DNA of 64,000 nt from Azonexus hydrophilus (GTDB taxonomy: Bacteria; Pseudomonadota; Gammaproteobacteria; Burkholderiales; Rhodocyclaceae): the NCBI RefSeq assembly GCF_001956855.1, contig NZ_MTHD01000003.1:124001-188000 (forward strand), written 5' to 3'. Shown here piece after piece: positions 1 through 64,000 of the stretch. Position 1 is the stretch's first letter. Each line of letters starts with the position of its first letter. The notes beneath the pieces are model-generated. The model did not search any database, had not been told where the DNA came from, and saw only the letters and a list, made by a program, of their open reading frames with translations. Both the position numbers and the translations under genes were made by a program.

Positions 1-1318
1 TGCCCATGCCGCTGTCGTGGACGGTGAATTCAAGGCGGACTTGCCGCTCCCCGGGGGCGTCGAGCTGACGGACCTCAACCTCGATGCCGCCACGGTCAGT
101 GAACTTCAGCGCGTTGCCGACCAGGTTGATCAGTACCTGGCTCAGCCGCAGCGCATCGCCCTGCAGCAGTGGCGGCACGTTTTCGCAGCCGGCAAACGTC
201 AGGCGCAGACCCTTGCTGCGCGCTTTCAGGGAGAACAGCCCGGCGACCGAGCGGAAAACCGTGGCCAGTTCGAAGGGGGCGCTTTCCAGCGTCAGGCTGC
301 CGGCTTCGACCTTGGAGTAGTCGAGGATGTCGTTGATGATGCCGAGCAGCGATTCCGACGACTGGACGACCTGTTCGAGGTATTCGCGCTGCTGGGTGGC
401 CAGCGGCGAATCGACCAGCATGTGGCTGAGGCCGACGATGGCATTCATCGGCGTACGGATCTCGTGGCTCATCCGTGCCAGGAAGTCCGATTTGGCGCGG
501 CTGGCCTGGCGGGCATCGGCGATCGCCTGCTGCAGTTCGGCGGTACGCTGGGCGACCATGGTTTCCAGTGATTCGCGGTAATTGGCCAGTTCCCGGTCGC
601 GTAGCTGCAGCGAGTCGAGCATGCGGTCAAAGCTCTGTCCCAGGCTGCCGATCTCGTCGCTGCGCTGCGTCGCAATGCGCTCGTCGAGTTGTGCGTCCTG
701 CGAGATCCGGTTGGCCAGGTCGTCCAGTTTTTCCAGGGGCTCGGTCAGCCGGCCGACGACATAGCGGGTCAGCAGCAGGGCGCCGGCCAGCGCCAGCAGC
801 AACAGGAAAGCGGTTTCCCTGACCGTGTTGCGCATGGTCGTGTGGTATTGCACGAGCGATGCGACCAGCTCGATATGCCCAGCCGGGGTTGGTTGTTCAT
901 AAAGCTGGATCGGTTGCCGGACGATCAGGTAGCCATCGAGGAAGCGTGGTGTGACCTCGGTGTCGGGAAAATTGTGGCGACTTGCGCCTACGCGTCGATA
1001 TTCACCCAGGATAGAGCCATCTGGCAGCACTACCCGGCTGCTTTCGATGGCCGGATTGACCGCGAGCGATTCCAGCAGTCGGACTGCTTCGCGCCGGTCG
1101 GTAAAGGCGATCGCCGCCTGCATGTTGTTGGCCAGCAGGCGGGCCTGTGCCGTCATCGATTCGGCCCATTGGGTCTGCAGCAGTTGCCGCTGCTGGGTGA
1201 ACACCAGCGCGAAGACCATGCACACCATCAGCAACAGGAACAGGAAGGACAGCGCAACCAGCTTGTTGCGGATGGTCGGCTCGGGCAGCAGCCGTTCCTT
1301 GAGCGTCCGCTGGCTCAT
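1..1318 (-). CDS. CHASE8/HAMP sensor histidine kinase (partial)
   Basis: Inner-membrane sensor kinase; its 3' end lies outside the window, so about 439 residues are visible. Reading the minus strand from the ATG at 1318 gives a membrane helix near residues 17-41, a periplasmic domain with the CHASE8-like pattern NNMQAAIAFTDRREA, a second helix near 170-190, a HAMP linker, a HisKA domain with [14 protein letters not shown] (phospho-acceptor His near 284) and the start of the ATPase domain (N-box LVGNALKFTD near 402, then DSGMG at the edge). The start overlaps the stop of the YfiR-like gene by four bases (ATGA), so the two are probably translationally coupled. Many relatives carry a C-terminal receiver; that part cannot be seen. 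Confidence 0.9.
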   Translation of the reverse strand, partial: MSQRTLKERLLPEPTIRNKLVALSFLFLLLMVCMVFALVFTQQRQLLQTQWAESMTAQARLLANNMQAAIAFTDRREAVRLLESLAVNPAIESSRVVLPDGSILGEYRRVGASRHNFPDTEVTPRFLDGYLIVRQPIQLYEQPTPAGHIELVASLVQYHTTMRNTVRETAFLLLLALAGALLLTRYVVGRLTEPLEKLDDLANRISQDAQLDERIATQRSDEIGSLGQSFDRMLDSLQLRDRELANYRESLETMVAQRTAELQQAIADARQASRAKSDFLARMSHEIRTPMNAIVGLSHMLVDSPLATQQREYLEQVVQSSESLLGIINDILDYSKVEAGSLTLESAPFELATVFRSVAGLFSLKARSKGLRLTFAGCENVPPLLQGDALRLSQVLINLVGNALKFTDRGGIEVEVRQLDAPGERQVRLEFTVHDSGMG

Positions 1319-1845
1319 GGTTCGATCACCCGCGCCAGTCGCAGCAATTGGGCATTGAATTCGAAGCCCCGGTTTTGTGCTGTGCGCCGGTTGAGCACGA
1401 TGCCGATGCGGGCGCCGTCGAGCGGCAGTTCGATCATGCCGCCGGCGCGGGCAAAGCCGGCGATGTCGGAAACAGTGACGAGTTGCCTGCTGGCGCTGCG
1501 CTCCAGCCAGAAGGCGAGACTGACCGATTCGCTGCGCGGGATGAAGAGCAGGTGGCAGACGCTCAGGTCGGTCGGTGTCAGGCGGACCTCGATGTTCGGG
1601 GTGCCGCCGTCGATCTGGTTCAGTGCGCTGCCGAAGGGGTTCTTGCCAACGACGCACAGGACGGTTGGTTTCGGTGGGGGGGCACCGCCGGGCCAGTAGA
1701 CGAATTGCGACAGGCGATAGAAGAGGACGGCCTTCATGCCGTATTCCGAGACATCCTGGGCGAGCAGGCGCGCCGGCAGCAGCGCGATCAGCGCCAGTGC
1801 AGCCAGCAGCAGGCGGTGGGATGAAAGGAGTCTCGGCAACCGCAC
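1315..1845 (-). CDS. YfiR-family (DUF4154) periplasmic protein
   Basis: A 176-residue exported protein. It starts with an alternative GTG, three bases after the TonB-receptor stop, and has a signal peptide (LLLAALALIALLPARLLAQ). The mature part carries typical YfiR/DUF4154 blocks: YGMKAVLFYRLSQFVYWP near the N-terminus, CHLLFIPRSE in the middle and VSDIAGFARAGGMIEL near residue 130. In Pseudomonas, YfiR represses the diguanylate cyclase YfiN through its periplasmic domain. Here the neighbour is a histidine kinase with a similar CHASE8 sensor, so I infer that this protein modulates that kinase. Two cysteines (VLCVVGK, SVCHLLF) could form a disulfide. Confidence 0.85.
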   Translation of the reverse strand: MRLPRLLSSHRLLLAALALIALLPARLLAQDVSEYGMKAVLFYRLSQFVYWPGGAPPPKPTVLCVVGKNPFGSALNQIDGGTPNIEVRLTPTDLSVCHLLFIPRSESVSLAFWLERSASRQLVTVSDIAGFARAGGMIELPLDGARIGIVLNRRTAQNRGFEFNAQLLRLARVIEP

Positions 1846-1848
1846 GGG

Positions 1849-4038
1849 TCAGAAACGGTATTCGAGCGTGCCCATCAGGGTCCGCGGTTGCTGGGGCATG
1901 GCCTGCATGACGGCACTCGACGACGAGGTGTGGGCCGCGTAGTAGCGGCGGTCGAAGAGGTTGTACACGTCAAGGTAGAGCGACAGTCGTTCGTCGGCCA
2001 GCTTGTGCAGGCCGATGTGCAGGCTGGCCAGCGTGTAGTCGTCGGTTTTCCTGACCCGGTCGTTTTGCACGCGGTTGATCGCGCCGGTGGTGGTGTCGTC
2101 GATCCATTGCACGCGCGGGGTGATGGTCAGCCAGTCCTGGTAGCGCAGGGTGAGTCCGAGCTTGACCTTGTGGGCGGCGATGTTGATCTGTTCCAGCTCC
2201 GGCCCGTTGGCGGTTTCCCGGAACGAACCCTTGACGTAGCTGTAGCTGCCCCAGAAATCTGCGGTCCACGGCCCGCCGAGGTGCATTTGCCACTGCGGGA
2301 TGATGTCGATGCCCTGATACCGGTCGTTGCCGCTGTTCTGTTTGGAGTCGGTGGCGGTGAGCACGGTGCCGGGGATGTACTGGATCGGTGTGGCATTGGC
2401 GCGGGTGACGATGACGTTGTCGACTTCGGTCAGGTAGGCGTTGGCGACCAGGTTGAAGTTGCGCAGCGGGCGCCAGTCCCAGGTTGCCGACCAGGTGCGC
2501 GATTTCTCCGGTTGCAGGTCGGTGTTCGGGGCACGGAAGGTGCCGGTCGGGTTGCCCAGATTGTTGAAACTGCCGAAGGCGCTGTAGCTTTCTTCCGGCG
2601 ACGGCGTGCGGAATGCTTCGCCGTAGAGCAACTTGATGAAGTTGCCGGGCAGCACCTGCCAGACCAGGCCGAGGCGGGGATTGGTGCTGCCGCCGTAGGT
2701 CGAGTACCAGTCGTGACGCAGGCCGGCGACCGTCGAGAAATCCGGTGTCCATTGCGCCTGCCATTGCAGGTAGCCCGACCAGCTGTGGTAGCGCGCCTCG
2801 AAAATCTGCAGCGGCAGGTTGGTGTTCGGATAGTTCATGCCCTGCTCGTTCGGCGACTTGCCTGTGTCATATGGGCGTGGCAGGTCCGGGGCCTCGATTG
2901 CGTGGTAGTTGCGATAGCCGATGCCGGCGAGCACGCTGTGGGTATCGCTGGCCCGCCAGTTCAGGTTTTGCTCGATGCCGGCGCGTCGACCGTAGGCGTA
3001 GTCGTAACCGTGGTTGGCGAAGTCGGTGAAGATGTTGATGTAGCGGCTTTTCGGGTCGAGTTCGTAGCGCGAGTAGTCGACCAGCGTTTCGCTGCTGAGC
3101 GACGCGTTGATGTTGAAGCGATAGCGGGCGTGCCAGGTGTCGATGGTCGTGTCCCAATAGGCGCTTTCGAGATACAGCGCACTGCTCGGGCGGTCGCCGG
3201 TGCTCGACAGGCTGCGGAAACGGTTGCGCTGAAAGCCCAGCGTCAGCCTCTCGCCGGCGTCGATGCGCAGGTACTGGCTCTGGCTGCTGATGCTGCCGGT
3301 GTAGTCCTCGCGCTGCACTGCAGGTACGACCACGGTGCCGCCGAAGGTGCGGGCATTGACCTTGGGAAAATCGTCCGGGTAGTAGTTGTCGAGTGGCGCC
3401 CGGTCGCTCTTCTGGTAGTGGGCGCCGGCGGTGATGCCGATCGCTTCGCCAAACTTGCCGCTGGCCAGGAAATCGCCTTCGAGCGAGCCGAAACTGCCAG
3501 CGCCGAGCGCCACCTTGCTGCCGGCTTCGCCACCCTTGTCGGTAATGATGTTGATCACGCCGGCCAGCGCGTCGGCGCCGTAGAGCGCGGCAGCCGGGCC
3601 GTAGAGCACCTCGACCTGGCGGGCGAAGTGCAGCGAGAAGTTTTCGGCGATCGGAATCTTGCCACCGGCCGGGTGGTCGATGCGGACGCCGTCGAGCATG
3701 ATCAGCAGCTTGTTGTTGCTGACGTTGCCCTGGAAAACGAAATTGTTGTACTGGGTGGACCGGGTGCCGCGCTGGAAGTCGACCCCGGGCAGGTCTTCGA
3801 GCAGGTCGGCCAGATTCTTGTAGCGCCGGTCGCGCATCTGCTCGCGGGTGATGACCATGATGTGCGCGGGGGTCTGCTCGCGGGCTTCGGCGCGCCGCGA
3901 AGCCGTGGTCACCGGGATGGCGATCAGCTCATCGAGGGATAGGGGCAGCAGGGGACGCACGTCATCCGCGGCGCGCAACGGTGCGGCGGTACAGAGTGCC
4001 AGTGCCAGGGCAACGATCCCCTGATGTCGGTAGTGCAT
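1849..4038 (-). CDS. TonB-dependent outer-membrane receptor
   Basis: A 729-residue outer-membrane receptor that would use TonB energy to import an unidentified ligand, or sense it. The start at 4038 is chosen because it begins a clear signal peptide (MHYRHQGIVALALALCTAAP) and follows a GGGGGG-AA ribosome site. Residues about 30-160 form the plug (ELIAIPVTTASR, LADLLEDLPGVDFQRG, LLIMLDGVRIDHP, ALYGADALAGVINII); the rest is a beta-barrel ending in the terminal aromatic EYRF. It is first in an operon with YfiR and the kinase. The short leader contains CCCC/GGGG blocks (4046-4051 and 4069-4072) that could pair and mask the ribosome site. No N-terminal signalling (FecA-type) domain is seen. Confidence 0.92.
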   Translation of the reverse strand: MHYRHQGIVALALALCTAAPLRAADDVRPLLPLSLDELIAIPVTTASRRAEAREQTPAHIMVITREQMRDRRYKNLADLLEDLPGVDFQRGTRSTQYNNFVFQGNVSNNKLLIMLDGVRIDHPAGGKIPIAENFSLHFARQVEVLYGPAAALYGADALAGVINIITDKGGEAGSKVALGAGSFGSLEGDFLASGKFGEAIGITAGAHYQKSDRAPLDNYYPDDFPKVNARTFGGTVVVPAVQREDYTGSISSQSQYLRIDAGERLTLGFQRNRFRSLSSTGDRPSSALYLESAYWDTTIDTWHARYRFNINASLSSETLVDYSRYELDPKSRYINIFTDFANHGYDYAYGRRAGIEQNLNWRASDTHSVLAGIGYRNYHAIEAPDLPRPYDTGKSPNEQGMNYPNTNLPLQIFEARYHSWSGYLQWQAQWTPDFSTVAGLRHDWYSTYGGSTNPRLGLVWQVLPGNFIKLLYGEAFRTPSPEESYSAFGSFNNLGNPTGTFRAPNTDLQPEKSRTWSATWDWRPLRNFNLVANAYLTEVDNVIVTRANATPIQYIPGTVLTATDSKQNSGNDRYQGIDIIPQWQMHLGGPWTADFWGSYSYVKGSFRETANGPELEQINIAAHKVKLGLTLRYQDWLTITPRVQWIDDTTTGAINRVQNDRVRKTDDYTLASLHIGLHKLADERLSLYLDVYNLFDRRYYAAHTSSSSAVMQAMPQQPRTLMGTLEYRF

Positions 4039-4075
4039 GAAAATTCCCCCCGGACTTTTTGCATTTTTGGGGAGT

Positions 4076-5107
4076 TTATACGGGATTCCTTGCGACAAGC
4101 TTACCCGCCGGACACAGCCGCAGGCCCAGGTGAAGAAATTCCTCCCACAGGTTGCCCTGGCCAATGCCCTTGGCCAGCCGGTCGATACGGCCGGCGTGGC
4201 GGAGTGCGTCTTCGAGGTTTGCGGTCGACAGGCGTTGCAGGGCTTTTTTCACCGGCGCCTGGCGCGGCCCCCAGACCTTGGCGTCCTTCAGCAGCAGGTC
4301 CAGCGGCCGGCCGGCATCGAGGCCGCTGCGTATCGTCGTCAGGGCACGGATTTCCTCGCTCATCGCCCACAGCACCAGCGGCGGCGCTTCGCCCTCCTGC
4401 ATCAGGCCATCGAGGGTGCGCGCCAGGCGGGCGACATCGCCTGCCAGCAACGCTTCGCGCAGGCCGTCGATGTCGTAGCGGGCGACGTTGAGCACGGCGT
4501 CGCGGATCTGCTCGGGCGACAGTTTGCCGGTCGGGTAGAGCAGGGCCAGTTTCTGGATTTCCTGGTGGGCGGCGAGCAGGTTGCCTTCGACCCGTTCAGC
4601 GATGAACTTCAGGCTGTCGTTGTCGGCACTTTGCTGCTGCTGGCGCAGTCGCCCGGCGATCCAGCCGGGCAGCTCGGCAAGCGGCGGCGCGTTCAGCTTG
4701 ACGGCGACCCCGGCGTTGACCAGCGCGGTGAACCAGGCGGCCTTTTCCTCGCGCCAGTCGAGTTCGGGCAGGGTGATCAACAGCAGGTTGTCGGCGGACA
4801 GGTTCTGGCACCATTGCTGCAGCGCGGCGCTGCCGTCCTTGCCCGGCTTGCCGGTCGGGATGCGCAGGTCGATCAGTTTGCGGTCGCCGAACAGCGACAT
4901 GTTGCCGCCGGCGGCGAGCAGGCTGCCCCAGTCGAACTGTGGCAGCACGGTCAGCACTTCGCGCTCGCTGTAGCCGGCGCTGCGCGATCTGGCCCGGATG
5001 GCGTCGGCCGCCTCGATGACCAGCAGCGGCTCGTCGCCGTACAGCACGTAAAGCGGGCGCAACTCGCGTTCGAGGTGCGCGGCCAGCTGTTCGGCCTTGA
5101 GCAGCAT
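4076..5107 (-). CDS. holA: DNA polymerase III subunit delta
   Basis: Clamp-loader delta subunit (343 aa), which opens the beta sliding clamp during replication. The start at 5107 (MLLKAEQLAAHL) overlaps the lptE stop by one base (TGATG); an upstream in-frame extension would run inside lptE. Family features are YVLYGDEPLLVIEAADAIR near residue 30, the conserved GNLLAAHQEIQKLALL block near 180, and a helical C-terminal clamp-loader collar (WAMSEEIRAL). Its place last in leuS-lptE-holA is the usual proteobacterial arrangement. Confidence 0.95.
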   Translation of the reverse strand: MLLKAEQLAAHLERELRPLYVLYGDEPLLVIEAADAIRARSRSAGYSEREVLTVLPQFDWGSLLAAGGNMSLFGDRKLIDLRIPTGKPGKDGSAALQQWCQNLSADNLLLITLPELDWREEKAAWFTALVNAGVAVKLNAPPLAELPGWIAGRLRQQQQSADNDSLKFIAERVEGNLLAAHQEIQKLALLYPTGKLSPEQIRDAVLNVARYDIDGLREALLAGDVARLARTLDGLMQEGEAPPLVLWAMSEEIRALTTIRSGLDAGRPLDLLLKDAKVWGPRQAPVKKALQRLSTANLEDALRHAGRIDRLAKGIGQGNLWEEFLHLGLRLCPAGKLVARNPV

Positions 5108-5628
5108 CAGTCCGCTTCCAGATCCGGATCTTTGGGTTTGATGATGGACAGACGACGCATGATCTGGTTGACCAGGTCGTTGTTCATGTCGCGCCAAAGC
5201 AGCCCTTCTTCGATGTCCTTGGCCAGCACGTTCGAATCGTCGAAGCTGATGTCGCGACTGAGCGCGATTTCGTTGGGGGCAATGATTTCCTGTCCTTTGC
5301 CGTTGACCACGCGGAAACGGTAGGTGAGCTGCAGGCGATATTCACGCACGCGGCCCTGAGCATTGACGCTGAGAATGGTCTTTTGCCGGTTGTCTTCCAG
5401 TTGCTGGAAGACGGCTTCCGCCGACTTGGCGTCAGCGACGATCTCGGTGTTGCCGCTGCTCTTGACGTAACGCTCCAGCCAGATGCGGACTTCGGCCGTT
5501 TCGGGCAGGGCAATGTGCATCGTCTTGTACGGCAGGTCGCCGCTGCCCGCGCCGCGCAGATGGAAGCCGCAGCCGGCCACCAGGACGGCGAGGAACAAGG
5601 CGAACAGTGAGCGGAACGGGAAGCGCAT
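5107..5628 (-). CDS. lptE: LPS-assembly lipoprotein LptE
   Basis: A 173-residue outer-membrane lipoprotein that plugs and helps fold LptD in lipopolysaccharide export. The N-terminus is a lipoprotein signal peptide ending in the lipobox VAGC (Cys near residue 20) followed by GFHLRG, the hallmark start of mature LptE. The body includes ILSVNAQGRVREYRL and a D-N-D-L-V-N-Q-I-M-R-R-L segment typical of the family C-terminus. It follows leuS by 10 bp and overlaps holA, so all three are likely on one transcript. Confidence 0.95.
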   Translation of the reverse strand: MRFPFRSLFALFLAVLVAGCGFHLRGAGSGDLPYKTMHIALPETAEVRIWLERYVKSSGNTEIVADAKSAEAVFQQLEDNRQKTILSVNAQGRVREYRLQLTYRFRVVNGKGQEIIAPNEIALSRDISFDDSNVLAKDIEEGLLWRDMNNDLVNQIMRRLSIIKPKDPDLEAD

Positions 5629-5638
5629 GCGATTTTCC

Positions 5639-8293
<2,655 letters not shown>

Positions 8294-8342
8294 TTATAGC
8301 GGTTGCACGGTCTGGTAACCGGCCCGGTTTTTCAGCAAATAC

Positions 8343-8356
8343 TGCGGTTGACCGCA
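8343..8356. repeat. palindrome TGCGGTTGACCGCA (repeat family copy)
   Basis: Near-perfect inverted repeat (arms TGCGGT/ACCGCA around TG) in the gap between leuS and the small unknown gene. The same core occurs in longer palindromes after uvrD and after hflX. Confidence 0.5.
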
Positions 8357-8391
8357 ACACCCGGCCAGATCCGGGATTTTTTCAGGGGTTC

Positions 8392-8423
8392 CCCGCTGCG
8401 CAGCCTGCACGCTGCACAGCGGG
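8392..8423 (-). terminator. hairpin downstream of the small unknown gene
   Basis: Arms 8392-8403 (CCCGCTGCGCAG) and 8412-8423 (CTGCACAGCGGG) pair over 12 positions with one G-T pair and an 8-base loop. It lies 22 bp beyond the stop of the minus-strand gene at 8445. No good T-run follows, so its role as a terminator is a guess. Confidence 0.4.
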
Positions 8424-8444
8424 CCGAACGTCAGCGACGTCCGG

Positions 8445-8795
8445 TCACGCGGCTTTTTTTTGGCCGGTCATGTCGCCCCAGGTGTTCTGCCAGTAACGGT
8501 AGGCGTTTTGCGCGGCCATCAGCGACAGCAGCGACATGCGGGTCTGGTGACGCCACATCCAGGTCAGTTGCGGGGCCGGGCTGAGCTTGTTGGTGGACAG
8601 CGTACCGGCTTCGTCCTCGACGACGGACAGGAAGCGCTCGACGGCCAGGCCCCAGAACTCGGAACCTTCGGATTTGCCGGTCAGGTACTCGGCTTCGCCG
8701 ACGGCGCGACGCCACAGTTTGAGGGCCAGTTCTTCACTGATGCCGGCCTTCTTGGCGATCCAGGGGAGGATCTTCGGCGATTTCATGCTGTTCAT
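8445..8795 (-). CDS. small conserved-looking protein of unknown function
   Basis: I do not recognise a named family. The ATG at 8795 follows AGAAGGAG at good spacing, giving 116 residues; longer in-frame extensions upstream have no ribosome site. The protein is rich in helix-forming residues, with basic ends, a conserved-looking aromatic block (LTWMWRHQTRMSLLSLMAAQ) and a tail GDMTGQKKAA. No signal peptide or membrane segment is evident. A TTGCAGTGCACAA element on the minus strand upstream (8870-8882) resembles TGCA-rich boxes reported for polyhydroxyalkanoate-granule gene control, so a granule-associated role is possible but unproven. Confidence 0.75.
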   Translation of the reverse strand: MNSMKSPKILPWIAKKAGISEELALKLWRRAVGEAEYLTGKSEGSEFWGLAVERFLSVVEDEAGTLSTNKLSPAPQLTWMWRHQTRMSLLSLMAAQNAYRYWQNTWGDMTGQKKAA

Positions 8796-8869
8796 GCTGT
8801 TGCTCCTTCTATGTCGTATGTCGTGGCGGTAACCACTTGCTTGATAGACTGCCTTGTGGGCAAAAAGTT

Positions 8870-8882
8870 TTGTGCACTGCAA
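8870..8882. promoter_or_regulatory. imperfect TGCA-rich dyad upstream of the small gene
   Basis: TTGTGCACTGCAA on the plus strand, an imperfect dyad next to an AT-rich stretch (aatatattcg, agtatacttt) about 75-110 bp before the start of the small minus-strand gene. Its position suits an operator or promoter element; the binding protein is unknown. Confidence 0.3.
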
Positions 8883-9048
8883 TATATTCGTGGTCAGTAT
8901 ACTTTTTATCGGCTCGAAAGCTTGTAACGAATTGTCGCCATGACAATGGTGCGTTGCACAACCGCAACAGATTGGTCCGACCATTTGTCCTGCAATTGGC
9001 GGCCGGCATTGTACACTGTCGCTTTGTTTCTGTGACCCCCACCCAGCC

Positions 9049-11199
9049 ATGTCCGACCTGCTCGCCAATCTGAATTCCCCCCAACTGCAGGCGGTGACGC
9101 TGCCGCCGGTGCATGCGCTGATCCTCGCGGGGGCCGGCAGCGGCAAGACGCGCGTGCTGACAACTCGTATCGCCTGGCTGATCTCGACCAACCAGGTCGG
9201 TCCGCACGGCGTGCTGGCGGTGACTTTCACCAACAAGGCGGCGCGCGAAATGACCGCGCGCCTGTCGTCGCTGGTGCCGATCAACGTCCGTGGCATGTGG
9301 ATCGGCACCTTCCACGGTCTGTGCAACCGGCTGCTGCGCGCGCACTACCGCGAGGCGGGTCTGCCGCAGACTTTCCAGATCCTCGATTCGGCCGACCAGC
9401 TGGCGATGGTCAAGCGGCTGTTGAAGAACCTCAACATCGACGACGAGAAATACCCGCCGCGCGAACTGTGCCATTTCATCAACGCGCACAAGGAACAGGG
9501 GGTGCGCGCCGCGCAGGCCGAGGTGTACGACCACTACACGCAGAAGCGCGTCGACATCTACGCCGAGTACGAAGCCCAGTGCAACCGCGAAGGCGTCTGT
9601 GATTTTGCCGAACTGCTGCTGCGCTGTTTCGAGCTGTTGCAGCGCAATGAGCCACTGCGCACGCATTACCAGCAGCGTTTCCGGCACATCCTGGTCGACG
9701 AGTTCCAGGATACCAACAAACTGCAGTATGCCTGGCTGCAACTGCTGGCCGGCGGTGGCGCCAAGGTTTTTGCGGTCGGCGACGACGATCAGTCGATCTA
9801 CCGCTTCCGTGGCGCCGAGGTCGGCAACATGCGCGATTTCGAACGCGATTACTGCGCCGACAACATCATCCGGCTGGAGCAGAACTACCGCTCGCACGGC
9901 AACATCCTCGCCGCCGCCAACGCGATCATCAAAAACAACCGCGAGCGCCTGGGCAAGAACCTGTGGACCGACGCCGGCGACGGCGAGCCGATCCGCGCCT
10001 TCGAAGCCTATTCGGACATCGACGAAGCCCGCTTCATCGTCGACGAGATCCGCGAACTGGTGCGTGACGGCGTGCCGGCAACGCAATGCGCCATCCTCTA
10101 CCGTTCGAACGCGCAGTCGCGTGTGCTCGAACACGAACTGTTCACCAAGGGCGTGCCGTACAAGGTCTATGGCGGCCTGCGCTTCTTCGAGCGCCAGGAA
10201 GTCAAGCACGCGCTCGCCTATCTGCGCCTGTTGGGCAACCCGGACGACGACACCGCCTTCCTCCGCGTCGTGAATTTCCCGACGCGCGGCATCGGCGCCC
10301 GTTCGCTGGAAAACCTGCAGGCGACCGCGCACCAGATGAATTCGAGCCTGTACAACGCCGCCGCTTCGCTGACCGGCAAGGCCGGCCAGACCGTCGGTGC
10401 CTTCATCCGCCTGGTCGAGACCTTGCGCCAGGAAACGGAAAAGCTGCCGCTGCCGGAGATCATCGAGCATGTCGTCGAAAAATCCGGCCTGGCCCAGCAT
10501 TACCGGCTGGAAAAGGAAGGTCAGGAACGGCTGGAGAACCTTGATGAACTGATCAACGCCGCCGCCACCTTTGTCGACGACGACGGCGTGGTGATGGCAA
10601 ATGCGGGCGAGGGCGGCGCCCTGGCGTCCTTCCTTGCCCATGCTTCGCTGGAATCCGGCGAGCATCAGGCTGGCGAGGGCCAGGAAGCGGTCCAGTTGAT
10701 GTCGGTGCACGCAGCCAAGGGTCTGGAATTCGACATCGTCTTCATCAGCGGCCTGGAGCAGGGGCTGTTTCCGCACGAGAACGCAGTCAGCGAAGGTCGT
10801 GAAGGTCTGGAGGAAGAGCGCCGGCTGATGTACGTCGCGGTCACCCGTGCCCGCCAACGGCTCTACCTGTCCTGCGCGCAGACGCGGATGCTGCACGGGC
10901 AGACCCGCTATTGCACGGCTTCTTCCTTCCTCGACGAAATTCCGACCGAGTTGCTGCTGAAGTTGAACAAGAAGGCGGCAGCGGCGCCGACCTGGGGCGG
11001 CTACACCGCTACCGCCAGCAGCGAGCCGGTCGCCGGCGGCCTGCGCGTTGGGCAGACTGTCGAGCATGCCAAGTTCGGCGTTGGCGTCATCGTGTCTACC
11101 GAAGGCCGCGGTGCCGATGCGCGGGTGCAGGTCAATTTCGGCGGCGGCGCCGGGATGAAATGGCTGGCGCTGGAATATGCCAAGCTGACACCGGTATGA
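9049..11199 (+). CDS. uvrD: DNA helicase II (UvrD, SF1A)
   Basis: 3'-5' helicase (716 aa) of nucleotide-excision and mismatch repair. Motifs run in the expected order: Q-motif LNSPQLQAV (residue 8), Walker A AGAGSGKT (near 27), motif Ia VTFTNKAAREM, Walker B DEFQDT (near 218), motif III DDDQSIYRFRGA (near 243), motif IV NYRSHGNIL, motif V SVHAAKGLEFDIVF, motif VI VAVTRARQRLYL. The C-terminus (VGQTVEHAKFGVGVIV...GMKWLALEYAKL) is the UvrD Tudor-like tail, which favours uvrD over rep. Length is normal. Monocistronic as far as can be seen, with a palindrome just after the stop. Confidence 0.95.
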   Translation: MSDLLANLNSPQLQAVTLPPVHALILAGAGSGKTRVLTTRIAWLISTNQVGPHGVLAVTFTNKAAREMTARLSSLVPINVRGMWIGTFHGLCNRLLRAHYREAGLPQTFQILDSADQLAMVKRLLKNLNIDDEKYPPRELCHFINAHKEQGVRAAQAEVYDHYTQKRVDIYAEYEAQCNREGVCDFAELLLRCFELLQRNEPLRTHYQQRFRHILVDEFQDTNKLQYAWLQLLAGGGAKVFAVGDDDQSIYRFRGAEVGNMRDFERDYCADNIIRLEQNYRSHGNILAAANAIIKNNRERLGKNLWTDAGDGEPIRAFEAYSDIDEARFIVDEIRELVRDGVPATQCAILYRSNAQSRVLEHELFTKGVPYKVYGGLRFFERQEVKHALAYLRLLGNPDDDTAFLRVVNFPTRGIGARSLENLQATAHQMNSSLYNAAASLTGKAGQTVGAFIRLVETLRQETEKLPLPEIIEHVVEKSGLAQHYRLEKEGQERLENLDELINAAATFVDDDGVVMANAGEGGALASFLAHASLESGEHQAGEGQEAVQLMSVHAAKGLEFDIVFISGLEQGLFPHENAVSEGREGLEEERRLMYVAVTRARQRLYLSCAQTRMLHGQTRYCTASSFLDEIPTELLLKLNKKAAAAPTWGGYTATASSEPVAGGLRVGQTVEHAKFGVGVIVSTEGRGADARVQVNFGGGAGMKWLALEYAKLTPV

Positions 11200-11215
11200 G
11201 CGCATTTTTGCCGGA

Positions 11216-11237
11216 TTTCTGCGGTCGACCGCAGAAA
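11216..11237. terminator. perfect palindrome after uvrD, core CTGCGGTCGACCGCAG
   Basis: Perfect 11-bp arms (11216-11226 / 11227-11237) starting 17 bp after the uvrD stop, with GCGCTTTT shortly after. Likely a terminator-like hairpin and a member of a repeat family (also 8343, 50269). Confidence 0.55.
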
Positions 11238-11349
11238 CGGGCGCTTTTCCGTGCTGGCAGCGGCGCTTCGCGGTAGATCGCAGGCGGGCTCGGTGATACC
11301 CTCGTGGACTCGATGATGATGACAGGGGCCTGTCTCTGGTAGGCGACGC

Positions 11350-12681
11350 ATGATGGCAAAAATCAAGGCTGGACTTCTTTCGTTGCGCGATCTGTTTGCG
11401 ACCGCCTGGTGGATTTTTTTGATTGCCGGCGTGGGTTTCGTCATTGCCTTCCAGTTCGTCGAGCCGGCACCACCGCGCCACGTCATCATGACCAGCGGCG
11501 GCGACAGCGGCGCCTACTATCATTTTGCCAAGCGCTACGAGGCGATCCTGGCCCGCGCCGGGATCACGCTGGAGGTGCGGACATCGGAAGGATCGGTGCA
11601 GAATCTCGAGCGCCTGCGCAGCGGCGAAGCACAGATCGGTTTCATCCAGGGCGGCGTCGTCGAGCAGCCCGATGACGCCGATATCGACCAGGAACCCGAA
11701 AACTACGGCCTGCTCTCGCTGGGCAGCGTGTTCTACGAACCGGTCTGGGTTTTCTATCGCGGAAAAACCATCGACCGCTTGAGCGACCTGCAGGGCAAAC
11801 GTATCGCCATCGGCCAGGAAGGCTCCGGCATTCGCCAGCTGGCGCAGCGCCTGCTGGAAGACAATGAGGTCGATTTCAAGGCCAACACGCTGCCGATTTC
11901 CGGCCTCGACGCAGCCGAAGAGCTGCAGCAAGGGCGTATCGACGCCGCCTTCATCATTGCCGCCGAGCATGCGCCGGTGGTCCAGGTGCTGCTGCGCTCG
12001 CCCGGCGTCAAGCTGATGAACTTCTCGCAATCCTTCGCCTACGAGCGCCGCTATCCCTTTCTGACCCGGCTGACGATGCCCAAGGGCGTTGCCGACCTGG
12101 TGCGCGACCTGCCGCCGGAAGATACCCGTGTGCTGGCGCCGACGGCCAGTCTGGTGGTCAGCGAGGATCTGCACCCGGCGCTGCAGAACCTGCTGCTGCA
12201 GGCGGCGCGCCAGGTCCATGGCAAGCCGGGGTTCTTCCAGACTGCCAACGAATTCCCGGCCTACATGGATGCGATGCTGCCGCTGTCGTCCGAGGCCGAC
12301 CGTTTCTTCAAGTCCGGCCCGCCGTTCCTGCAGCGTTACCTGCCGTTCTGGCTGGCGGTGCTGGTCGATCGCCTGATCGTGCTGCTGGTGCCGGTGATCG
12401 CCCTGCTCATTCCGCTGATGCGTGTGGCGCCGGCGCTGTACAGCTGGCGGGTGCGCTCGAAGGTGTTCCGCTGCTACGGCGAACTGAAATTCCTCGAGGA
12501 CGACCTGAAGAACCATTACGACCCGGCGCGCCTGGAAGAATACCGCAGCCGTCTCGACACGCTCGACGAGGAGGCGGCCGTACTGCATGTGCCGCTGGGC
12601 TACACCGATCTGGTCTATACCCTGCGCGAGCACGTCAACCTGGTGCGGCGCATTCTCGACAAGAAGGAGCGTGGTGCATGA
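11350..12681 (+). CDS. membrane-anchored TAXI-type solute-binding protein
   Basis: A 443-residue protein with a TAXI (TRAP-associated extracytoplasmic immunogenic) domain. An N-terminal helix near 20-36 (WWIFLIAGVGFVIAFQFV) anchors rather than releases it. Residues about 45-320 are the periplasmic fold: SGGDSGAYYHFAKRYEAIL, EGSVQNLERLRSGEAQIGFIQGG, then GSGIRQLAQRLLEDN. A second strong hydrophobic region near 335-365 (LVDRLIVLLVPVIALLIPLM) precedes a charged, coiled-coil-like tail of about 75 residues, probably cytoplasmic. No TRAP permease gene is adjacent, so a sensing or regulatory job seems as likely as transport. Its last four bases overlap the next gene. Confidence 0.88.
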   Translation: MMAKIKAGLLSLRDLFATAWWIFLIAGVGFVIAFQFVEPAPPRHVIMTSGGDSGAYYHFAKRYEAILARAGITLEVRTSEGSVQNLERLRSGEAQIGFIQGGVVEQPDDADIDQEPENYGLLSLGSVFYEPVWVFYRGKTIDRLSDLQGKRIAIGQEGSGIRQLAQRLLEDNEVDFKANTLPISGLDAAEELQQGRIDAAFIIAAEHAPVVQVLLRSPGVKLMNFSQSFAYERRYPFLTRLTMPKGVADLVRDLPPEDTRVLAPTASLVVSEDLHPALQNLLLQAARQVHGKPGFFQTANEFPAYMDAMLPLSSEADRFFKSGPPFLQRYLPFWLAVLVDRLIVLLVPVIALLIPLMRVAPALYSWRVRSKVFRCYGELKFLEDDLKNHYDPARLEEYRSRLDTLDEEAAVLHVPLGYTDLVYTLREHVNLVRRILDKKERGA

Positions 12682-13307
12682 AAGGTTTCCTCGTCGCCAA
12701 TCCCAAGGGCGGTTCGGGCAAGAGCACGCTGGCAACCAACCTCGCCGGCTATTTCGCCAATCGCGGCCATGATGTGATGCTCGGTGACATCGACCGCCAG
12801 TTGTCGTCGCGCGAATGGCTGTCGACCCGCCCGTTCGAACTGCCGACCATCGACACCTGGGATATCGGTCCGGACAAAATTGCCCGGCCGCCGAAAGGCA
12901 CCACGCACGTTGTCCTCGATACCCCGGCCGGCTTGTACGGCAAGCTGCTCGACAAGGTGCTGAAGCTATCGACGCGGGTCATCGTGCCGGTGCAGCCGTC
13001 GATGTTCGACATGCGGGCGACGCGCCATTTCCTCGAAGCGCTGCTGGACGAAAAAGCGGTGCGCAAGGGTCGCGCCGATGTTGCCGTGATCGGCATGCGC
13101 GTCGATGCGCGGACGCGGGCGGCGGCCGAACTGGAGCGTTTCTTTGCCACCTTCGACCTGCCGGTGCTGGCTTACCTGCGCGATACCCAGGTTTATGTCC
13201 AGGCTGCTGCTGCCGGCATGACGCTGTTCGACCTGCCGCGCTCGCGCGCCGAGCGCGACATTGAGCAGTGGCAGGCGATCATCGAGTGGGTCGAGCGGCC
13301 GCAGTGA
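12678..13307 (+). CDS. ParA/MinD-family ATPase
   Basis: A 209-residue deviant-Walker ATPase. The N-terminal NPKGGSGKST (residues 8-17) has the signature second lysine of ParA/MinD proteins; LGDIDRQLSSREWL follows as switch I and VVLDTPAG near 75 as switch II. There is no DNA-binding N-terminal extension and no ParB gene next to it, so it is an orphan rather than a chromosome-segregation ParA. The ATGA overlap with the TAXI gene suggests coupled expression. Possible roles are positioning of the TAXI protein or of the type IV pilus machinery whose regulators follow; neither is shown by sequence. Confidence 0.88.
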   Translation: MKGFLVANPKGGSGKSTLATNLAGYFANRGHDVMLGDIDRQLSSREWLSTRPFELPTIDTWDIGPDKIARPPKGTTHVVLDTPAGLYGKLLDKVLKLSTRVIVPVQPSMFDMRATRHFLEALLDEKAVRKGRADVAVIGMRVDARTRAAAELERFFATFDLPVLAYLRDTQVYVQAAAAGMTLFDLPRSRAERDIEQWQAIIEWVERPQ

Positions 13308-13317
13308 AGGAATGCCC

Positions 13318-13545
13318 ATGCTGAAATATCTTCTGCTGCTGATCCTCGCCCTGGTCGTCTGGTGGGCCTGGAAGAAGCGGGCGGAACTGCCGCCTGCCGC
13401 GGAGACGCCGCCGCCATTGCCGGAGCGCATGGTGCGCTGCGCCCATTGCGGCGTGCATCTGCCGGAGAGCGACGCGCTGGCCGATGGCGACCGCCATTTC
13501 TGCAACGAGGCGCATCGCCGGGCCGCCCAGACTGCCGGGAAGTGA
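13318..13545 (+). CDS. PP0621-family small membrane zinc-finger protein
   Basis: A 75-residue protein starting at 13318 (MLKYLLLLILALVVWWAW), i.e. an N-terminal membrane helix, a short proline-rich linker, then CAHCGVHLPESDAL...FCNEAHRR. The C-x2-C plus C and H residues suggest a small zinc-binding module facing the cytoplasm. In beta- and gammaproteobacteria this family commonly sits just before pilS-pilR, as here, which links it by context to type IV pilus control. The function is unknown. Confidence 0.85.
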   Translation: MLKYLLLLILALVVWWAWKKRAELPPAAETPPPLPERMVRCAHCGVHLPESDALADGDRHFCNEAHRRAAQTAGK

Positions 13546-13546
13546 C

Positions 13547-15118
13547 GTGCAGGGCTGGCTGACGACAACCTGGGAGGCCAACTGGCGCTCCTTCCTGTAT
13601 TTCAACCTGTACCGGCTGTTGCTCGGCGGCTTGTGTTTTGTGGCGCTGTTGTTTCCCAACGAATGGACGGTGCGGCTCAACCTGCTGCCTTCAGGCTTCA
13701 ATTTCTCGCTGCTGGCCATCTATATCCTGGTGACCGCTGGCGGCATGGTGCTCGCACGCCTCTGGCAAAGGCACTTCAATTTCCAGCTATCGACACAGGT
13801 TATTGTCGATGTGCTGGTGATCAACACGCTGATGTACATCGCCGGTGGCGTCAGCAGCGGATTCGGCCTGGTTCTGCTGATTTCACTGGCCGCCGCCAGC
13901 CTTGTCGGGCAAGGACGACTGGTGCTGTTCTACGCGGCGCTGGCAACGCTGGCGGCCTTGTTTTCGCAAACAGTCGGCATCCTCTATCGGGGGATCGATC
14001 AGGGCAGCATCGTTCAGGCCGGCTTCATTTCGGCGGGCTATTTCGCCACCGCCATTCTCGCCCGCCTGCTCGGTCAGCGCATCATGATCAACGAGGACCT
14101 GGCGCGGCGCCGCGGCATTGCGCTGGATAACCAGATTCGCATCAACCAGCGGGTGGTCGAGCGCATGCAGGATGGTGTGCTGATCGTTTCGCGTGACGGT
14201 CAGGTCGTCCGTCACAACCCGATGGCAGCCTGGCTGCTCGGCCTGCCGGAGCGTGGCAACCTGGCCGAGCATGCGCCGACGCTGGATGCGGCGCTGGCGC
14301 TCTGGCGTGCCGGTGGCGGCAACGACAGCGTGATGTTTCTCGGTGGCGGCAATGCCGAACTCGGCGCGCGTTTCGAATCGACAGCCAGTTCGGATGGCGA
14401 GGTGCTGGTCTTCGTCGAGGACATCGGGCGCATCAAGGAGCAGGCCAAGCAACTCAAGCTCGCTGCGCTGGGACGCCTGACGGCAAGCATCGCACACGAA
14501 ATCCGTAATCCGCTGTCGGCCATCAGCCATGCCGGGGAATTGCTCAAGGAAGAGCGGCGTGGCGATATCTATGAGCGCCTGCTGCGCATCATCGGTGACA
14601 ATACGGCACGCCTCGATCGCATCGTCAGCGATGTGCTCGAACTGGGGCGCCAGAAACAGCCGCAGGGCGAGTCGATTCCCCTGGGCGGGTTTCTCGAGGA
14701 TTTTGCGGTCGACCTGCTGGCCAACGAGAATCTGCCGGCGACAACGATCACGCTGGATGTCCCGGACGGTGTGTTCATGTGCTTCGACCGCGCGCATCTG
14801 CACCAGGTGATGTGGAATCTGGTGGGCAACGGCCTGCGTCATTCATCGCGCAGCCCCGGTGCCTTGCACATCAAGGTCGTGCCCGGTGCGCGCCAGGGCT
14901 GGGTAGAATTGCATGTCAGCGACGATGGCCCCGGCGTGCCGGCCGAACTGCGCGACCAGGTGTTCGAGCCGTTCTTCACGACGCATACGCAGGGTACCGG
15001 GCTGGGCCTGTTCATCGCCCGCGAGTTGTGTGTGGCTAACGGTGGCTCGCTGGTACTGGCGCCTGAGTCTGTTGGTGCCCATTTCATTGTTACCGGGAGA
15101 ATCGATACGTGTCCCTGA
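13547..15118 (+). CDS. pilS: type IV pilus sensor histidine kinase PilS
   Basis: Membrane sensor kinase (523 aa from the GTG at 13547, one base after the previous stop; an upstream in-frame ATG would lie inside the PP0621 gene). About six hydrophobic helices fill residues 20-200, followed by a PAS-like region, a HisKA domain with SIAHEIRNPLSAISHAGELL (His near 316) and an ATPase domain (DDGPGVP, TGLGLFIARELC). This layout matches PilS, which phosphorylates PilR and is modulated by pilin levels in the membrane. The pilR GTG start lies inside the last codons. Confidence 0.9.
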   Translation: MQGWLTTTWEANWRSFLYFNLYRLLLGGLCFVALLFPNEWTVRLNLLPSGFNFSLLAIYILVTAGGMVLARLWQRHFNFQLSTQVIVDVLVINTLMYIAGGVSSGFGLVLLISLAAASLVGQGRLVLFYAALATLAALFSQTVGILYRGIDQGSIVQAGFISAGYFATAILARLLGQRIMINEDLARRRGIALDNQIRINQRVVERMQDGVLIVSRDGQVVRHNPMAAWLLGLPERGNLAEHAPTLDAALALWRAGGGNDSVMFLGGGNAELGARFESTASSDGEVLVFVEDIGRIKEQAKQLKLAALGRLTASIAHEIRNPLSAISHAGELLKEERRGDIYERLLRIIGDNTARLDRIVSDVLELGRQKQPQGESIPLGGFLEDFAVDLLANENLPATTITLDVPDGVFMCFDRAHLHQVMWNLVGNGLRHSSRSPGALHIKVVPGARQGWVELHVSDDGPGVPAELRDQVFEPFFTTHTQGTGLGLFIARELCVANGGSLVLAPESVGAHFIVTGRIDTCP

Positions 15119-16461
15119 TCCGTGGCGAACGACGCCCTCGTGGCGAGCTGAATCGTGTCCTCGTTGTCGATGACGAGGCGGATATCCGCGAGTTGATCGA
15201 CCTGACGCTGGCGCGTATGGGCTTGGCGGCCGAGTGTGCCGGTTCGGTGGCCGAGGCGAAGGCGGTGCTGGCAGCCGGCAGTTTCCAGTTGTGCCTGACC
15301 GACATGCGTCTGCCCGATGGTGATGGGCTGGAGATCGTGCGTCACATCGGTGAGCAGTATCCGCAATTGCCGGTGGCCGTGATCACCGCCTACGGCAGTG
15401 CCGAGAATGCCGTCGCTGCACTCAAGGCCGGCGCCTTCGATTACCTGGCCAAGCCGGTCGGGCTGGAACAGTTGCGGGCGCTGGTCAAATCGGCCTTGCG
15501 TCTGCCGGACAGCGCTGCGGAAAATGACGAATTGCGGGCGTTGACCGGAGAATCGGCGAGCATGCAGCAGGTGCGCGCGATGATCGAGAAAATGGCGCGC
15601 AGCCAGGCACCGATCTACATCTCCGGCGAATCGGGCAGCGGCAAGGAACTGGCGGCACGGCTGATCCATGCGCGCAGTGCGCGCAGCGCCGCGCCCTTTG
15701 TGCCGGTCAACTGCGGTGCGATCCCGGAAAACCTGATGGAGAGCGAATTCTTCGGCTATCGCAAGGGCGCCTTCACCGGCGCCGACAGCGACCGTGACGG
15801 ATTCTTCCAGGCGGCCAGCGGCGGCACGCTGTTCCTCGACGAAGTCGCCGACCTGCCGCTGGCGATGCAGGTCAAGCTGTTGCGTGCGATCCAGGAAAAG
15901 CGCGTGCGCAAGGTCGGTGCCGTTGCCGAGGAACCGGTCGATCTGCGCGTCATCTGTGCGACGCATCGCAACTTGCGCGAATGTGTGGATCAGGGCAAGT
16001 TCCGCCAGGATCTTTACTACCGGCTGAATGTCATCGAACTGCGCATGCCGCCGCTGCGCGAGCGCATGGAGGACATCGCGCCGCTGGTCGACAGCCTGCT
16101 CGGCAAGCTCTGCGGCGAGTCGCATCCGCGGCTGTCGGCGGCGGCGATCAAGGCGCTGCAACTGTATTCCTTTCCTGGCAACGTGCGCGAACTGGAGAAC
16201 ATCCTCGAGCGCTCGACCGCGCTGTGCGCCGGTGACCTGATCGAACCCGAGGACCTGCACCTGGAGCCCGAGGAGGCCTGTGGCAACGACCTGCAGGGGC
16301 GCGGCAGCGAGACGCTCGACGACTACCTGAACCGCCTTGAACGCCAGGCCATCCTCGAAGCATTGCAGAAGACCGAGGGCAACCGCACGGCAGCGGCGCG
16401 TCTGCTCGGCGTCACCTTCCGTTCGCTGCGCTACCGACTGGAACGGCTGGGCATCGAATGA
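15109..16461 (+). CDS. pilR: sigma-54 response regulator PilR
   Basis: NtrC-class activator (450 aa, GTG start overlapping pilS by 10 bp). Receiver domain at 1-125 with phospho-acceptor Asp near 65 (LTDMRLPDGDG) and conserved Lys (LAKPVG); AAA+ domain at 140-380 with Walker A GESGSGKE and the sigma54-contact motif GAFTGAD near 220; Fis-type helix-turn-helix at the C-terminus (NRTAAARLLGVTFRSLRYRL). PilR activates pilin (pilA) transcription with RpoN; pilA itself is not in this window. Confidence 0.93.
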   Translation: MSLIRGERRPRGELNRVLVVDDEADIRELIDLTLARMGLAAECAGSVAEAKAVLAAGSFQLCLTDMRLPDGDGLEIVRHIGEQYPQLPVAVITAYGSAENAVAALKAGAFDYLAKPVGLEQLRALVKSALRLPDSAAENDELRALTGESASMQQVRAMIEKMARSQAPIYISGESGSGKELAARLIHARSARSAAPFVPVNCGAIPENLMESEFFGYRKGAFTGADSDRDGFFQAASGGTLFLDEVADLPLAMQVKLLRAIQEKRVRKVGAVAEEPVDLRVICATHRNLRECVDQGKFRQDLYYRLNVIELRMPPLRERMEDIAPLVDSLLGKLCGESHPRLSAAAIKALQLYSFPGNVRELENILERSTALCAGDLIEPEDLHLEPEEACGNDLQGRGSETLDDYLNRLERQAILEALQKTEGNRTAAARLLGVTFRSLRYRLERLGIE

Positions 16462-17027
16462 GCGCCTGGCTGGAAAATGGCTGGCTCGCTGCGGTTGACC
16501 GCAGGAAATCGCCGAATTTCGGCGAGCGGCCGGCCGGCACGGAAGTGTCGCTGGTCGTCGTGCACAACATCAGCCTGCCGCCCGGCGAATTCGGCGGTGA
16601 CTGGGTCGAGGATTTCTTCCTCAACCGGCTCGATGCTGCGGTCCACCCCTATTTCGCCGAGATTTCCGGGCTGCAGGTATCGGCGCATTTCTACGTCAGG
16701 CGCGACGGTCGCGTCGTCCAGTTCGTCGCTTGCGACCAGCGTGCCTGGCACGCCGGGCGTTCGGACTGGTGCGGGCGCCACAACTGCAATGATTTCTCGG
16801 TCGGCATCGAACTCGAAGGCTGCGACGAGCAGCCGTTCACCGAAGCCCAATACGCTGCGCTGTGGCGCCTGCTCGATGCCTTGCGCCAGCGCTACCCGAT
16901 CACCGCGATCGCCGGCCACAGCGACATTGCCCCCGGGCGAAAAACCGATCCCGGCACGCATTTCGACTGGGCGGCGGTCGCCGCCCGTTATCCCGGGCTC
17001 GCCTTACCGCCCGAAGTAGCGGCGTAG
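16458..17027 (+). CDS. ampD: 1,6-anhydro-N-acetylmuramyl-L-alanine amidase AmpD
   Basis: Cytoplasmic zinc amidase (189 aa) that cleaves recycled anhydro-muropeptides; in many bacteria it also keeps AmpC beta-lactamase off. Zinc ligands are visible as VVVHN (His near 36) and GHSDIAPGRKTDPG (His near 154, Asp near 164, with the catalytic Lys between). Length matches E. coli AmpD (183 aa). ATGA overlap with pilR at the start, and a 24-bp convergent overlap with the aminotransferase gene at the end. The codons near residue 12 contain a CTGCGGTTGACCGCAG palindrome (16490-16505). Confidence 0.95.
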   Translation: MSAWLENGWLAAVDRRKSPNFGERPAGTEVSLVVVHNISLPPGEFGGDWVEDFFLNRLDAAVHPYFAEISGLQVSAHFYVRRDGRVVQFVACDQRAWHAGRSDWCGRHNCNDFSVGIELEGCDEQPFTEAQYAALWRLLDALRQRYPITAIAGHSDIAPGRKTDPGTHFDWAAVAARYPGLALPPEVAA

Positions 17028-18164
17028 GCGTTCGACCGCCTCGGCCAGCCGATCGACGCTGGTGGTGTAGGCGAAGCGGATGTGTTTTTCCGGCGCGTTG
17101 CTGCCGAAATCCAGTCCCGGCGTCGCCGCCACGCCGGTTTTTTCGAGCAGGTCGCGGGCCAGCGTGAAGCTGTCGGCGGCCAGCGCCGAACAGTCGCAAT
17201 ACAGATAGAAGGCACCTTCCGGCCGGGCGGTGATGTGAAAACCGATGGCTTCCAGCGCCGGTGCGAGGAAATCGCGACGGCGGCGGAATTCGGCACGGCG
17301 TTCCTCGAGGATGGCGATGGTTTCCGGCAGGAAGGCGGCGAGCGCGGCGTATTGCGCCGGTGTCGACGGACAGAGCACGAGGTTCTGCGCCAGTTTCTCG
17401 ACATCGCGGACGAAAGCCTCGGGAATTACCATCCAGCCCAGTCGCCAGCCGGTCATCTGGAAATATTTCGAGAAGCTGTTGATCACCCAGATGTCGTCGC
17501 CGGCTGCGCAGGCAGTTGTAGCGTTAGTTTCGTACGTCAGACCGTGATAGATCTCGTCGACCAGAAAATGGCCGTTATTCTTGCGGCAGACCTCGGCCAG
17601 CGCCGCGATCTCGGGCAGGGTCAGCAAGGTGCCGGTCGGGTTCGCCGGCGAGGCAACGAGCAGACCGGCGGTGAGTTCGTTCCAGGCTGCGCTGACCTGC
17701 GTCGGGGTCGGCTGGAAATTGCTGTTGGGGCCGACGGCAATCGACTGCGGTCGACCTTCGTAGGTGCGCAAAATGTGCCGGTTGCATGGGTATCCAGGGT
17801 CGGCCAGCAGCCATTCGCTGCCGGGATCGGCGAGGCAGGCGAAGGCCAGATTGAGCGCACCGGAGGCGCCGTTGGTGACGGCGATGCGCGCTGCCGGCAC
17901 GGTGACGCCGTAGCGCTGGCGGTAGAAATCGCTGATTGCGGCGCGCAGTTCGGGCAGACCGAAGGCCTGGGTGTACAGCGTTTTTCCCGATTTTATGGCG
18001 TCGACCGCAGCATTTGCGATCGGTGCCGGCGTCGGAAAGTCGGGTTCGCCGATTTCCATGTGGATGATGTCGTGGCCTTCAGCTTCAAGCTGGCGGGCGC
18101 GGGTCAGCAATTCGACGACGTGGAATGGCTCGATGTCGGCCAGACGGGCAGCGGAACGCAGCAT
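17004..18164 (-). CDS. PLP-dependent aminotransferase, class I/II
   Basis: A 386-residue fold-type I aminotransferase. The ATG at 18164 has GGAG six bases upstream; the longer in-frame version would start with TTG. The PLP lysine is in NSFSKYFQMTGWRLGW (near residue 233), the PLP-phosphate and ring contacts in NGASGALNLAF and NPTGTLL, and the substrate-carboxylate Arg near the C-terminus (IRFAYTT). It resembles the AspC/AlaC-like subgroup with MEIGEPDFPTP near residue 45. Substrate cannot be fixed from sequence. Its 3' end overlaps ampD by 24 bp tail to tail. Confidence 0.88.
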   Translation of the reverse strand: MLRSAARLADIEPFHVVELLTRARQLEAEGHDIIHMEIGEPDFPTPAPIANAAVDAIKSGKTLYTQAFGLPELRAAISDFYRQRYGVTVPAARIAVTNGASGALNLAFACLADPGSEWLLADPGYPCNRHILRTYEGRPQSIAVGPNSNFQPTPTQVSAAWNELTAGLLVASPANPTGTLLTLPEIAALAEVCRKNNGHFLVDEIYHGLTYETNATTACAAGDDIWVINSFSKYFQMTGWRLGWMVIPEAFVRDVEKLAQNLVLCPSTPAQYAALAAFLPETIAILEERRAEFRRRRDFLAPALEAIGFHITARPEGAFYLYCDCSALAADSFTLARDLLEKTGVAATPGLDFGSNAPEKHIRFAYTTSVDRLAEAVERLRRYFGR

Positions 18165-18182
18165 GCAATTCTCCAAAGCAAA

Positions 18183-18216
18183 ACGGCCACCGGGTTTTGC
18201 TAACCCCGGTGGCCGT
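18183..18216 (-). terminator. rho-independent terminator of pckG
   Basis: Perfect 12-bp stem (18183-18194 / 18205-18216, ACGGCCACCGGG and its complement) with a 10-base loop. Read on the minus strand it is followed by TTTTGC. It starts 22 bp beyond the pckG stop and separates it from the aminotransferase gene. Confidence 0.85.
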
Positions 18217-18238
18217 ATGATCCTGGCTCAGGCTAGGA

Positions 18239-20083
18239 TCAGGCGGCGTCCTTGAAGATGCCCATTTCGAACAGTTCGCGCTTGAGCACGAGTTCGCGCG
18301 GCATCTTTTCGCCCATCTTGTCGAACCATTCCTTGTGGCCGGCCAGTTCGGACTTCCAGGCGTCGGCGTCGATGGTGGTCAGGGCTTCGAAATCGGCCTT
18401 GTCGATTTCCAGACCGTTCCAGTCGATGTCCTCGAATTTCGGCATCCAGCCGAGCACGGTTTCCTTGGCGGCAACGGTGCCCTTGCAGCGTTGGACGATC
18501 CACTTCAGTACGCGCATGTTGTCGCCAAAGCCCGGCCACATGAAGTTGCCGTCCTTGTCCATGCGGAACCAGTTGACGCAGAAGATCTTTGGCGTGGCAT
18601 CGACGGTCTTGCCCATCTTCAGCCAATGGTTGAAGTAGTCGCCCATGTGGTAGCCACAGAACGGCAGCATGGCGAACGGGTCGCGACGGACGACACCCTG
18701 CTGGCCGAAGGCAGCGGCAGTGGTTTCGGAACCGAGGGTAGCGGCCATGTAGACGCCGTAGTTCCAGTTGAAGGCTTGATACACCAGCGGCACGGTGGTG
18801 GCGCGGCGGCCGCCGAAGATGAAGGCCGAGATCGGCACGCCGGCCGGATCTTCCCAAGCCGAGTCAACCGACGGGCACTGGCTGGCCGGGGCGGTGAAAC
18901 GCGAGTTGGCGTGGGCAGCCTTGCGACCGTTCTTGCCGTCTTCCGGCGTCCAGTCCTTGCCTTGCCAGTCGATCAGGTGATCCGGTGCCTGCTTGGTCAG
19001 GCCTTCCCACCACACGTCGCCATCGTCGGTCAGCGCGACGTTGGTGAAGATGATGTTTTCCTTCAACGTGGCCAGCGCGTTGAAATTGGTCTTTTCCGAG
19101 GTACCCGGGGCAACGCCGAAGAAGCCGGCTTCCGGGTTGATGGCGTAGAAACGGGTAACGCCGTCCTTGTCGACACGCGGTTTGATCCAGGCGATGTCGT
19201 CGCCGATGGTGGTGATCTTCCAGCCGTCGAGGGTCTTCGGCGGGATCAGCATGGCGAAGTTGGTCTTGCCGCAGGCCGACGGGAAGGCGGCAGCGACGTA
19301 GGACTTTTCACCTTCCGGCGATTCGACGCCGAGGATGAGCATGTGTTCGGCCAGCCAGCCCTGGTCGCGCGCCATGTTGGAGGCGATGCGCAGCGCGAAG
19401 CACTTCTTGCCGAGCAGGGCGTTGCCGCCGTAGCCGGAACCGTAGGACCAGATTTCGCGGGTTTCCGGGTAGTGCACGATGTATTTGACGGTCGGGTTGC
19501 ACGGCCACTTGCTATCCTGCTGGCCCGGTTCGAGCGGCGCGCCGACAGTGTGGATGCAGGGCACGAATTCGCCATCGGTGCCGAGCACGTCGAAGACCTT
19601 CTTGCCCATGCGGGTCATCGTGCGCATGTTGGTGACGACGTAGGCGGAGTCGGTAATCTCGAAGCCGATGTGGGCGATCGGCGAACCGAGCGGACCCATC
19701 GAGAACGGGATGACGTACATCGTACGGCCCTTCATGCAGCCCTTGAACAGGCCGTTCAGGGTTTCGCGCATGACGGCAGGCTCTTCCCAGTTGTTGGTCG
19801 GGCCGGCGTCTTCCTTCTTGGCTGAGCAGATGTAGGTGCGGTCTTCGACACGGGCGACGTCGGACGGGTCGGAGAAGGCAAGGTAGGAATTCGGACGCTT
19901 GGCCGGATTCAGCTTGATCAGCGTGCCGGCTTCTACCATTTCCGCACACAGACGGTCATACTCTTCCTGCGACCCGTCGCACCAGTGAATCTGGTCGGGC
20001 TGGGTCAGCGCGGCGATCTCTGCGACCCAAGTCTTCAGGCCTTCATGTTTGACGTAGTCGGGTGCATTCAGCGGTGCGGTCAT
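18239..20083 (-). CDS. pckG: phosphoenolpyruvate carboxykinase (GTP)
   Basis: GTP-dependent PEPCK (614 aa from the ATG at 20083, [20 protein letters not shown]), converting oxaloacetate to PEP for gluconeogenesis. Nucleotide P-loop [12 protein letters not shown] lies near residue 267, metal-binding [11 protein letters not shown] near 290, and the reactive Cys is in the P-loop (SACGKTN). [13 protein letters not shown] and WNYGVYMAA are family blocks. An upstream in-frame extension to 20125 is less likely since the 614-aa form matches family length (about 600-620). It is divergent from the malic enzyme gene, so C3/C4 interconversion is clustered here. Confidence 0.96.
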
Positions 20084-20271
20084 GGCGATGTCTCTCTCTA
20101 AGTTACTGAAATAGCTAGGTTTCACGCCAGTCGCCGGGAGCTGCCACCAAGACTTAGAGCGGCGAGGGGCCGTCGGCTGGGAAGCCCGTAATTATGCATG
20201 AAGTGAGGGTAAATAGCTACTTGACTTTCTGTTGCTAAGTGATGTCCGAAATAGGGCCTTGAGCGGCCGCG

Positions 20272-20280
20272 TGATATAAT
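20272..20280 (+). promoter_or_regulatory. extended -10 promoter of maeB
   Basis: TGATATAAT at 20272-20280: a perfect TATAAT preceded by TG at the extended -10 position. No good -35 is seen at 16-18 bp. It lies 48 bp before the maeB start, which has a strong GGAGGAAG ribosome site. Confidence 0.6.
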
Positions 20281-20327
20281 TTACCGCATCCCAAAAACGT
20301 ATTTCACGATATAAAACGGAGGAAGAC

Positions 20328-22607
20328 ATGGATCCGAGACAACTGCGCGAAGCAGCGCTCTACTATCACCGTAACCCGAAGCCGGGCAAGATCGCGGTCA
20401 CGCCGATCAAGCAACTGACCAACCAGTACGACCTGGCAATGGCCTATTCGCCCGGCGTCGCCTTCGCCTGCGAAGAGATTGTCGCCGATCCGGCCGAAGC
20501 CTCGACGCTGACGGCGCGCGCCAATCTGGTCGGTGTCATCACCAACGGGACTGCCGTACTTGGCCTTGGCGCGATCGGGCCGCTGGCCGCCAAGCCGGTC
20601 ATGGAAGGCAAGGGCGTGCTGTTCAAGAAATTCGCCAACATCGATGTCTTCGACCTCGAGATCGACGAGCGCGATCCGGACAAGCTGATTGATACCATCG
20701 CCTCGCTTGAACCGACTTTCGGAGGCATCAACCTTGAGGACATCAAGGCGCCGGAGTGCTTCTATATCGAGAAGAAGCTGCGCGAACGAATGAAGATCCC
20801 GGTCTTCCACGACGACCAGCACGGCACGGCGATCGTCGTCGGCGCGGCCATCCTCAACGGCCTGCACCTGATCGGCAAGGATCTGTCGAAGGTCAAGATC
20901 GTCACTTCCGGCGCCGGCGCGGCTGCGCTCGCCTGTCTCGATCTGCTGGTCATGCTCGGTGCGCCGGTCGAGAACATCTGGGTCACTGACATCAAGGGTG
21001 TGGTTTACGAAGGTCGCGTCGAGGAAATGGACGAGATCAAGGCGCGCTACGCCAAGCAGACCGATGCCCGGACGCTTGGTGAAGTGATCGCCGATGCCGA
21101 CGTCTTCCTTGGCCTGTCCGCCGGTGGCGTGCTGAAGCCGGAAATGGTTGCGAAGATGGCGGCCAATCCGCTGATCATGGCGCTGGCCAACCCGACCCCG
21201 GAAATTTCGCCGGAGCTGGTCAAGAGCGTGCGCGACGACGCCATCATGTGCACCGGCCGTTCGGATTACCCGAACCAGGTCAATAACGTGCTCTGCTTCC
21301 CGTTCATCTTCCGCGGTGCGCTCGATGTCGGTGCGACGACGATCACCGAAGAAATGAAGATGGCGGCAGTCAAGGCGATTGCCGAACTGGCCCGTGCCGA
21401 GCAATCGGATGTCGTCGCCTCGGCCTACGGCGAAAAGATTTCCGGCTTCGGTCCCGAATACCTGATTCCGAAGCCTTTCGATCCGCGCCTGATCGTCAAG
21501 ATCGCCCCGGCTGTCGCCAAAGCCGGCATGGATTCCGGCGTTGCCACTCGTCCGATCAAGGACTGGGACGCTTATTTGCAGGGGCTGAACGAATTCGTCT
21601 ACCACTCCGGTCTGATCATGAAGCCGGTGTTCTCGCAGGCCCGCATGGCGCCCAAGCGCATCGTCTTCGCCGAAGGCGAGGACGAGCGTGTGTTGCGTGC
21701 CGTTCAGGTCATTCGCGATGAGGGCATCGCCATGCCGGTGTTGATCGGCCGTCACGCCGAAATCAATCGTCGCGTCGAGGCAGCCGGCCTGCGCATCCGC
21801 GAAGGCGAGGATTTCGAGATCGTGCACTCCGAAGGCTGCGCTTTCTTCGATGAGCATTACGAGGAGTTCTGCCAGACCTATCATGGCATCATGGAGCGCA
21901 AGGGCGTTTCGCCGGACTATGCGCGGCGTGAAGTGCGTCGCCGTAACACCTTGTACGGCGCGCTGATGGTTCGTCTGGGCTATGCGGATGGCTTGATCTG
22001 CGGCACTTTCGGTCGCCACGAGACGCACCGCGAGTATGTCCAGAGCGTCATCGGCACCCGTGCCCAGCATGATCGTTACTACACGATGAACCTGCTGATG
22101 TTGCCGGAGCGGACGGTGTTCATCGCCGATACCTACGTCAATTACGATCCGAATGCCGAGCAACTGGCTGAAATGACCCTGCTTGCTGCCGAGGAGATCC
22201 GCAACTTCGGTATCCATCCGCGGGTGGCGCTGTTGTCGCACTCGACCTTCGGCACCGAAAACACGCCGACCGCGATCAAGATGCGCGAAGTGCTGGCCAG
22301 GCTGGAGAAGCTGGCACCGGAACTCGAAGTCGAAGGCGAAATGCATGGTGATGCAGCCCTTGATGACCAGATCCGCCAGGCAGCTTTCCCGAATTCGCGC
22401 CTCAAGGGGCAGGCCAATCTGCTGGTCATGCCGACACTGGATGCGGCGAACATTTCGTTCAACCTGCTCAAGGTGGCGGCCGGCGATAACCTGACGGTCG
22501 GTCCCATCCTGCTGGGAGCGGCGAAGCCGGTGAATATCCTGACGCCGACGGCAACGGTGCGCCGTATCGTCAACATGACGGCCTTGACGGTCGTCGATGC
22601 TTCCTGA
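20328..22607 (+). CDS. maeB: NADP-dependent malic enzyme with C-terminal phosphotransacetylase-like domain
   Basis: A 759-residue fused protein: malic enzyme domain at about 1-420 (malate to pyruvate plus CO2) and a PTA-like regulatory domain at about 430-759. In the first part [26 protein letters not shown]-type segment ([13 protein letters not shown]), [15 protein letters not shown] and [14 protein letters not shown] are diagnostic; the second includes [31 protein letters not shown] and [14 protein letters not shown]. Length equals typical MaeB (759 in E. coli). Known MaeB enzymes respond to acetyl-CoA through the PTA domain. With pckG next door, this is the anaplerotic/gluconeogenic node. 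Confidence 0.96.
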
Positions 22608-22654
22608 GTCACTGCTTCAATTTTCGCCGCTATCTTTCTGGTTTGATTGAAATT

Positions 22655-22684
22655 TTGAAACGCTTTGCTAAACTCGGATAAAAT
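22655..22684 (+). promoter_or_regulatory. sigma70-type promoter of pbpG
   Basis: TTGAAA (22655-22660) and TAAAAT (22679-22684) with 18-bp spacing, 25 bp before the pbpG ATG. Confidence 0.5.
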
Positions 22685-22709
22685 TCGGGGTTAATTCTGG
22701 AGTGTTTTC

Positions 22710-23714
22710 ATGCGGCGAAAATTACTGGCCTTGCTTGCGTCCCTGACCCTGGTGGCAGCCCCGTTGCAGGTGCTGGCTGCCAAGGTCGAGGCGCAGGGCG
22801 CGAAAAAGACGGCGACCAAGTCGGTTGCCGCCAAGAAGCAGGTCGCAAAAAAACAGGTCGCCAAGAAAACGCAAAAAAAGAAAGTGGTCGCCAAGTCCTC
22901 AGTTCCGGCGCGCAAGCCGGTTCGCCACGTGGCCTTGAATGATGATCCGGCCCATCTGGCAATCCAGTCTTCGGCGGCAGTCGTCATCGATCAGAATAGC
23001 GGCAAGGTGCTGGTCGAAAAGCAGCCGGATGCCGTCGTGCCGATTGCCTCGATCACCAAGCTGATGACCGCGATGGTGGTCATCGACGCCGGACTCGATC
23101 TCGGCGAAGTCATCGCCATCAGTGCTGATGATATCGATGACCTCAAGGGCACGCGTTCGCGTCTGCCGGTGGGAACGACAATGACCCGCGAGACGGCAAT
23201 GCTGCTGGCCTTGATGTCGTCGGAAAACCGCGCCGCCAACGCGCTCGGCCGGCATTATCCGGGTGGCATCAACGCCTTTGTCCAGGCGATGAACCGCAAG
23301 GCGCGCTCGCTCGGCATGTTCGATTCGCGTTTCGAGGAGCCGACCGGCCTGTCGAGCAACAACGTGTCCACTGCCCATGATCTGGCGCGAATGGTCACGG
23401 CCGCTGCCCGCTATCCGCAGATCCGCATGTATTCGACGACCGCCGAGGCCAAGCTGGAACTGAACGGACGTATCCAGACCTTCGGCAATACCAATGCCCT
23501 GGTGCGCAGCGACAACTGGCATATCGGACTGTCGAAGACCGGCTATATTTCCGAAGCCGGGCGTTGCCTGGTGATGCAGGCCTGGGTCGCCGACAAGCCG
23601 GTGATCATCGTGCTGCTGGATTCGCAGGGCAAGATGACCCGGGTCGGCGATGCCAACCGGATCAAGCGCTGGATGGAAAGCGCCGCCCTGGCGGTTGGCA
23701 TCAAGCCGGTCTGA
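22710..23714 (+). CDS. pbpG: D-alanyl-D-alanine endopeptidase (PBP7-like, S11 family)
   Basis: Periplasmic penicillin-binding endopeptidase (334 aa) that cuts peptidoglycan cross-links. Signal peptide at 1-23 (LLALLASLTLVAAPLQVLAA). The active-site triad is visible: SITK (Ser near 114), SEN (SSENRAA near 171) and KTG (LSKTGYISEAG near 275). Between signal and enzyme domain there is a strongly basic, repetitive linker (residues 25-70, repeated V-A-K-K-Q and K-K-T units), longer than in E. coli PbpG and probably a wall- or envelope-binding tail. Confidence 0.9.
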   Translation: MRRKLLALLASLTLVAAPLQVLAAKVEAQGAKKTATKSVAAKKQVAKKQVAKKTQKKKVVAKSSVPARKPVRHVALNDDPAHLAIQSSAAVVIDQNSGKVLVEKQPDAVVPIASITKLMTAMVVIDAGLDLGEVIAISADDIDDLKGTRSRLPVGTTMTRETAMLLALMSSENRAANALGRHYPGGINAFVQAMNRKARSLGMFDSRFEEPTGLSSNNVSTAHDLARMVTAAARYPQIRMYSTTAEAKLELNGRIQTFGNTNALVRSDNWHIGLSKTGYISEAGRCLVMQAWVADKPVIIVLLDSQGKMTRVGDANRIKRWMESAALAVGIKPV

Positions 23715-23751
23715 TATTTTTCAGACGGGAGGCTTTTCGGCCGGGAAGATT

Positions 23752-24540
23752 TCAGGCGCGAGGCTGGACGTAGCCCAGGGCGTGTGACACCGCGTTGGCG
23801 GTTTCAAGCACCTGTCTGGCCCAGTCGAGGTTGTGGCGATCGGCCGGTGCCGAAACCGACAGCGCGGCGATTACCTGACCTTCGTCATCGTGAATCGGCG
23901 CAGCAACGCACTTAAGGCCGATTTCCGCTTCCTCGTCATCGTAGGCGATGCCGTGCCGGCGAACCTTGTCCAGTTCCTTCTCCAGCGCTTCCAGTGTCGT
24001 CAGCGAATGCGGGGTCTTGCCCGGCAGTCCGGTGCGACGGGCGTAGTCGCGGACCTTCTGGGTGCCGTCGGCAGCCAGGAATAGTTTGCCAAGCGAGGTC
24101 AGGTGCAGCGGCGCCCGGCCGCCGACGAGATAGACGACGCGGACCAGCGCGCGCCCGGACGAGGTCCGTTCGAGATAGACGATTTCGTCGTCGTGACGGG
24201 TGCCGAGGTTGATCGCTTCGCCGATCTGCTCATGCAATGCCTGCATGAAGGGCAGGGCGACTTCGCGGACGTTGATGCGTGACTTGACGATGTTGCCCAG
24301 TTCGAGGAGGCGGATGCCGAGGCGGTAATTGCCGGCATCCTGACGTTCGACGAAACGGGCGTTGCACATCGCCGCAAGAATGCGGTGGGCCGTCGATGGA
24401 TGCAATTCGGTGGCGCCAGCCAGGTGCTTCAGGCTCGCTGCATCGGGGGCGGCAGCCAGGGCGTCGAGCAGCGACATCATGCGTTCGATGACCTGGATCG
24501 AACCGGGAGTTCTGGTAGCGCCGTCGGCTGCTTCTGACAA
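23752..24540 (-). CDS. IclR-family transcriptional regulator
   Basis: A 262-residue regulator if the TTG at 24540 is the start; it has AAAGGAAT upstream. The longer frame to 24702 has no ribosome site and would run into lutA. Winged helix-turn-helix at about 20-85 (SLKHLAGATELHPSTAHRILAAM) and an IclR effector domain after it (EAINLGTRHDDEIVYLERT, HLTSLGKLFLA, AAPIHDDEGQVIAALSVSAP). It is divergent from the lactate operon with only 70 bp between starts, so I infer that it controls that operon, replacing the more usual GntR-type LldR. Confidence 0.88.
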   Translation of the reverse strand: MSEAADGATRTPGSIQVIERMMSLLDALAAAPDAASLKHLAGATELHPSTAHRILAAMCNARFVERQDAGNYRLGIRLLELGNIVKSRINVREVALPFMQALHEQIGEAINLGTRHDDEIVYLERTSSGRALVRVVYLVGGRAPLHLTSLGKLFLAADGTQKVRDYARRTGLPGKTPHSLTTLEALEKELDKVRRHGIAYDDEEAEIGLKCVAAPIHDDEGQVIAALSVSAPADRHNLDWARQVLETANAVSHALGYVQPRA

Positions 24541-24566
24541 CTGGATTCCTTTATTCGCGGGGTTTG

Positions 24567-24582
24567 AGTAGCATTGGCTACT
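24567..24582. promoter_or_regulatory. candidate operator AGTAGCATTGGCTACT
   Basis: A 16-bp dyad with 6-bp arms AGTAGC/GCTACT around ATTG, centred in the 70-bp gap between the divergent IclR regulator and lutA. Position and symmetry suit an IclR-family operator; binding is inferred. Confidence 0.45.
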
Positions 24583-24610
24583 TTGCCTTCTTGTGCGGCG
24601 CAATATTAAC

Positions 24611-25342
24611 ATGCGGATTGCCTTATACGTTACCTGCCTGGTGGACCTGATGCGTCCTTCCGTGGCCTTTGCTGCACTGCGGTTGCTTGAGGCCACCGGC
24701 AACGATGTGGTCGTGCCGCCGGCGCAGACCTGCTGCGGTCAACCGGCCTGGAGCAGCGGCAATCGGCCGCTGGCGGCCACGCTGGCGCAAAAGGCCATTG
24801 CCGAACTCGAGGGCTACGATGCCGTGGTCGTTCCATCGGGCTCCTGTGCCGAACAGATCGTCAAGGTCTATCCGCAATTGTTCACCGACGACCCGGTCTG
24901 GGGGCCGCGTGCCCGTGCGCTGGCCGGCCGTACGCACGAGCTGACGGCTTTCCTGGCGGAGGTGGCCGGGCTCGAAGCCGTGCCCGGCGAATTCGCCGGC
25001 AGCGTCACCTATCACGATTCGTGCAAGGGCTTGCGCGGGCTCGGCATCAAGGCGCAGCCACGGGCCCTGCTGGCGCGCGTCAAGGGACTGAGCCTGCAGG
25101 AAATGGGCGAGTGCGAGGAGTGCTGCGGATTCGGTGGTGCCTTCGCGGAAAACTATGCCGATATCTCGGCCCGCATCGTCGACCGCAAGTGCGATTCGAT
25201 CGCCGCCGCAGGTGCCGATGCGGTGGTCGGCGGCGATCTCGGTTGCCTGCTCAACATCGAGGGGCGCCTGCGTCGCCGCGGCGACGAGAAAACGCGCGTG
25301 CTGCATGTCGCCGAAGTGCTGGCCGGTGAGGTCAAGGCATGA
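24611..25342 (+). CDS. lutA: L-lactate utilisation protein LutA/LldE (Fe-S oxidoreductase subunit)
   Basis: A 243-residue subunit of the LutABC L-lactate oxidase system that turns lactate into pyruvate. Two cysteine-rich CCG domains are seen: CCGQPAW near residue 38 (with GSCAEQI near 78) and CEECCGFGG near 168 (with YHDSCKGLRG near 135). The ATG at 24611 matches the usual family start (RIALYVTCLVDLMRP); an in-frame GTG six codons earlier is possible since neither has a clear ribosome site. First gene of a six-gene operon; it overlaps lutB by four bases. Confidence 0.93.
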   Translation: MRIALYVTCLVDLMRPSVAFAALRLLEATGNDVVVPPAQTCCGQPAWSSGNRPLAATLAQKAIAELEGYDAVVVPSGSCAEQIVKVYPQLFTDDPVWGPRARALAGRTHELTAFLAEVAGLEAVPGEFAGSVTYHDSCKGLRGLGIKAQPRALLARVKGLSLQEMGECEECCGFGGAFAENYADISARIVDRKCDSIAAAGADAVVGGDLGCLLNIEGRLRRRGDEKTRVLHVAEVLAGEVKA

Positions 25343-26778
25343 AGGCCGGTCATTCGCAGGCGATGTTCTTTCAGTCCCGGGCGGCGGAAAAGGTGCGCAA
25401 CCCGGTGTTGCAAAAGGCCCTGCAGAAAGCCAAGCCGCTGTTTTCCGGCAAGCGGGCGAAAAGCATGGCGGCGCTGCCCGACGACGGGCTGGAATTCGAG
25501 CAATTGCGCGATGCCTGCGCCGGTATCCGCGACCGGGCATTGACCGATCTTGATGTCTGGCTGGAGATCTTCGAGGACAATGCCCGTGCCCGGGGCGCCG
25601 AGGTGTTGTGGGCGCGTGACGGCGACGAGATCTGCAAGCTGGTGATCGATGTGGCGCAGCGCCATGGCGTGCGCAAGGTGACCAAGTCGAAATCGATGCT
25701 GTCGGAAGAGGCGCAGCTGAACGAGGCGCTCGCAGCAGCGGGCATCGAGCCGGTGGAGACCGATCTCGGTGAATACATCATCCAGCTCGCCGGTGAGGCG
25801 CCGTCGCACATCATTGCGCCGGCCGTGCACAAGTCGCTGGAGGAGGTCGAGGCATTATTCGCCAAAACTCACGGTCGACCGCAGGAAGAGCGGACCTCCG
25901 CCGACATTCCGGCGCTCACCCGCGAGGCCCGTGGCGTGTTGCGCCAGCATTTCCTGTCGGCCGACATGGGCATTTCCGGGGCCAATTTCCTGATCGCCGA
26001 GAGCGGCACGGCGGCGCTGGTGACCAACGAAGGCAATGGCCGCATGGTGACGACGCTGCCGAAGCTGCATGTGGTCATCACCGGTATCGAGAAAGTGGTG
26101 CCGACGCTCGAGGATTTTGCCACGCTGATGCGCCTGCTGCCGCGCTCGGCGACCGGCCAGACCATCTCCAACTACGTCTCGCTGCTGACCGGCACGCGTA
26201 GCGAGGAAGAGGTCGAAGGGCCGACCAAAACGGTGTTCATCCTGGTCGACAACGGTCGGGCCAGCCTGGTCGGCTCGGCCTACCAGGAGATGCTGCGCTG
26301 CATTCGTTGCGGTGCCTGCATGAATCACTGCCCGGTCTATTTCTCGCTCGGCGGCCATGCCTATGGCTGGGTCTATCCCGGGCCGATGGGTTCGGTGCTG
26401 ACCCCGCTCTACACCGGCATCGAGAACGCGCTCGATCTGCCCCACGCGTCGACCGGCTGCCGCCAGTGTTCGAGTGTCTGCCCGGTACGCATTCCCTTGC
26501 CCGACCTGATGCACGGTCTGCGCGAGATCCAGCACGAGCGGGGCTTGCGTCCCTGGGGCGAACGCCTTGGTCTGCGCGCCTGGGCGTGGCTGGCGACCCG
26601 GCCGGCGCTGTACCGCGCGCTGACGCGGCTGGCAGCGCGTTATCTGAACTGGCTGGCTGACGGCAGCGGCCGTATCCGCATTTTCGGCTTCGCACCCGGG
26701 TGGACCGCAGCACGCGATCTGCCGGTGGCTGGCAACCGGACATTTTTCGAACAATACGCAGCAAGAAAGCGAGACTGA
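25339..26778 (+). CDS. lutB: L-lactate utilisation Fe-S protein LutB/LldF
   Basis: A 479-residue LutB subunit. The N-terminal 290 residues are the LUD domain (TKSKSMLSEEAQLNEAL, ISGANFLIAESGTAALVTNEGNGRM), followed by two 4Fe-4S clusters: CIRCGACMNHCPVY near residue 320 and CRQCSSVCPVRIPLPDL near 373. The tail (to 479) is the usual helical end. It starts with ATG inside the lutA stop and stops 2 bp before the next gene. Confidence 0.95.
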   Translation: MKAGHSQAMFFQSRAAEKVRNPVLQKALQKAKPLFSGKRAKSMAALPDDGLEFEQLRDACAGIRDRALTDLDVWLEIFEDNARARGAEVLWARDGDEICKLVIDVAQRHGVRKVTKSKSMLSEEAQLNEALAAAGIEPVETDLGEYIIQLAGEAPSHIIAPAVHKSLEEVEALFAKTHGRPQEERTSADIPALTREARGVLRQHFLSADMGISGANFLIAESGTAALVTNEGNGRMVTTLPKLHVVITGIEKVVPTLEDFATLMRLLPRSATGQTISNYVSLLTGTRSEEEVEGPTKTVFILVDNGRASLVGSAYQEMLRCIRCGACMNHCPVYFSLGGHAYGWVYPGPMGSVLTPLYTGIENALDLPHASTGCRQCSSVCPVRIPLPDLMHGLREIQHERGLRPWGERLGLRAWAWLATRPALYRALTRLAARYLNWLADGSGRIRIFGFAPGWTAARDLPVAGNRTFFEQYAARKRD

Positions 26779-26780
26779 CG

Positions 26781-27476
26781 ATGGAATTCGCACCTGAAGG
26801 CCCGATGGCCATTCCCCTCTGGATCAACGGCCGGGCCTACCTGACCGTCGGCGAGCGCTTTTTCGACGTGGTCAATCCGACGACCGGGGAAGCCCGCCAC
26901 CGCGTGCCGATGTGCGGTGCTGAAGAAGCCGCCAGCGCGGTCGACGCGGCGCGCGCGGCGCAGGGCGAATGGGCGGCGATGGGCCTGGCCGCCCGCCAGC
27001 TTTGCCTGGTGCGCCTGGCCGACGGGCTGGCGCGTTATGCCGGCCATTTTGCCAAGTTGCTGATGCAGGACAGTGGTTGCGCCGAGGCCCAGGCAGATGC
27101 CGAGATTGCCGAGGCGGTGGCCGGCCTGCGGGCGATGAGCGTCGGCGAGACCGGCGTGCTGGCGCTGGTGGTCGATGCCGGACGGCCGCTGGCCGGCCTG
27201 GTGGCGGCGGCCGTGCCGGCACTGCTGGCTGGCGCAGCGCTGATCGTCAAGCCGAGCCCGAAGGCGCCGTCGGTGGCGTTTGCGTTGTGCGAACTGGCGA
27301 CCCGTTGCGAATGGCCGGCCGGTGTGCTCAACCTGGTGCATGGCGATGGTCCGGCTATCGAAGGCTTGTGCGTGGCTGGCGTCGATCGCCTGGTGTTTAC
27401 CGGCGATCCGGCGCTCGGCGGGCAGGTCGGTGCGCTGGTGGCGAAGCACGGTACGCCGTTCGTGATGGCGGCCTGA
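26781..27476 (+). CDS. half-length aldehyde dehydrogenase-like protein
   Basis: A 231-residue protein homologous to the N-terminal, coenzyme-binding half of aldehyde dehydrogenases. Visible ALDH blocks are LWINGRAYLTVGERFFDVVNP (family start, shortened here to the pattern W-I-N-G...VVNPTTGE), AARQLCLVRLADGL, a hydrophobic stretch plus IVKPSPKAPSVAFALCEL (the K-P-s NAD-binding motif) and AGVLNLVHGDG. It stops shortly after VDRLVFTGDPALGGQV, before the catalytic glutamate and cysteine, so it cannot be a normal ALDH. It is not obviously decayed: the frame is open, codon use matches its neighbours, and its stop overlaps the next start (TGATG). It may bind nucleotide or act as a partner protein. 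Confidence 0.8.
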   Translation: MEFAPEGPMAIPLWINGRAYLTVGERFFDVVNPTTGEARHRVPMCGAEEAASAVDAARAAQGEWAAMGLAARQLCLVRLADGLARYAGHFAKLLMQDSGCAEAQADAEIAEAVAGLRAMSVGETGVLALVVDAGRPLAGLVAAAVPALLAGAALIVKPSPKAPSVAFALCELATRCEWPAGVLNLVHGDGPAIEGLCVAGVDRLVFTGDPALGGQVGALVAKHGTPFVMAA

Positions 27477-28432
27477 TGCAGCGCATTGTCTATCTGGAAC
27501 GCGAATCGGTGATCGCTGATGTCCGGCGACCGGCTTTTGCCCACGACTGGACCGAATATCCGAAAACGGCGCCAGACGAGCTGGTCGAACGCCTGCGCGG
27601 GGCGACCATCGCCATCGTCAACAAGGTGCCGCTGCCGGCTGCTGCGGTCGACGCGCTGCCCGACCTGAAAATGATTGCGGTGGCTGCGACCGGCACCAAT
27701 ATCGTCGATCTCGAGGCCTGCCGCCGGCGCGGCATCGTCGTCTCGAACATCCGCGGTTATGCCGAGCATACGGTACCGGAGCATGTTTTTTCGCTGCTGC
27801 TGGCGCTGTCGCGCAACCTGTTCGCCTGGCGTGAAACGGTACAAGCCGGACGCTGGCAGCAGTCGGACCAGTTCTGCCTGTTCGATCATCCTATCCGTGA
27901 CCTGCACGGCGCAACGCTCGGCGTCATCGGTTCGGGCAGCCTGGGTAACGGTGTGATCCGGCTGGCCGAGGCCTTCGGCATGCGTGTGCTGCGCGCCGAA
28001 CATCGCGCTGCCGCAGTCGTCCGTCCCGGCTACACGGCGTTTGCCGAGGTGCTGGCGGCGGCTGACGCGATCAGCCTGCATTGCCCGCTGAACGACGAAA
28101 CGCGTGGCCTGATCGGCGAAGCCGAATTGCAGGCAATGAAGCCGACGGCAATGCTGATCAATACCGCCCGCGGTGGCATCGTCGATGAAGCGGCGCTGAT
28201 TCGGGCCTTGCGCGAAGGCTGGATCGCCGGCGCGGGTTTCGACGTGATCACCGCCGAACCGCCGCCCGCCGGTCATCCGATGGTCGATCCGGCGCTGCTG
28301 GCGCTGCCCAATTTCCTGCTGACGCCACATGTCGCCTGGGCCAGCCGGCCGGCGATGCAGGCGCTGGCCGACCAGTTGATCGATAACATTGAAGCCTTTG
28401 TTGCCGGTAACCCGAGGAATGTCGTGACATGA
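27476..28432 (+). CDS. D-2-hydroxyacid dehydrogenase
   Basis: NAD(P)-dependent D-isomer 2-hydroxyacid dehydrogenase (318 aa), probably glycerate/hydroxypyruvate-type. The Rossmann motif is GVIGSGSLGNGVIRL (near 152), the catalytic Arg in NTARGGIVDE (near 231), and the catalytic His in LLTPHVAWAS (near 283). The WAS context after the His is seen in HprA-like glycerate dehydrogenases. It starts at the ATG overlapping the ALDH-like stop and its own stop overlaps lutC (ATGA). In a lactate operon it could reduce or oxidise a related 2-hydroxyacid such as D-lactate, glycolate or glycerate. Confidence 0.9.
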   Translation: MQRIVYLERESVIADVRRPAFAHDWTEYPKTAPDELVERLRGATIAIVNKVPLPAAAVDALPDLKMIAVAATGTNIVDLEACRRRGIVVSNIRGYAEHTVPEHVFSLLLALSRNLFAWRETVQAGRWQQSDQFCLFDHPIRDLHGATLGVIGSGSLGNGVIRLAEAFGMRVLRAEHRAAAVVRPGYTAFAEVLAAADAISLHCPLNDETRGLIGEAELQAMKPTAMLINTARGGIVDEAALIRALREGWIAGAGFDVITAEPPPAGHPMVDPALLALPNFLLTPHVAWASRPAMQALADQLIDNIEAFVAGNPRNVVT

Positions 28433-29079
28433 GCGCTCGTGAAGAAATCCTTGCCCGGGTCCGGGCTGGCGTTGGCAAGCCGGATGCCGCCGGTCGCCGG
28501 GCCCTTGCCGAAACCTGGATGCGCGCCCGCTCGCCGGGTCCGCAGCCGGTGCTGGCGGGCGATCTGCTGGCCCGATTCTGCGAAAAGGCCGTAAGCCTGG
28601 CGAGCAGTGTCGAGCGGCTGGCGGATTACGAGCAGGTGCCAGCCCACGTCGCTGCCTGGCTGGCGGCGCAGGAACTGCCGCTGAGCGCCGTGACGACGCT
28701 CGACGTCGCCGGCCTGGACTGGGCCGCGGCCGGTCTGGCCTGTCGCAGCGGTCCTGCGGTCGACGCCGATGCAACGGGGATTTCCGGTTGCTTCTGCGCC
28801 GTTGCCGAAACCGGCACGCTGATGCTCCTGTCCGGGACGGCTACGCCGGCTTCGGTCAGTCTGCTGCCGGAAACGCATATCGCGCTGGTGCCGGCATCGC
28901 GTATCGTCGGTACCATGGAAGAGGCTTTCGCGTTGCTGCGCAGCGAGCGCGGTCAACTGCCGCGGGCCGTCAATTTCATCTCCGGGCCATCGCGCACCGG
29001 CGATATCGAGCAAACCATCGTCCTCGGCGCCCACGGGCCGTGCCGGGTGCATCTGATCGTGATCGGGGAAACAGCATGA
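28429..29079 (+). CDS. lutC: L-lactate utilisation protein LutC/LldG
   Basis: Third subunit of LutABC (216 aa, LUD/DUF162 domain). Family blocks are MSAREEILARVRAGVG at the start, VAETGTLMLLSG near 125, LLPETHIALVPASRIVGTMEEAF near 145 and the conserved end NFISGPSRTGDIEQTIVLGAHGPCRVHLIVI. It is separated from lutB by two extra dehydrogenase-type genes rather than following it directly as in Bacillus lutABC. Confidence 0.95.
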   Translation: MSAREEILARVRAGVGKPDAAGRRALAETWMRARSPGPQPVLAGDLLARFCEKAVSLASSVERLADYEQVPAHVAAWLAAQELPLSAVTTLDVAGLDWAAAGLACRSGPAVDADATGISGCFCAVAETGTLMLLSGTATPASVSLLPETHIALVPASRIVGTMEEAFALLRSERGQLPRAVNFISGPSRTGDIEQTIVLGAHGPCRVHLIVIGETA

Positions 29080-29291
29080 CCATCGAATTTGCCGTGCGCG
29101 GCGAGTATATCCAGCTCGACCAGCTGCTCAAGGCAACCGGTTTGTGCGACTCCGGCGGTTCGGCACACGCGGCGATCAACGAAGGCCTGGTCAAGGTCGA
29201 TGCTGCGGTCGACACGCGCAAACGGGCAAAATTGCGCCCCGGGCAGCGGGTCGAATTTGCCGGCGAAACGGTCGAACTGATCGCCGAATAA
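29076..29291 (+). CDS. S4-domain RNA-binding protein (YbcJ-like)
   Basis: A 71-residue protein that is almost only an S4 RNA-binding domain: YIQLDQLLKATGLCDSGGSA, then INEGLVKVDAAVDTRKRAKLRPGQRVEFAGE. E. coli YbcJ is of the same size and type. The start lies inside the lutC stop (ATGA overlap), so it is the last gene of the lactate operon; a functional link to lactate use is not evident. Confidence 0.88.
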   Translation: MTIEFAVRGEYIQLDQLLKATGLCDSGGSAHAAINEGLVKVDAAVDTRKRAKLRPGQRVEFAGETVELIAE

Positions 29292-29297
29292 GGCCGT

Positions 29298-29945
29298 TCA
29301 GCACATCTTCACGACGATGTCGTGCAGCGTGTTGGCGCAGTGCGCCATGCGGTCGGCCGCGTTGGCCAGGTGGCGATAGATTTCGCGCTGCTTGAACATG
29401 TGGATGTAATTGTCGCCCTGGAACAGGTCGGCAATCGCCCGGCGGTAGGCCTTCTCGACGCGTCGCTCCGCCTTGCGCGCCGAGTCGGCGTCGTTGGCAG
29501 CGTCCTGCGGGGTCTTCGCCAGCTTGGTGAATCCCTGGACCAGGGCGTCGGCACCGAGCTTCAGGTGCATGGCCATTTCCAGGCAATGCTTGTCCGGTGC
29601 CAGACCGAGCACTTCCATTTCACTGACGGTCGTCTTGCAGTAATTGACGATTTCGTCGAGATCCATGATCGCCCGGTACAGGTCTTCGCGGTCGATCGGT
29701 GTCGAGAAGGCCTCGTTCAGCGTGTGCAGGTTGCTGATCTTCACCCGGTCGGCCTCGTGCTCGTCTTTGCGGATCTGCCGGCCGACTTCATGATCGGCCG
29801 TTTCCATGAACTCGACGAGCAGGCCGGCGGTTTTTGCCACCTGCTGGCATTGCTCGGTCAGCATGGTGAAGAAATCCGGCATTTTCGGGAAGATCCGGCC
29901 GAGCAGGCGGGCAAGGATGGATGGCGTGGCGTTTGGCTCGCTCAT
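29298..29945 (-). CDS. DUF47/PhoU-like phosphate transport accessory protein
   Basis: A 215-residue helical protein of the TIGR00153/DUF47 family, distant PhoU relatives that usually pair with Pit transporters. Visible blocks are FFTMLTEQCQQVAKTAGLLVEFM, the metal-binding-type EHEADRVKISNLHTLNEAFSTPIDREDLYRAI, and ILKEIYRHLANAADRMAHCANTL-like end (REIYRHLANAADRMAHCANT). It overlaps the pit gene by four bases and stops 6 bp from the lactate operon end, convergent with it. Confidence 0.92.
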   Translation of the reverse strand: MSEPNATPSILARLLGRIFPKMPDFFTMLTEQCQQVAKTAGLLVEFMETADHEVGRQIRKDEHEADRVKISNLHTLNEAFSTPIDREDLYRAIMDLDEIVNYCKTTVSEMEVLGLAPDKHCLEMAMHLKLGADALVQGFTKLAKTPQDAANDADSARKAERRVEKAYRRAIADLFQGDNYIHMFKQREIYRHLANAADRMAHCANTLHDIVVKMC

Positions 29946-30985
29946 GGATGGCCTCCGAGGAAAAGATGGACCAGGGCGTAGGCCTGGATGGCGACCAGGG
30001 CGGCGCCGGGAATGGTGATGATCCAGGTCGTCGCGATGTCCTTCGCCTTCGCCCAGCGCACGGCGCGCGGGCGTTCCGAGGCGCCGATGCCCATGATCGA
30101 GGTGGCGACGATATGAGTGGTCGAAACTGGTGCACCGCCCAGCGACGCCGCCATGATGACCAGTGCCGATGTCAGTTGCGAACCCAGCGCATGTACCGGA
30201 CGCACCCGGTAAATGGCGAAACCCAGCGTGCGCACGATGCGCCAGCCGCCGGACATGATGCCCAGCGTGATCGCCGTGGCGCAGGCGAGCATCACCCAGA
30301 ACGGCACTTCAAAACTGGGAATGAAGCCGCCGAGCAGCAGCACCAGCGTCAGGATGCCCATGCTTTTCTGGGCGTCGTTGGCGCCGTGCGAAAAAGCCAG
30401 TCCGGCGGCCGTGAAAAACTGGGCGAAACGCAGCCGTGAATTGGCGGCCGGTGTCGCTGCGCGGAGCAGCGCGCTCATCAGCCGGTGAATCAGGAAACCA
30501 GCCCAGAAGCCGATCAGCGGTGACAGCACCAGTGCAGCAAGCACCTTGACGATACCGGTCAGATGGCCCTGGGCGAGTTCGCCAAAGCCCCAGACGACAT
30601 GCTCGATGCCGACACCGACGACCACTGCCCCGATCAGCCCGCCGACCAGCGCATGCGATGACGACGATGGAATGCCGAAATACCAGGTCACGAGATTCCA
30701 GACGATGGCGCCGATCAGTCCGCACAGCAGTATCGACAGCGAGAGCACCGGCGCGACACCGTCGAGCATGACGAATTTGCCGATGGTGTTGGCCACCGCC
30801 GTGCCGCCGAGCAGCGGGCCGAGAAACTCGAAAACGCCGACGATGATGACTGCTTGCACCGGCGTCATTGCCCGTGAGGCAATGACCGTGGCGACGATGT
30901 TGGCGGCGTCGTGGAAGCCGTTGGTGTAGTCGAAAATGAGCACGACCACGACGGTCATCAAGGCCAGCAGGAACAGGGTATCCAT
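29942..30985 (-). CDS. pit: inorganic phosphate transporter, Pit family
   Basis: Low-affinity phosphate symporter (347 aa from the ATG at 30985, MDTLFLLALM; upstream extension lacks a ribosome site). About ten membrane helices. The two inverted family signatures are FDYTNGFHDAANIVATVIASRAM near residue 20 and FSHGANDAQKSMGIL near 215, with GAPVSTTHIVATSIMG near 300. The order pit then DUF47 on the minus strand is the common operon. Confidence 0.94.
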   Translation of the reverse strand: MDTLFLLALMTVVVVLIFDYTNGFHDAANIVATVIASRAMTPVQAVIIVGVFEFLGPLLGGTAVANTIGKFVMLDGVAPVLSLSILLCGLIGAIVWNLVTWYFGIPSSSSHALVGGLIGAVVVGVGIEHVVWGFGELAQGHLTGIVKVLAALVLSPLIGFWAGFLIHRLMSALLRAATPAANSRLRFAQFFTAAGLAFSHGANDAQKSMGILTLVLLLGGFIPSFEVPFWVMLACATAITLGIMSGGWRIVRTLGFAIYRVRPVHALGSQLTSALVIMAASLGGAPVSTTHIVATSIMGIGASERPRAVRWAKAKDIATTWIITIPGAALVAIQAYALVHLFLGGHP

Positions 30986-31121
30986 GCGCTTTGCCCGCGG
31001 GCGGGCCCCCTCCGGATCGTTATATTGCGTTTTTTTCCAGTATAGCGCGCACCCTGTCGGTGCTGTTGCTGGCGTAAAATCAGCAAACACTAATAATCAA
31101 TCGATCCTCCCGAGAACAGTC

Positions 31122-32162
31122 ATGTCCTATCCCCGTTTTTCCGATATTTCCCGCAGCTTTGCCCCGGGCTGGTTCGCTGCCGTCATGGGCACCGGCGTCC
31201 TGGCGATGACGACGCAGAGCCTGGCCACCTACTGGTCGCCGCTGGCCGGGCCGGCGCTGGTGCTGCACTGGTTCAACGTGCTGTTGTTCCTGCTGCTGGC
31301 TGTGCCCTGGCTGACCCGCTGGCTCCGTTTCCGGCCGGCAGTGATGCAGACGCTGATGCATCCGGTGCAGGCCAGCTTCTATCCGACCTTTTCCATTGCG
31401 CTGCTGGTGCTGGCCGCGCAATGGCTGTTATTCACTCCGTATGTCGGCATCGCCAAGATTTTCTGGTGGCTGGGTGTTGTCCTGCATTTCGCCTTCAGCT
31501 TTGTCGTGCTGTTCTTCATGTTCCGCGGCGAGCATGTTGCGGTCGACCATGTCACGCCGGCAAAATTCATCCCGGCCGTCGGTCTGGTGGTCATGCCGCT
31601 GGCGGGCGGGCCGCTGCTGCAGCACATGGATGGCGCCGTTCGCGAATGGGCGCTGACGCTCAATGTCATCGGCCTGGGTGCCGGGTCGATGATGTATCTG
31701 GGCCTGCTCGGCATGACCTTGCAGCGTAAATACCTGCACAAGCCGGCGCAGGGCATCCTGACGCCGACGGTATGGATTCACCTGGCGCCGATCGGCGTCA
31801 TTCCGCTGAGCCTGATGAACGTGCTCGAGCAATTGCCGTTTCCGCTGATGCGCGAGGTGGCGACGGTGCTGATGCTCCTGGTCTGGGGCTTCGGTGTCTG
31901 GTGGCTGGTCATGGCCAGCCTGCTTACCCTGTCGGCGCGGGCGGCCGGCCAATTGCCATTCGCGCTGTCCTGGTGGGGCTTCACCTTTCCGCTGGGGGCC
32001 TTTGCTGCGGAAAGCCTGCGGCTGCACAAACTGCTCGGCTGGAGCAGCATCCTCAGCATCGGCATCGTCGCCTGGTTGCTGCTCTGTCTCTTCTGGTCGG
32101 TCACGCTCTGGCGCACGGCGCGCGGCGTGACCAGCGGTGCGATTTTCCAGCCGCATCCCTGA
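31122..32162 (+). CDS. SLAC1/TehA-type anion channel (TDT family)
   Basis: A 346-residue integral membrane protein with about ten helices. The start at 31122 gives the family N-terminus SFAPGWFAAVMGTGVLAM, a hallmark of TehA/SLAC1 and TDT dicarboxylate/tellurite-resistance transporters. Later blocks are VVMPLAGGPLL, TVWIHLAPIGVIPLSLMN and SWWGFTFPLGAFA, also typical. Substrate (anion, C4-dicarboxylate or sulfite) cannot be told from sequence. Its stop overlaps the hydrolase start (TGATG). Confidence 0.88.
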   Translation: MSYPRFSDISRSFAPGWFAAVMGTGVLAMTTQSLATYWSPLAGPALVLHWFNVLLFLLLAVPWLTRWLRFRPAVMQTLMHPVQASFYPTFSIALLVLAAQWLLFTPYVGIAKIFWWLGVVLHFAFSFVVLFFMFRGEHVAVDHVTPAKFIPAVGLVVMPLAGGPLLQHMDGAVREWALTLNVIGLGAGSMMYLGLLGMTLQRKYLHKPAQGILTPTVWIHLAPIGVIPLSLMNVLEQLPFPLMREVATVLMLLVWGFGVWWLVMASLLTLSARAAGQLPFALSWWGFTFPLGAFAAESLRLHKLLGWSSILSIGIVAWLLLCLFWSVTLWRTARGVTSGAIFQPHP

Positions 32163-33013
32163 TGGCGGCTGAATACCTGTTGTTGCCGGCGCTGGCGTGG
32201 TGGCTGCTGAATCGCGCCATCCGTTTCGGTCTGCGGGCCGAGCGCCTGCCCAGCGCGCAGGAGCCTGATGGGTTGCCATGGCAGATGGCGCGCGTGCCGA
32301 CCCGCAACGGCAAGCACTTGTCCGGTTGGTTCATTCCGGCGGCCCGGCCGGGACCGGCGCTGGTGCTGATGCACGGTTGGGGCGGCAACGCCCAGACCAT
32401 GCTGCCCCTTGCCGGCCCGCTGCACGGCGCGGGGTATGCCTTGTTGCTGCTCGACGCGCGTTGCCATGGCGGCAGCGACGACGACAGTTTTGCGTCGTTG
32501 CCGCGCTTTGCCGAGGATATCGAAGCCGGCCTGGCATGGCTGGAGCAACGTCCGGAAATCGATCCGGCGCGGCTGGGGCTTGTCGGTCATTCGGTCGGTG
32601 CCGGTGCCGCCCTGCTCGTGGCCAGCCGGCGCCCCGGTCTGGGGGCGGTCGTCAGTCTTGCTGCCTTTGCCCATCCGGCGACAATGATGCGCCGCTGGCT
32701 GGCGTCGATGTACATTCCCTACTGGCCGCTGGGCGCTTACGTGCTGGCCTACGTGCAACGTGTCATCGGCCACCGCTTTGACGATATCGCGCCGTGCAAC
32801 ACCATCCGCCAGCTGTCATGTCCGGTATTGCTGGTGCATGGCCTGTCCGATACCACCGTTCCCGCGGCCGAAGCCCGGCAGATTCTCGCCGCTGCTTGCC
32901 ATGACGGTGTCGAGTTGCTGGAAGTGGCGGGTACCCACGACGACTTCGGCGACATCGAAAGCCACCTGCCGCAACTCCGCGATTTTCTCGACCGGGCATT
33001 TGGCCGGCGGTAG
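32162..33013 (+). CDS. alpha/beta hydrolase
   Basis: A 283-residue serine hydrolase. The oxyanion segment is LMHGWGGNAQ near 77, the nucleophile GHSVGAG (Ser near 143), an acid in HGLSDTTVP (Asp near 230) and the catalytic His in VAGTHDDFG (near 259). The first 20 residues are hydrophobic (EYLLLPALAWWLLNRAI), suggesting membrane attachment. Resembles prolyl-oligopeptidase-like/BAAT-type cytosolic hydrolases with unknown substrate. Coupled to the upstream channel gene. Confidence 0.88.
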   Translation: MAAEYLLLPALAWWLLNRAIRFGLRAERLPSAQEPDGLPWQMARVPTRNGKHLSGWFIPAARPGPALVLMHGWGGNAQTMLPLAGPLHGAGYALLLLDARCHGGSDDDSFASLPRFAEDIEAGLAWLEQRPEIDPARLGLVGHSVGAGAALLVASRRPGLGAVVSLAAFAHPATMMRRWLASMYIPYWPLGAYVLAYVQRVIGHRFDDIAPCNTIRQLSCPVLLVHGLSDTTVPAAEARQILAAACHDGVELLEVAGTHDDFGDIESHLPQLRDFLDRAFGRR

Positions 33014-33023
33014 ACGAAAAAAA

Positions 33024-33044
33024 GGCGGGAGACCAGCTCCCGCC
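33024..33044 (-). terminator. rho-independent terminator of ccoG
   Basis: Stem GGCGGGAG/CTCCCGCC (33024-33031 / 33037-33044) with a 5-base loop. On the minus strand it is followed by a run of seven Ts. Lies 26 bp past the ccoG stop and right after the convergent hydrolase gene. Confidence 0.88.
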
Positions 33045-33069
33045 CAAGCGGAGTCTGCCCTGTTTGGCG

Positions 33070-34476
33070 TCAGGGCAGGAGGAAAGAGGCTTTCTCCCGC
33101 AGGGTGATGTCCGGATTGCCCTCGGCGGTGATGGTGAAGTGGATCGGGTTGGAACCGCGCTTGCCGGAATCCGGCGGTGCGGCGACCACGACATTGAACG
33201 AGGTCAGGCCGGCAGCGGCTGCATCGACCGCGCTGTCGCCGGTGATTTTTGCGCCTTCCAGGCCGTCGACCGTGATCATGTAGCGTTGTGGCTGTTCGGT
33301 CGTGTTCATGATCTGCAGCATGAATACGTTCTCGATGCTGCCGTCGTCGGCTTCGCGGGCCAGCGTCGAGCGGTCACGGATGATGTCCACCTTCAGCGGG
33401 ATGCGGTGAGCCAGGAACCAGCCGGCAATGATCGTGATCACGATGAGGATCGCGGTGTAGACCAGCACGCGGGGGCGGATCATGTGGTTGAGGATTTCGG
33501 CCTTGCTCTGTTGCTTGGCCATCGCGTTCTCGGTCGAGTAACGCACCAAGCCGCGCGGCAGGCCGACCTTGTCCATGACCTGATCGCAGATGTCGACACA
33601 GGCGGCACAGCCGATGCATTCGTACTGCAGACCGTTGCGGATGTCGATGCCGGTCGGGCAGACGACCACGCACTGATTGCAATCGACGCAGTCGCCAAGC
33701 TGGCTGGTGTCGGTGTCTTTCTTGCGCGGACTGCGCGGTTCGCCGCGTTGCGGATCGTAGGTGATGATCAGCGTGTCCGGGTCGAACATCACGCTCTGGA
33801 AACGGGCGTACGGGCACATGTACTTGCACACCTGTTCGCGCATGAAGCCGGCGAAGAGCATGGCGAAGCCAGCGTAAACAAAGATCCAGAAGGTTTCCCA
33901 GGGGCCCAGGGAATTGGTCAGGACGTTGTTGATCAGCTCGTCGACCGGCGTGAAATAGCCGACCAGCGTAAACCCGGTCCACAACGACAGGATGCCCCAG
34001 AGCAGGAATTTGGTCGATTTGATACGCAGCTTGCGCGCATTCAGCGGTGCCTTGTCCAGTTTCATCCGGGCATTGCGGTCACCTTCCACCCAGTTTTCGA
34101 TCCACATGAAAACCTGCGTGTAGACCGTCTGCGGACAGGCGTAGCCGCAGAACAACCGGCCGGCAACTGCGGTGACGAGGAACAGCGCGTAGGCCGAAAT
34201 GATCAGCAGGATGGCCAGGTAAATGACATCCTGCGGCCAGAAAACCAGACCGAAAATGTAGAACTTGCGTTCGACCAGATGGAACAGCAAGGCCTGGCGA
34301 CCGTTCCATTCCAGCCACAGGCCGCCGTAAAAGGCGAGCTGCGTGATGATGACCAGGATGATCCGCCAGTTGTCAAAGTAGCCGCGCACGCCTTTGGCGT
34401 AGATTTTCTTGCGCTTTTCGTAAAGGGATACTTCGGCAGGTTCGTTCTGCTTGTTCTTGCTATCCGCTTGGTTCAT
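33070..34476 (-). CDS. ccoG: cytochrome c oxidase accessory protein CcoG (FixG/RdxA)
   Basis: A 468-residue membrane Fe-S protein that, in studied species, reduces copper for cbb3-type oxidase assembly. After a soluble N-terminus, membrane helices are interrupted by CGYACPQTVYTQVFMWIE near residue 110; two 4Fe-4S motifs follow near 255-300 (CVDCNQCVVVCPTGIDIRNG and CIGCAACVDICDQVM). The last 120 residues form the periplasmic Ig-like FixG domain. The ccoNOPQ oxidase genes are not in this window, so the gene stands apart from its usual partners here. Confidence 0.95.
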   Translation of the reverse strand: MNQADSKNKQNEPAEVSLYEKRKKIYAKGVRGYFDNWRIILVIITQLAFYGGLWLEWNGRQALLFHLVERKFYIFGLVFWPQDVIYLAILLIISAYALFLVTAVAGRLFCGYACPQTVYTQVFMWIENWVEGDRNARMKLDKAPLNARKLRIKSTKFLLWGILSLWTGFTLVGYFTPVDELINNVLTNSLGPWETFWIFVYAGFAMLFAGFMREQVCKYMCPYARFQSVMFDPDTLIITYDPQRGEPRSPRKKDTDTSQLGDCVDCNQCVVVCPTGIDIRNGLQYECIGCAACVDICDQVMDKVGLPRGLVRYSTENAMAKQQSKAEILNHMIRPRVLVYTAILIVITIIAGWFLAHRIPLKVDIIRDRSTLAREADDGSIENVFMLQIMNTTEQPQRYMITVDGLEGAKITGDSAVDAAAAGLTSFNVVVAAPPDSGKRGSNPIHFTITAEGNPDITLREKASFLLP

Positions 34477-34792
34477 TGTTTTTCTGCATCCTCAATTGTT
34501 CAGGTCGGAAACCGGGGCGGCTGGCACCTTGGCCGGCTGGCTGCATGAAGCAAGCCTGCGGGGCGAACTAAGGGGGAAATGCGACCAGTCAGCCTGACGT
34601 GCCAGCAGCTCAAGTTTCAAGGAAAGCGCGCTGAGCTGCAGAAGTGTATCCCCGGTTTCCAGACTATCTATTAACAAGTTGCGTGCCAGCCTATGGCTTT
34701 AGGCATGGTCCAATAAAATCATTGGCTTACAGGTGGTATGTCGTTCCGTCTTCCCTGCTGTCGGATTTGCGTGTCAGAATCGGCAGCATTGA
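34477..34792. other. intergenic region between ccoG and the PAS-sigma54 gene
   Basis: About 316 bp holding the divergent promoters. I see a small dyad CCAATAAAATCATTGG (34710-34725) and no FNR-type TTGAT-N4-ATCAA box. A 61-codon TTG-started minus-strand frame (34492-34677) has no support as a gene. Confidence 0.5.
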
Positions 34793-36130
34793 ATGACTGG
34801 AGTGTCAATTTTGACATCGCATTTCCTGAGTGAGCTTATCTCCTTTCTCGATGGTTTACCCGAGCCGCGTATCGTGATGAGTGCCGATTACCGGATCATT
34901 GCGGCCAACGCAGCCTATACCCGCGAGTTCGGGGGCGGGCGGGAAATCGCCGGGCGGAATTGCTACGAAGTTTCTCACCATTTCAATGTGCCCTGTGATC
35001 AGGCTGGCGAATCCTGTCCGTTGAAACTGAGCCTTGAAGGTGGCGAGCCGCAGCGCGTGCTGCATCTGCATCACACGCCGCGCGGCGAAGAGCACGTAGT
35101 GGTAGAAACCACGCCGATTCGTGATGAAAGCGGGGAGATTGCGTATTTCGTCGAAACCATGCGCATTGTTCGCCAGGCCAGCAGTCGCGCTGCCGCGAAG
35201 GGGCTGGTTGGTCGCTCGCCGGCATTTGTCGGCATGCTGGAGAAAATGATGCGGGTCGCCCCTTCCGGCGCAGCCGTGCTGTTATTGGGCGAGACTGGTA
35301 CGGGCAAGGAACTGGTGGCGCACGCGATTCACGAAGCCAGCGCACGGGAAGACGGGCCTTTTGTTGCGGTCGACTGTGCCGGGATGACGGAAACCCTGTT
35401 CGAGGCCGAACTGTTCGGTTACGAAAAAGGTGCCTTTACTGGTGCGACGCATCGCAAGCAGGGGCTGGTTGAAGCGGCATCCGGCGGCACATTGTTTCTG
35501 GACGAAATCGGTGAATTGCCTTTGTCGCAGCAAGTGAAGCTGCTGCGCCTGCTTGAAACCGGCACCTATCGGCGTGTTGGCGGACTGGACTGGCTGCCGG
35601 CTGATTTTCGCCTGATTACAGCCACCCATCGGGACCTGGCGGCGATGGTGCAGGCCGAAACCTTCCGTAGAGACCTGTATTTCCGCATCAATACCTTTCC
35701 CATCAGAACGCCTGCCCTGCACGAGCGCAGTGCCGATATTCCGTTGCTCGCGGCCTCGCTGCTGGAGCGTGTCGATCGCAAGCCGGGGCGCCGCTTCACC
35801 GCGGCAGCGCAACTCTGGCTGTCGAATCAACGCTTCAGCGGCAATATTCGTGAACTGCGTAACCTGATCGAGCGGGCATCGTTGCTTGCTGATGGTGACA
35901 GCATTGACGTTTCGCATTTCACGGAAATGGGCGATCAGCCATTGCCATCGTCTGGCTTTGCAGGAACGAAAGGCGGATTCTTCATCGATCAGGTAGTCGG
36001 GCTCGATGTACTGGAGCGTGATTATCTGAACTGGGCGCGAAAACTGCATCAAGGTGATATCAGCGATCTTGCCAGGCAGCTTGGCATCAGTCCGCGCACC
36101 TTGTACCGTAAACTGGAAAAAGTAACGTAA
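34793..36130 (+). CDS. PAS-domain sigma-54-dependent activator
   Basis: A 445-residue enhancer-binding protein: PAS domain at 15-125, AAA+ at 140-375, Fis-type helix-turn-helix at the end ([19 protein letters not shown]). The PAS region has several cysteines ([20 protein letters not shown]), suggesting redox or metal/heme sensing. Walker A is GETGTGKE (near 166) and the sigma54 contact motif GAFTGAT near 213, both intact. No receiver domain, so the signal acts through PAS. The start is uncertain: the ATG at 34793 has no ribosome site, whereas the TTG at 34811 follows TGGAGTG; the second would drop six residues. Targets are unknown. Confidence 0.88.
34803..34816. promoter_or_regulatory. perfect dyad TGTCAATTTTGACA at the activator start
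   Basis: A 14-bp palindrome that overlaps the ribosome site and TTG codon of the alternative start at 34811. Could be an autoregulatory operator or contain a TTGACA -35; function inferred only. Confidence 0.35.
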
Positions 36131-36359
36131 AGACCAGTTATTGTATTTTTAATGTTGTCTGGCATATGAATTTCGTCTGATCAGCAAGGAAGGAGTTGAG
36201 GGTTTGAAATCTGCTGTTTTTTTACCAAACCTTACAATTTGGAATGATTGTTAATCTAGAATCAGGCAAACAGGTAGTTTCCAATAGAGTCTCCATGTGT
36301 CAAAGCAGGCCGCAGAGCTTGTGCAGCATGGTCAACGTCGGTTCTTTGCGAGTGAACTC

Positions 36360-38228
36360 ATGAAAATCAGAACAATTCCCCTTCTGCTGGCGGTGTCAGT
36401 CTTTCCCCTGTCCGGTCTGGCTCAGGAAAAGGCAACACCGGAAGTCCAGCAGGCGTTGCGTCAGATCGCGCAACAGGCCGTGCTGAACAGCCCGGAAGTG
36501 ACCACCAAGTGGCGCAATTACAAGGCTGCCGATGAGGAAATCGGCGTGGCTCGCGGTGGCTTCCTGCCGCGCGTCGACCTGACTGCAGGTGCCGGGCGTG
36601 AAAGCCTGCAAACGCCGCCGACCAATGTCAAGGATGATTACACCAGACGTGGTTATGCATTGACCTTGAACCAGATGGTGTTCGATGGCTTCGCCACGCG
36701 TAACGAGGTGCGCAAGCTCGACAAGGCTCGTCTGGTCCGCTACTACGAACTGCTGGATGCTTCGGAGAACGTCGCACTGGAAGCCAGCAGGGCTTATCTC
36801 GATGTGCTGCGCTATCGTTTCCTGGTCGATCTGGCCGAAGACAACTACATCCGTCACAAGGCCACACACGAACAACTGCAGGCCCGGACAGCATCCGGTG
36901 TCGGTCGGCGCGTCGATCTTGAGCAGGCAGGTAGCCGTCTGGCGCTGGCCGAAGTCAATCTGACCACTGAAACGGCCAATTTGCATGATGTCTCGGCGCG
37001 CTACCAGCGTTTGGTCGGCACCATGCCGCCGGGCGTGATCATTCCGCCGCAACTGGTGGGCAGTGCTCTTCCGGCAAGCCCGAAGGAGGCGCTGGATACC
37101 CTGCATCGCCGGAACCCGACCCTGCACGCAGCGATCGAGAACATCGAGGCTGCACAATACGACATCAACAGTCGCCGGGCTGCTTACTCACCACGAGTCG
37201 ATCTACGGGCGAGGACGGAAAGTACCGACAATTACCAGGGCGCTCGCGGTGACCGTGACTACAATGTCGCGGAAGTCGTCATGACCTGGAATCTGTTCAA
37301 CGGCGGCTCGGACCGGGCACGCGAACGCCAGTATGTGGAACGCAAGCACCTGGCAGTCGAAATGCGCGAAAAAGCCTGTCGTGACACGCGTCAGACGTTG
37401 CTGATCGCCTATAACGATGTTCAGCGTCTGCGTGAGCAGTCCACCTTCCTGGCGACCCAGGTTGCGCTGCTGGAAAAGACCCGGGATGCGTATCGCGACC
37501 AGTTCAATGTTGGCCAGCGTACGCTGCTTGACTTGCTGGATACCGAGAACGAACTGTTGTCAGCGCGTCGTGCCGCAGTCAATGCCGATACCGACTTGAC
37601 GCTGGCTTATCTGCGGACTTACGCAGGCATGGGCACACTGCTCGAGTTCATGGGGCTGCAGAAGCTTGATACGCATACCCCAGCAAGCAATGAACTTGCC
37701 GAACTGGATGTGTCGTCGCTGTGTCCGGCTGATCCGGTTGCTTCCGGTGCGTCGTCACGCGATGCACTCAATGCCAAGGCCAAGGAAATGATGACGGCTA
37801 CGCGTTCGCCGATGATGCCGCAAGCGCCGGTTCCGTCGCTTGGCGCTGCCGGCGATATCGAAGCACAGGTGAAGTCCTGGGCTGCATCTTGGTCGGCAAA
37901 GGATTACTCGTCCTACACCGGCTTCTACGCACCGAGCTTCACACCGGATGGCGGTCTTTCCCGCGAGGATTGGAATCAGTTGCGCCGTGCCCGCATCACG
38001 CCGCGTGAAACGATTTCGGTTACCGTGGAGCAACTGAACGTTCGCATGGATGGCGAAGAGCGCGCATTTGCAGAGTTCCAGCAGGTCTATCGCTCGAATG
38101 TCTTCAACGACCGTGTAATGAAGACGCTGGAAATGATCAAGGTCAATGGCAAGTGGTTGATCAATCGCGAAAGCTCTACGCCTTGTGTCGGCAATACTGT
38201 TGGTGGCTGCAAGGGGCTGAGTCGCTGA
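36360..38228 (+). CDS. TolC-family outer-membrane protein fused to a C-terminal NTF2-like domain
   Basis: A 622-residue exported protein from the ATG at 36360 (MKIRTIPLLLAVSVFPLSGLAQ signal region). Residues about 35-440 are two outer-membrane efflux (OEP) repeats of the type I secretion class: SPEVTTKWRNYKAADEEIG, RGYALTLNQMVFDGFATRNEV, then VAEVVMTWNLFNGGSDRARE and YRDQFNVGQRTLLDLLDTENEL. After a low-complexity linker (440-515), residues about 515-610 match an NTF2/SnoaL-like module (VKSWAASWSAKDYSSYTGFY, IKVNGKWLINRE) like that at the end of some L,D-transpeptidase-type proteins. No ABC or membrane-fusion genes are adjacent. Ends before a strong double terminator. Confidence 0.9.
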   Translation: MKIRTIPLLLAVSVFPLSGLAQEKATPEVQQALRQIAQQAVLNSPEVTTKWRNYKAADEEIGVARGGFLPRVDLTAGAGRESLQTPPTNVKDDYTRRGYALTLNQMVFDGFATRNEVRKLDKARLVRYYELLDASENVALEASRAYLDVLRYRFLVDLAEDNYIRHKATHEQLQARTASGVGRRVDLEQAGSRLALAEVNLTTETANLHDVSARYQRLVGTMPPGVIIPPQLVGSALPASPKEALDTLHRRNPTLHAAIENIEAAQYDINSRRAAYSPRVDLRARTESTDNYQGARGDRDYNVAEVVMTWNLFNGGSDRARERQYVERKHLAVEMREKACRDTRQTLLIAYNDVQRLREQSTFLATQVALLEKTRDAYRDQFNVGQRTLLDLLDTENELLSARRAAVNADTDLTLAYLRTYAGMGTLLEFMGLQKLDTHTPASNELAELDVSSLCPADPVASGASSRDALNAKAKEMMTATRSPMMPQAPVPSLGAAGDIEAQVKSWAASWSAKDYSSYTGFYAPSFTPDGGLSREDWNQLRRARITPRETISVTVEQLNVRMDGEERAFAEFQQVYRSNVFNDRVMKTLEMIKVNGKWLINRESSTPCVGNTVGGCKGLSR

Positions 38229-38233
38229 AACAG

Positions 38234-38255
38234 GGGGGGCTGTGCCCCCCTTTTT
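38234..38255 (+). terminator. rho-independent terminator of the TolC-NTF2 gene
   Basis: Stem GGGGGGC/GCCCCCC (38234-38240 / 38244-38250), loop TGT, then TTTTT. Five bases after the stop codon. Confidence 0.85.
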
Positions 38256-38261
38256 GTGACA

Positions 38262-38305
38262 GACATGAAAAAACCGGAGCACATGTGCTCCGGTTTTTTC
38301 ATGTC
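38262..38305. terminator. bidirectional terminator, perfect 44-bp palindrome
   Basis: Arms of 22 bp each (38262-38283 / 38284-38305), with A6 and T6 tracts flanking the CCGGAGCACATGTGCTCCGG core, so it can stop transcription from both the TolC gene and the convergent response-regulator gene. Confidence 0.9.
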
Positions 38306-38314
38306 TACAATATT

Positions 38315-39025
38315 TCAGGCCGTGTCTACGGACGCAACGAAAACGTAACCCTGGGAACGCAGTGTCTTGATGAAACTGCTGCCATCCGGTTGGTTGCCGA
38401 GAATACGCCGGATCTGGCTGACATGGACGTCGATGATGCGGTCGTAGGGGACGTATTCGCGTTTTAGAACGCGTGATAATTTTTCGCGAGACAGGGGTTC
38501 GAAGGGGTGGTCAAGGAAGGCCATCAGCAAGGCAAAACCTGATACCCCTATGGAAACCGGCGCGCCGTCACCATTCAGCAATTCACGCGACGCAGTATCG
38601 AGCGTCCAGTGCCCGAAACGCAATCGCCGCAAATCGCTTCTGCTGATTGCCGGAGTGGTGCGCAACTGACTGCGCCGCAACAGGCTGCGGGTGCGTGCCA
38701 GCAGTTCGCGCATGTTGCAGGGCTTGGGCAGAAAATCGTCGGCGCCGATTTCGATGCCGATGATGCGTTCTATTTCATCTGAGCGGGTCGAGTGGATCAG
38801 CACGGGAATTTCTGATTGCTGGCGCAACTGGCGCAGCAATTCGAGGCCGTCCGCATCGGGCAGGCTCAGGTCAAGGATGATTACATCCGGCTTGCGCGCA
38901 AGCAGCCGCCACATGGCTGCACCATTTTCAGCGAAAATACTGTCTATGCCGGCAGTGGCAAGTGTTGTACCCAGCACATGGCGTGTTCCGGGGTCATCTT
39001 CGACGATCAATGCGGTCTGTGTCAT
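38315..39025 (-). CDS. OmpR-family response regulator
   Basis: A 236-residue regulator from the ATG at 39025 (MTQTALIVEDD). Receiver domain with phospho-acceptor Asp52 (VIILDLSLPDADG), switch residue in LIHSTRSDE and Lys in FLPKPCNMRELL. Winged-helix DNA-binding domain at about 140-232 with FALLMAFLDHPFEPLSREKLS, RIIDVHVSQIRRIL and IKTLRSQGYVFVA. It is divergent from the Hpt/hybrid-kinase genes, so it is the best candidate for the final output of that relay. Confidence 0.92.
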   Translation of the reverse strand: MTQTALIVEDDPGTRHVLGTTLATAGIDSIFAENGAAMWRLLARKPDVIILDLSLPDADGLELLRQLRQQSEIPVLIHSTRSDEIERIIGIEIGADDFLPKPCNMRELLARTRSLLRRSQLRTTPAISRSDLRRLRFGHWTLDTASRELLNGDGAPVSIGVSGFALLMAFLDHPFEPLSREKLSRVLKREYVPYDRIIDVHVSQIRRILGNQPDGSSFIKTLRSQGYVFVASVDTA

Positions 39026-39202
39026 GGGTTGAACAAAGATGCTTAATGGAAGTGATTGTAATGCATTGTAAAAGGAAGTGCGTGCGCCTGCGTACAACAG
39101 TGGCTGGTCGCATGTTTCCGGAAAAACAGGGATTTACCAATCTTCAACCATGGTTTTCTGCTGTAGCGGGACAATGTCGAAATACCCAACGGTAACCACA
39201 GT

Positions 39203-39604
39203 GTGAATGCCATGATGCTTATACCTCAAAAGCTTGACGGTTTCGATGTCGAGGATGCCGTAGCACGCATGCTGGATCGTCCCGAACTATGGTGGCAGGC
39301 AGTCGGTTTCTTCGTTCATCATTTTTCCGACTGGAAAGATAACTGGCGAAACGCAATCGGAGATGATCACGCCGAGCGCCGGCAGGTGCACTCAATCCGC
39401 AGTGCGGCGGCCAATGTTGGGGCAAAAATGCTGGCGGGACAGGCTGAACGCATGGAGCAGGTCTTGCTGCGGCGGCTCGACGGTAGCGATGACGAGATCC
39501 CGGCGGTCTGGCGCGAGGAACTGGCTGCAGCTTTTGATGTCGCCTGGGGATGTGCGGCACGGGCCTGGCAGGACGCAGGCAGTGATCTGCCGGAGCTTTC
39601 GTGA
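39203..39604 (+). CDS. lone histidine phosphotransfer (Hpt) protein
   Basis: A 133-residue protein (GTG at 39203, or 130 residues from the ATG at 39212). It is small and helical with an Hpt-type site [14 protein letters not shown]: His63, then a basic residue and A-x-x-x-G, plus the following LAGQAERME helix. It overlaps the hybrid kinase start by four bases. No ribosome site is obvious for either start. Assigned from the motif and its neighbours; overall similarity to well-known Hpt proteins is modest. Confidence 0.75.
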
Positions 39605-41985
39605 CCCGTGCTGCTGGTCCCGCATCGCTGAGCCAGCATCTGGCCCGGGTTAACCTGCGGGTTCTCGTGGCGTCTTTTCTGGTTTTGTCCCTGGTCATCC
39701 TGTTGACAGCTGGCTGGCTCGATTTGCGTGATCGTGTGGACGAGAGCCGCGCGCGACTGGCGCTGCTCGAGAGTACTCTGGCCAATAGCCTGCTTCATGC
39801 TGACCAGACCAGAGTGGATGCGCTTGCAGAAATCCTGCATGTGCAACCGGATTTGCGCTCGCTGGCGCTATACAAGAATGATCGCAGCCTGTTTCTCGAA
39901 TATCGTCGCCCGGGGGTTGAGGCAAGCAGTCTTGATTGGCCGCTTTCGACTGCTGACGGATACCGTATCTTCTGGAACCATATCGATTTTTCCGGAAAGA
40001 TCGAACTGGATGGTGTTTCCGCAGGATGGATCAGGATCAGCATCGATCTTGATAGATTGCACAAGCAGTTGCTTGGCTACGCTGTGCTGATCCTGCTCGA
40101 ATTCGCCTTGGCGCTATGGGTGATCCTGCGTCTGCAGGCTGTCCAGGTCGAGCGTACCGTGCGGCCGCTGAACATGCTGAACGAAAGCATGGCTGAAATA
40201 TCCCTGGGGCGACTTGATACGCGCGCAGCGCATGCGGACATTGCCGAGTTTGATCGTCTGAGCGAGGGCTTCAACCAGATGGTTGCCCAGATACGCGAAC
40301 GTGATCACTGGCTGGCATCACATCTCGGCAACCTGGAGCAGATAGTCGAGCAACGAACCCGCGAGTTGCGTCAGGCAAAAGAGGTTGCGGAAGCAGGGAG
40401 CCAGGCGAAGAGCGAGTTTCTGGCCACCATGAGCCATGAAATCCGGACGCCGATGAATGGCGTGCTGGGGATGACCGAGTTGTTGCTGAACACCGAACTT
40501 GCACCGACCCAGCGGCAGTTCGTCGAAGCCGTGGATCGTTCGGGGCGCCATCTGCTGGCGATCATCAACGATGTGCTCGATTTTTCGAAAATCGAAGCGG
40601 GGCATTTCGAACTGGAGGAGGAGGATTTCGACCTCGGCAGGCTTCTCGAGGAGGCGGTCGAACTGTTTTCCCAACCGGCGAACAAGAAGGGTCTGGCGCT
40701 GATGATCGAGCTGCCGATCGGGAACTGCCTGCGCATCCGGGGTGATGCCTTGCGCCTGCGTCAGGTCGTTGCCAATTTGCTGAATAATGCGGTCAAGTTC
40801 ACGGATCAGGGCGAAATCGTGCTGCGCCTGCGGCTGATGCCGGCTGAACCGGGACTGTTGGTGTTTGAGCTGGAGGTCCGGGACAGTGGTATCGGCATTC
40901 CCCGTGAGGCCCAGGAGCGTATTTTCGAACATTTTGCCCAGGCCGATGGTTCGACGACCCGGCGTTTCGGTGGAACCGGGCTGGGCCTTGCCATATGTCG
41001 TCGCCTTGTCGACATGATGGGGGGGCAGATTGCTGTCGATAGCCAGCCCGGGCTTGGCTCATCTTTCACCGTTTGTTTGTCGTTGCCGCTTGCCGAGCAG
41101 AGCATGGTTGCAGCGTCCTCTGCTGAAGCATCGAACACGACGCTGCGTCGGGTCGATCTGGCGGTTGGCGAACCTGCATCGACGGTGCCGCGTTTGCGCG
41201 GACGGGTCCTGCTTGCCGAAGACAACGAGAGCAACCAGATCGTGGCCAGAACGCATCTTGAACGTTTCGGGCTGCAGGTACTGGTTGTAAACAATGGTCA
41301 ACAGGCACTCGACCTGTTGGCTCAGGAGTCATTTGACCTGGTCCTGATGGATTGCCAGATGCCGGTCCTCGATGGTTTTACTGCCTGTGCTGCGCTGCGC
41401 CAGAGAGAGGCGGAAAGTGGCGTGCCGCATCTTCCGGTGGTGGCCTTGACGGCCAATGCCATGCGCGATGATCGCGAGCGTTGCCTGGCGGCGGGGATGG
41501 ACGACTACCTGGCCAAGCCATATCGCGGCGAGGAAATCCTGGCTGTTCTCGAGCGCTGGCTACCGCGCGAGCGACGCAAGCCGCCAGCACTTGCCTCTGG
41601 CAGTGCGGCGCAGGGTTTGCCACCCAATCATCCGGTTGACCCCAGTGCCTTCGAACAATTGCGCACATTGGCGCCAAGTGGGGCAAATGCCCTGATCCGG
41701 CAGTTGATCGAGGCTTATCTGCGAGGTGGTGAAAAGCTCTGGCATGATTTCGAGGAGGCGCTGACGGCAGGAGATGCGCCCGCCATGGCTGCTGCCTGTC
41801 ATACCCTCAAGTCGAGCAGCTACAACGTCGGAGCGGTGCGTCTTGCGGGTCTGTGCAGGGAAATCGAGGGCCTGTGCCGCGACTGCAGGCCAGAAGAGGT
41901 GCTGGCGCTGCATCCGGGCTTGCAGTCGGAATGGCGTGCCGTACAGGATGTCCTGTCGACGATGCTGGAAAAGGAACTGACATGA
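39601..41985 (+). CDS. hybrid sensor histidine kinase with receiver and Hpt domains
   Basis: A 794-residue BarA/ArcB-like kinase (GTG start, GTGA overlap with the Hpt gene). Membrane helices near 18-40 and 160-180 bracket a periplasmic domain with a CHASE8-like pattern ([20 protein letters not shown]). Then come HAMP, a coiled coil, HisKA with [20 protein letters not shown] (His near 280), ATPase ([35 protein letters not shown]), receiver with Asp near 584 ([13 protein letters not shown]) and Hpt with His near 734 ([13 protein letters not shown]). The phosphorelay is complete within one chain. It ends in an ATGA overlap with a lone receiver. Confidence 0.95.
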
Positions 41986-42353
41986 CTCAGCGCAGCTTGC
42001 GGGTTCTGGCCGCGGATGACGATCCAACGATGGCGCTGTTGCTGAAGACGGTGCTTTCTGCGCCGCAGTTCCAGCTGGTAATGGTTGATGATGGTCAGGC
42101 CGCTCTGGATGCCTGTGCCACGCCAGGGGCTTTCGATATCGTTCTGCTCGATGTCGAAATGCCTTTGCTCGATGGATTGCAGGTCGCAACCCAGCTTCGT
42201 CAGCGCGAGGGAGGCGGCTTGCCGATCGTTTTGCTGACCGGGCGCGAGGACAGGCTATTTCTCGACGCACGGGCCGCCCTGGCAGCGCATCATTTGCCCA
42301 AACCGGTTGATTGGACAGGGCTGCCGGCTTTCCTGCGGGGATTGGTGGACTGA
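41982..42353 (+). CDS. single-domain response regulator
   Basis: A 123-residue stand-alone receiver. Acidic pocket ADDDP (11-15), phospho-acceptor Asp57 ([13 protein letters not shown]), switch Thr in VLLTGRED and Lys in HLPKPVDW (near 107). No output domain, so it probably works as a CheY-like protein or as an intermediate in the phosphorelay of the kinase just upstream, with which it is translationally coupled. Confidence 0.92.
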
Positions 42354-42440
42354 AGCGGCTGTTGCTGCGCGCGACGGCAGACTCGGGTTAGACTCCGGCC
42401 TGAAGTACTTTGATTAATGTCTGAATGGAGGAGGGGAAAA

Positions 42441-42743
42441 ATGAAAAAGACAATTTCTGCAATGCTTGCCGGCCTGTTGGTCGCGGTGCCGGCAATGGCG
42501 TCGGAAGATCTGGCCAAAGCAAAGAACTGCCTGACCTGCCACGCGCCCGAGAAAAAGATTGTCGGGCCGAGTTACAAGGATATTACGGCCAAGCGTGCCG
42601 GCGAAAGGGGTGCGGAGGCTGCGCTCGCTGCCAAGATCAAGAACGGCAGCAAAGATGAATGGGGCAAGGTGCCGATGCCGCCGAATGCCGTCAGTGATGC
42701 CGAGGCCGCAACCCTGGCCAAGTGGGTTCTGTCGTTCAAGTAA
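42441..42743 (+). CDS. small c-type cytochrome (c551/c552-like)
   Basis: A 100-residue periplasmic monohaem cytochrome. Signal peptide at 1-21 (SAMLAGLLVAVPAMAS), haem site CLTCH (Cys30, Cys33, His34) and an axial Met in KVPMPPNAVS near 78. Start at 42441 has a strong GGAGGAGGGG ribosome site; the longer in-frame version from 42417 is ruled out by this. Likely an electron donor to a terminal oxidase or peroxidase; no partner is adjacent. Confidence 0.94.
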   Translation: MKKTISAMLAGLLVAVPAMASEDLAKAKNCLTCHAPEKKIVGPSYKDITAKRAGERGAEAALAAKIKNGSKDEWGKVPMPPNAVSDAEAATLAKWVLSFK

Positions 42744-42762
42744 CACCTTCATTGCATCAGGA

Positions 42763-42782
42763 AGGCGCCCGTAGAGGCGCCT
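42763..42782 (+). terminator. hairpin after the cytochrome gene
   Basis: Stem AGGCGCC/GGCGCCT (42763-42769 / 42776-42782), loop CGTAGA, 19 bp past the stop. No T-run follows, so termination may be partial. Confidence 0.45.
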
Positions 42783-42807
42783 GAAAGAACAACAACCGGA
42801 GACTGAC

Positions 42808-44085
42808 ATGGGGCCGTTGACTCCCGAACAGCGTCGACGGCGCTGGATGGCGCTGGCCATCGTTGCGCTGGCGTACATCCTTTCGTTTTTCCAGCGCTTC
42901 GCGCCGGCCGGCATCGCCCAGGACCTGGCGGCGGCTTTCCAGACATCGGCGGCTTCGCTTGGCGTGCTGGCGGCGACCTATTTCTACATCTATACGCTGA
43001 TGCAGATCCCGACCGGGATTCTTGCCGATACCCTCGGGCCGCGGCGGATACTGGCCCTGGGTGGGATCATCGGCGGCCTCGGCAGCCTGCTGTTCGGTTT
43101 TGCTCCTACCCTCGATCTGGCGCTGGTTGGCCGGACGCTGGTCGGGTTGGGGGTTTCGGTCACTTTCATTGCGATGCTCAAGCTGGTGGCGGTGTGGTTC
43201 GAGGAGAACCGTTTTGCGACCATCGTCGGCATCTGCATGCTGGTTGGTAACCTCGGTTCGGTGCTGGCCGGTGCGCCACTGTCGGCGATGGCCCAGGCAA
43301 CTGGCTGGCGTGGTGTGTTCATCGGCGTCGGCGTAATCTCGCTGGCGCTTGGCGTGCTGTGCTGGCTGATCGTCCGCGATGCGCCGACCGCGACCGGCGA
43401 GGCAGTCCGCCCGCGTTTTGACCGGACGGTGGTGCTCTCAAGCTTGCTGGCGGTGATCCGCAACCGTGCTACCTGGCCGGCGGCATTGGTTAATACCGGG
43501 ATGTCCGGCTCCTTCTTCACCTTTGCCGGATTGTGGGCGACGCCCTACCTGATGCAGGTGCATGGCATGGAGCGCTCAACTGCCGCCAATCATCTTTCGC
43601 TGTGGTTCGGCGGTTTTGCCGTCGGTTGCCTGTTCATCGGCGGCCTGTCCGACCGGCTCGGCCGGCGCAAGCCGGTGATGATCGCCGTCTCGCATCTCTA
43701 TGTCGCGATCTGGCTGCTCCTGCTGTCCTGTGTGACGATGCCGCTCAGCCTGTCCTACCTGCTTTTTGCCCTGCTTGGCCTGTCGACCGCAGGATTCAGC
43801 CTGACCTGGGCTTGTGCCAAGGAGGTCAATCCGCCGTTGCTGTCCGGCATGTCGACCAGCGTTGCCAACATGGGTGGATTCCTCTGCGCCGCGATCATGC
43901 AGCCGGTCGTCGGCTGGCTCATGGATCTTGGCTGGCATGGCGAGATGGTTGGCGGAGCCAGAGTTTACGACGTGGGCACCTGGCAGAACGGGGTGCTTGC
44001 CGTGACGCTGTGTGCAGCGCTCGGTGCGGCAGCCAGCTGGCGTATCCGCGAGACACGCTGTCGCAATATCTGGCAGGCGGCCTGA
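42808..44085 (+). CDS. MFS transporter
   Basis: A 425-residue major-facilitator protein with about 12 helices. The signature after helix 2 is GILADTLGPRRILALGG (G-x3-D-x2-G-x-R-R type) and its repeat is GGLSDRLGRRKPVM after helix 8. AILSFFQRFAPAGIAQDL-like N-terminus (YILSFFQRFAPAGIAQDLA) places it near organic-acid/sugar-phosphate-type MFS carriers. The ribosome site is CCGGAG. Substrate unknown; it stands alone between the cytochrome and the RND genes. Confidence 0.9.
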   Translation: MGPLTPEQRRRRWMALAIVALAYILSFFQRFAPAGIAQDLAAAFQTSAASLGVLAATYFYIYTLMQIPTGILADTLGPRRILALGGIIGGLGSLLFGFAPTLDLALVGRTLVGLGVSVTFIAMLKLVAVWFEENRFATIVGICMLVGNLGSVLAGAPLSAMAQATGWRGVFIGVGVISLALGVLCWLIVRDAPTATGEAVRPRFDRTVVLSSLLAVIRNRATWPAALVNTGMSGSFFTFAGLWATPYLMQVHGMERSTAANHLSLWFGGFAVGCLFIGGLSDRLGRRKPVMIAVSHLYVAIWLLLLSCVTMPLSLSYLLFALLGLSTAGFSLTWACAKEVNPPLLSGMSTSVANMGGFLCAAIMQPVVGWLMDLGWHGEMVGGARVYDVGTWQNGVLAVTLCAALGAAASWRIRETRCRNIWQAA

Positions 44086-44156
44086 TATTTATTTTGCGCA
44101 TGGCATGAAGTCGTAGAATCAGGCTTCTGCCTTGCTACGGGTGTGTGAATTAGCGT

Positions 44157-45155
44157 ATGCTTATATTCATGAAATCCATTGCGCGCTCCCTGATTTTTGC
44201 CCTTGCTCTGGCGTCGACCGCAATCATGGCGGCTGACCCCTTGCCGGTCATCACCGTCAAACTGCATCCGGTCGACCTGACTTTCCCGGCGGAGTCCGTC
44301 GTCGAGGCCGTGCAACAGACGACGATCGGTGCCCAGGTCGCCGGCCGGGTGCTGGAAGTGCGCGCCGACGCCGGCCAGCGGGTGAGCAAGGGCGACCTCC
44401 TGATGCGCATCGATGCGCGCGAGGCGAGCGAAGCCGCCCGGGCTGCCGACGCCCAGTACAACGTGGCGAAACTCAATTACGAACGGCACCAGCAGTTGAA
44501 GGCGCAGAAGTTCGTCAGCCAGGCCGCGCTCGACAAGGCCAAGGCCGATTTCGATGCGGCTGCCGCCAATCGCGGTGCCGCCGGTGCCAGCCAGAGCCAC
44601 GCCACCATCGTCGCACCGATGGCCGGCATCGTTGCCCGGCGTCATGCCGAAGCCGGCGACATGGCGATGCCGGGAACGCCGCTGTTCACCATCTACCAGC
44701 CGGGCAGCCTGCGCGTTACTGCCAGCGTGCCGCAGTATCGTCTGGCGGCGATGCGCGGTGTGACGACGGCCCGCGTCGAGTTTCCCGAACTCGGCAAGTG
44801 GGTCGAGGCGACCGCCGTCCAGGTGCTGCCGACGGCTGACGCGGCGACCCACGTTTCCCAGGTCCGCGTGACCCTGCCGGCGTTGCCGGACGCCACGCCC
44901 GGCATGTTTGCCCGCGTCCATTTCGTCACCGGCCGCGCCGACAAGCTGACCGTGCCGGCCAGCGCCGTGCTGCGCCGCGGCGAGGTCGCCGCCGTTTATG
45001 TGCAATTGCCGGACAATCGTCTCAGCCTGCGCCAGTTGCGCCTGGGCGAGGCTGTCGGCCAGGGCGAGATCGAGGTGCTGGCCGGGCTGGCTGCGGGCGA
45101 CAAGGTCGTCACCGACCCGGTCAAGGCGGCCATCCAGATCCAGTCGGGCAAGTAG
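44157..45155 (+). CDS. RND efflux periplasmic adaptor
   Basis: A 332-residue membrane-fusion protein. Signal peptide at 1-25 (MKSIARSLIFALALASTAIMA from residue 5; the ATG at 44169 may be the true start). The lipoyl halves are TTIGAQVAGRVLEVRADAGQRVSKGDLL and ATIVAPMAGIVARRHAEAGDM around an alpha-hairpin; beta-barrel and membrane-proximal domains follow (TVPASAVLRRGEVAAVYVQ). Three bases separate it from the RND pump gene, with which it forms a pair. No outer-membrane factor is in this operon. Confidence 0.93.
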   Translation: MLIFMKSIARSLIFALALASTAIMAADPLPVITVKLHPVDLTFPAESVVEAVQQTTIGAQVAGRVLEVRADAGQRVSKGDLLMRIDAREASEAARAADAQYNVAKLNYERHQQLKAQKFVSQAALDKAKADFDAAAANRGAAGASQSHATIVAPMAGIVARRHAEAGDMAMPGTPLFTIYQPGSLRVTASVPQYRLAAMRGVTTARVEFPELGKWVEATAVQVLPTADAATHVSQVRVTLPALPDATPGMFARVHFVTGRADKLTVPASAVLRRGEVAAVYVQLPDNRLSLRQLRLGEAVGQGEIEVLAGLAAGDKVVTDPVKAAIQIQSGK

Positions 45156-45158
45156 GCC

Positions 45159-48100
45159 ATGGCTGCTGAAAAAACCTCGCTCGGCATTTCCGGGCGCATA
45201 GCCGCCGCCTTCCAGGATTCGCGGATCACGCCGTTGCTGGCGCTGGTCGCCTTCCTGCTCGGCGTTTTCGCGACGCTGGTCACGCCGCGCGAGGAAGAGC
45301 CGCAGATCGACGTGACCATGGCCGACGTGCTGGTCGCCTGGCCGGGCGCTTCGGCCAAGGATGTCGAGAATCTGGTGGCGACGCCGGGCGAGCAGGTGCT
45401 GTCGCGCATGCATGGCGTCGAGCACGTCTATTCCATGTCGCGGCCGGGCATGGCGGTGATCACCGTGCAGTTCGACGTTGGCGTCAAATACAACGACGCG
45501 GTGCTGCGCCTGCACGATACCGTGATGGCGCATCGCGACTGGCTGCCGGCCAATCTCGGCGTGTCCGAGCCGGTGATCAAGCCGCGCGGTATCGACGACG
45601 TGCCCATCGTTGCGCTGACCTTCCACACCGCCGATCCGGCGCGTTCGGCCTACGAACTGCAACAGGTGGCGCGTGCGGTCGAGATTGAACTGAAACGGAT
45701 CAAGGGCACGCGCGACATTTCGACGCTTGGCGGGCCGGACCACGCCGTGCGCGTGCTGCTCGACGCTGAACGGATGAACGCTTTCGGTGTCACGCCGCAG
45801 GACATCGCTGGCGCGCTGACCGTTTCGAACGCGCTGCAGACTTCCGGCAGCTTGGTCTCCGGCAATCGCGAAATTCTCGTGCAGACCGGGACTTACCTCG
45901 AGTCGGCGGCGGATGTGAAGCGTCTGGTGGTCACCGTCCGCGAGCGGAAACCGATCTACCTGAGCGACGTTGCCAGCGTCGAGGACGGCCCCGACCAGCC
46001 GCAGCGCTACGCCTGGTTCGGGACCAAGGATGGTGAATTCCCGGCGGTCACCATCCAGATTTCCAAGCAGCCCGGCGTAAATGCCGCCGATGTCGCGAAT
46101 GCTGCGGTCGACCGTATCGACAGCCTGAAAAACGTCGTCATTCCAGACGGCGTAGAAGTTACGGTCACCCGCAACTACGGCGAGACTGCCACCGAGAAGG
46201 CGCAGAAGCTGATCGGCAAGCTGGTCTTCGCCACCGCCTTCGTCGTGTTGCTGGTCTTCTTCGCGCTGGGCAAGCGCGAAGCGGTGATCGTCGGCATCGC
46301 CGTGACGCTGACGCTGGCGGCGACGCTGTTCGCCTCATGGACCTGGGGCTTCACGCTCAACCGGGTGTCGCTGTTCGCGCTGATCTTCTCGATCGGCATC
46401 CTGGTCGATGATGCAATTGTCGTCGTCGAGAATATTCACCGCTGGCAGGCCCTGTATCCGGAAAAGACCCTGCTCGAAATCATTCCCGGCGCGGTCGATG
46501 AAGTCGGCGGGCCGACCATCCTGGCGACGCTGACCGTCATCGCCGCGCTGCTGCCGATGGCCTTCGTCTCCGGGCTGATGGGGCCGTACATGAGCCCGAT
46601 CCCGATCAACTCGTCGATGGGCATGGCCATTTCGCTGGCCATCGCCTTCGTCGTCACGCCCTGGCTGGCGGTGCGGCTGATGAAATCGCACGGCGCCGGT
46701 CATGGTGCGGCGCCGGTGTCGAAGCTGGATGCAAAACTCGACAGCACTTTCCGCAAGTTGCTGACGCCCTTCCTCGATCCGCTCAAGGGCGCCGCGGCGC
46801 GGGTGAAACTGGCCATCGTTGTCGTTCTGCTGATCCTCGGTTCGGTGTCGCTGGCGTATTTTCAGCTCGTTGTACTGAAGATGCTGCCGTTCGACAACAA
46901 GAGCGAATTCCAGATCATCGTCGACATGCCGGTCGGCACACCGGTAGAAGAAACGGCGCGAGTGCTGCAGGAAATCGGCGCCGAGCTGGCCAGGGTCGAG
47001 GAGGTGACGAATTACCAGGCCTACGCCGGCACTGCCAGTCCGATCAATTTCAACGGTCTGGTCCGCCAGTATTACCTGCGGGCCGCCCCGGAAAAGGGCG
47101 ACATCCAGGTCAATCTGGTCGACAAGGCCCATCGTTCACGGAAAAGTCATGAAATCGCCGCCGGCGTGCGCGCGGCGGTCGAAGCCGTGGGCCAGCGCAA
47201 CGGCGGCGTCGCCAAGGTCGTCGAAGTGCCGCCCGGGCCGCCGGTGATGTCGCCCATCGTCGCCGAGATCTACGGCCCCGACTACGCCGGCCAGATCGCC
47301 GTCGGCAAACAGGTGCGCCAGGCGTTTACAGAAACCGACGACATCGTCGCCATCGATGATTACATCGACGCCGATTCACGCAAGTTCGTGCTCCATGTGC
47401 TGCAGTCCAAGGCCGCGCAACTGGGTGTGGCGCAGAGCGACATCGTCGAGGTGGTCGGCATGGGCCTGGCCGGCATGGACGTGACGCCGGTACGCAATGC
47501 CGATTCCAAGTTCGCTGTGCCGGTGCGCGTGCTGCTGCCGGCCGAGCAGAAATCGACCCTCGATGCCCTGCTCAAGCTGCGCGTGCGCTCGCGCGACGGG
47601 GCGCTGGTGCCGGTCTCGGAACTGGTCGAGGTGCGCGACACGGCGCGCGAGAAGACGATTTACCACAAGGACCTGCTGCCGGTGGTCTATGTCGTCGGCG
47701 ACATGGGCGGCAAGCTCGATTCGCCGCTCTACGGCATGTTCGACATCCGCTCGAAGATCAACGGTATGGCACTCAAGGAAGGTGGCACGCTTGGCGAATG
47801 GTTCATCCGCCAGCCGACCGATCCCTACGCCGGCTACAGCGTCAAATGGGACGGCGAGTGGCAGGTCACCTACGAAACTTTCCGCGACATGGGCCTGGCC
47901 TACGCGGTCGGGCTGATATTGATTTATCTGCTGGTGGTCGCTCACTTCGGCAGCTATCTCGTGCCACTGATCATCATGGCCCCGATCCCGCTGACCATCA
48001 TCGGCGTGATGCCCGGCCACGCCTTGTTTGGCGCGCAATTCACGGCGACTTCGATGATCGGCATGATCGCGCTGGCCGGCATCATCGTCCGCAACTCGAT

Positions 48101-48362
48101 CCTGCTCGTCGATTTCATCAAGCAGCAGGTCGCCGCCGGCATGGATTTCCACGACGCGGTGATCCAGTCGGCGGCGGTGCGCGCCAAGCCGATTGCGCTG
48201 ACTGCATTGGCTGCCATGCTCGGCGCCATGTTTATCCTCGACGACCCGATCTTCAACGGCCTGGCGCTGGCGCTGATCTTCGGCATCCTGGTGTCCACGC
48301 TGCTGACCCTGGTCGTCATCCCCGTGCTGTATTACGCCGCTTTCAGAAAGGAACACGCATGA
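45159..48362 (+). CDS. RND efflux pump, inner-membrane permease
   Basis: A 1067-residue AcrB-superfamily transporter with two large periplasmic loops and 12 helices expected. It shows MADVLVAWPGASAKDVENLVATP near residue 50, the proton-relay helix 4 segment FSIGILVDDAIVVVENIHR (two adjacent Asp, near 415), and GMIALAGIIVRNSILLVDFI near 970. The N-terminal sequence differs from the best-known drug pumps; the substrate cannot be assigned. Overlaps the next small gene by four bases. Confidence 0.94.
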   Translation: MAAEKTSLGISGRIAAAFQDSRITPLLALVAFLLGVFATLVTPREEEPQIDVTMADVLVAWPGASAKDVENLVATPGEQVLSRMHGVEHVYSMSRPGMAVITVQFDVGVKYNDAVLRLHDTVMAHRDWLPANLGVSEPVIKPRGIDDVPIVALTFHTADPARSAYELQQVARAVEIELKRIKGTRDISTLGGPDHAVRVLLDAERMNAFGVTPQDIAGALTVSNALQTSGSLVSGNREILVQTGTYLESAADVKRLVVTVRERKPIYLSDVASVEDGPDQPQRYAWFGTKDGEFPAVTIQISKQPGVNAADVANAAVDRIDSLKNVVIPDGVEVTVTRNYGETATEKAQKLIGKLVFATAFVVLLVFFALGKREAVIVGIAVTLTLAATLFASWTWGFTLNRVSLFALIFSIGILVDDAIVVVENIHRWQALYPEKTLLEIIPGAVDEVGGPTILATLTVIAALLPMAFVSGLMGPYMSPIPINSSMGMAISLAIAFVVTPWLAVRLMKSHGAGHGAAPVSKLDAKLDSTFRKLLTPFLDPLKGAAARVKLAIVVVLLILGSVSLAYFQLVVLKMLPFDNKSEFQIIVDMPVGTPVEETARVLQEIGAELARVEEVTNYQAYAGTASPINFNGLVRQYYLRAAPEKGDIQVNLVDKAHRSRKSHEIAAGVRAAVEAVGQRNGGVAKVVEVPPGPPVMSPIVAEIYGPDYAGQIAVGKQVRQAFTETDDIVAIDDYIDADSRKFVLHVLQSKAAQLGVAQSDIVEVVGMGLAGMDVTPVRNADSKFAVPVRVLLPAEQKSTLDALLKLRVRSRDGALVPVSELVEVRDTAREKTIYHKDLLPVVYVVGDMGGKLDSPLYGMFDIRSKINGMALKEGGTLGEWFIRQPTDPYAGYSVKWDGEWQVTYETFRDMGLAYAVGLILIYLLVVAHFGSYLVPLIIMAPIPLTIIGVMPGHALFGAQFTATSMIGMIALAGIIVRNSILLVDFIKQQVAAGMDFHDAVIQSAAVRAKPIALTALAAMLGAMFILDDPIFNGLALALIFGILVSTLLTLVVIPVLYYAAFRKEHA

Positions 48363-48583
48363 CCATCGAACGCATCATCCGCATCATGGCCGGCTTCTTC
48401 GTCATGCTCTCGCTGGCGCTCGGCTGGCAGGGCAGCCCGGTCTTCGTCTCTGAATGGTTCCTGGCATTCACCGCCTTCGTCGGCTTCAACCTGTTCCAGA
48501 GCGGCTTCACCGGCTTCTGCCCGCCGGAGAAGCTGCTAAAGAAGCTTGGCGTCAAATCCAGCGGTGGTTCCTGCGGGGGGTGA
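48359..48583 (+). CDS. DUF2892 small membrane protein
   Basis: A 74-residue protein of the YgaP-C-terminal/DUF2892 type: two hydrophobic segments (IRIMAGFFVMLSLALGW and WFLAFTAFVGFNLFQSGFTGF) followed by CPPEKLLKKLGVK and a short SSGGSCGG tail. The start overlaps the RND stop by four bases, so it is the third gene of the efflux operon. Small DUF2892 proteins often accompany RND genes in beta- and gammaproteobacteria; role unknown. Confidence 0.88.
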   Translation: MTIERIIRIMAGFFVMLSLALGWQGSPVFVSEWFLAFTAFVGFNLFQSGFTGFCPPEKLLKKLGVKSSGGSCGG

Positions 48584-48592
48584 GGCGGCGCT

Positions 48593-48808
48593 TCAGTGCG
48601 CCGTGTATTCAGCCTCGAAACCGGCATCGACGATAGCCTGGAGAATTTCTTCCGGGCTGACGAAATTGCCGTGCTCGACATCGACTTCGCTGTTTCCCGC
48701 TGAAATATCGATGTGCGTGACACTGGGCAGGTCCTGGATGGCATTGGCGAGCGCGCGCACGCATTGGGCATCGTTCAGGCCACTGATCTTGAATAGTTGT
48801 CTGTGCAT
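48593..48808 (-). CDS. heavy-metal-associated-domain-like protein lacking CxxC
   Basis: A 71-residue ferredoxin-like-fold protein from the ATG at 48808, which has a strong AGGAGGTCAGATC ribosome site. The sequence layout copies copper chaperones (beta strand, ISGLNDAQCVRALANAIQDLP helix, VTHIDISAGNSEVDVEH, then a second helix EILQAIVDAGFEAEY). Where copper chaperones have GMTCxxC, only one Cys remains (Cys16), so classical Cu(I) binding is doubtful. Convergent with the RND operon, 9 bp apart. Confidence 0.8.
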   Translation of the reverse strand: MHRQLFKISGLNDAQCVRALANAIQDLPSVTHIDISAGNSEVDVEHGNFVSPEEILQAIVDAGFEAEYTAH

Positions 48809-48957
48809 GATCTGACCTCCTTTGTTTACTGCATGATCATTGGTCAGCATGTTGCCCGGGAAGTTTCGCTGAAATTCGCCTGTCGGTTGTCAAATCGAGG
48901 CGGCGTTGCTCGTTGGCGGGTAATATCCCCCCTTTCCCGCCACCGAGAAGCCGTTGC

Positions 48958-50265
48958 ATGCAAACTGAAGTCAAAGAGAAGCCCGTTTACGCCGTCGTTG
49001 CCGCCGTGCAGTTGCCCAGTGTCAGCGACATCGAGTTCGAGGCATCGCTGACGGAGTTGCGCGAACTGGCCAAGACCCTGGGTTTCCAGGTGGTTGAAAC
49101 CTTCATCCAGAAACGTGCCGGTTTCGATACGACCGCTTATCTCGGGGTCGGCAAGCGGCAGGAAATCCATGATTTCGTCAGCCACATCGCCGACGAGGAA
49201 ATCGGTGTCATCCTCGTCGATCATGAGATTTCGCCATCGCAGGCGCGCAATCTGGAAAAGGAAACCGGCTGCGAGGTGATGGACCGGACCATGGTCATCC
49301 TCGAGATTTTCCATCGCAATGCCCGTTCGCGCGCGGCCAGGGCGCAGGTCGAAATCGCCCGTCTCGGCTACATGGCGCCGCGTTTGCGCGAGGCCGCCAA
49401 GCTGGCCGGGCCGCAGGGGCGGCAGCGCAGTGGCGTCGGTGGTCGCGGTGCCGGTGAATCGCATACCGAACTGGACCGGCGCAAGATCCGCGACCGGATC
49501 GCCGAACTGCAACTGGAAATCGTTGCCATGGAGGCCGAGCGCCGCACCCAGCGGGCGCGCCGTCAGGAGCGCCAGGGGCTGGCCAGCGTCGCGCTGGTTG
49601 GCTACACCAACGCCGGCAAATCGACGCTGATGCGGGCGCTGACCGGCAGCGAAGTGCTGGTCGCCAACAAGCTGTTTGCCACGCTCGACACGACGGTGCG
49701 CACGCTTTATCCGGAAAGCGTGCCGCGCGTGCTGGTCAGCGATACCGTCGGTTTCATCAAGAACCTGCCGCACGGCCTGGTCGCGTCGTTCAAGTCGACC
49801 CTCGACGAAGCACTCGACGCGTCGCTGTTGCTGCATGTCATCGACGCCAGCGATCCCGGTTTCGAACGCCAGCTGGCGGTGACCGATCACGTGCTGGCCG
49901 AAATCAACGCCGATACCGTGCCGCGCCTGCGCATCTTCAACAAGATCGACCATGTCGGCGACGAGGCGGCGCAGGCGGAATGCACGGCCAGATTGCGCGA
50001 ACAGTATCCGGATTGCGTGGTGATGAGCGCCCGTCGGCCGGATGATGTGGCGCGCCTGCACCAGACCATCGTCGGGTTTTTCCAGGCGGCGCTGGTCGAG
50101 GCCGAACTGTTTCTGCCCTGGTCGGCGCAGCAGTTGCGCGGCGAGCTTTTTGCCACCTGCCAGGTACTGGCCGAGCGGGCGGACGAGAACGGCGCCTTTT
50201 TCAGCATCCGTGGCGAGCAGGCGGCAATCGAAAGCTTGCGCGAGCGTTTGTCGCCGGCTGGCTGA
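48958..50265 (+). CDS. hflX: ribosome-associated GTPase HflX
   Basis: A 435-residue GTPase that, in E. coli, splits stalled ribosomes under heat stress. N-terminal HflX domain (AGFDTTAYLGVGKRQEI near 48), the coiled linker with GVGGRGAGESHTELDRRKIRDRI near 160, then the G domain with G1 GYTNAGKST (near 215), G2 region LFATLDTTVR, G3 DTVGFIKNLPH and G4 NKIDH. The start MQTEVKEKP at 48958 is preferred; an in-frame frame extends to 48913 without a ribosome site. It is away from hfq, unlike in many relatives. Confidence 0.95.
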   Translation: MQTEVKEKPVYAVVAAVQLPSVSDIEFEASLTELRELAKTLGFQVVETFIQKRAGFDTTAYLGVGKRQEIHDFVSHIADEEIGVILVDHEISPSQARNLEKETGCEVMDRTMVILEIFHRNARSRAARAQVEIARLGYMAPRLREAAKLAGPQGRQRSGVGGRGAGESHTELDRRKIRDRIAELQLEIVAMEAERRTQRARRQERQGLASVALVGYTNAGKSTLMRALTGSEVLVANKLFATLDTTVRTLYPESVPRVLVSDTVGFIKNLPHGLVASFKSTLDEALDASLLLHVIDASDPGFERQLAVTDHVLAEINADTVPRLRIFNKIDHVGDEAAQAECTARLREQYPDCVVMSARRPDDVARLHQTIVGFFQAALVEAELFLPWSAQQLRGELFATCQVLAERADENGAFFSIRGEQAAIESLRERLSPAG

Positions 50266-50268
50266 AAA

Positions 50269-50304
50269 TGGGTGAATTCTGCGGTCGACCGCAGAATTCA
50301 CCCA
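50269..50304. terminator. perfect 36-bp palindrome, bidirectional terminator, core CTGCGGTCGACCGCAG
   Basis: Arms 50269-50286 and 50287-50304 are exact complements with no loop. It sits in the 43-bp gap between convergent hflX and the FliD-like gene, with AAAA before and AATTT after. Longest copy of the recurring palindrome also seen at 8343 and 11216. Confidence 0.8.
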
Positions 50305-50308
50305 AATT

Positions 50309-51274
50309 TCAAACGCTGGTGCCGCGCATCGCCTGGTAGGCGGCCAGCGCCCGGGCGACTTCGCCGCTCGGGCGGGCGGTGTCGCCGAGGCCGAACTCCA
50401 TTTGCAGCGATGCCTTGTTGGTGTCGATGTAATCGATGACACGGGCCAGGTTGTTCATCCGGTTGGGAATGAAATTGCCTTCCGAATTGAGCAGCTCGGC
50501 CGATTTGGCGAAGTTGCCGCTGAACTCCTGGATCGCATTGACTGCGCCGTTCATGTTGCCGGCCAGCACCGCGTCCAGGCGGGTCGTATCGATACTCGCC
50601 ATGTTCGTCACCGGGTCGATTTCCAGACCCAGCGCACCCATGCCGCGGACGCCGCTGCCGGCGCCGTTGAAAATGCTCTCGATGCTCTTTTCCAGTTCCC
50701 ACTGCGATACGGTTGCGGCGTGCGTGCCGGCAAGCAGGCCGCCGTTGGCCAGCACCTCGTCGAAGCGGTCGATCCAGCCGTTATAGGCATCGGCAAAGGC
50801 CTGCAGGCGGCTGCGGATGTCGTCGGCGCTGCTGCTGTCGTCGATCGTGCCCAGTTTTCCGGCTTCCTGCTGCATCGCCGCGACGTATTCCTTCATGTCC
50901 GTCATCTCGGCAAACTCGGCCTTGTAGAGCACATCCTTGCGGTTGATGTCGGTCATCATCGAATAGGCCGACTCCGGATCGAACAAGGCCGTATTGCGCC
51001 CGCCGGCAGACAGGCCGGCATTCGCCAGCAAGGCGTCGAATGTCCCGGATGTATTGTTGCCCTTGCCGAACAGCGACGAAATATCTGATCCGCCAGTGCC
51101 GCTCGTGCCGTTCAGCAGGACATCCATGGCCTGCGACTTGAAGTCGGCCAGGCGCTCTTTCAGGAATGACAGGAAATCACCGCCCAGTGCCTGCGTCGAA
51201 AACGCTTGCCCGGTCTTGATACCCGACAGCGTGGAAAAATCAAAACCTGTACTGTTGACGCCATTGATCGACAT
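50309..51274 (-). CDS. FliD C-terminal-domain-like protein
   Basis: A 321-residue protein from the ATG at 51274 (MSINGVNSTGFDFSTLSGI). The first 100 residues are low-complexity, Ser/Gly-rich. From about 150 on it resembles the C-terminal domain of the flagellar cap FliD: LQAFADAYNGWIDRFDEVL, GALGLEIDPVTNMASIDTTRLDAVL, then a helical end LARVIDYIDTNKASLQMEFG. The N-terminal FliD domain and all flagellar neighbours are missing, so a cap role is unlikely. No signal peptide; flagellar-type or other secretion would be needed for export. Function is unknown. Confidence 0.7.
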   Translation of the reverse strand: MSINGVNSTGFDFSTLSGIKTGQAFSTQALGGDFLSFLKERLADFKSQAMDVLLNGTSGTGGSDISSLFGKGNNTSGTFDALLANAGLSAGGRNTALFDPESAYSMMTDINRKDVLYKAEFAEMTDMKEYVAAMQQEAGKLGTIDDSSSADDIRSRLQAFADAYNGWIDRFDEVLANGGLLAGTHAATVSQWELEKSIESIFNGAGSGVRGMGALGLEIDPVTNMASIDTTRLDAVLAGNMNGAVNAIQEFSGNFAKSAELLNSEGNFIPNRMNNLARVIDYIDTNKASLQMEFGLGDTARPSGEVARALAAYQAMRGTSV

Positions 51275-51485
51275 GTTGCCTCCAACCGGTAACGACGGCT
51301 GATTGCCGTCCTGTTGCCCTTGCCTCATTCATCGCAACAAGCGTGCCTGTTGTTTGGCGAAATTTCGTCATCCGGCCTGTCGGCTTGCCGCACAAGCCAT
51401 TCCGGAAATCGGCGGGAGCGCGGGAGGGGCGGGCGGCAAGCCTGCCCGCGCTGCGGCGGCAAATTTCGCCGCGGCCCGCCGGTTG

Positions 51486-51998
51486 TCATTCCTCCGCGTG
51501 GTGTTTGCCGCCGAGCTTGTCCATGACGGCGAACAGCACGCCGGAAACGACGAACGTCATGTGGATGCCGACTTTCCACGCCAACTGTTCGTTGGTGTAG
51601 ATCTCGACGTGCATGAAGGCCTTCAGCAGCTCGATGCCGGAGATGGCCACGATCGAGCCGATCAGTTTCATCTTGAGGTCGGCGAAGCCGACATGGCCCA
51701 TCCAGGATGGACGATCTTCACTTTCGCCGGTGTTGATCTTCGAGACAAAGTTCTCGTAGCCGGCAAAAATGATGATGATCAGGAGGTTGGCGATCATCAC
51801 GACATCGATCAGCGTCAGGATGCCGATGATGATCTCGCTGCCATCGGCTGTGAATGCTTTTGCTGCCAGCACGACAAATTCCTTGGCGAACTTGATCAGC
51901 AGGATGACGATGCCGAGGATCAGGCCGACATAGAACGGTGCCAGCAGCCAGCGGCTGTTGAACATCAGCCGTTCGAGTTTGTGCTCCAGTGATTTCAT
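51486..51998 (-). CDS. YqhA family (UPF0114) membrane protein
   Basis: A 170-residue protein from the ATG at 51998 with GGAG upstream. Four hydrophobic segments are seen (WLLAPFYVGLILGIVILLI, ILTLIDVVMIANLLIIIIFAGYENFVS, KLIGSIVAISGIELLKAF, KVGIHMTFVVSGVLFAVMD). The blocks FNSRWLLAPFY, IDVVMIANLL and ISGIELLKAFM are the family signature. E. coli YqhA is 164 aa. No established function. Confidence 0.92.
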   Translation of the reverse strand: MKSLEHKLERLMFNSRWLLAPFYVGLILGIVILLIKFAKEFVVLAAKAFTADGSEIIIGILTLIDVVMIANLLIIIIFAGYENFVSKINTGESEDRPSWMGHVGFADLKMKLIGSIVAISGIELLKAFMHVEIYTNEQLAWKVGIHMTFVVSGVLFAVMDKLGGKHHAEE

Positions 51999-52401
51999 GC
52001 GGTGACTCCATTGGGTTGGTCGCATTATTGTGCAGTGCGCAAAAGCAAAAAACCATCTGCCTGAACGCCATCAGGCCTCTCCGGACAGAGAAATATCCGC
52101 TAGAAAACATCGGATAAATCGAAGGATGTTCAGTTCTGATTCAGTTGAAACCTGTTGGAAACCTTGCCGGGCCGGCCTTTTGCCGCTTTTCGGGCCGGAC
52201 GGGTGGCGATGCCCGGCGGCAGGCCCAGCGGTGACAAGGCAGGCGGCTTCATGCATCATCGCGGCCATCTCCATTGATGAAAGGCCAAGCGGGGTTTGCT
52301 GCCCCGCCATATGAACGACCGCCATTGCTTGCCAGCCACCGACAAACCGGCACCGTCCGCTGTCGAATTTCCTATCCACGCTTCCGCTACGGTGAGCTGA
52401 T
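51999..52401. other. intergenic region without a recognisable gene
   Basis: About 400 bp between the divergent YqhA and CNNM genes. Frames here are short and lack family similarity. One hairpin GCGGGG/CCCCGC (52289-52294 / 52302-52307) is present; otherwise I see nothing clear. Confidence 0.5.
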
Positions 52402-53727
52402 ATGGAAATACTTGTTCTTGTTGCCCTGATTGTCATCAATGGTCTGTTTGCCATGTCCGAAATCGCGCTGGTTACCGCGCGCCGGGCACGCCTCGCCAAA
52501 CTGGCCGAGGATGGCGATGGTTCCGCAGCGGTTGCCATGACCCTGGGCGAAGATCCCACCCGTTTCCTGTCGACGATACAGATCGGCATAACCTCCATCG
52601 GCATCCTCAACGGTATCGTCGGCGAGGCCGCGCTGGCCGGGCCGCTGGCCGAGTGGTTGCAAGGCTACGGCATGGAGCAGGGGGTCAGCGAAATCGGTGC
52701 AACGGTATTGGTCGTCGTGGTCATCACCTACGTTTCCATCGTCGTTGGGGAACTGGTTCCCAAACGGATAGGCCAGATCAATCCGGAAGGTATTGCCCGC
52801 CTCGTCGCCCGGCCGATGAACATGCTGTCGATTGCCTCCCGTCCTTTCGTTCATCTGCTGTCGAGTTCGACGATGCTGATCCTGCGCCTGATGGGGCAGC
52901 GCGAGAGCAGGGGACCGAGCGTCACCGAGGAAGAAATTCACGCGATGCTGGTGGAAGGTTCCGAAGCCGGGGTCATCGAGAAGAACGAACACGACATGGT
53001 GCGCAATGTCTTCCGGCTGGATGACCGGCAGATCTCCTCGCTGATGGTGCCGCGTTCGGAAATCGTCTGGCTGGACGTCGCCCGGCCGCTGGAAGAAAAC
53101 CTGGTGCTGATGACCGAGTCCGAACATGCCCGGTTTCCGGTGTGCAGTGCTGGTCTCGAGGAAATCATCGGCGTTCTCAACGCTCGCCAGTTGCTCGGCA
53201 AGACCTTGCGCGGTGCCGAGCCCAGCCTGACCGACAAATTGCAGCCGGCGGTTTACGTGCCGGAGTCGCTGACCGGCATGGAACTGCTGAACCAGTTCCG
53301 GACGACCGGAACCCAGGTGGTTTTCGTTGTCGACGAGTACGGTGAAGTCCAGGGCATGGTGACGCTGCAGGATCTGATCGAATCGGTGACCGGCGAATTC
53401 CTGCCGAAAAACAAGGAAGACGCCTGGACGGTTCAGCGCGAAGACGGCTCCTGGCTGCTCGATGGCCTGATTCCGCTGCTCGAACTGAAGGACACGCTCT
53501 GTCTGAAGTCCGTGCCGGAAGAGGAAAAGGGTCGCTATCACACGCTTTCCGGCATGGTCATGCTGCTGCTGGGGCGCCTGGCAAACACCGGTGACAAGGT
53601 AAGTTGGGAAGGCTGGTCGCTGGAAGTCGTCGATCTCGACGGCAAGCGCATCGACAAGGTGCTGGCGAGCCGGCTGCCGGAACTGGAAACCGTGGCGGCA
53701 ACGACGGATGCGGAGAGGCCGGCATGA
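52402..53727 (+). CDS. CNNM/CorC-type membrane protein (hemolysin family)
   Basis: A 441-residue protein: DUF21 membrane domain at about 1-190 (ILVLVALIVINGLFAMSEIALVTARRARL, VVVVITYVSIVVGELVPKRIG), paired CBS domains at about 205-330 (LMVPRSEIVWLDV, VVFVVDEYGEVQGMVTLQDLIESV) and a C-terminal CorC/HlyC domain (DGLIPLLELKD, YHTLSGMVMLLLGRL). Family members act in Mg2+/Co2+ efflux; 'hemolysin' is a historical label. Overlaps the next small gene by four bases. Confidence 0.93.
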   Translation: MEILVLVALIVINGLFAMSEIALVTARRARLAKLAEDGDGSAAVAMTLGEDPTRFLSTIQIGITSIGILNGIVGEAALAGPLAEWLQGYGMEQGVSEIGATVLVVVVITYVSIVVGELVPKRIGQINPEGIARLVARPMNMLSIASRPFVHLLSSSTMLILRLMGQRESRGPSVTEEEIHAMLVEGSEAGVIEKNEHDMVRNVFRLDDRQISSLMVPRSEIVWLDVARPLEENLVLMTESEHARFPVCSAGLEEIIGVLNARQLLGKTLRGAEPSLTDKLQPAVYVPESLTGMELLNQFRTTGTQVVFVVDEYGEVQGMVTLQDLIESVTGEFLPKNKEDAWTVQREDGSWLLDGLIPLLELKDTLCLKSVPEEEKGRYHTLSGMVMLLLGRLANTGDKVSWEGWSLEVVDLDGKRIDKVLASRLPELETVAATTDAERPA

Positions 53728-54041
53728 GTGAAATCGCCGCAGCCATTCCCGCCAGCAAGGAACCAGGTTTTTTCCGCCAGCGCTGGCAGGGCCAGGTGGC
53801 CCTGCACCAGCTTTTCTGGTGGGATCTGCTGGCGGTCGGAACGCTGGTCAACGCGGGGTTCGTGGTTTTTTCCCTGATCCTGCTGGCGCAGGGAATGGCC
53901 GGCGGATTCTGGTTCACGCTGCAAGCCCTGATCCTGCCCTACAACCTTTTCCTGGTGGCGGCCGTCTGGCGCCATCGCCACACCACCCTCCTGCAGCGTT
54001 CGCTGGCGGTGGTCTGGCTGGGTATTTTCCTGTTGCTCTGA
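53724..54041 (+). CDS. small membrane protein of unknown function
   Basis: A 105-residue protein starting inside the last codons of the CNNM gene (ATGA). Three hydrophobic segments (LLAVGTLVNAGFVVFSLILLA, TLQALILPYNLFLVAAVW, SLAVVWLGIFLLL) and a positively charged N-terminal side. I do not recognise a family. The coupling suggests it works with the CNNM protein. Convergent with the exporter operon, 4 bp apart. Confidence 0.75.
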   Translation: MSEIAAAIPASKEPGFFRQRWQGQVALHQLFWWDLLAVGTLVNAGFVVFSLILLAQGMAGGFWFTLQALILPYNLFLVAAVWRHRHTTLLQRSLAVVWLGIFLLL

Positions 54042-54045
54042 CGCC

Positions 54046-55254
54046 TCACTCGTGGCGCAGCGCCTCGATCGGGTCGAGGCGCGCTGCCCGGCGGGCCGGG
54101 AAATAGCCGAAGACGACACCGATCGCCGCCGAGAACGCGAAAGCGGTCAGGTTGATGCCGGGGTTGAACAGGAAGGGCATGCCCAGCAGCGCCGACAGGC
54201 CGAGGCAGGCGAGCAGCGCCAGGACGACGCCGACGATGCCGCCGAAACCGGACAGCACCACCGCTTCGATCAGGAACTGCAGCAGCACCTCCTTTTCCAG
54301 CGCGCCGATGGCCAGCCGGATGCCGATCTCGCGGGTCCGTTCGGTGACCGAAACGAGCATGATGTTCATGATGCCGATGCCGCCGACGAGCAGGCTGACC
54401 GCCGCCACTGCGCCGAGCAGCGCGGTCATCGTGCCGATTGTTCCGGACAGCGTTTCGGCGATCTGCTTGGTGTCCATCACATTGAAGTTGTCGTCGGCGT
54501 TCTCGGCCAGCTTGCGCCGTTCGCGCAGCAGGCTGCGCAGTTGCCCGACGACCGTTGCCGTGTCGGCGCCATCGCGCATCGAGACCATGATACTGCCGAT
54601 GTCGAGGCTGCCGGTCAGTCGCCGCTGCACGGTATTGAGCGGCATCAGCACGCTGTCGTCCTGATCCTGGCCCATGCCGCCCTGACCCTTGGCGGCGAGC
54701 AGGCCGATCACTTCGCAGTCGAATGACTTGACGCGGATGCTGTTGCCGAGCGGGCTGGCGCTGCCGAACAGTTCCTTGCGCACGGTCTGGCCGATGATGC
54801 AGACAGCCTTGCCGGCTTGCTCCTCGTCGTCGGCGAAGCGCCGGCCGGCGGCCAGCGTCCAGTTGCCGGTGGTGAAATATTCGTTGCTGGTGCCGTTGAC
54901 CGTAGATGACCAGTTCTGCGTCCCGGCGACCAGCGTCACCGCGCTGCCGATAACCGGCGCCACCGCCTGCAGGCCGCCGACCTGCTGGCGGATGGCCTCG
55001 ATGTCGGCGATCCGGAATTTCGGCGCGCCGGCACTGTCGCGGCCGGGGCCAAGGCGCTGGCCGGGCATCACCATCAGCAGGTTGCTGCCGAGGCTGGCGA
55101 TCTGGTCGGCGACCATCCGCGTCGCGCCGTTGCCCAGCGTCACCATGGTGATCACCGCGGCGACGCCGATGACGATCCCGAGCACGGTCAGGAAGGAGCG
55201 TAGCAGGTTGCGGCGGATTTCGCGCAGGGCGAGCAGCAGGGCGTTCAGCAGCAT
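54046..55254 (-). CDS. MacB-type ABC transporter permease
   Basis: A 402-residue FtsX/MacB permease without an ATPase domain. An N-terminal helix (FLTVLGIVIGVAAVITMVTLGNGA) precedes a large periplasmic MacB domain (residues 45-245), then three helices near 280-395 (LLVGGIGIMNIMLVSVTERTREIGI is the FtsX signature). The C-terminus ends ARLDPIEALRHE, typical of MacB. In E. coli MacB is one chain; here permease and ATPase are separate, overlapping genes. Confidence 0.93.
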   Translation of the reverse strand: MLLNALLLALREIRRNLLRSFLTVLGIVIGVAAVITMVTLGNGATRMVADQIASLGSNLLMVMPGQRLGPGRDSAGAPKFRIADIEAIRQQVGGLQAVAPVIGSAVTLVAGTQNWSSTVNGTSNEYFTTGNWTLAAGRRFADDEEQAGKAVCIIGQTVRKELFGSASPLGNSIRVKSFDCEVIGLLAAKGQGGMGQDQDDSVLMPLNTVQRRLTGSLDIGSIMVSMRDGADTATVVGQLRSLLRERRKLAENADDNFNVMDTKQIAETLSGTIGTMTALLGAVAAVSLLVGGIGIMNIMLVSVTERTREIGIRLAIGALEKEVLLQFLIEAVVLSGFGGIVGVVLALLACLGLSALLGMPFLFNPGINLTAFAFSAAIGVVFGYFPARRAARLDPIEALRHE

Positions 55255-55949
55255 GGTGTCTGACTCGTGTCGTGGTCGACGCGGCCGTCGACGAAATGTA
55301 CGTTGCGGCTGGCATAGGCCGCCATGTCGGCTTCGTGGGTGACCATGACGATGGTGATGCCCTGTTCGCGGTTGAGCGCCACCAGCAGTTCCATGATCTC
55401 GTGGCTGCGCTGGCTGTCGAGGTTGCCGGTCGGTTCGTCGGCGAGCAGCAGCAGCGGGTTGGTGACGATGGCGCGGGCGATCGCCACACGCTGCTGCTGG
55501 CCGCCCGACAGCTCGGCCGGCGTGTGGTGCTCGCGCCCGGCCAGGCCGACCCGCTGCAGCGCCGCCTGCGCCGCTGCGTGGCGCTCGGCAGCCGGGGTGC
55601 CGCGATAGAGCAGCGGCAGCTCGACGTTTTCCAGCGCAGTGGTGCGGGCGAGCAGGTTGAAGCCCTGGAAGACGAAGCCCAGGCAGGTCCGGCGCAGCAG
55701 TGTGCGCTGGTTGCGGTCAAGGTCTTCGACCGCGATGCCCTGGAAGCGGTAGGAGCCGCTGGTCGGCGTGTCGAGGCAGCCGAGCAGGTTCATCGCCGTC
55801 GATTTGCCGGAGCCGCTCGGGCCCATCACCGCAACAAATTCGCCGGCGTTGATGTCGAGGTCGATGCCGCTCAGCGCCTGAAAGGCGATGTCGCCCTGAC
55901 CGTAGGTCCGGGTGATGCCGCGCAGTTCGATCAGCGGCGTGGTACTCAC
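55245..55949 (-). CDS. MacB-type ABC transporter ATPase
   Basis: A 234-residue ATPase. Walker A is GPSGSGKST (near 42), Q-loop FVFQGFNLL, signature [14 protein letters not shown] (near 143), Walker [13 protein letters not shown] and H-loop MVTHEADMA. This is the LolD/MacB subfamily. The final codons overlap the permease start by 10 bp, and the start overlaps the adaptor gene by four bases. Confidence 0.95.
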
Positions 55950-57232
55950 GGCTTGATCGCCTGGTACTCGGTGATCACCGCCATGCCGGCTTGCAGTTCG
56001 CCGCCGGTGATCTCGGTGAAGCGGCCGTTGCTGACGCCGGTGACGACGTCCACGGCGCGGGGGGCACCGTTGTCGAGTACCCAGACCTGTTGCGATTTGC
56101 CGTTGGCTGCTGCCGCTGTCGGGCGAGTTTTCGGCTGGTCGGGCGGGCGCGGCACCAGGCGGCTGAGCAGGCTGCCGCCAGTGGTCGGCGCGGTTTCGGC
56201 CGGGGTGTAGCGCAGCGCGGCGTTGGCGACCAGCAATGCGTCGCTGCGTTCGGCGGTGACGATGGTGGCGGTCGCTGTCATGCCCGGGCGCAGCGCCAGA
56301 TCGTCGTTGGTGACGTCGAGCACGGTCTTGTAAGTGACGACATTGTCGGTCGTCGTCGCGCCCAGGCCGACGCGCCGGATGTTCGCCGGGAACTTGCGCC
56401 CCGGCCAGGCCGAGACGGTGAAGCTGGCCGGCTGGCCGGGCTTGACGGCGGCGACATCGGCTTCATCGACCTTGACCTGCAGTTCCATCCGGGTCAGGTC
56501 TTCGGCCAGCACGAACAGCACCGGCGTCGTCATCTGCGCGGCGACCGTCTGCCCGGGTTCGACCTTGCGCGTCAGCACGACACCGTCGACCGGCGAACGG
56601 ACCGTTGCCTTGGTCAGGTTGGTTTCGTTGGTCTTCAGCGTGGCCTGGGCCTGCGTCACTTTCGCCTGGGCGCTGGCCTCGGCGGCTTCGGCGCGCAGTA
56701 CGGCGGCCTCGGCGGCTTCGAGTTCGGTGCGCGCCGGCACCTTGCCGCCGGAGAGTTCGGCGACGCGCTGCATGCGCGCCAGCGCCGCCCGGTTTTCGGC
56801 TTGCGTCGCCCGCGCCTCGGCGACGCCGGCCGTCGCGGCGGCGACCGCGGCACGCGATTCGATGACTGCGTCCTCGAGCTTGGCGGTGTCGAGTCGGGCC
56901 AGTACCTGGCCTTTCTTGACGAGGTCGTTTTCCTGGACAAGGACCTCGGCCAATGTGCCCGACAGTTCGCTGCCGACATCGACCGACTTGGTCGGCTGCA
57001 GCGTGCCGCTGGCGCTGGCGCTGACGAGCAGCGCGCCGCGGGCGGCCGTTTCGGTCAGGTAGCGGCCGGTGGGGGCCGTGCTGCCGCCGAGAAATAGCGC
57101 TGCGGCGATCAGCACGAGCGCAACGCCGGCGATGATGTACCAGCGCCGGTATCCGGCCGGGGCGGTGGCGTGGCGGGCACCGTCGAGCAATTGGCGCAGG
57201 CTGTCGGTGGCTGGGGGGATTTTTGTCGTCAT
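55946..57232 (-). CDS. MacA-like periplasmic adaptor
   Basis: A 428-residue membrane-fusion protein with an N-terminal helix (WYIIAGVALVLIAAALFLGG, near 30-50), a lipoyl domain (GTLQPTKSVDVGSELSGTLAEVLVQENDLVKKGQVL), a long Ala/Glu-rich coiled hairpin near 110-190, the second lipoyl half (TKATVRSPVDGVVLTRKVEPGQTV) and beta-barrel domains. The TxxDVGSxxSG block is typical of MacA. It sits between the outer-membrane factor and the ATPase, overlapping both. Confidence 0.93.
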   Translation of the reverse strand: MTTKIPPATDSLRQLLDGARHATAPAGYRRWYIIAGVALVLIAAALFLGGSTAPTGRYLTETAARGALLVSASASGTLQPTKSVDVGSELSGTLAEVLVQENDLVKKGQVLARLDTAKLEDAVIESRAAVAAATAGVAEARATQAENRAALARMQRVAELSGGKVPARTELEAAEAAVLRAEAAEASAQAKVTQAQATLKTNETNLTKATVRSPVDGVVLTRKVEPGQTVAAQMTTPVLFVLAEDLTRMELQVKVDEADVAAVKPGQPASFTVSAWPGRKFPANIRRVGLGATTTDNVVTYKTVLDVTNDDLALRPGMTATATIVTAERSDALLVANAALRYTPAETAPTTGGSLLSRLVPRPPDQPKTRPTAAAANGKSQQVWVLDNGAPRAVDVVTGVSNGRFTEITGGELQAGMAVITEYQAIKP

Positions 57233-58653
57233 CAGTTTTCCGTTCCGGTGTTGTTCCAGCCGCCGCCGAGGGCCTTGTAAAGTTTGATCAGCGAACTCAA
57301 CTGGGTGGCCTCGGCCAGGGCCTGGTTGTCTTCGGCCGACAGCCGGGTGCGTTCGGTGTCGAGCACGTCGCGGAAATCGCTGAGCCCGGATTCGTAGAGT
57401 TGCCGGGACAGCAGCGCCGCATTACGGGCAGCAGTCGCCGCCAGGCGCCGGGCGGCCAGCCGGTCGCGGGCGGCGGCATGGGCGAAGAGCGCGTTCTCGA
57501 CTTCCTCGATCGCCGTCAGCACGCTGCCTTCATAGGCCGCCAGTGCTTCTTCCTGGACTGCCTGCTGGGCATCGACGGCGGCGCGCAGCCGGCCGCCGTC
57601 GAACAGCGTTGCCGCCAGCGTGCCGCCGAGCACACGCAGCAGGGTATCGCTGCCGCCGAGGGCGGCGAGGCTGTAGGCCTGCCAGCCGAAACTGGCGTTC
57701 AGCGTCAGGCTGGGAAAACGCGCCGCCAGTTTCTGGCCGGTGCGGGCGGTTTCCGCAGCGAGCTTGCGTTCGGCGGCGATCAGGTCGGGGCGCCGGGTCA
57801 GCACCTGCGCCGGGATGCCGGTTGCCAGATCGGCCGGTACGTCGGGCAGTGGCGCTGCTTCGGCCAGCGCCGCGGCGACTGTTCCGGGCATATCGCCGCT
57901 GAGTACTGCCAGCCGGTTGCGGGCCGCGGCCAGCCCGATTTCCAGGTCGGGCAGGCTGGCGCGCGTCTGTTCGCGGCTGCTGATTGCCTGCTCGACATCG
58001 CTGCTGCCGCCGAGCCCGGCCTGCAGTCGCCATTCGGCAATCTGTGCGGTTTCGCTCTGGGTTTCCAGATTGTCGTGGGCGATCGCCAGACGTTGCTGGT
58101 AGCTGCGCAGCTCGACGTAGTTCTGCGCGACCTCGGCGAGCAGCGAAACGCGGGTGTTTTCCAGTTGGGCAGCGACCGTCGCCGCATCGGCGTCGGCCGC
58201 TTCCAGGCCACGGCGGGTGCCGCCGAACAGGTCGATTTCCCAGGTTGCGTCGAAGCCGGCGTCGTACAGCGTCTGCGTGCTGTCGGCGGTGCGCTGGCGG
58301 TTGGCGCCGGTGCCTGCCGTCAGGCTCGGGAAGAAGGCGCCGACGGCCTGTCTGCGCGCCGCCCGCGCCTGGCGCAGACGGGCTTCGGCCTGTTTCAGAT
58401 CGTGGTTGGCAGCGAGCGTCCGGGCGATCAGGCGGTCGAGTTCGGCATCGTCGAGCTGTTGCCACCAGGTGCGCAGCGTCGTCTGCTCGTCGTTCGCCGC
58501 CGGTGGCGCCGACTGCCAGGCGGTCGGCAGTGAAAATGGCGGCACCCGGTAGGCCGGGCCGATCGATGGTAGCGAGGTACAACTGGCGAGCACGGCACAG
58601 GCCAGCGCGGCGAGACCGCGGCTGAACCCGGGGGCGGTGGAATGGTTGGTCAT
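57232..58653 (-). CDS. NodT-type outer-membrane efflux lipoprotein
   Basis: A 473-residue TolC-class protein with a lipoprotein signal ending in VLASC (Cys near 24; CAVLASCTSLPSIGP). Two OEP repeats follow: ARTLAANHDLKQAEARLRQARA near 90 and the second near 300 (VLTRRPDLIAAERKLAAETA). LFDGGRLRAAVDAQQA and YESGLSDFRDVLDTERT are family blocks. It is first in the exporter operon (outer-membrane factor, adaptor, ATPase, permease), giving a complete tripartite pump on one transcript. Confidence 0.94.
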   Translation of the reverse strand: MTNHSTAPGFSRGLAALACAVLASCTSLPSIGPAYRVPPFSLPTAWQSAPPAANDEQTTLRTWWQQLDDAELDRLIARTLAANHDLKQAEARLRQARAARRQAVGAFFPSLTAGTGANRQRTADSTQTLYDAGFDATWEIDLFGGTRRGLEAADADAATVAAQLENTRVSLLAEVAQNYVELRSYQQRLAIAHDNLETQSETAQIAEWRLQAGLGGSSDVEQAISSREQTRASLPDLEIGLAAARNRLAVLSGDMPGTVAAALAEAAPLPDVPADLATGIPAQVLTRRPDLIAAERKLAAETARTGQKLAARFPSLTLNASFGWQAYSLAALGGSDTLLRVLGGTLAATLFDGGRLRAAVDAQQAVQEEALAAYEGSVLTAIEEVENALFAHAAARDRLAARRLAATAARNAALLSRQLYESGLSDFRDVLDTERTRLSAEDNQALAEATQLSSLIKLYKALGGGWNNTGTEN

Positions 58654-58835
58654 GGGTGGGTGGTGATCCTGGCGTACGGCATGCCGGATGATCGCCCGCT
58701 GCTTCGTTAAGTGCGGTTAAGAAGCTGTATTTGTTTGCATCGCTGCGGCCAACGCCGACGTGGCGGTGATTGTGGAACTTCTGCTGGCGCCGACGATCAT
58801 CTGTCTAGCGAGGGGGCACGGACAAGGAGGCGACA

Positions 58836-59984
58836 ATGAGCACTGGTAACGGGGAAACCGGGCAACTGCTGCTGTTGGTGGCGACACGCAAGGGGGCCTG
58901 GATCTATCACGGCGATGGCGAGCGCCAGTCCTGGCGGGTCGATGGCCCGCATTTTCTTGGTCACATCATCCATCACCTGGTACTCGACCCGCGCGACGGG
59001 CGCACGCTGCTCGCAGCGGCATCGACCGGGCACCTCGGGCCGACCATTTTTCGCTCGACCGATTTCGGCCGGACCTGGCAGGAGGCCGCGCGGCCGCCGG
59101 CTTTCGGGCCGGCGATCAACGGGCTGCCAGCACGCGCCGTCGATCACACCTTCTGGCTGACGCCGGGTCATGTCGAGCAGCCGGGCGTCTGGTACGCCGG
59201 CACTTCGCCACAGGGCCTGTTCCGTTCCGAGGATGGCGGCACCAACTGGGCACCGTTCTCGTGCATCAACGACGATGCGCAGTACCGCCAGTGGTTCGGC
59301 ACGGTGCAGGACGGCACGCCGGACGGGCCGAAGCTGCATTCGATCATCGTCGATCCACGCGATGCGCAGCACCTGTATTTCGCCATGTCGGGCGGTGGCG
59401 TCCATGAGTCGCTGGATGGTGGTCGGACTTTTGCGCCGCTGGTCGACGGCATGGAAGTGGTCGAAGGCTTCGCCGTGGGTGATGTGACTTTCCACGATCC
59501 GCACTGCCTGCGCCTGTGCCCGTCGAACCCGGACCGGCTGTACCAGCAGAATCACTGCGGCATCTACCGGCTGGACCGGCCGGGGCGGCGCTGGCAGCGG
59601 ATCGGCCGCAACATGCCGGCGGCAGTTGGCGACGTCGGCTTCCCGCTGGTCCTGCATCCGCGCGACGACAAGCGGCTGTGGGTGTTGCCGATGGACGGTT
59701 CCGACGTCTGGCCGCGTACCAGTCCGGGCGGTCAGCCGGCCGTCTATGGTTCGGGCGATGGTGGCGCCAGCTGGCAACGCTACGACAGCGGCCTGCCGGC
59801 CAGCCAGGCATGGTGGACGGTGAAGCGCCAGGCGATGAGCGGCGACCGAGAGGAGAGCGTCGGCCTCTATTTCGGCACGACCAGCGGTGAGTTGTGGCAC
59901 AGCCGCGACGAAGGCCGGCAATGGGCGTGCCTGGCACGCCATTTGCCGGAAGTCTACGCGGTCGAAACGGCTTATCCGACGTAG
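58836..59984 (+). CDS. BNR/sialidase-like beta-propeller protein
   Basis: A 382-residue protein with an AAGGAGGCGACA ribosome site. Repeated BNR/YCF48-type blades are visible: IFRSTDFGRTWQEA, LFRSEDGGTNWAPF, VHESLDGGRTFAPL, VYGSGDGGASWQRY and LWHSRDEGRQWACL, each of the S-x-D-x-G-x-x-W form. No signal peptide, so probably cytoplasmic. True sialidase catalytic residues are not evident. Its stop is 15 bp from a MoaD/ThiS-like gene, and the pair looks like one operon. Function unknown. Confidence 0.88.
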   Translation: MSTGNGETGQLLLLVATRKGAWIYHGDGERQSWRVDGPHFLGHIIHHLVLDPRDGRTLLAAASTGHLGPTIFRSTDFGRTWQEAARPPAFGPAINGLPARAVDHTFWLTPGHVEQPGVWYAGTSPQGLFRSEDGGTNWAPFSCINDDAQYRQWFGTVQDGTPDGPKLHSIIVDPRDAQHLYFAMSGGGVHESLDGGRTFAPLVDGMEVVEGFAVGDVTFHDPHCLRLCPSNPDRLYQQNHCGIYRLDRPGRRWQRIGRNMPAAVGDVGFPLVLHPRDDKRLWVLPMDGSDVWPRTSPGGQPAVYGSGDGGASWQRYDSGLPASQAWWTVKRQAMSGDREESVGLYFGTTSGELWHSRDEGRQWACLARHLPEVYAVETAYPT

Positions 59985-59998
59985 CGCAGGCCCGCACC

Positions 59999-60256
59999 AT
60001 GCGCGTGCTGATTCCGAGTGCCTTACAGTCCTACACCGGTCGGCCCTGGGTTGAGGCTGAGGGCGCCAGTGTCGATCAGGTGTTGCTTGATCTCGACCGG
60101 CAGTTTCCCGGCATCCGCTTCCGCATGCTCGACGAGCAGCGGCGCATCCGCCGGCACATCCGGCTGTTCTTCGCTGGCGAGATGTTGTTCGACCCGGATC
60201 AGCCGCTGCCGGCCGATGGCGAACTGCATATCGTCCAGGCGCTGAGCGGCGGTTAG
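59999..60256 (+). CDS. MoaD/ThiS-family ubiquitin-like protein ending in Gly-Gly
   Basis: An 85-residue beta-grasp protein. It starts MRVLIPSALQSYTG and includes QVLLDLDRQFPGIRFRMLDEQ and IRLFFAGEMLFDPDQPLPADGELHIVQALSGG. The family needs a C-terminal di-glycine to be adenylated and carry sulfur or form an isopeptide link, and it is intact here as the last two residues. No E1-like (MoeB/ThiF) gene or molybdopterin/thiamine gene is adjacent; the neighbour is the beta-propeller gene. Confidence 0.88.
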   Translation: MRVLIPSALQSYTGRPWVEAEGASVDQVLLDLDRQFPGIRFRMLDEQRRIRRHIRLFFAGEMLFDPDQPLPADGELHIVQALSGG

Positions 60257-60334
60257 CGCATCGGCGTGTGTGCGCGCGCTGGCAGGGCGGCGGCAAGCGG
60301 TTAAAATCGCCGCTTACCTCTTGAGGAGTCGGAC

Positions 60335-61201
60335 ATGAAGATCGGATTTATCGGCCTCGGCATCATGGGGCGCCCGATGGCGCTGAATTTGTTGAAAGGC
60401 GGCCATCAGGTCAGCGTCTGGGCGCGCCGCGCCGAATCGATGCAGCCGCTGCTTGATGCTGGTGCGACCGGTGCCGCGTCGCCGGCCGATGTCGCGCGCG
60501 GCCAGGATCTGGTGATCTCGATGGTTGCCGATGCGCCCGACGTCGCCGAGGTGATGCGCGGCGTTGGCAGCGCCGGCGTGCCGGGACTGGTGGCTGTCGA
60601 CATGAGCACCATCGCGCCGGCGGCGGCACGGGCGATTCACGCCGACCTGGCAGCGGCCGGTGTCGATTTTGTCGATGCGCCGGTGTCCGGTGGCGAGGTC
60701 GGCGCGATTGCCGGCACGCTGTCGATCATGGCCGGCGGCTCCGACGCCGCCTTTGCCCGCGCCCAGCCGGCGTTCGAATGCATGGGCAAGAACATCGTCC
60801 ACGTCGGTGGGCCGGGTGCCGGTCAGGTGACCAAGTCAGCGAACCAGATCGTCACCGGCATGGGCGTGCTGGCGGTCGCCGAGGCGATGGCTTTTGCGTC
60901 GAAAAACGGTGTCGACCGTAGCAAGGTGCGCGAGGCGCTGCTCGGTGGTTTCGCTTACTCGAAGATCCTGGAAAATCACGGTCAACGCATGCTCGACCGC
61001 AATTTCAAGCCGGGCTTCAAGAGCTGGATGCACGAAAAGGATCTGAACATCGTCATGCAGACGGCGCATGAACTCGGGCTGTGCTTGCCCGGTTCGGCAG
61101 CGACGGCGCAGATGTTCAATGCGATGGTCGGGTCGGGCATGGGCGAAGAGGATTCGATTGCCGTGCTGAAGCTGCTGGAAAGCTTGTCGGGGCAAGAATG
61201 A
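60335..61201 (+). CDS. NAD(P)-dependent beta-hydroxyacid dehydrogenase (GarR/GlxR-like), copy 1
   Basis: A 288-residue reductase of the 3-hydroxyisobutyrate/tartronate-semialdehyde family. Rossmann motif GFIGLGIMGRPMA (4-16), substrate site VDAPVSGGEVGA near 120, catalytic Lys in GQVTKSANQIVTG (near 167) and KDLNIVMQTAHELG near 240. The DxxVSGG and K-x3-N blocks are canonical. GAGGAG ribosome site. Tandem with a close paralogue that begins inside its stop codon. Confidence 0.92.
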   Translation: MKIGFIGLGIMGRPMALNLLKGGHQVSVWARRAESMQPLLDAGATGAASPADVARGQDLVISMVADAPDVAEVMRGVGSAGVPGLVAVDMSTIAPAAARAIHADLAAAGVDFVDAPVSGGEVGAIAGTLSIMAGGSDAAFARAQPAFECMGKNIVHVGGPGAGQVTKSANQIVTGMGVLAVAEAMAFASKNGVDRSKVREALLGGFAYSKILENHGQRMLDRNFKPGFKSWMHEKDLNIVMQTAHELGLCLPGSAATAQMFNAMVGSGMGEEDSIAVLKLLESLSGQE

Positions 61202-62052
61202 AAATTGGTTTCATCGGCCTGGGCGCGATGGGGCGCCCAATGGCCCTGCATCTGCAGGCAGCCGGTCACGAATTGCACGTCTGGGCGCGTCGACCGCAAA
61301 GTTGTGCCGGCTTGCCGGCGACGGTGCACGCAACGCCGGCCGAACTCGGCGCCGTCTGCTCGGTGGTGTTTACGATCATTACCTCAAGCGCCGACGTCGA
61401 AGGCGTCGCCCTCGGCGAGCAGGGTTTGATCCACGGCATGGCGGCAGATTCGGTGCTGGTCGATTGCTCGACCATTGCGCCCGATGTCGCCCGCCGGATC
61501 GCCGGCAAACTCGCGGAAAAGGGTATCCACATGCTCGACGCACCGGTGTCCGGTGGCGAGCAGGGCGCGATCAGCGCCACACTGGCGATCATGGCCGGCG
61601 GTGACGCAGCGGTACTGGAGCGAGTGCGGCCCTTGCTGGAAAAGCTCGGCCAGCGCATCGTTCATGTCGGCCCGAACGGCGCCGGGCAGGTGGCCAAGGC
61701 CTGCAACCAGATGATCATGGTTGCGGCGATCCAGGCGGTGGCCGAGGCGCTGCGTCTGGCTGACGCTGCCGGCGTCGATCCGGCCAAGGTGAAACAGGCG
61801 CTGGCTGGCGGTTCGGCGGCGTCGCGCGTGCTGGAAATCATGGGCCAACGGATGGTCGACCGCAACTTTTCGGCCGGCATCGAAGCCCGGTTGCATCACA
61901 AGGATTTCGGCCTGGTGCTCGAAGCGGCGCGCAAAAGTGGCGTGCCGGTGGCGTTGACCGCAAGCGTTGCGCAGCAACTGAATGCACTGATGGCGCTGGG
62001 CATGGGGCGCGATGACACTTCGTCGCTGCTGCGTGTTCTGGAGGCCCGGTGA
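61198..62052 (+). CDS. NAD(P)-dependent beta-hydroxyacid dehydrogenase, copy 2
   Basis: A 284-residue paralogue of the gene before it, with GFIGLGAMGRPMALHLQAAG (4-23), MLDAPVSGGEQGAISATLAI near 118, catalytic Lys in GQVAKACNQMI (near 167) and KDFGLVLEAARKSG near 238. Start overlaps the first copy by four bases (ATGA) and its stop overlaps the PilZ gene GTG start. The two copies differ most in the first 100 residues, so they may have different substrates. Confidence 0.92.
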   Translation: MKIGFIGLGAMGRPMALHLQAAGHELHVWARRPQSCAGLPATVHATPAELGAVCSVVFTIITSSADVEGVALGEQGLIHGMAADSVLVDCSTIAPDVARRIAGKLAEKGIHMLDAPVSGGEQGAISATLAIMAGGDAAVLERVRPLLEKLGQRIVHVGPNGAGQVAKACNQMIMVAAIQAVAEALRLADAAGVDPAKVKQALAGGSAASRVLEIMGQRMVDRNFSAGIEARLHHKDFGLVLEAARKSGVPVALTASVAQQLNALMALGMGRDDTSSLLRVLEAR

Positions 62053-62786
62053 GCCAGATCGCCCAGCTTTCGGAAGCGGAGATCGAGGAGCGTTTCCATA
62101 TCGCCGGAACCCGTGCCATCGCCTTCACGCTGGCCGGCCTGGCGCGCGAGGGCGACCAGTTTTCCGTGCATTTCGCTGACACGCTGTTCCTGACCACGCT
62201 GCTTGCCGCGAATCCGGAATCCGGGACGCTGATTTTTGACTGCAGCGGTGCCGAAGCGCTGAACCGGCGCCTGCTGATGATCGGTCAGTGCAGTTTCGCC
62301 GGCCGGCCGGAAGGGGTGCATGTGCAGTTTTCCTGCACCCGGGTACGCGAAACGAAGTTTGCCGGCCGGCCGGCTTTCGTCGCCGATCTGCCGAAGTACA
62401 TCGTCCGCCTGCAGCGGCGCGAGAGTTTCCGGATCGAAACGCCGCGCGGGCGTCCGCTGGAATTTGCCGGCCGTCAGGCCGACGGCAGCCTGTTGCAGAT
62501 GCCGGTGCATGACATCTCGGTCGATGGCATCGGCCTGACCGCGACACAGCTGCCGGACGGGCTGGCCCGGGGCGAGCGCCTGCATCTCTGTCATTTTCAT
62601 CTGGCCGACGAGGCGCACGAACTTTCCTGCAGCGCCGACGCATGTCACGTCACCGAACTGACCGGGCGCAGCGGCCAGCGTCTGTGGCGTATCGGCCTGC
62701 GCTTCGACGACCTGCCGCCGGCCGGGCAGAACTATGTCCAGCGCTACATCATCCGCGTCGAACGCGAGCGTAATGGCCTGATCTGA
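62049..62786 (+). CDS. YcgR-type flagellar brake, PilZ domain protein
   Basis: A 245-residue c-di-GMP receptor (GTG start at 62049, overlapping the dehydrogenase stop). N-terminal YcgR domain (1-115), then PilZ with the c-di-GMP motif RRESFR (122-127, R-x3-R) and DISVDGIG (near 155, D-x-S-x2-G). YcgR slows flagellar rotation when bound to c-di-GMP. Its context beside metabolic genes is unusual; it convergently ends 2 bp from zur. Confidence 0.92.
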   Translation: MSQIAQLSEAEIEERFHIAGTRAIAFTLAGLAREGDQFSVHFADTLFLTTLLAANPESGTLIFDCSGAEALNRRLLMIGQCSFAGRPEGVHVQFSCTRVRETKFAGRPAFVADLPKYIVRLQRRESFRIETPRGRPLEFAGRQADGSLLQMPVHDISVDGIGLTATQLPDGLARGERLHLCHFHLADEAHELSCSADACHVTELTGRSGQRLWRIGLRFDDLPPAGQNYVQRYIIRVERERNGLI

Positions 62787-62787
62787 A

Positions 62788-63240
62788 TCAGGCCGCCGCG
62801 CACTGCGGGCAAATGGCGCTGATCTCGACTTCCGGGCTGTCCAGGCGGTGGCCGGTGGCGGCGAGGCTGGCGTAGAGGCTGCTGACCACGGCGGCATCTT
62901 CCAGTTCGGTGACGCCGTTGCATTTCGGGCAGACGAGGAAGAGGCTGGGCGCCGAATGCTTGCCGTGGCGACAGGCGACGAACAGGTTCATGCGGCCGAT
63001 CCGGTGCGCCAGACCTTGCTCGATCAGGAAGTCGAGGGCGCGATAGACCGTTGGTGGTGAAGCGTTGCCGCGCGTATGGCGGATCTGCTCGAGCAGGTCG
63101 TAGGCCTTGATGCCCTTCGGTGCGCGATGGAGCAGTGCGAGCACTTCGCGCCGGATCGCCGTCAGGCTGGCACCGCGTTGCCGGCAACTGGCTTCGGCGC
63201 GGTCCAGCACCGCAGTTTCATCGCAAGAGTCGGGAATCAT
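62788..63240 (-). CDS. zur: zinc uptake regulator Zur (Fur family)
   Basis: A 150-residue Fur-family repressor from the ATG at 63240. Winged-helix part includes ALLHRAPKGIKAYDLLEQI and SPPTVYRALDFLIEQGLAHRI; metal sites are CRHGKHSA (regulatory-type H/C cluster), CPKCNGV and a C-terminal CPQC (structural zinc). Placement beside a zinc-free DksA and a COG0523 GTPase, with a palindromic box between, makes Zur more likely than Fur. Best supported as zinc-responsive by that context. Confidence 0.9.
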   Translation of the reverse strand: MIPDSCDETAVLDRAEASCRQRGASLTAIRREVLALLHRAPKGIKAYDLLEQIRHTRGNASPPTVYRALDFLIEQGLAHRIGRMNLFVACRHGKHSAPSLFLVCPKCNGVTELEDAAVVSSLYASLAATGHRLDSPEVEISAICPQCAAA

Positions 63241-63267
63241 CAATGTCGACTTGGTGGAGGAAATGCG

Positions 63268-63279
63268 ATGTTATAACAT
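63268..63279. promoter_or_regulatory. candidate Zur box ATGTTATAACAT
   Basis: A perfect 12-bp palindrome with the GTTATAAC core known from Zur boxes, in the shared promoter region of zur (minus) and the DksA-like gene (plus). Implies autorepression and zinc-dependent control of both sides. Confidence 0.75.
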
Positions 63280-63392
63280 GGCCGCCTTGTGATCGATACC
63301 GCCACGCTTTGGCGCGCACCGCCATGCCGGTGATTGCCCCGTGCCGGCTTCCTTCATGCCGCATTTGACCCATGACGAACAAGGAACGATCG

Positions 63393-63824
63393 ATGACCCG
63401 ATCCACCAAATCCGCCGCCTTGCTCAGCGAAGCTGAAATCCTGGCAGCGTCGCCCGATGAATACATGTCGCCGGCCCAGCTGGCGTTTTTCCGTCAGCGT
63501 CTGCTCGACGAGGAAAAGGCCCTGCGCGGCGCTGCTGAGGAAACCACGCACCATCTGCAGGACAACGCTGCCGAACCCGATCCCAACGACCGCGCCAGCG
63601 CCGAGGAAGAGCACACGCTGGAACTGCGCGTGCGCGACCGCGAGCGCAAGCTGCTGAAGAAGATCGGTCAGTCGCTGCAGCGCATCGAGGATGGCAGCTA
63701 TGGCTGGTGCGAGGACACCGGCGAACCGATCGGCATTCCGCGCCTGCTGGCCAGGCCGACCGCCAGTCTGTGCCTGGAAGCCCAGGAGCGTCACGAGCAG
63801 AAGCGTCGCCAGTTCGGCGGCTGA
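63393..63824 (+). CDS. dksA2: zinc-independent DksA-family protein (DksA2-like)
   Basis: A 143-residue RNA-polymerase secondary-channel factor from the ATG at 63393 (AAGGAA ribosome site; an in-frame ATG at 63372 has none). The coiled-coil tip DPNDRAS (63-69) is the functional D-x-x-D-x-A site. Of the four zinc-finger cysteines only Cys106 and Cys127 remain; the partners are Thr109 and Ala130 (CEDTG, CLEA). This pattern matches zinc-free DksA2 of Pseudomonas, which replaces DksA in zinc starvation. It is followed 4 bp later by a COG0523 GTPase. Confidence 0.92.
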
Positions 63825-63828
63825 GTTG

Positions 63829-64000
63829 ATGAGCGCAGTTCCCGACTTGCCCGACGACGACCGGCGGATTCCGGTCATCATCCTCACCGGCTTTCTCGGC
63901 GCGGGCAAGACGACGCTGCTCAATCATCTGCTGCGGCAAACGGAGATGGCCGAAACGGCCGTGCTCATCAACGAATTCGGCTCGGTTGCGGTCGACCATC
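63829..64000 (+). CDS. COG0523/CobW-like zinc-chaperone GTPase (partial)
   Basis: The first 57 residues of a G3E-family GTPase, cut by the window end. Walker A is [15 protein letters not shown] (21-35), followed by [14 protein letters not shown], the switch segment of the COG0523 family. The CxCC metal motif lies beyond the window. Zur control and the DksA2 neighbour point to a zinc-starvation metallochaperone (YeiR/ZigA-like) rather than cobalamin or urease assembly. Confidence 0.9.

Follow-up and report, generated by a model that had tools for sequence, protein, structure and literature searches.

A TonB-type receptor, a YfiR-like protein and a CHASE8 hybrid kinase as a probable trans-envelope signalling unit in Azonexus hydrophilus

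Results

Organization of the locus

The window, which is the whole stretch of 64,000 nucleotides of Azonexus hydrophilus DNA that was analysed, begins with three genes that an earlier note had described as overlapping or abutting and as encoding an outer-membrane receptor, a YfiR-like periplasmic protein and a CHASE8-sensor kinase. Our analysis confirmed this gene unit, with all three genes on the minus strand and with Pfam domains as claimed. The features are as follows.

1849..4038, minus strand: TonB-dependent-type outer-membrane receptor (Pfam Plug 1.2e-19, TonB_dep_Rec_b-barrel 5e-40)
3910..3960, minus strand: receptor residues 27-43, VRPLLPLSLDELIAIPV, an N-terminal tag immediately ahead of the TonB-box position; candidate segment for docking to YfiR
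1315..1845, minus strand: YfiR/HmsC-like periplasmic protein of 176 aa (PF13689 1.9e-27; GTG start)
1..1318, minus strand: N-terminal part of the hybrid histidine kinase (the rest lies outside the window, to L003:8703)
932..1177, minus strand: CHASE8 periplasmic sensor domain of the kinase (PF17152 3.2e-12, above the Pfam cut-off)
1097..1117, minus strand: AAIAFTD segment of the kinase sensor, counterpart of the AAVVF motif in YfiN
605..760, minus strand: HAMP domain of the kinase (PF00672 1.1e-10)
299..496, minus strand: HisKA phospho-acceptor domain of the kinase (SHEIRTP; PF00512 2.1e-21)

The receptor gene starts with the ATG at 4038, with GGGGGGAA upstream. Three bases lie between its stop codon and the yfiR start, and the kinase start at 1318 overlaps the yfiR stop codon by ATGA. 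The sequence past base 1 was fetched, which completed the C-terminus of the kinase (REC-Hpt). The full protein of 871 aa has the order CHASE8-HAMP-HisKA-HATPase-REC-Hpt, with six Pfam matches over the cut-off. A fourth gene, overlapping the kinase gene and followed by proA, encodes a REC-GGDEF regulator whose GGEEF site is intact. Together with the HisKA, HATPase, REC and Hpt domains of the kinase, this REC-bearing regulator makes up the gene set of a hybrid phosphorelay (Pfam, all over the cut-off). Because the kinase gene overlaps a REC-GGDEF gene with an intact GGEEF site, the relay at this locus probably ends in c-di-GMP, as judged from the gene content. The contrast of a phosphorelay instead of c-di-GMP has to be softened, since the adjoining regulator gene is of the diguanylate cyclase type. 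A second receptor/YfiR/CHASE8-kinase triplet, with no adjoining response regulator, was found elsewhere in the A. hydrophilus genome (locus L004).

In cell-surface signalling of the FecA/FpvA type, a TonB receptor starts a trans-envelope signal. The receptor studied here likewise heads a presumed trans-envelope route, but its neighbours are YfiR and a kinase rather than an anti-sigma/sigma pair. Pfam gave no match to the STN signalling domain in this receptor, in which about 30 residues separate the apparent signal peptide from the plug, and FecA-type signalling was therefore rejected. By eye, its IPVTTAS occupies the place of the VVTAS-type box in many receptors that are not linked to YfiR.

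The YfiR-like protein and the kinase sensor

The YfiR-like protein scored 96.5 bits against PF13689 (curated cut-off 24.9). When its single sequence was run with phmmer against the PDB no chain was matched, and a profile was needed; the profile built from 48 relatives matched the solved YfiR of Pseudomonas aeruginosa with an E-value of 1.6e-18. Cys64 and Cys97 align with Cys71 and Cys110 of P. aeruginosa YfiR, and both are kept in at least 90% of the aligned sequences (48 of 52 were included). This disulfide pair bears on another explanation of the locus. In it, the receptor serves transport, its gene merely shares the operon and its synthesis is what is regulated, while YfiR senses the periplasmic redox state by a disulfide and controls the kinase with no receptor contact. 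Published redox control of HmsC (PMC8846402) agrees with such a scheme, as do the 13 of 80 unfused YfiR-kinase loci where no receptor was present in the searched neighbourhood, some of these being cut by contig ends. In favour of a joint unit, a YfiR domain was found naturally fused to a kinase in three genomes, all from a single genus (L143, L246, L247). Long YfiR frames that seemed to be receptor-YfiR fusions (L244, L245, L248) proved to be overlapping frames only.

The YfiBNR system of P. aeruginosa has also been reported from Escherichia coli and Klebsiella, and as HmsCD from Yersinia. The A. hydrophilus locus resembles it in that yfiR adjoins the gene for a CHASE8/PAS-HAMP inner-membrane partner, in the AAxxF segment and in the first disulfide pair. 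It differs in its output, the membrane partner being a hybrid kinase (REC and Hpt domains included) that lacks GGDEF, and at the outer membrane, where the partner is a TonB receptor and no YfiB match was found at the locus. The idea that the kinase sensor is of the YfiN type, which the earlier note had suggested, was not refuted, and three observations agree with it. First, profile-profile comparison shows homology (probability 99.7%, E 2e-25) between this sensor and those of YfiN-type cyclases whose genes are not directly preceded by a receptor gene. Second, in its AlphaFold model (pLDDT 93.8) the sensor folds as a domain of the PAS/Cache type; the nearest match is a WalK model (E 4e-10), and CitA is matched weakly (E 0.015). 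Third, the AAxxF segment is kept: AAIAFTD aligns with EAAVMFGD of the YfiB-linked cyclase at L056. In an alignment of 48 of the 53 non-redundant kinase sensors (five were omitted), F72 of this segment is invariant and D74 is found in at least 90%. On the other side, the AAxxF pattern as written here matches 55 of 80 kinase sensors; the looser F.D...A matches 73 of 80. The AAVVF motif has been proposed as the binding site of YfiR in YfiN (PMC3375315). Against the PDB, phmmer with the single sensor sequence matched nothing; a profile was needed, and most of its matches cover HAMP and the membrane region, not CHASE8. Mirror trees of 61 units gave a YfiR-sensor correlation of 0.27, which is weak and not above that of YfiR with the kinase core (0.29), so that YfiR-sensor co-evolution was dropped as support; the partial correlation of YfiR with the receptor was 0.20, the permuted maximum being 0.23.

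Recurrence of the unit and distribution of YfiB

To describe the neighbourhoods of yfiR, 144 of 180 distinct YfiR places were taken, the 36 omitted being mostly close relatives and weak partial matches; trimming removed the yfiR gene from two loci (L079 and L114), so that 142 genes across the family and the phylum were left. Labels were assigned with profiles iterated from the two A. hydrophilus units, and Pfam was used as a check on some proteins only. A receptor gene lies directly upstream of yfiR in 94 of the 142 cases. Directly downstream we found a CHASE8 kinase in 80, a CHASE8-GGDEF protein in 33 and neither kinase nor cyclase in 28. The complete order of receptor, YfiR and CHASE8 kinase is present at 61 of the 142 genes. 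Together with the second triplet in A. hydrophilus itself, this argues against a chance arrangement, and the triplet that the earlier note had expected to be conserved does recur. Within the genus, the unit is located between holA and proA in four of six genomes (A. hydrophilus included) and is missing as a block in the other two; in one congener (G838) the kinase of the unit is shorter and a REC-GGDEF gene is missing at that place. Of 81 kinase loci, one of the 81 being a fusion, 24 have a REC-GGDEF gene among the two genes that follow and 57 do not, so that the c-di-GMP output is not general.

Using a YfiB profile built from three sequences, we found a YfiB match at 13 of the 142 YfiR genes, all of them receptor-free, and at none of the 105 receptor-linked loci (same strand, within 4 kb); the two A. 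hydrophilus loci (L003 and L004) gave no YfiB match. This is as expected if the receptor fills the role of YfiB, and it speaks against a redox-sensing YfiR that does without the receptor, an explanation that we regard as distinctly unlikely. The profile also matched a frame at the receptor locus L108, which is on the minus strand, farther off, and looks spurious. When the N-termini of YfiB were compared with the receptor tag, no similarity was seen: 7 of 14 sequences were scored, none above 0.7 bits (random frames reached 2.4), several of the 14 frames starting past the true N-terminus.

The N-terminal tag of YfiR-linked barrels

Receptors linked to YfiR bear an N-terminal tag of the LSLEELL type, which was not found in 43 of 45 unlinked receptors that were read. 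The patterns used for such readings, here and for the channels below, were written once the sequences had been seen. The test to trust is therefore a separate tag profile trained without the seven test genomes, although some training genomes were of the same genera; with it, all 15 YfiR-linked receptors that were read scored at least 6.7 bits (10.6 for the A. hydrophilus receptor), and 43 of 45 unlinked receptors scored at most 2.3. The tag is also present in an unrelated barrel family, the COG4313-type channels, where it was read in 19 of 19 YfiR-linked members and in 0 of 11 unlinked ones, although profile scores separate these channels less cleanly (linked 4.0-21.7, unlinked up to 3.0). The presence of the tag thus follows linkage to YfiR in both of these unrelated families of barrels, a further argument against the redox explanation.

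The tag could instead do no more than mark a single old lineage of receptors that happens to accompany YfiR, and have no function in signalling. The receptor tree (midpoint root) is compatible with this, with 31 of 32 YfiR-linked receptors in one clade of 39 (support 0.94), and 18 of the 19 channels with the tag are such close orthologues that they amount to about one event. However, six unlinked receptors nested in the tagged clade do not have the tag, and the linked receptor outside the clade (L030) has the tag-like VADMDLDELTNVSV, as judged by eye. Moreover, a distant member of the channel family (L232/L249) is tagged as well, the tag being found only beside YfiR among the 30 channels read. 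We consider a clade marker quite improbable.

Discussion

The pairing of YfiR with a kinase is already known. Malone et al. (2012) described in silico YfiR and a YfiN-type sensor joined to (hybrid) sensor kinases, including a case in Thauera, and proposed a modular YfiR-sensor core (PMC3375315). The A. hydrophilus unit shares this combination, whereas the passages on these variants describe neither the receptor nor the tag nor the REC-GGDEF partner, and the string TonB does not occur in the main text. The module is also unmentioned in PMC11344244, PMC8620254 and PMC8919034. What is new here is the tag, a candidate docking segment for YfiR.

The data support the interpretation of the TonB receptor, YfiR and CHASE8 kinase as a signalling unit. 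We consider it likely that they form one trans-envelope unit, a relative of YfiBNR with both ends exchanged, in which YfiR gates the kinase, the receptor tag acts on YfiR and c-di-GMP is the output. A TonB-type receptor would replace YfiB at the outer membrane, and the CHASE8-HAMP unit at the inner membrane would drive a hybrid histidine kinase in place of a GGDEF domain. YfiR would bind CHASE8 at the AAxxF face and thereby keep the kinase in one state. We infer that the signal runs from the receptor to YfiR: capture of a ligand, perhaps with TonB-driven movement, would alter what the tag, as a putative binding partner, offers to YfiR, which would leave the sensor or rearrange on it. The kinase would relay phosphate from His to Asp to the Hpt His and on to the Asp of the REC-GGDEF regulator, upon which c-di-GMP would rise.

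A different division of labour is suggested by VpvABC of Vibrio cholerae, which has the gene order vpvA-vpvB-vpvC and predicted outer-membrane, periplasmic and inner-membrane places (PMC12456836). Published labels are porin or hypothetical protein for VpvA, and periplasmic binding protein or hypothetical protein for VpvB (PMC12456836, PMC8754643). The likeness to our locus lies in this three-gene order and in the c-di-GMP end; the difference is that VpvC is a membrane cyclase, whereas the third protein of A. hydrophilus is a kinase and the cyclase is a separate REC-GGDEF regulator. By analogy, the receptor might import a small ligand that periplasmic YfiR binds before it signals to the sensor, with no touch between receptor and YfiR. 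A closely similar model has been printed for VpvA, VpvB and VpvC (PMC12456836), and weak binding of vitamin B6 and of tryptophan by YfiR has been described (PMC4887326). Import of this kind leaves unexplained, however, both the tag that is common to YfiR-linked TonB receptors and channels and the confinement of YfiB to receptor-free loci, and we judge it somewhat unlikely. Within the genus Vibrio, a receptor upstream and CHASE8 downstream were found at 29 of the 30 YfiR places read (37 were listed). VpvABC is probably the cyclase version of the receptor-YfiR unit; if the unit works as proposed, it would also account for VpvA and VpvB, whose annotation is poor.

More tentatively, and with slightly less than even confidence, we propose that the tag DLxxLSLE[ED]LLxIxV serves as a portable docking segment by which any outer-membrane barrel, whether TonB receptor or COG4313-type channel, may be joined to YfiR and from there to a kinase phosphorelay or a cyclase. 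The way in which signals pass from the outer surface to kinases and cyclases of the inner membrane is not settled, and the inputs of Yfi-type systems are poorly known. A receptor-YfiR unit as favoured here would, if right, make available a large number of naturally occurring receptor-YfiR-effector units in which a ligand for the outer-membrane partner can be looked for, and the short tag would predict which barrels signal rather than merely transport. A portable tag would in addition imply a general, exchangeable route of trans-envelope sensing that depends neither on FecA/FecR nor on YfiB, with barrels recruited by gaining the tag.

A four-gene unit at the window edge

An earlier note proposed that a TonB receptor, a YfiR-like protein and a CHASE8 histidine kinase form a single signalling unit within positions 1 to 4038. 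We found this three-gene unit to be real, its genes abutting or overlapping in the following order of transcription:

4038-1849, minus strand: TonB-type receptor (first gene)
1845-1315, minus strand: YfiR-family protein with a GTG start (second gene)
from 1318 to beyond the window edge, minus strand: hybrid kinase (third gene)

The receptor stop is separated from the YfiR GTG by a 3-base gap, and the YfiR and kinase genes overlap by ATGA. The window covers bases 124001-188000 of contig C11 in its genome. The unit is larger than previously seen: extension past base 1 completed the kinase C-terminus, giving an 871-aa protein with CHASE8, HAMP, HisKA, HATPase, REC and Hpt domains, all above Pfam cut-offs, and added a fourth gene, encoding a 308-aa REC-GGDEF protein, which overlaps the end of the kinase gene. 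This regulator contains GGEEF, and 5 residues ahead of it an RxxD motif that we take to be an inhibitory site. A small frame overlaps the regulator end, and proA lies past that frame. Some 7 kb beyond the end of the kinase gene, a phosphonate-type periplasmic binding protein is encoded (PF12974, 4.2e-51; minus strand, 381-1385 of L003, the window locus with its flank). Six genomes of the genus were compared, the home genome among them, with proA identities of 87-100%. The unit lies between holA and proA in four (home, G062, G894, G838), and holA adjoins proA in two (G112, G867) with no unit between. The unit behaves as a block that is either there or missing; that of G838 has a shorter kinase, and the REC-GGDEF gene is missing from that place.

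Resemblance to YfiN and YfiR

The kinship of the kinase sensor with YfiN, also suggested in the earlier note, held up. Profile-profile alignment of 58 kinase sensors with 16 sensors of cyclases that have no receptor directly upstream gave a probability of 99.7% (E 2e-25), and by its sequence the kinase sensor is of the YfiN type. The AAVVF segment, proposed as the binding site of YfiR by Malone et al. 2012 (PMC3375315), is kept in the window kinase as AAIAF. F72 of this kinase is invariant across 48 aligned kinase sensors. The segment pattern occurs in 55 of 80 kinase sensors and 28 of 33 cyclase sensors, and a looser F.D...A pattern in 73 and 23, respectively. Sensor and HAMP were modelled together by AlphaFold (271 residues, pLDDT 93.8), and the model had three PDB matches at E ≤0.001, the top one being a WalK model (4e-10), followed by WalK and CitA sensor crystals (E 0.002-0.03). 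The window YfiR aligns with solved YfiR via the family profile; compared with that structure, the first cysteine pair is kept and the second absent.

Recurrence of the triplet

Both places in the home genome that match YfiR (PF13689) lie in receptor-YfiR-hybrid kinase triplets, the second of which (L004) has no adjoining regulator. YfiR-positive genomes, with home counted each time, numbered 58 of 121 in the family, 70 of 299 in the phylum and 81 of 399 in the order. The family and phylum searches returned 180 distinct YfiR places, of which 144 were taken with both home loci, leaving 142 YfiR genes after trimming. With labels assigned by profiles seeded from the home proteins, and with counts that are not independent events because many loci come from related genomes, a receptor lies directly upstream of YfiR in 94 of 142 cases. 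Directly downstream we found a CHASE8 kinase (80), a CHASE8 cyclase (33), a fused kinase (1), or another or no gene (28, contig ends truncating some loci). The full triplet, whose recurrence was in question, is found at 61 of these 142 genes of family and phylum, and 24 of 81 kinase loci have a REC-GGDEF gene in one of the two following positions. The unit is widespread.

Several arrangements depart from this pattern. In L085 (9990-11498, plus strand), an adenylate/guanylate cyclase domain replaces GGDEF in the regulator after a YfiR-CHASE8 kinase pair, which suggests a different cyclic nucleotide as output. In L008 (1713-12395, plus strand), two tandem receptor-YfiR pairs precede a single CHASE8 hybrid kinase with a REC-GGDEF gene, resembling the Thauera system of two YfiR proteins and a hybrid kinase named by Malone et al. 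2012 (PMC3375315). The module has naturally expanded in G222, a 3.7-Mb genome whose seven YfiR genes (L093, L097-L099, L105, L106, L143) are arranged in several ways. A YfiR domain fused to HisKA-HATPase-REC, with no CHASE8, occurs in three genomes of a single genus:

L143, 4973-7567, minus strand: YfiR-kinase fusion
L246, 4999-7555, minus strand: YfiR-kinase fusion
L247, 6865-9451, plus strand: YfiR-kinase fusion

In the L143 fusion, a coiled-coil-like stretch and a hydrophobic segment, recognized by eye, lie between the two parts, and the next gene encodes a REC-HD (HD-GYP-like) regulator, which suggests a c-di-GMP-type output. Such fusions hint independently at YfiR-kinase coupling.

A probably exchangeable outer-membrane partner

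In Pseudomonas, the OmpA-like protein YfiB is a partner of YfiR. YfiB accompanies 13 of the 142 YfiR genes, each with a CHASE8 cyclase and without a receptor, and no YfiB lay on the same strand within 4 kb at any of the 105 receptor loci. The outer-membrane partner of YfiR is exchanged, a receptor probably standing in for YfiB. Because YfiB grips YfiR partly via an N-terminal segment (F48, W55, F57, in the crystal complex, PMC4887326), we inspected the N-termini of 60 of the 88 receptors found in seven genomes. All 15 receptors with a YfiR gene no more than 5 kb away carry an LSLEELL-type segment, or tag, just before the TonB-box position (L201 in a poor version), and 43 of the remaining 45 lack it. 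A tag profile trained on 81 linked receptors from other genomes scored at least 6.7 bits in all 15 and at most 2.3 in the same proportion of unlinked receptors (43 of 45). An incomplete comparison detected no tag in YfiB.

The two unlinked receptors with a tag are L213 (7808-9893, plus strand), a strongly tagged orphan 31 kb from the nearest of its genome's seven YfiR genes, and L212 (6495-13723, minus strand), where a receptor with a tag-like N-terminus ends an operon-like series that includes KdpD-like, REC-Hpt and REC-PAS-GGDEF-EAL genes but no YfiR.

In a receptor tree, 31 of 32 placed linked receptors fall in one clade of 39, and the tag within receptors could therefore be inherited. At L140, a different outer-membrane protein occupies the receptor position beside YfiR. 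It has a weak Pfam assignment to Phenol_MetA_deg, just under cut-off, and its model (pLDDT 78, with a 48-residue N-terminal tail of low confidence) best matches a COG4313 channel and FapF. Across 147 genomes of that family, we examined 30 of the 40 places with a homologue. An LSLQDLF-type tag follows the signal peptide in 19 of 19 channels with YfiR within ~1.5 kb and in none of 11 without YfiR at that distance (two of these inspected out to 7 kb), with profile scores of 4.0-21.7 and at most 3.0, respectively. Close orthologues make up 18 of the 19 tagged channels and amount to approximately one event; the other (L232, context L249) is a distant member in a different gene order. L249 (3966-8289, plus strand) is a rearranged module encoding, in sequence, a CHASE8-GGDEF protein, the tagged channel as a non-TonB outer-membrane partner, and YfiR. 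Since neither plug nor TonB box is visible in these channels, the tag is probably not a TonB feature; it would be more than receptor ancestry. The common denominator of tagged receptors and channels is YfiR, and we therefore propose the tag as a candidate YfiR docking segment.

Relation to known systems

Malone et al. 2012 (PMC3375315) reported relatives of YfiN with several kinds of output, histidine kinases among them. VpvABC of V. cholerae is described as a porin, a periplasmic binding protein and a membrane cyclase, with vpvAB as a possible conserved sensing unit, Thauera included (PMC12456836). The YfiR of L141 is identical to that of Vibrio splendidus MOR1. YfiR occurs in 31 of 80 genomes of L141's genus, and at 29 of 30 YfiR places examined there (37 listed) a receptor lies upstream and CHASE8 downstream. 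Given this order in genomes of the genus and the published description of VpvABC, the latter is likely to be the cyclase form of the module. In listings of the open-licence literature, we found no description of a TonB receptor-YfiR pair or of the tag. The unit is a variant of already known Yfi-type systems. The home unit is best read, from its sequence, as a Yfi-type trans-envelope switch that takes its input through a TonB receptor and passes its output along a phosphorelay to a diguanylate cyclase; its new part is the proposed exchangeable, tagged outer-membrane input.
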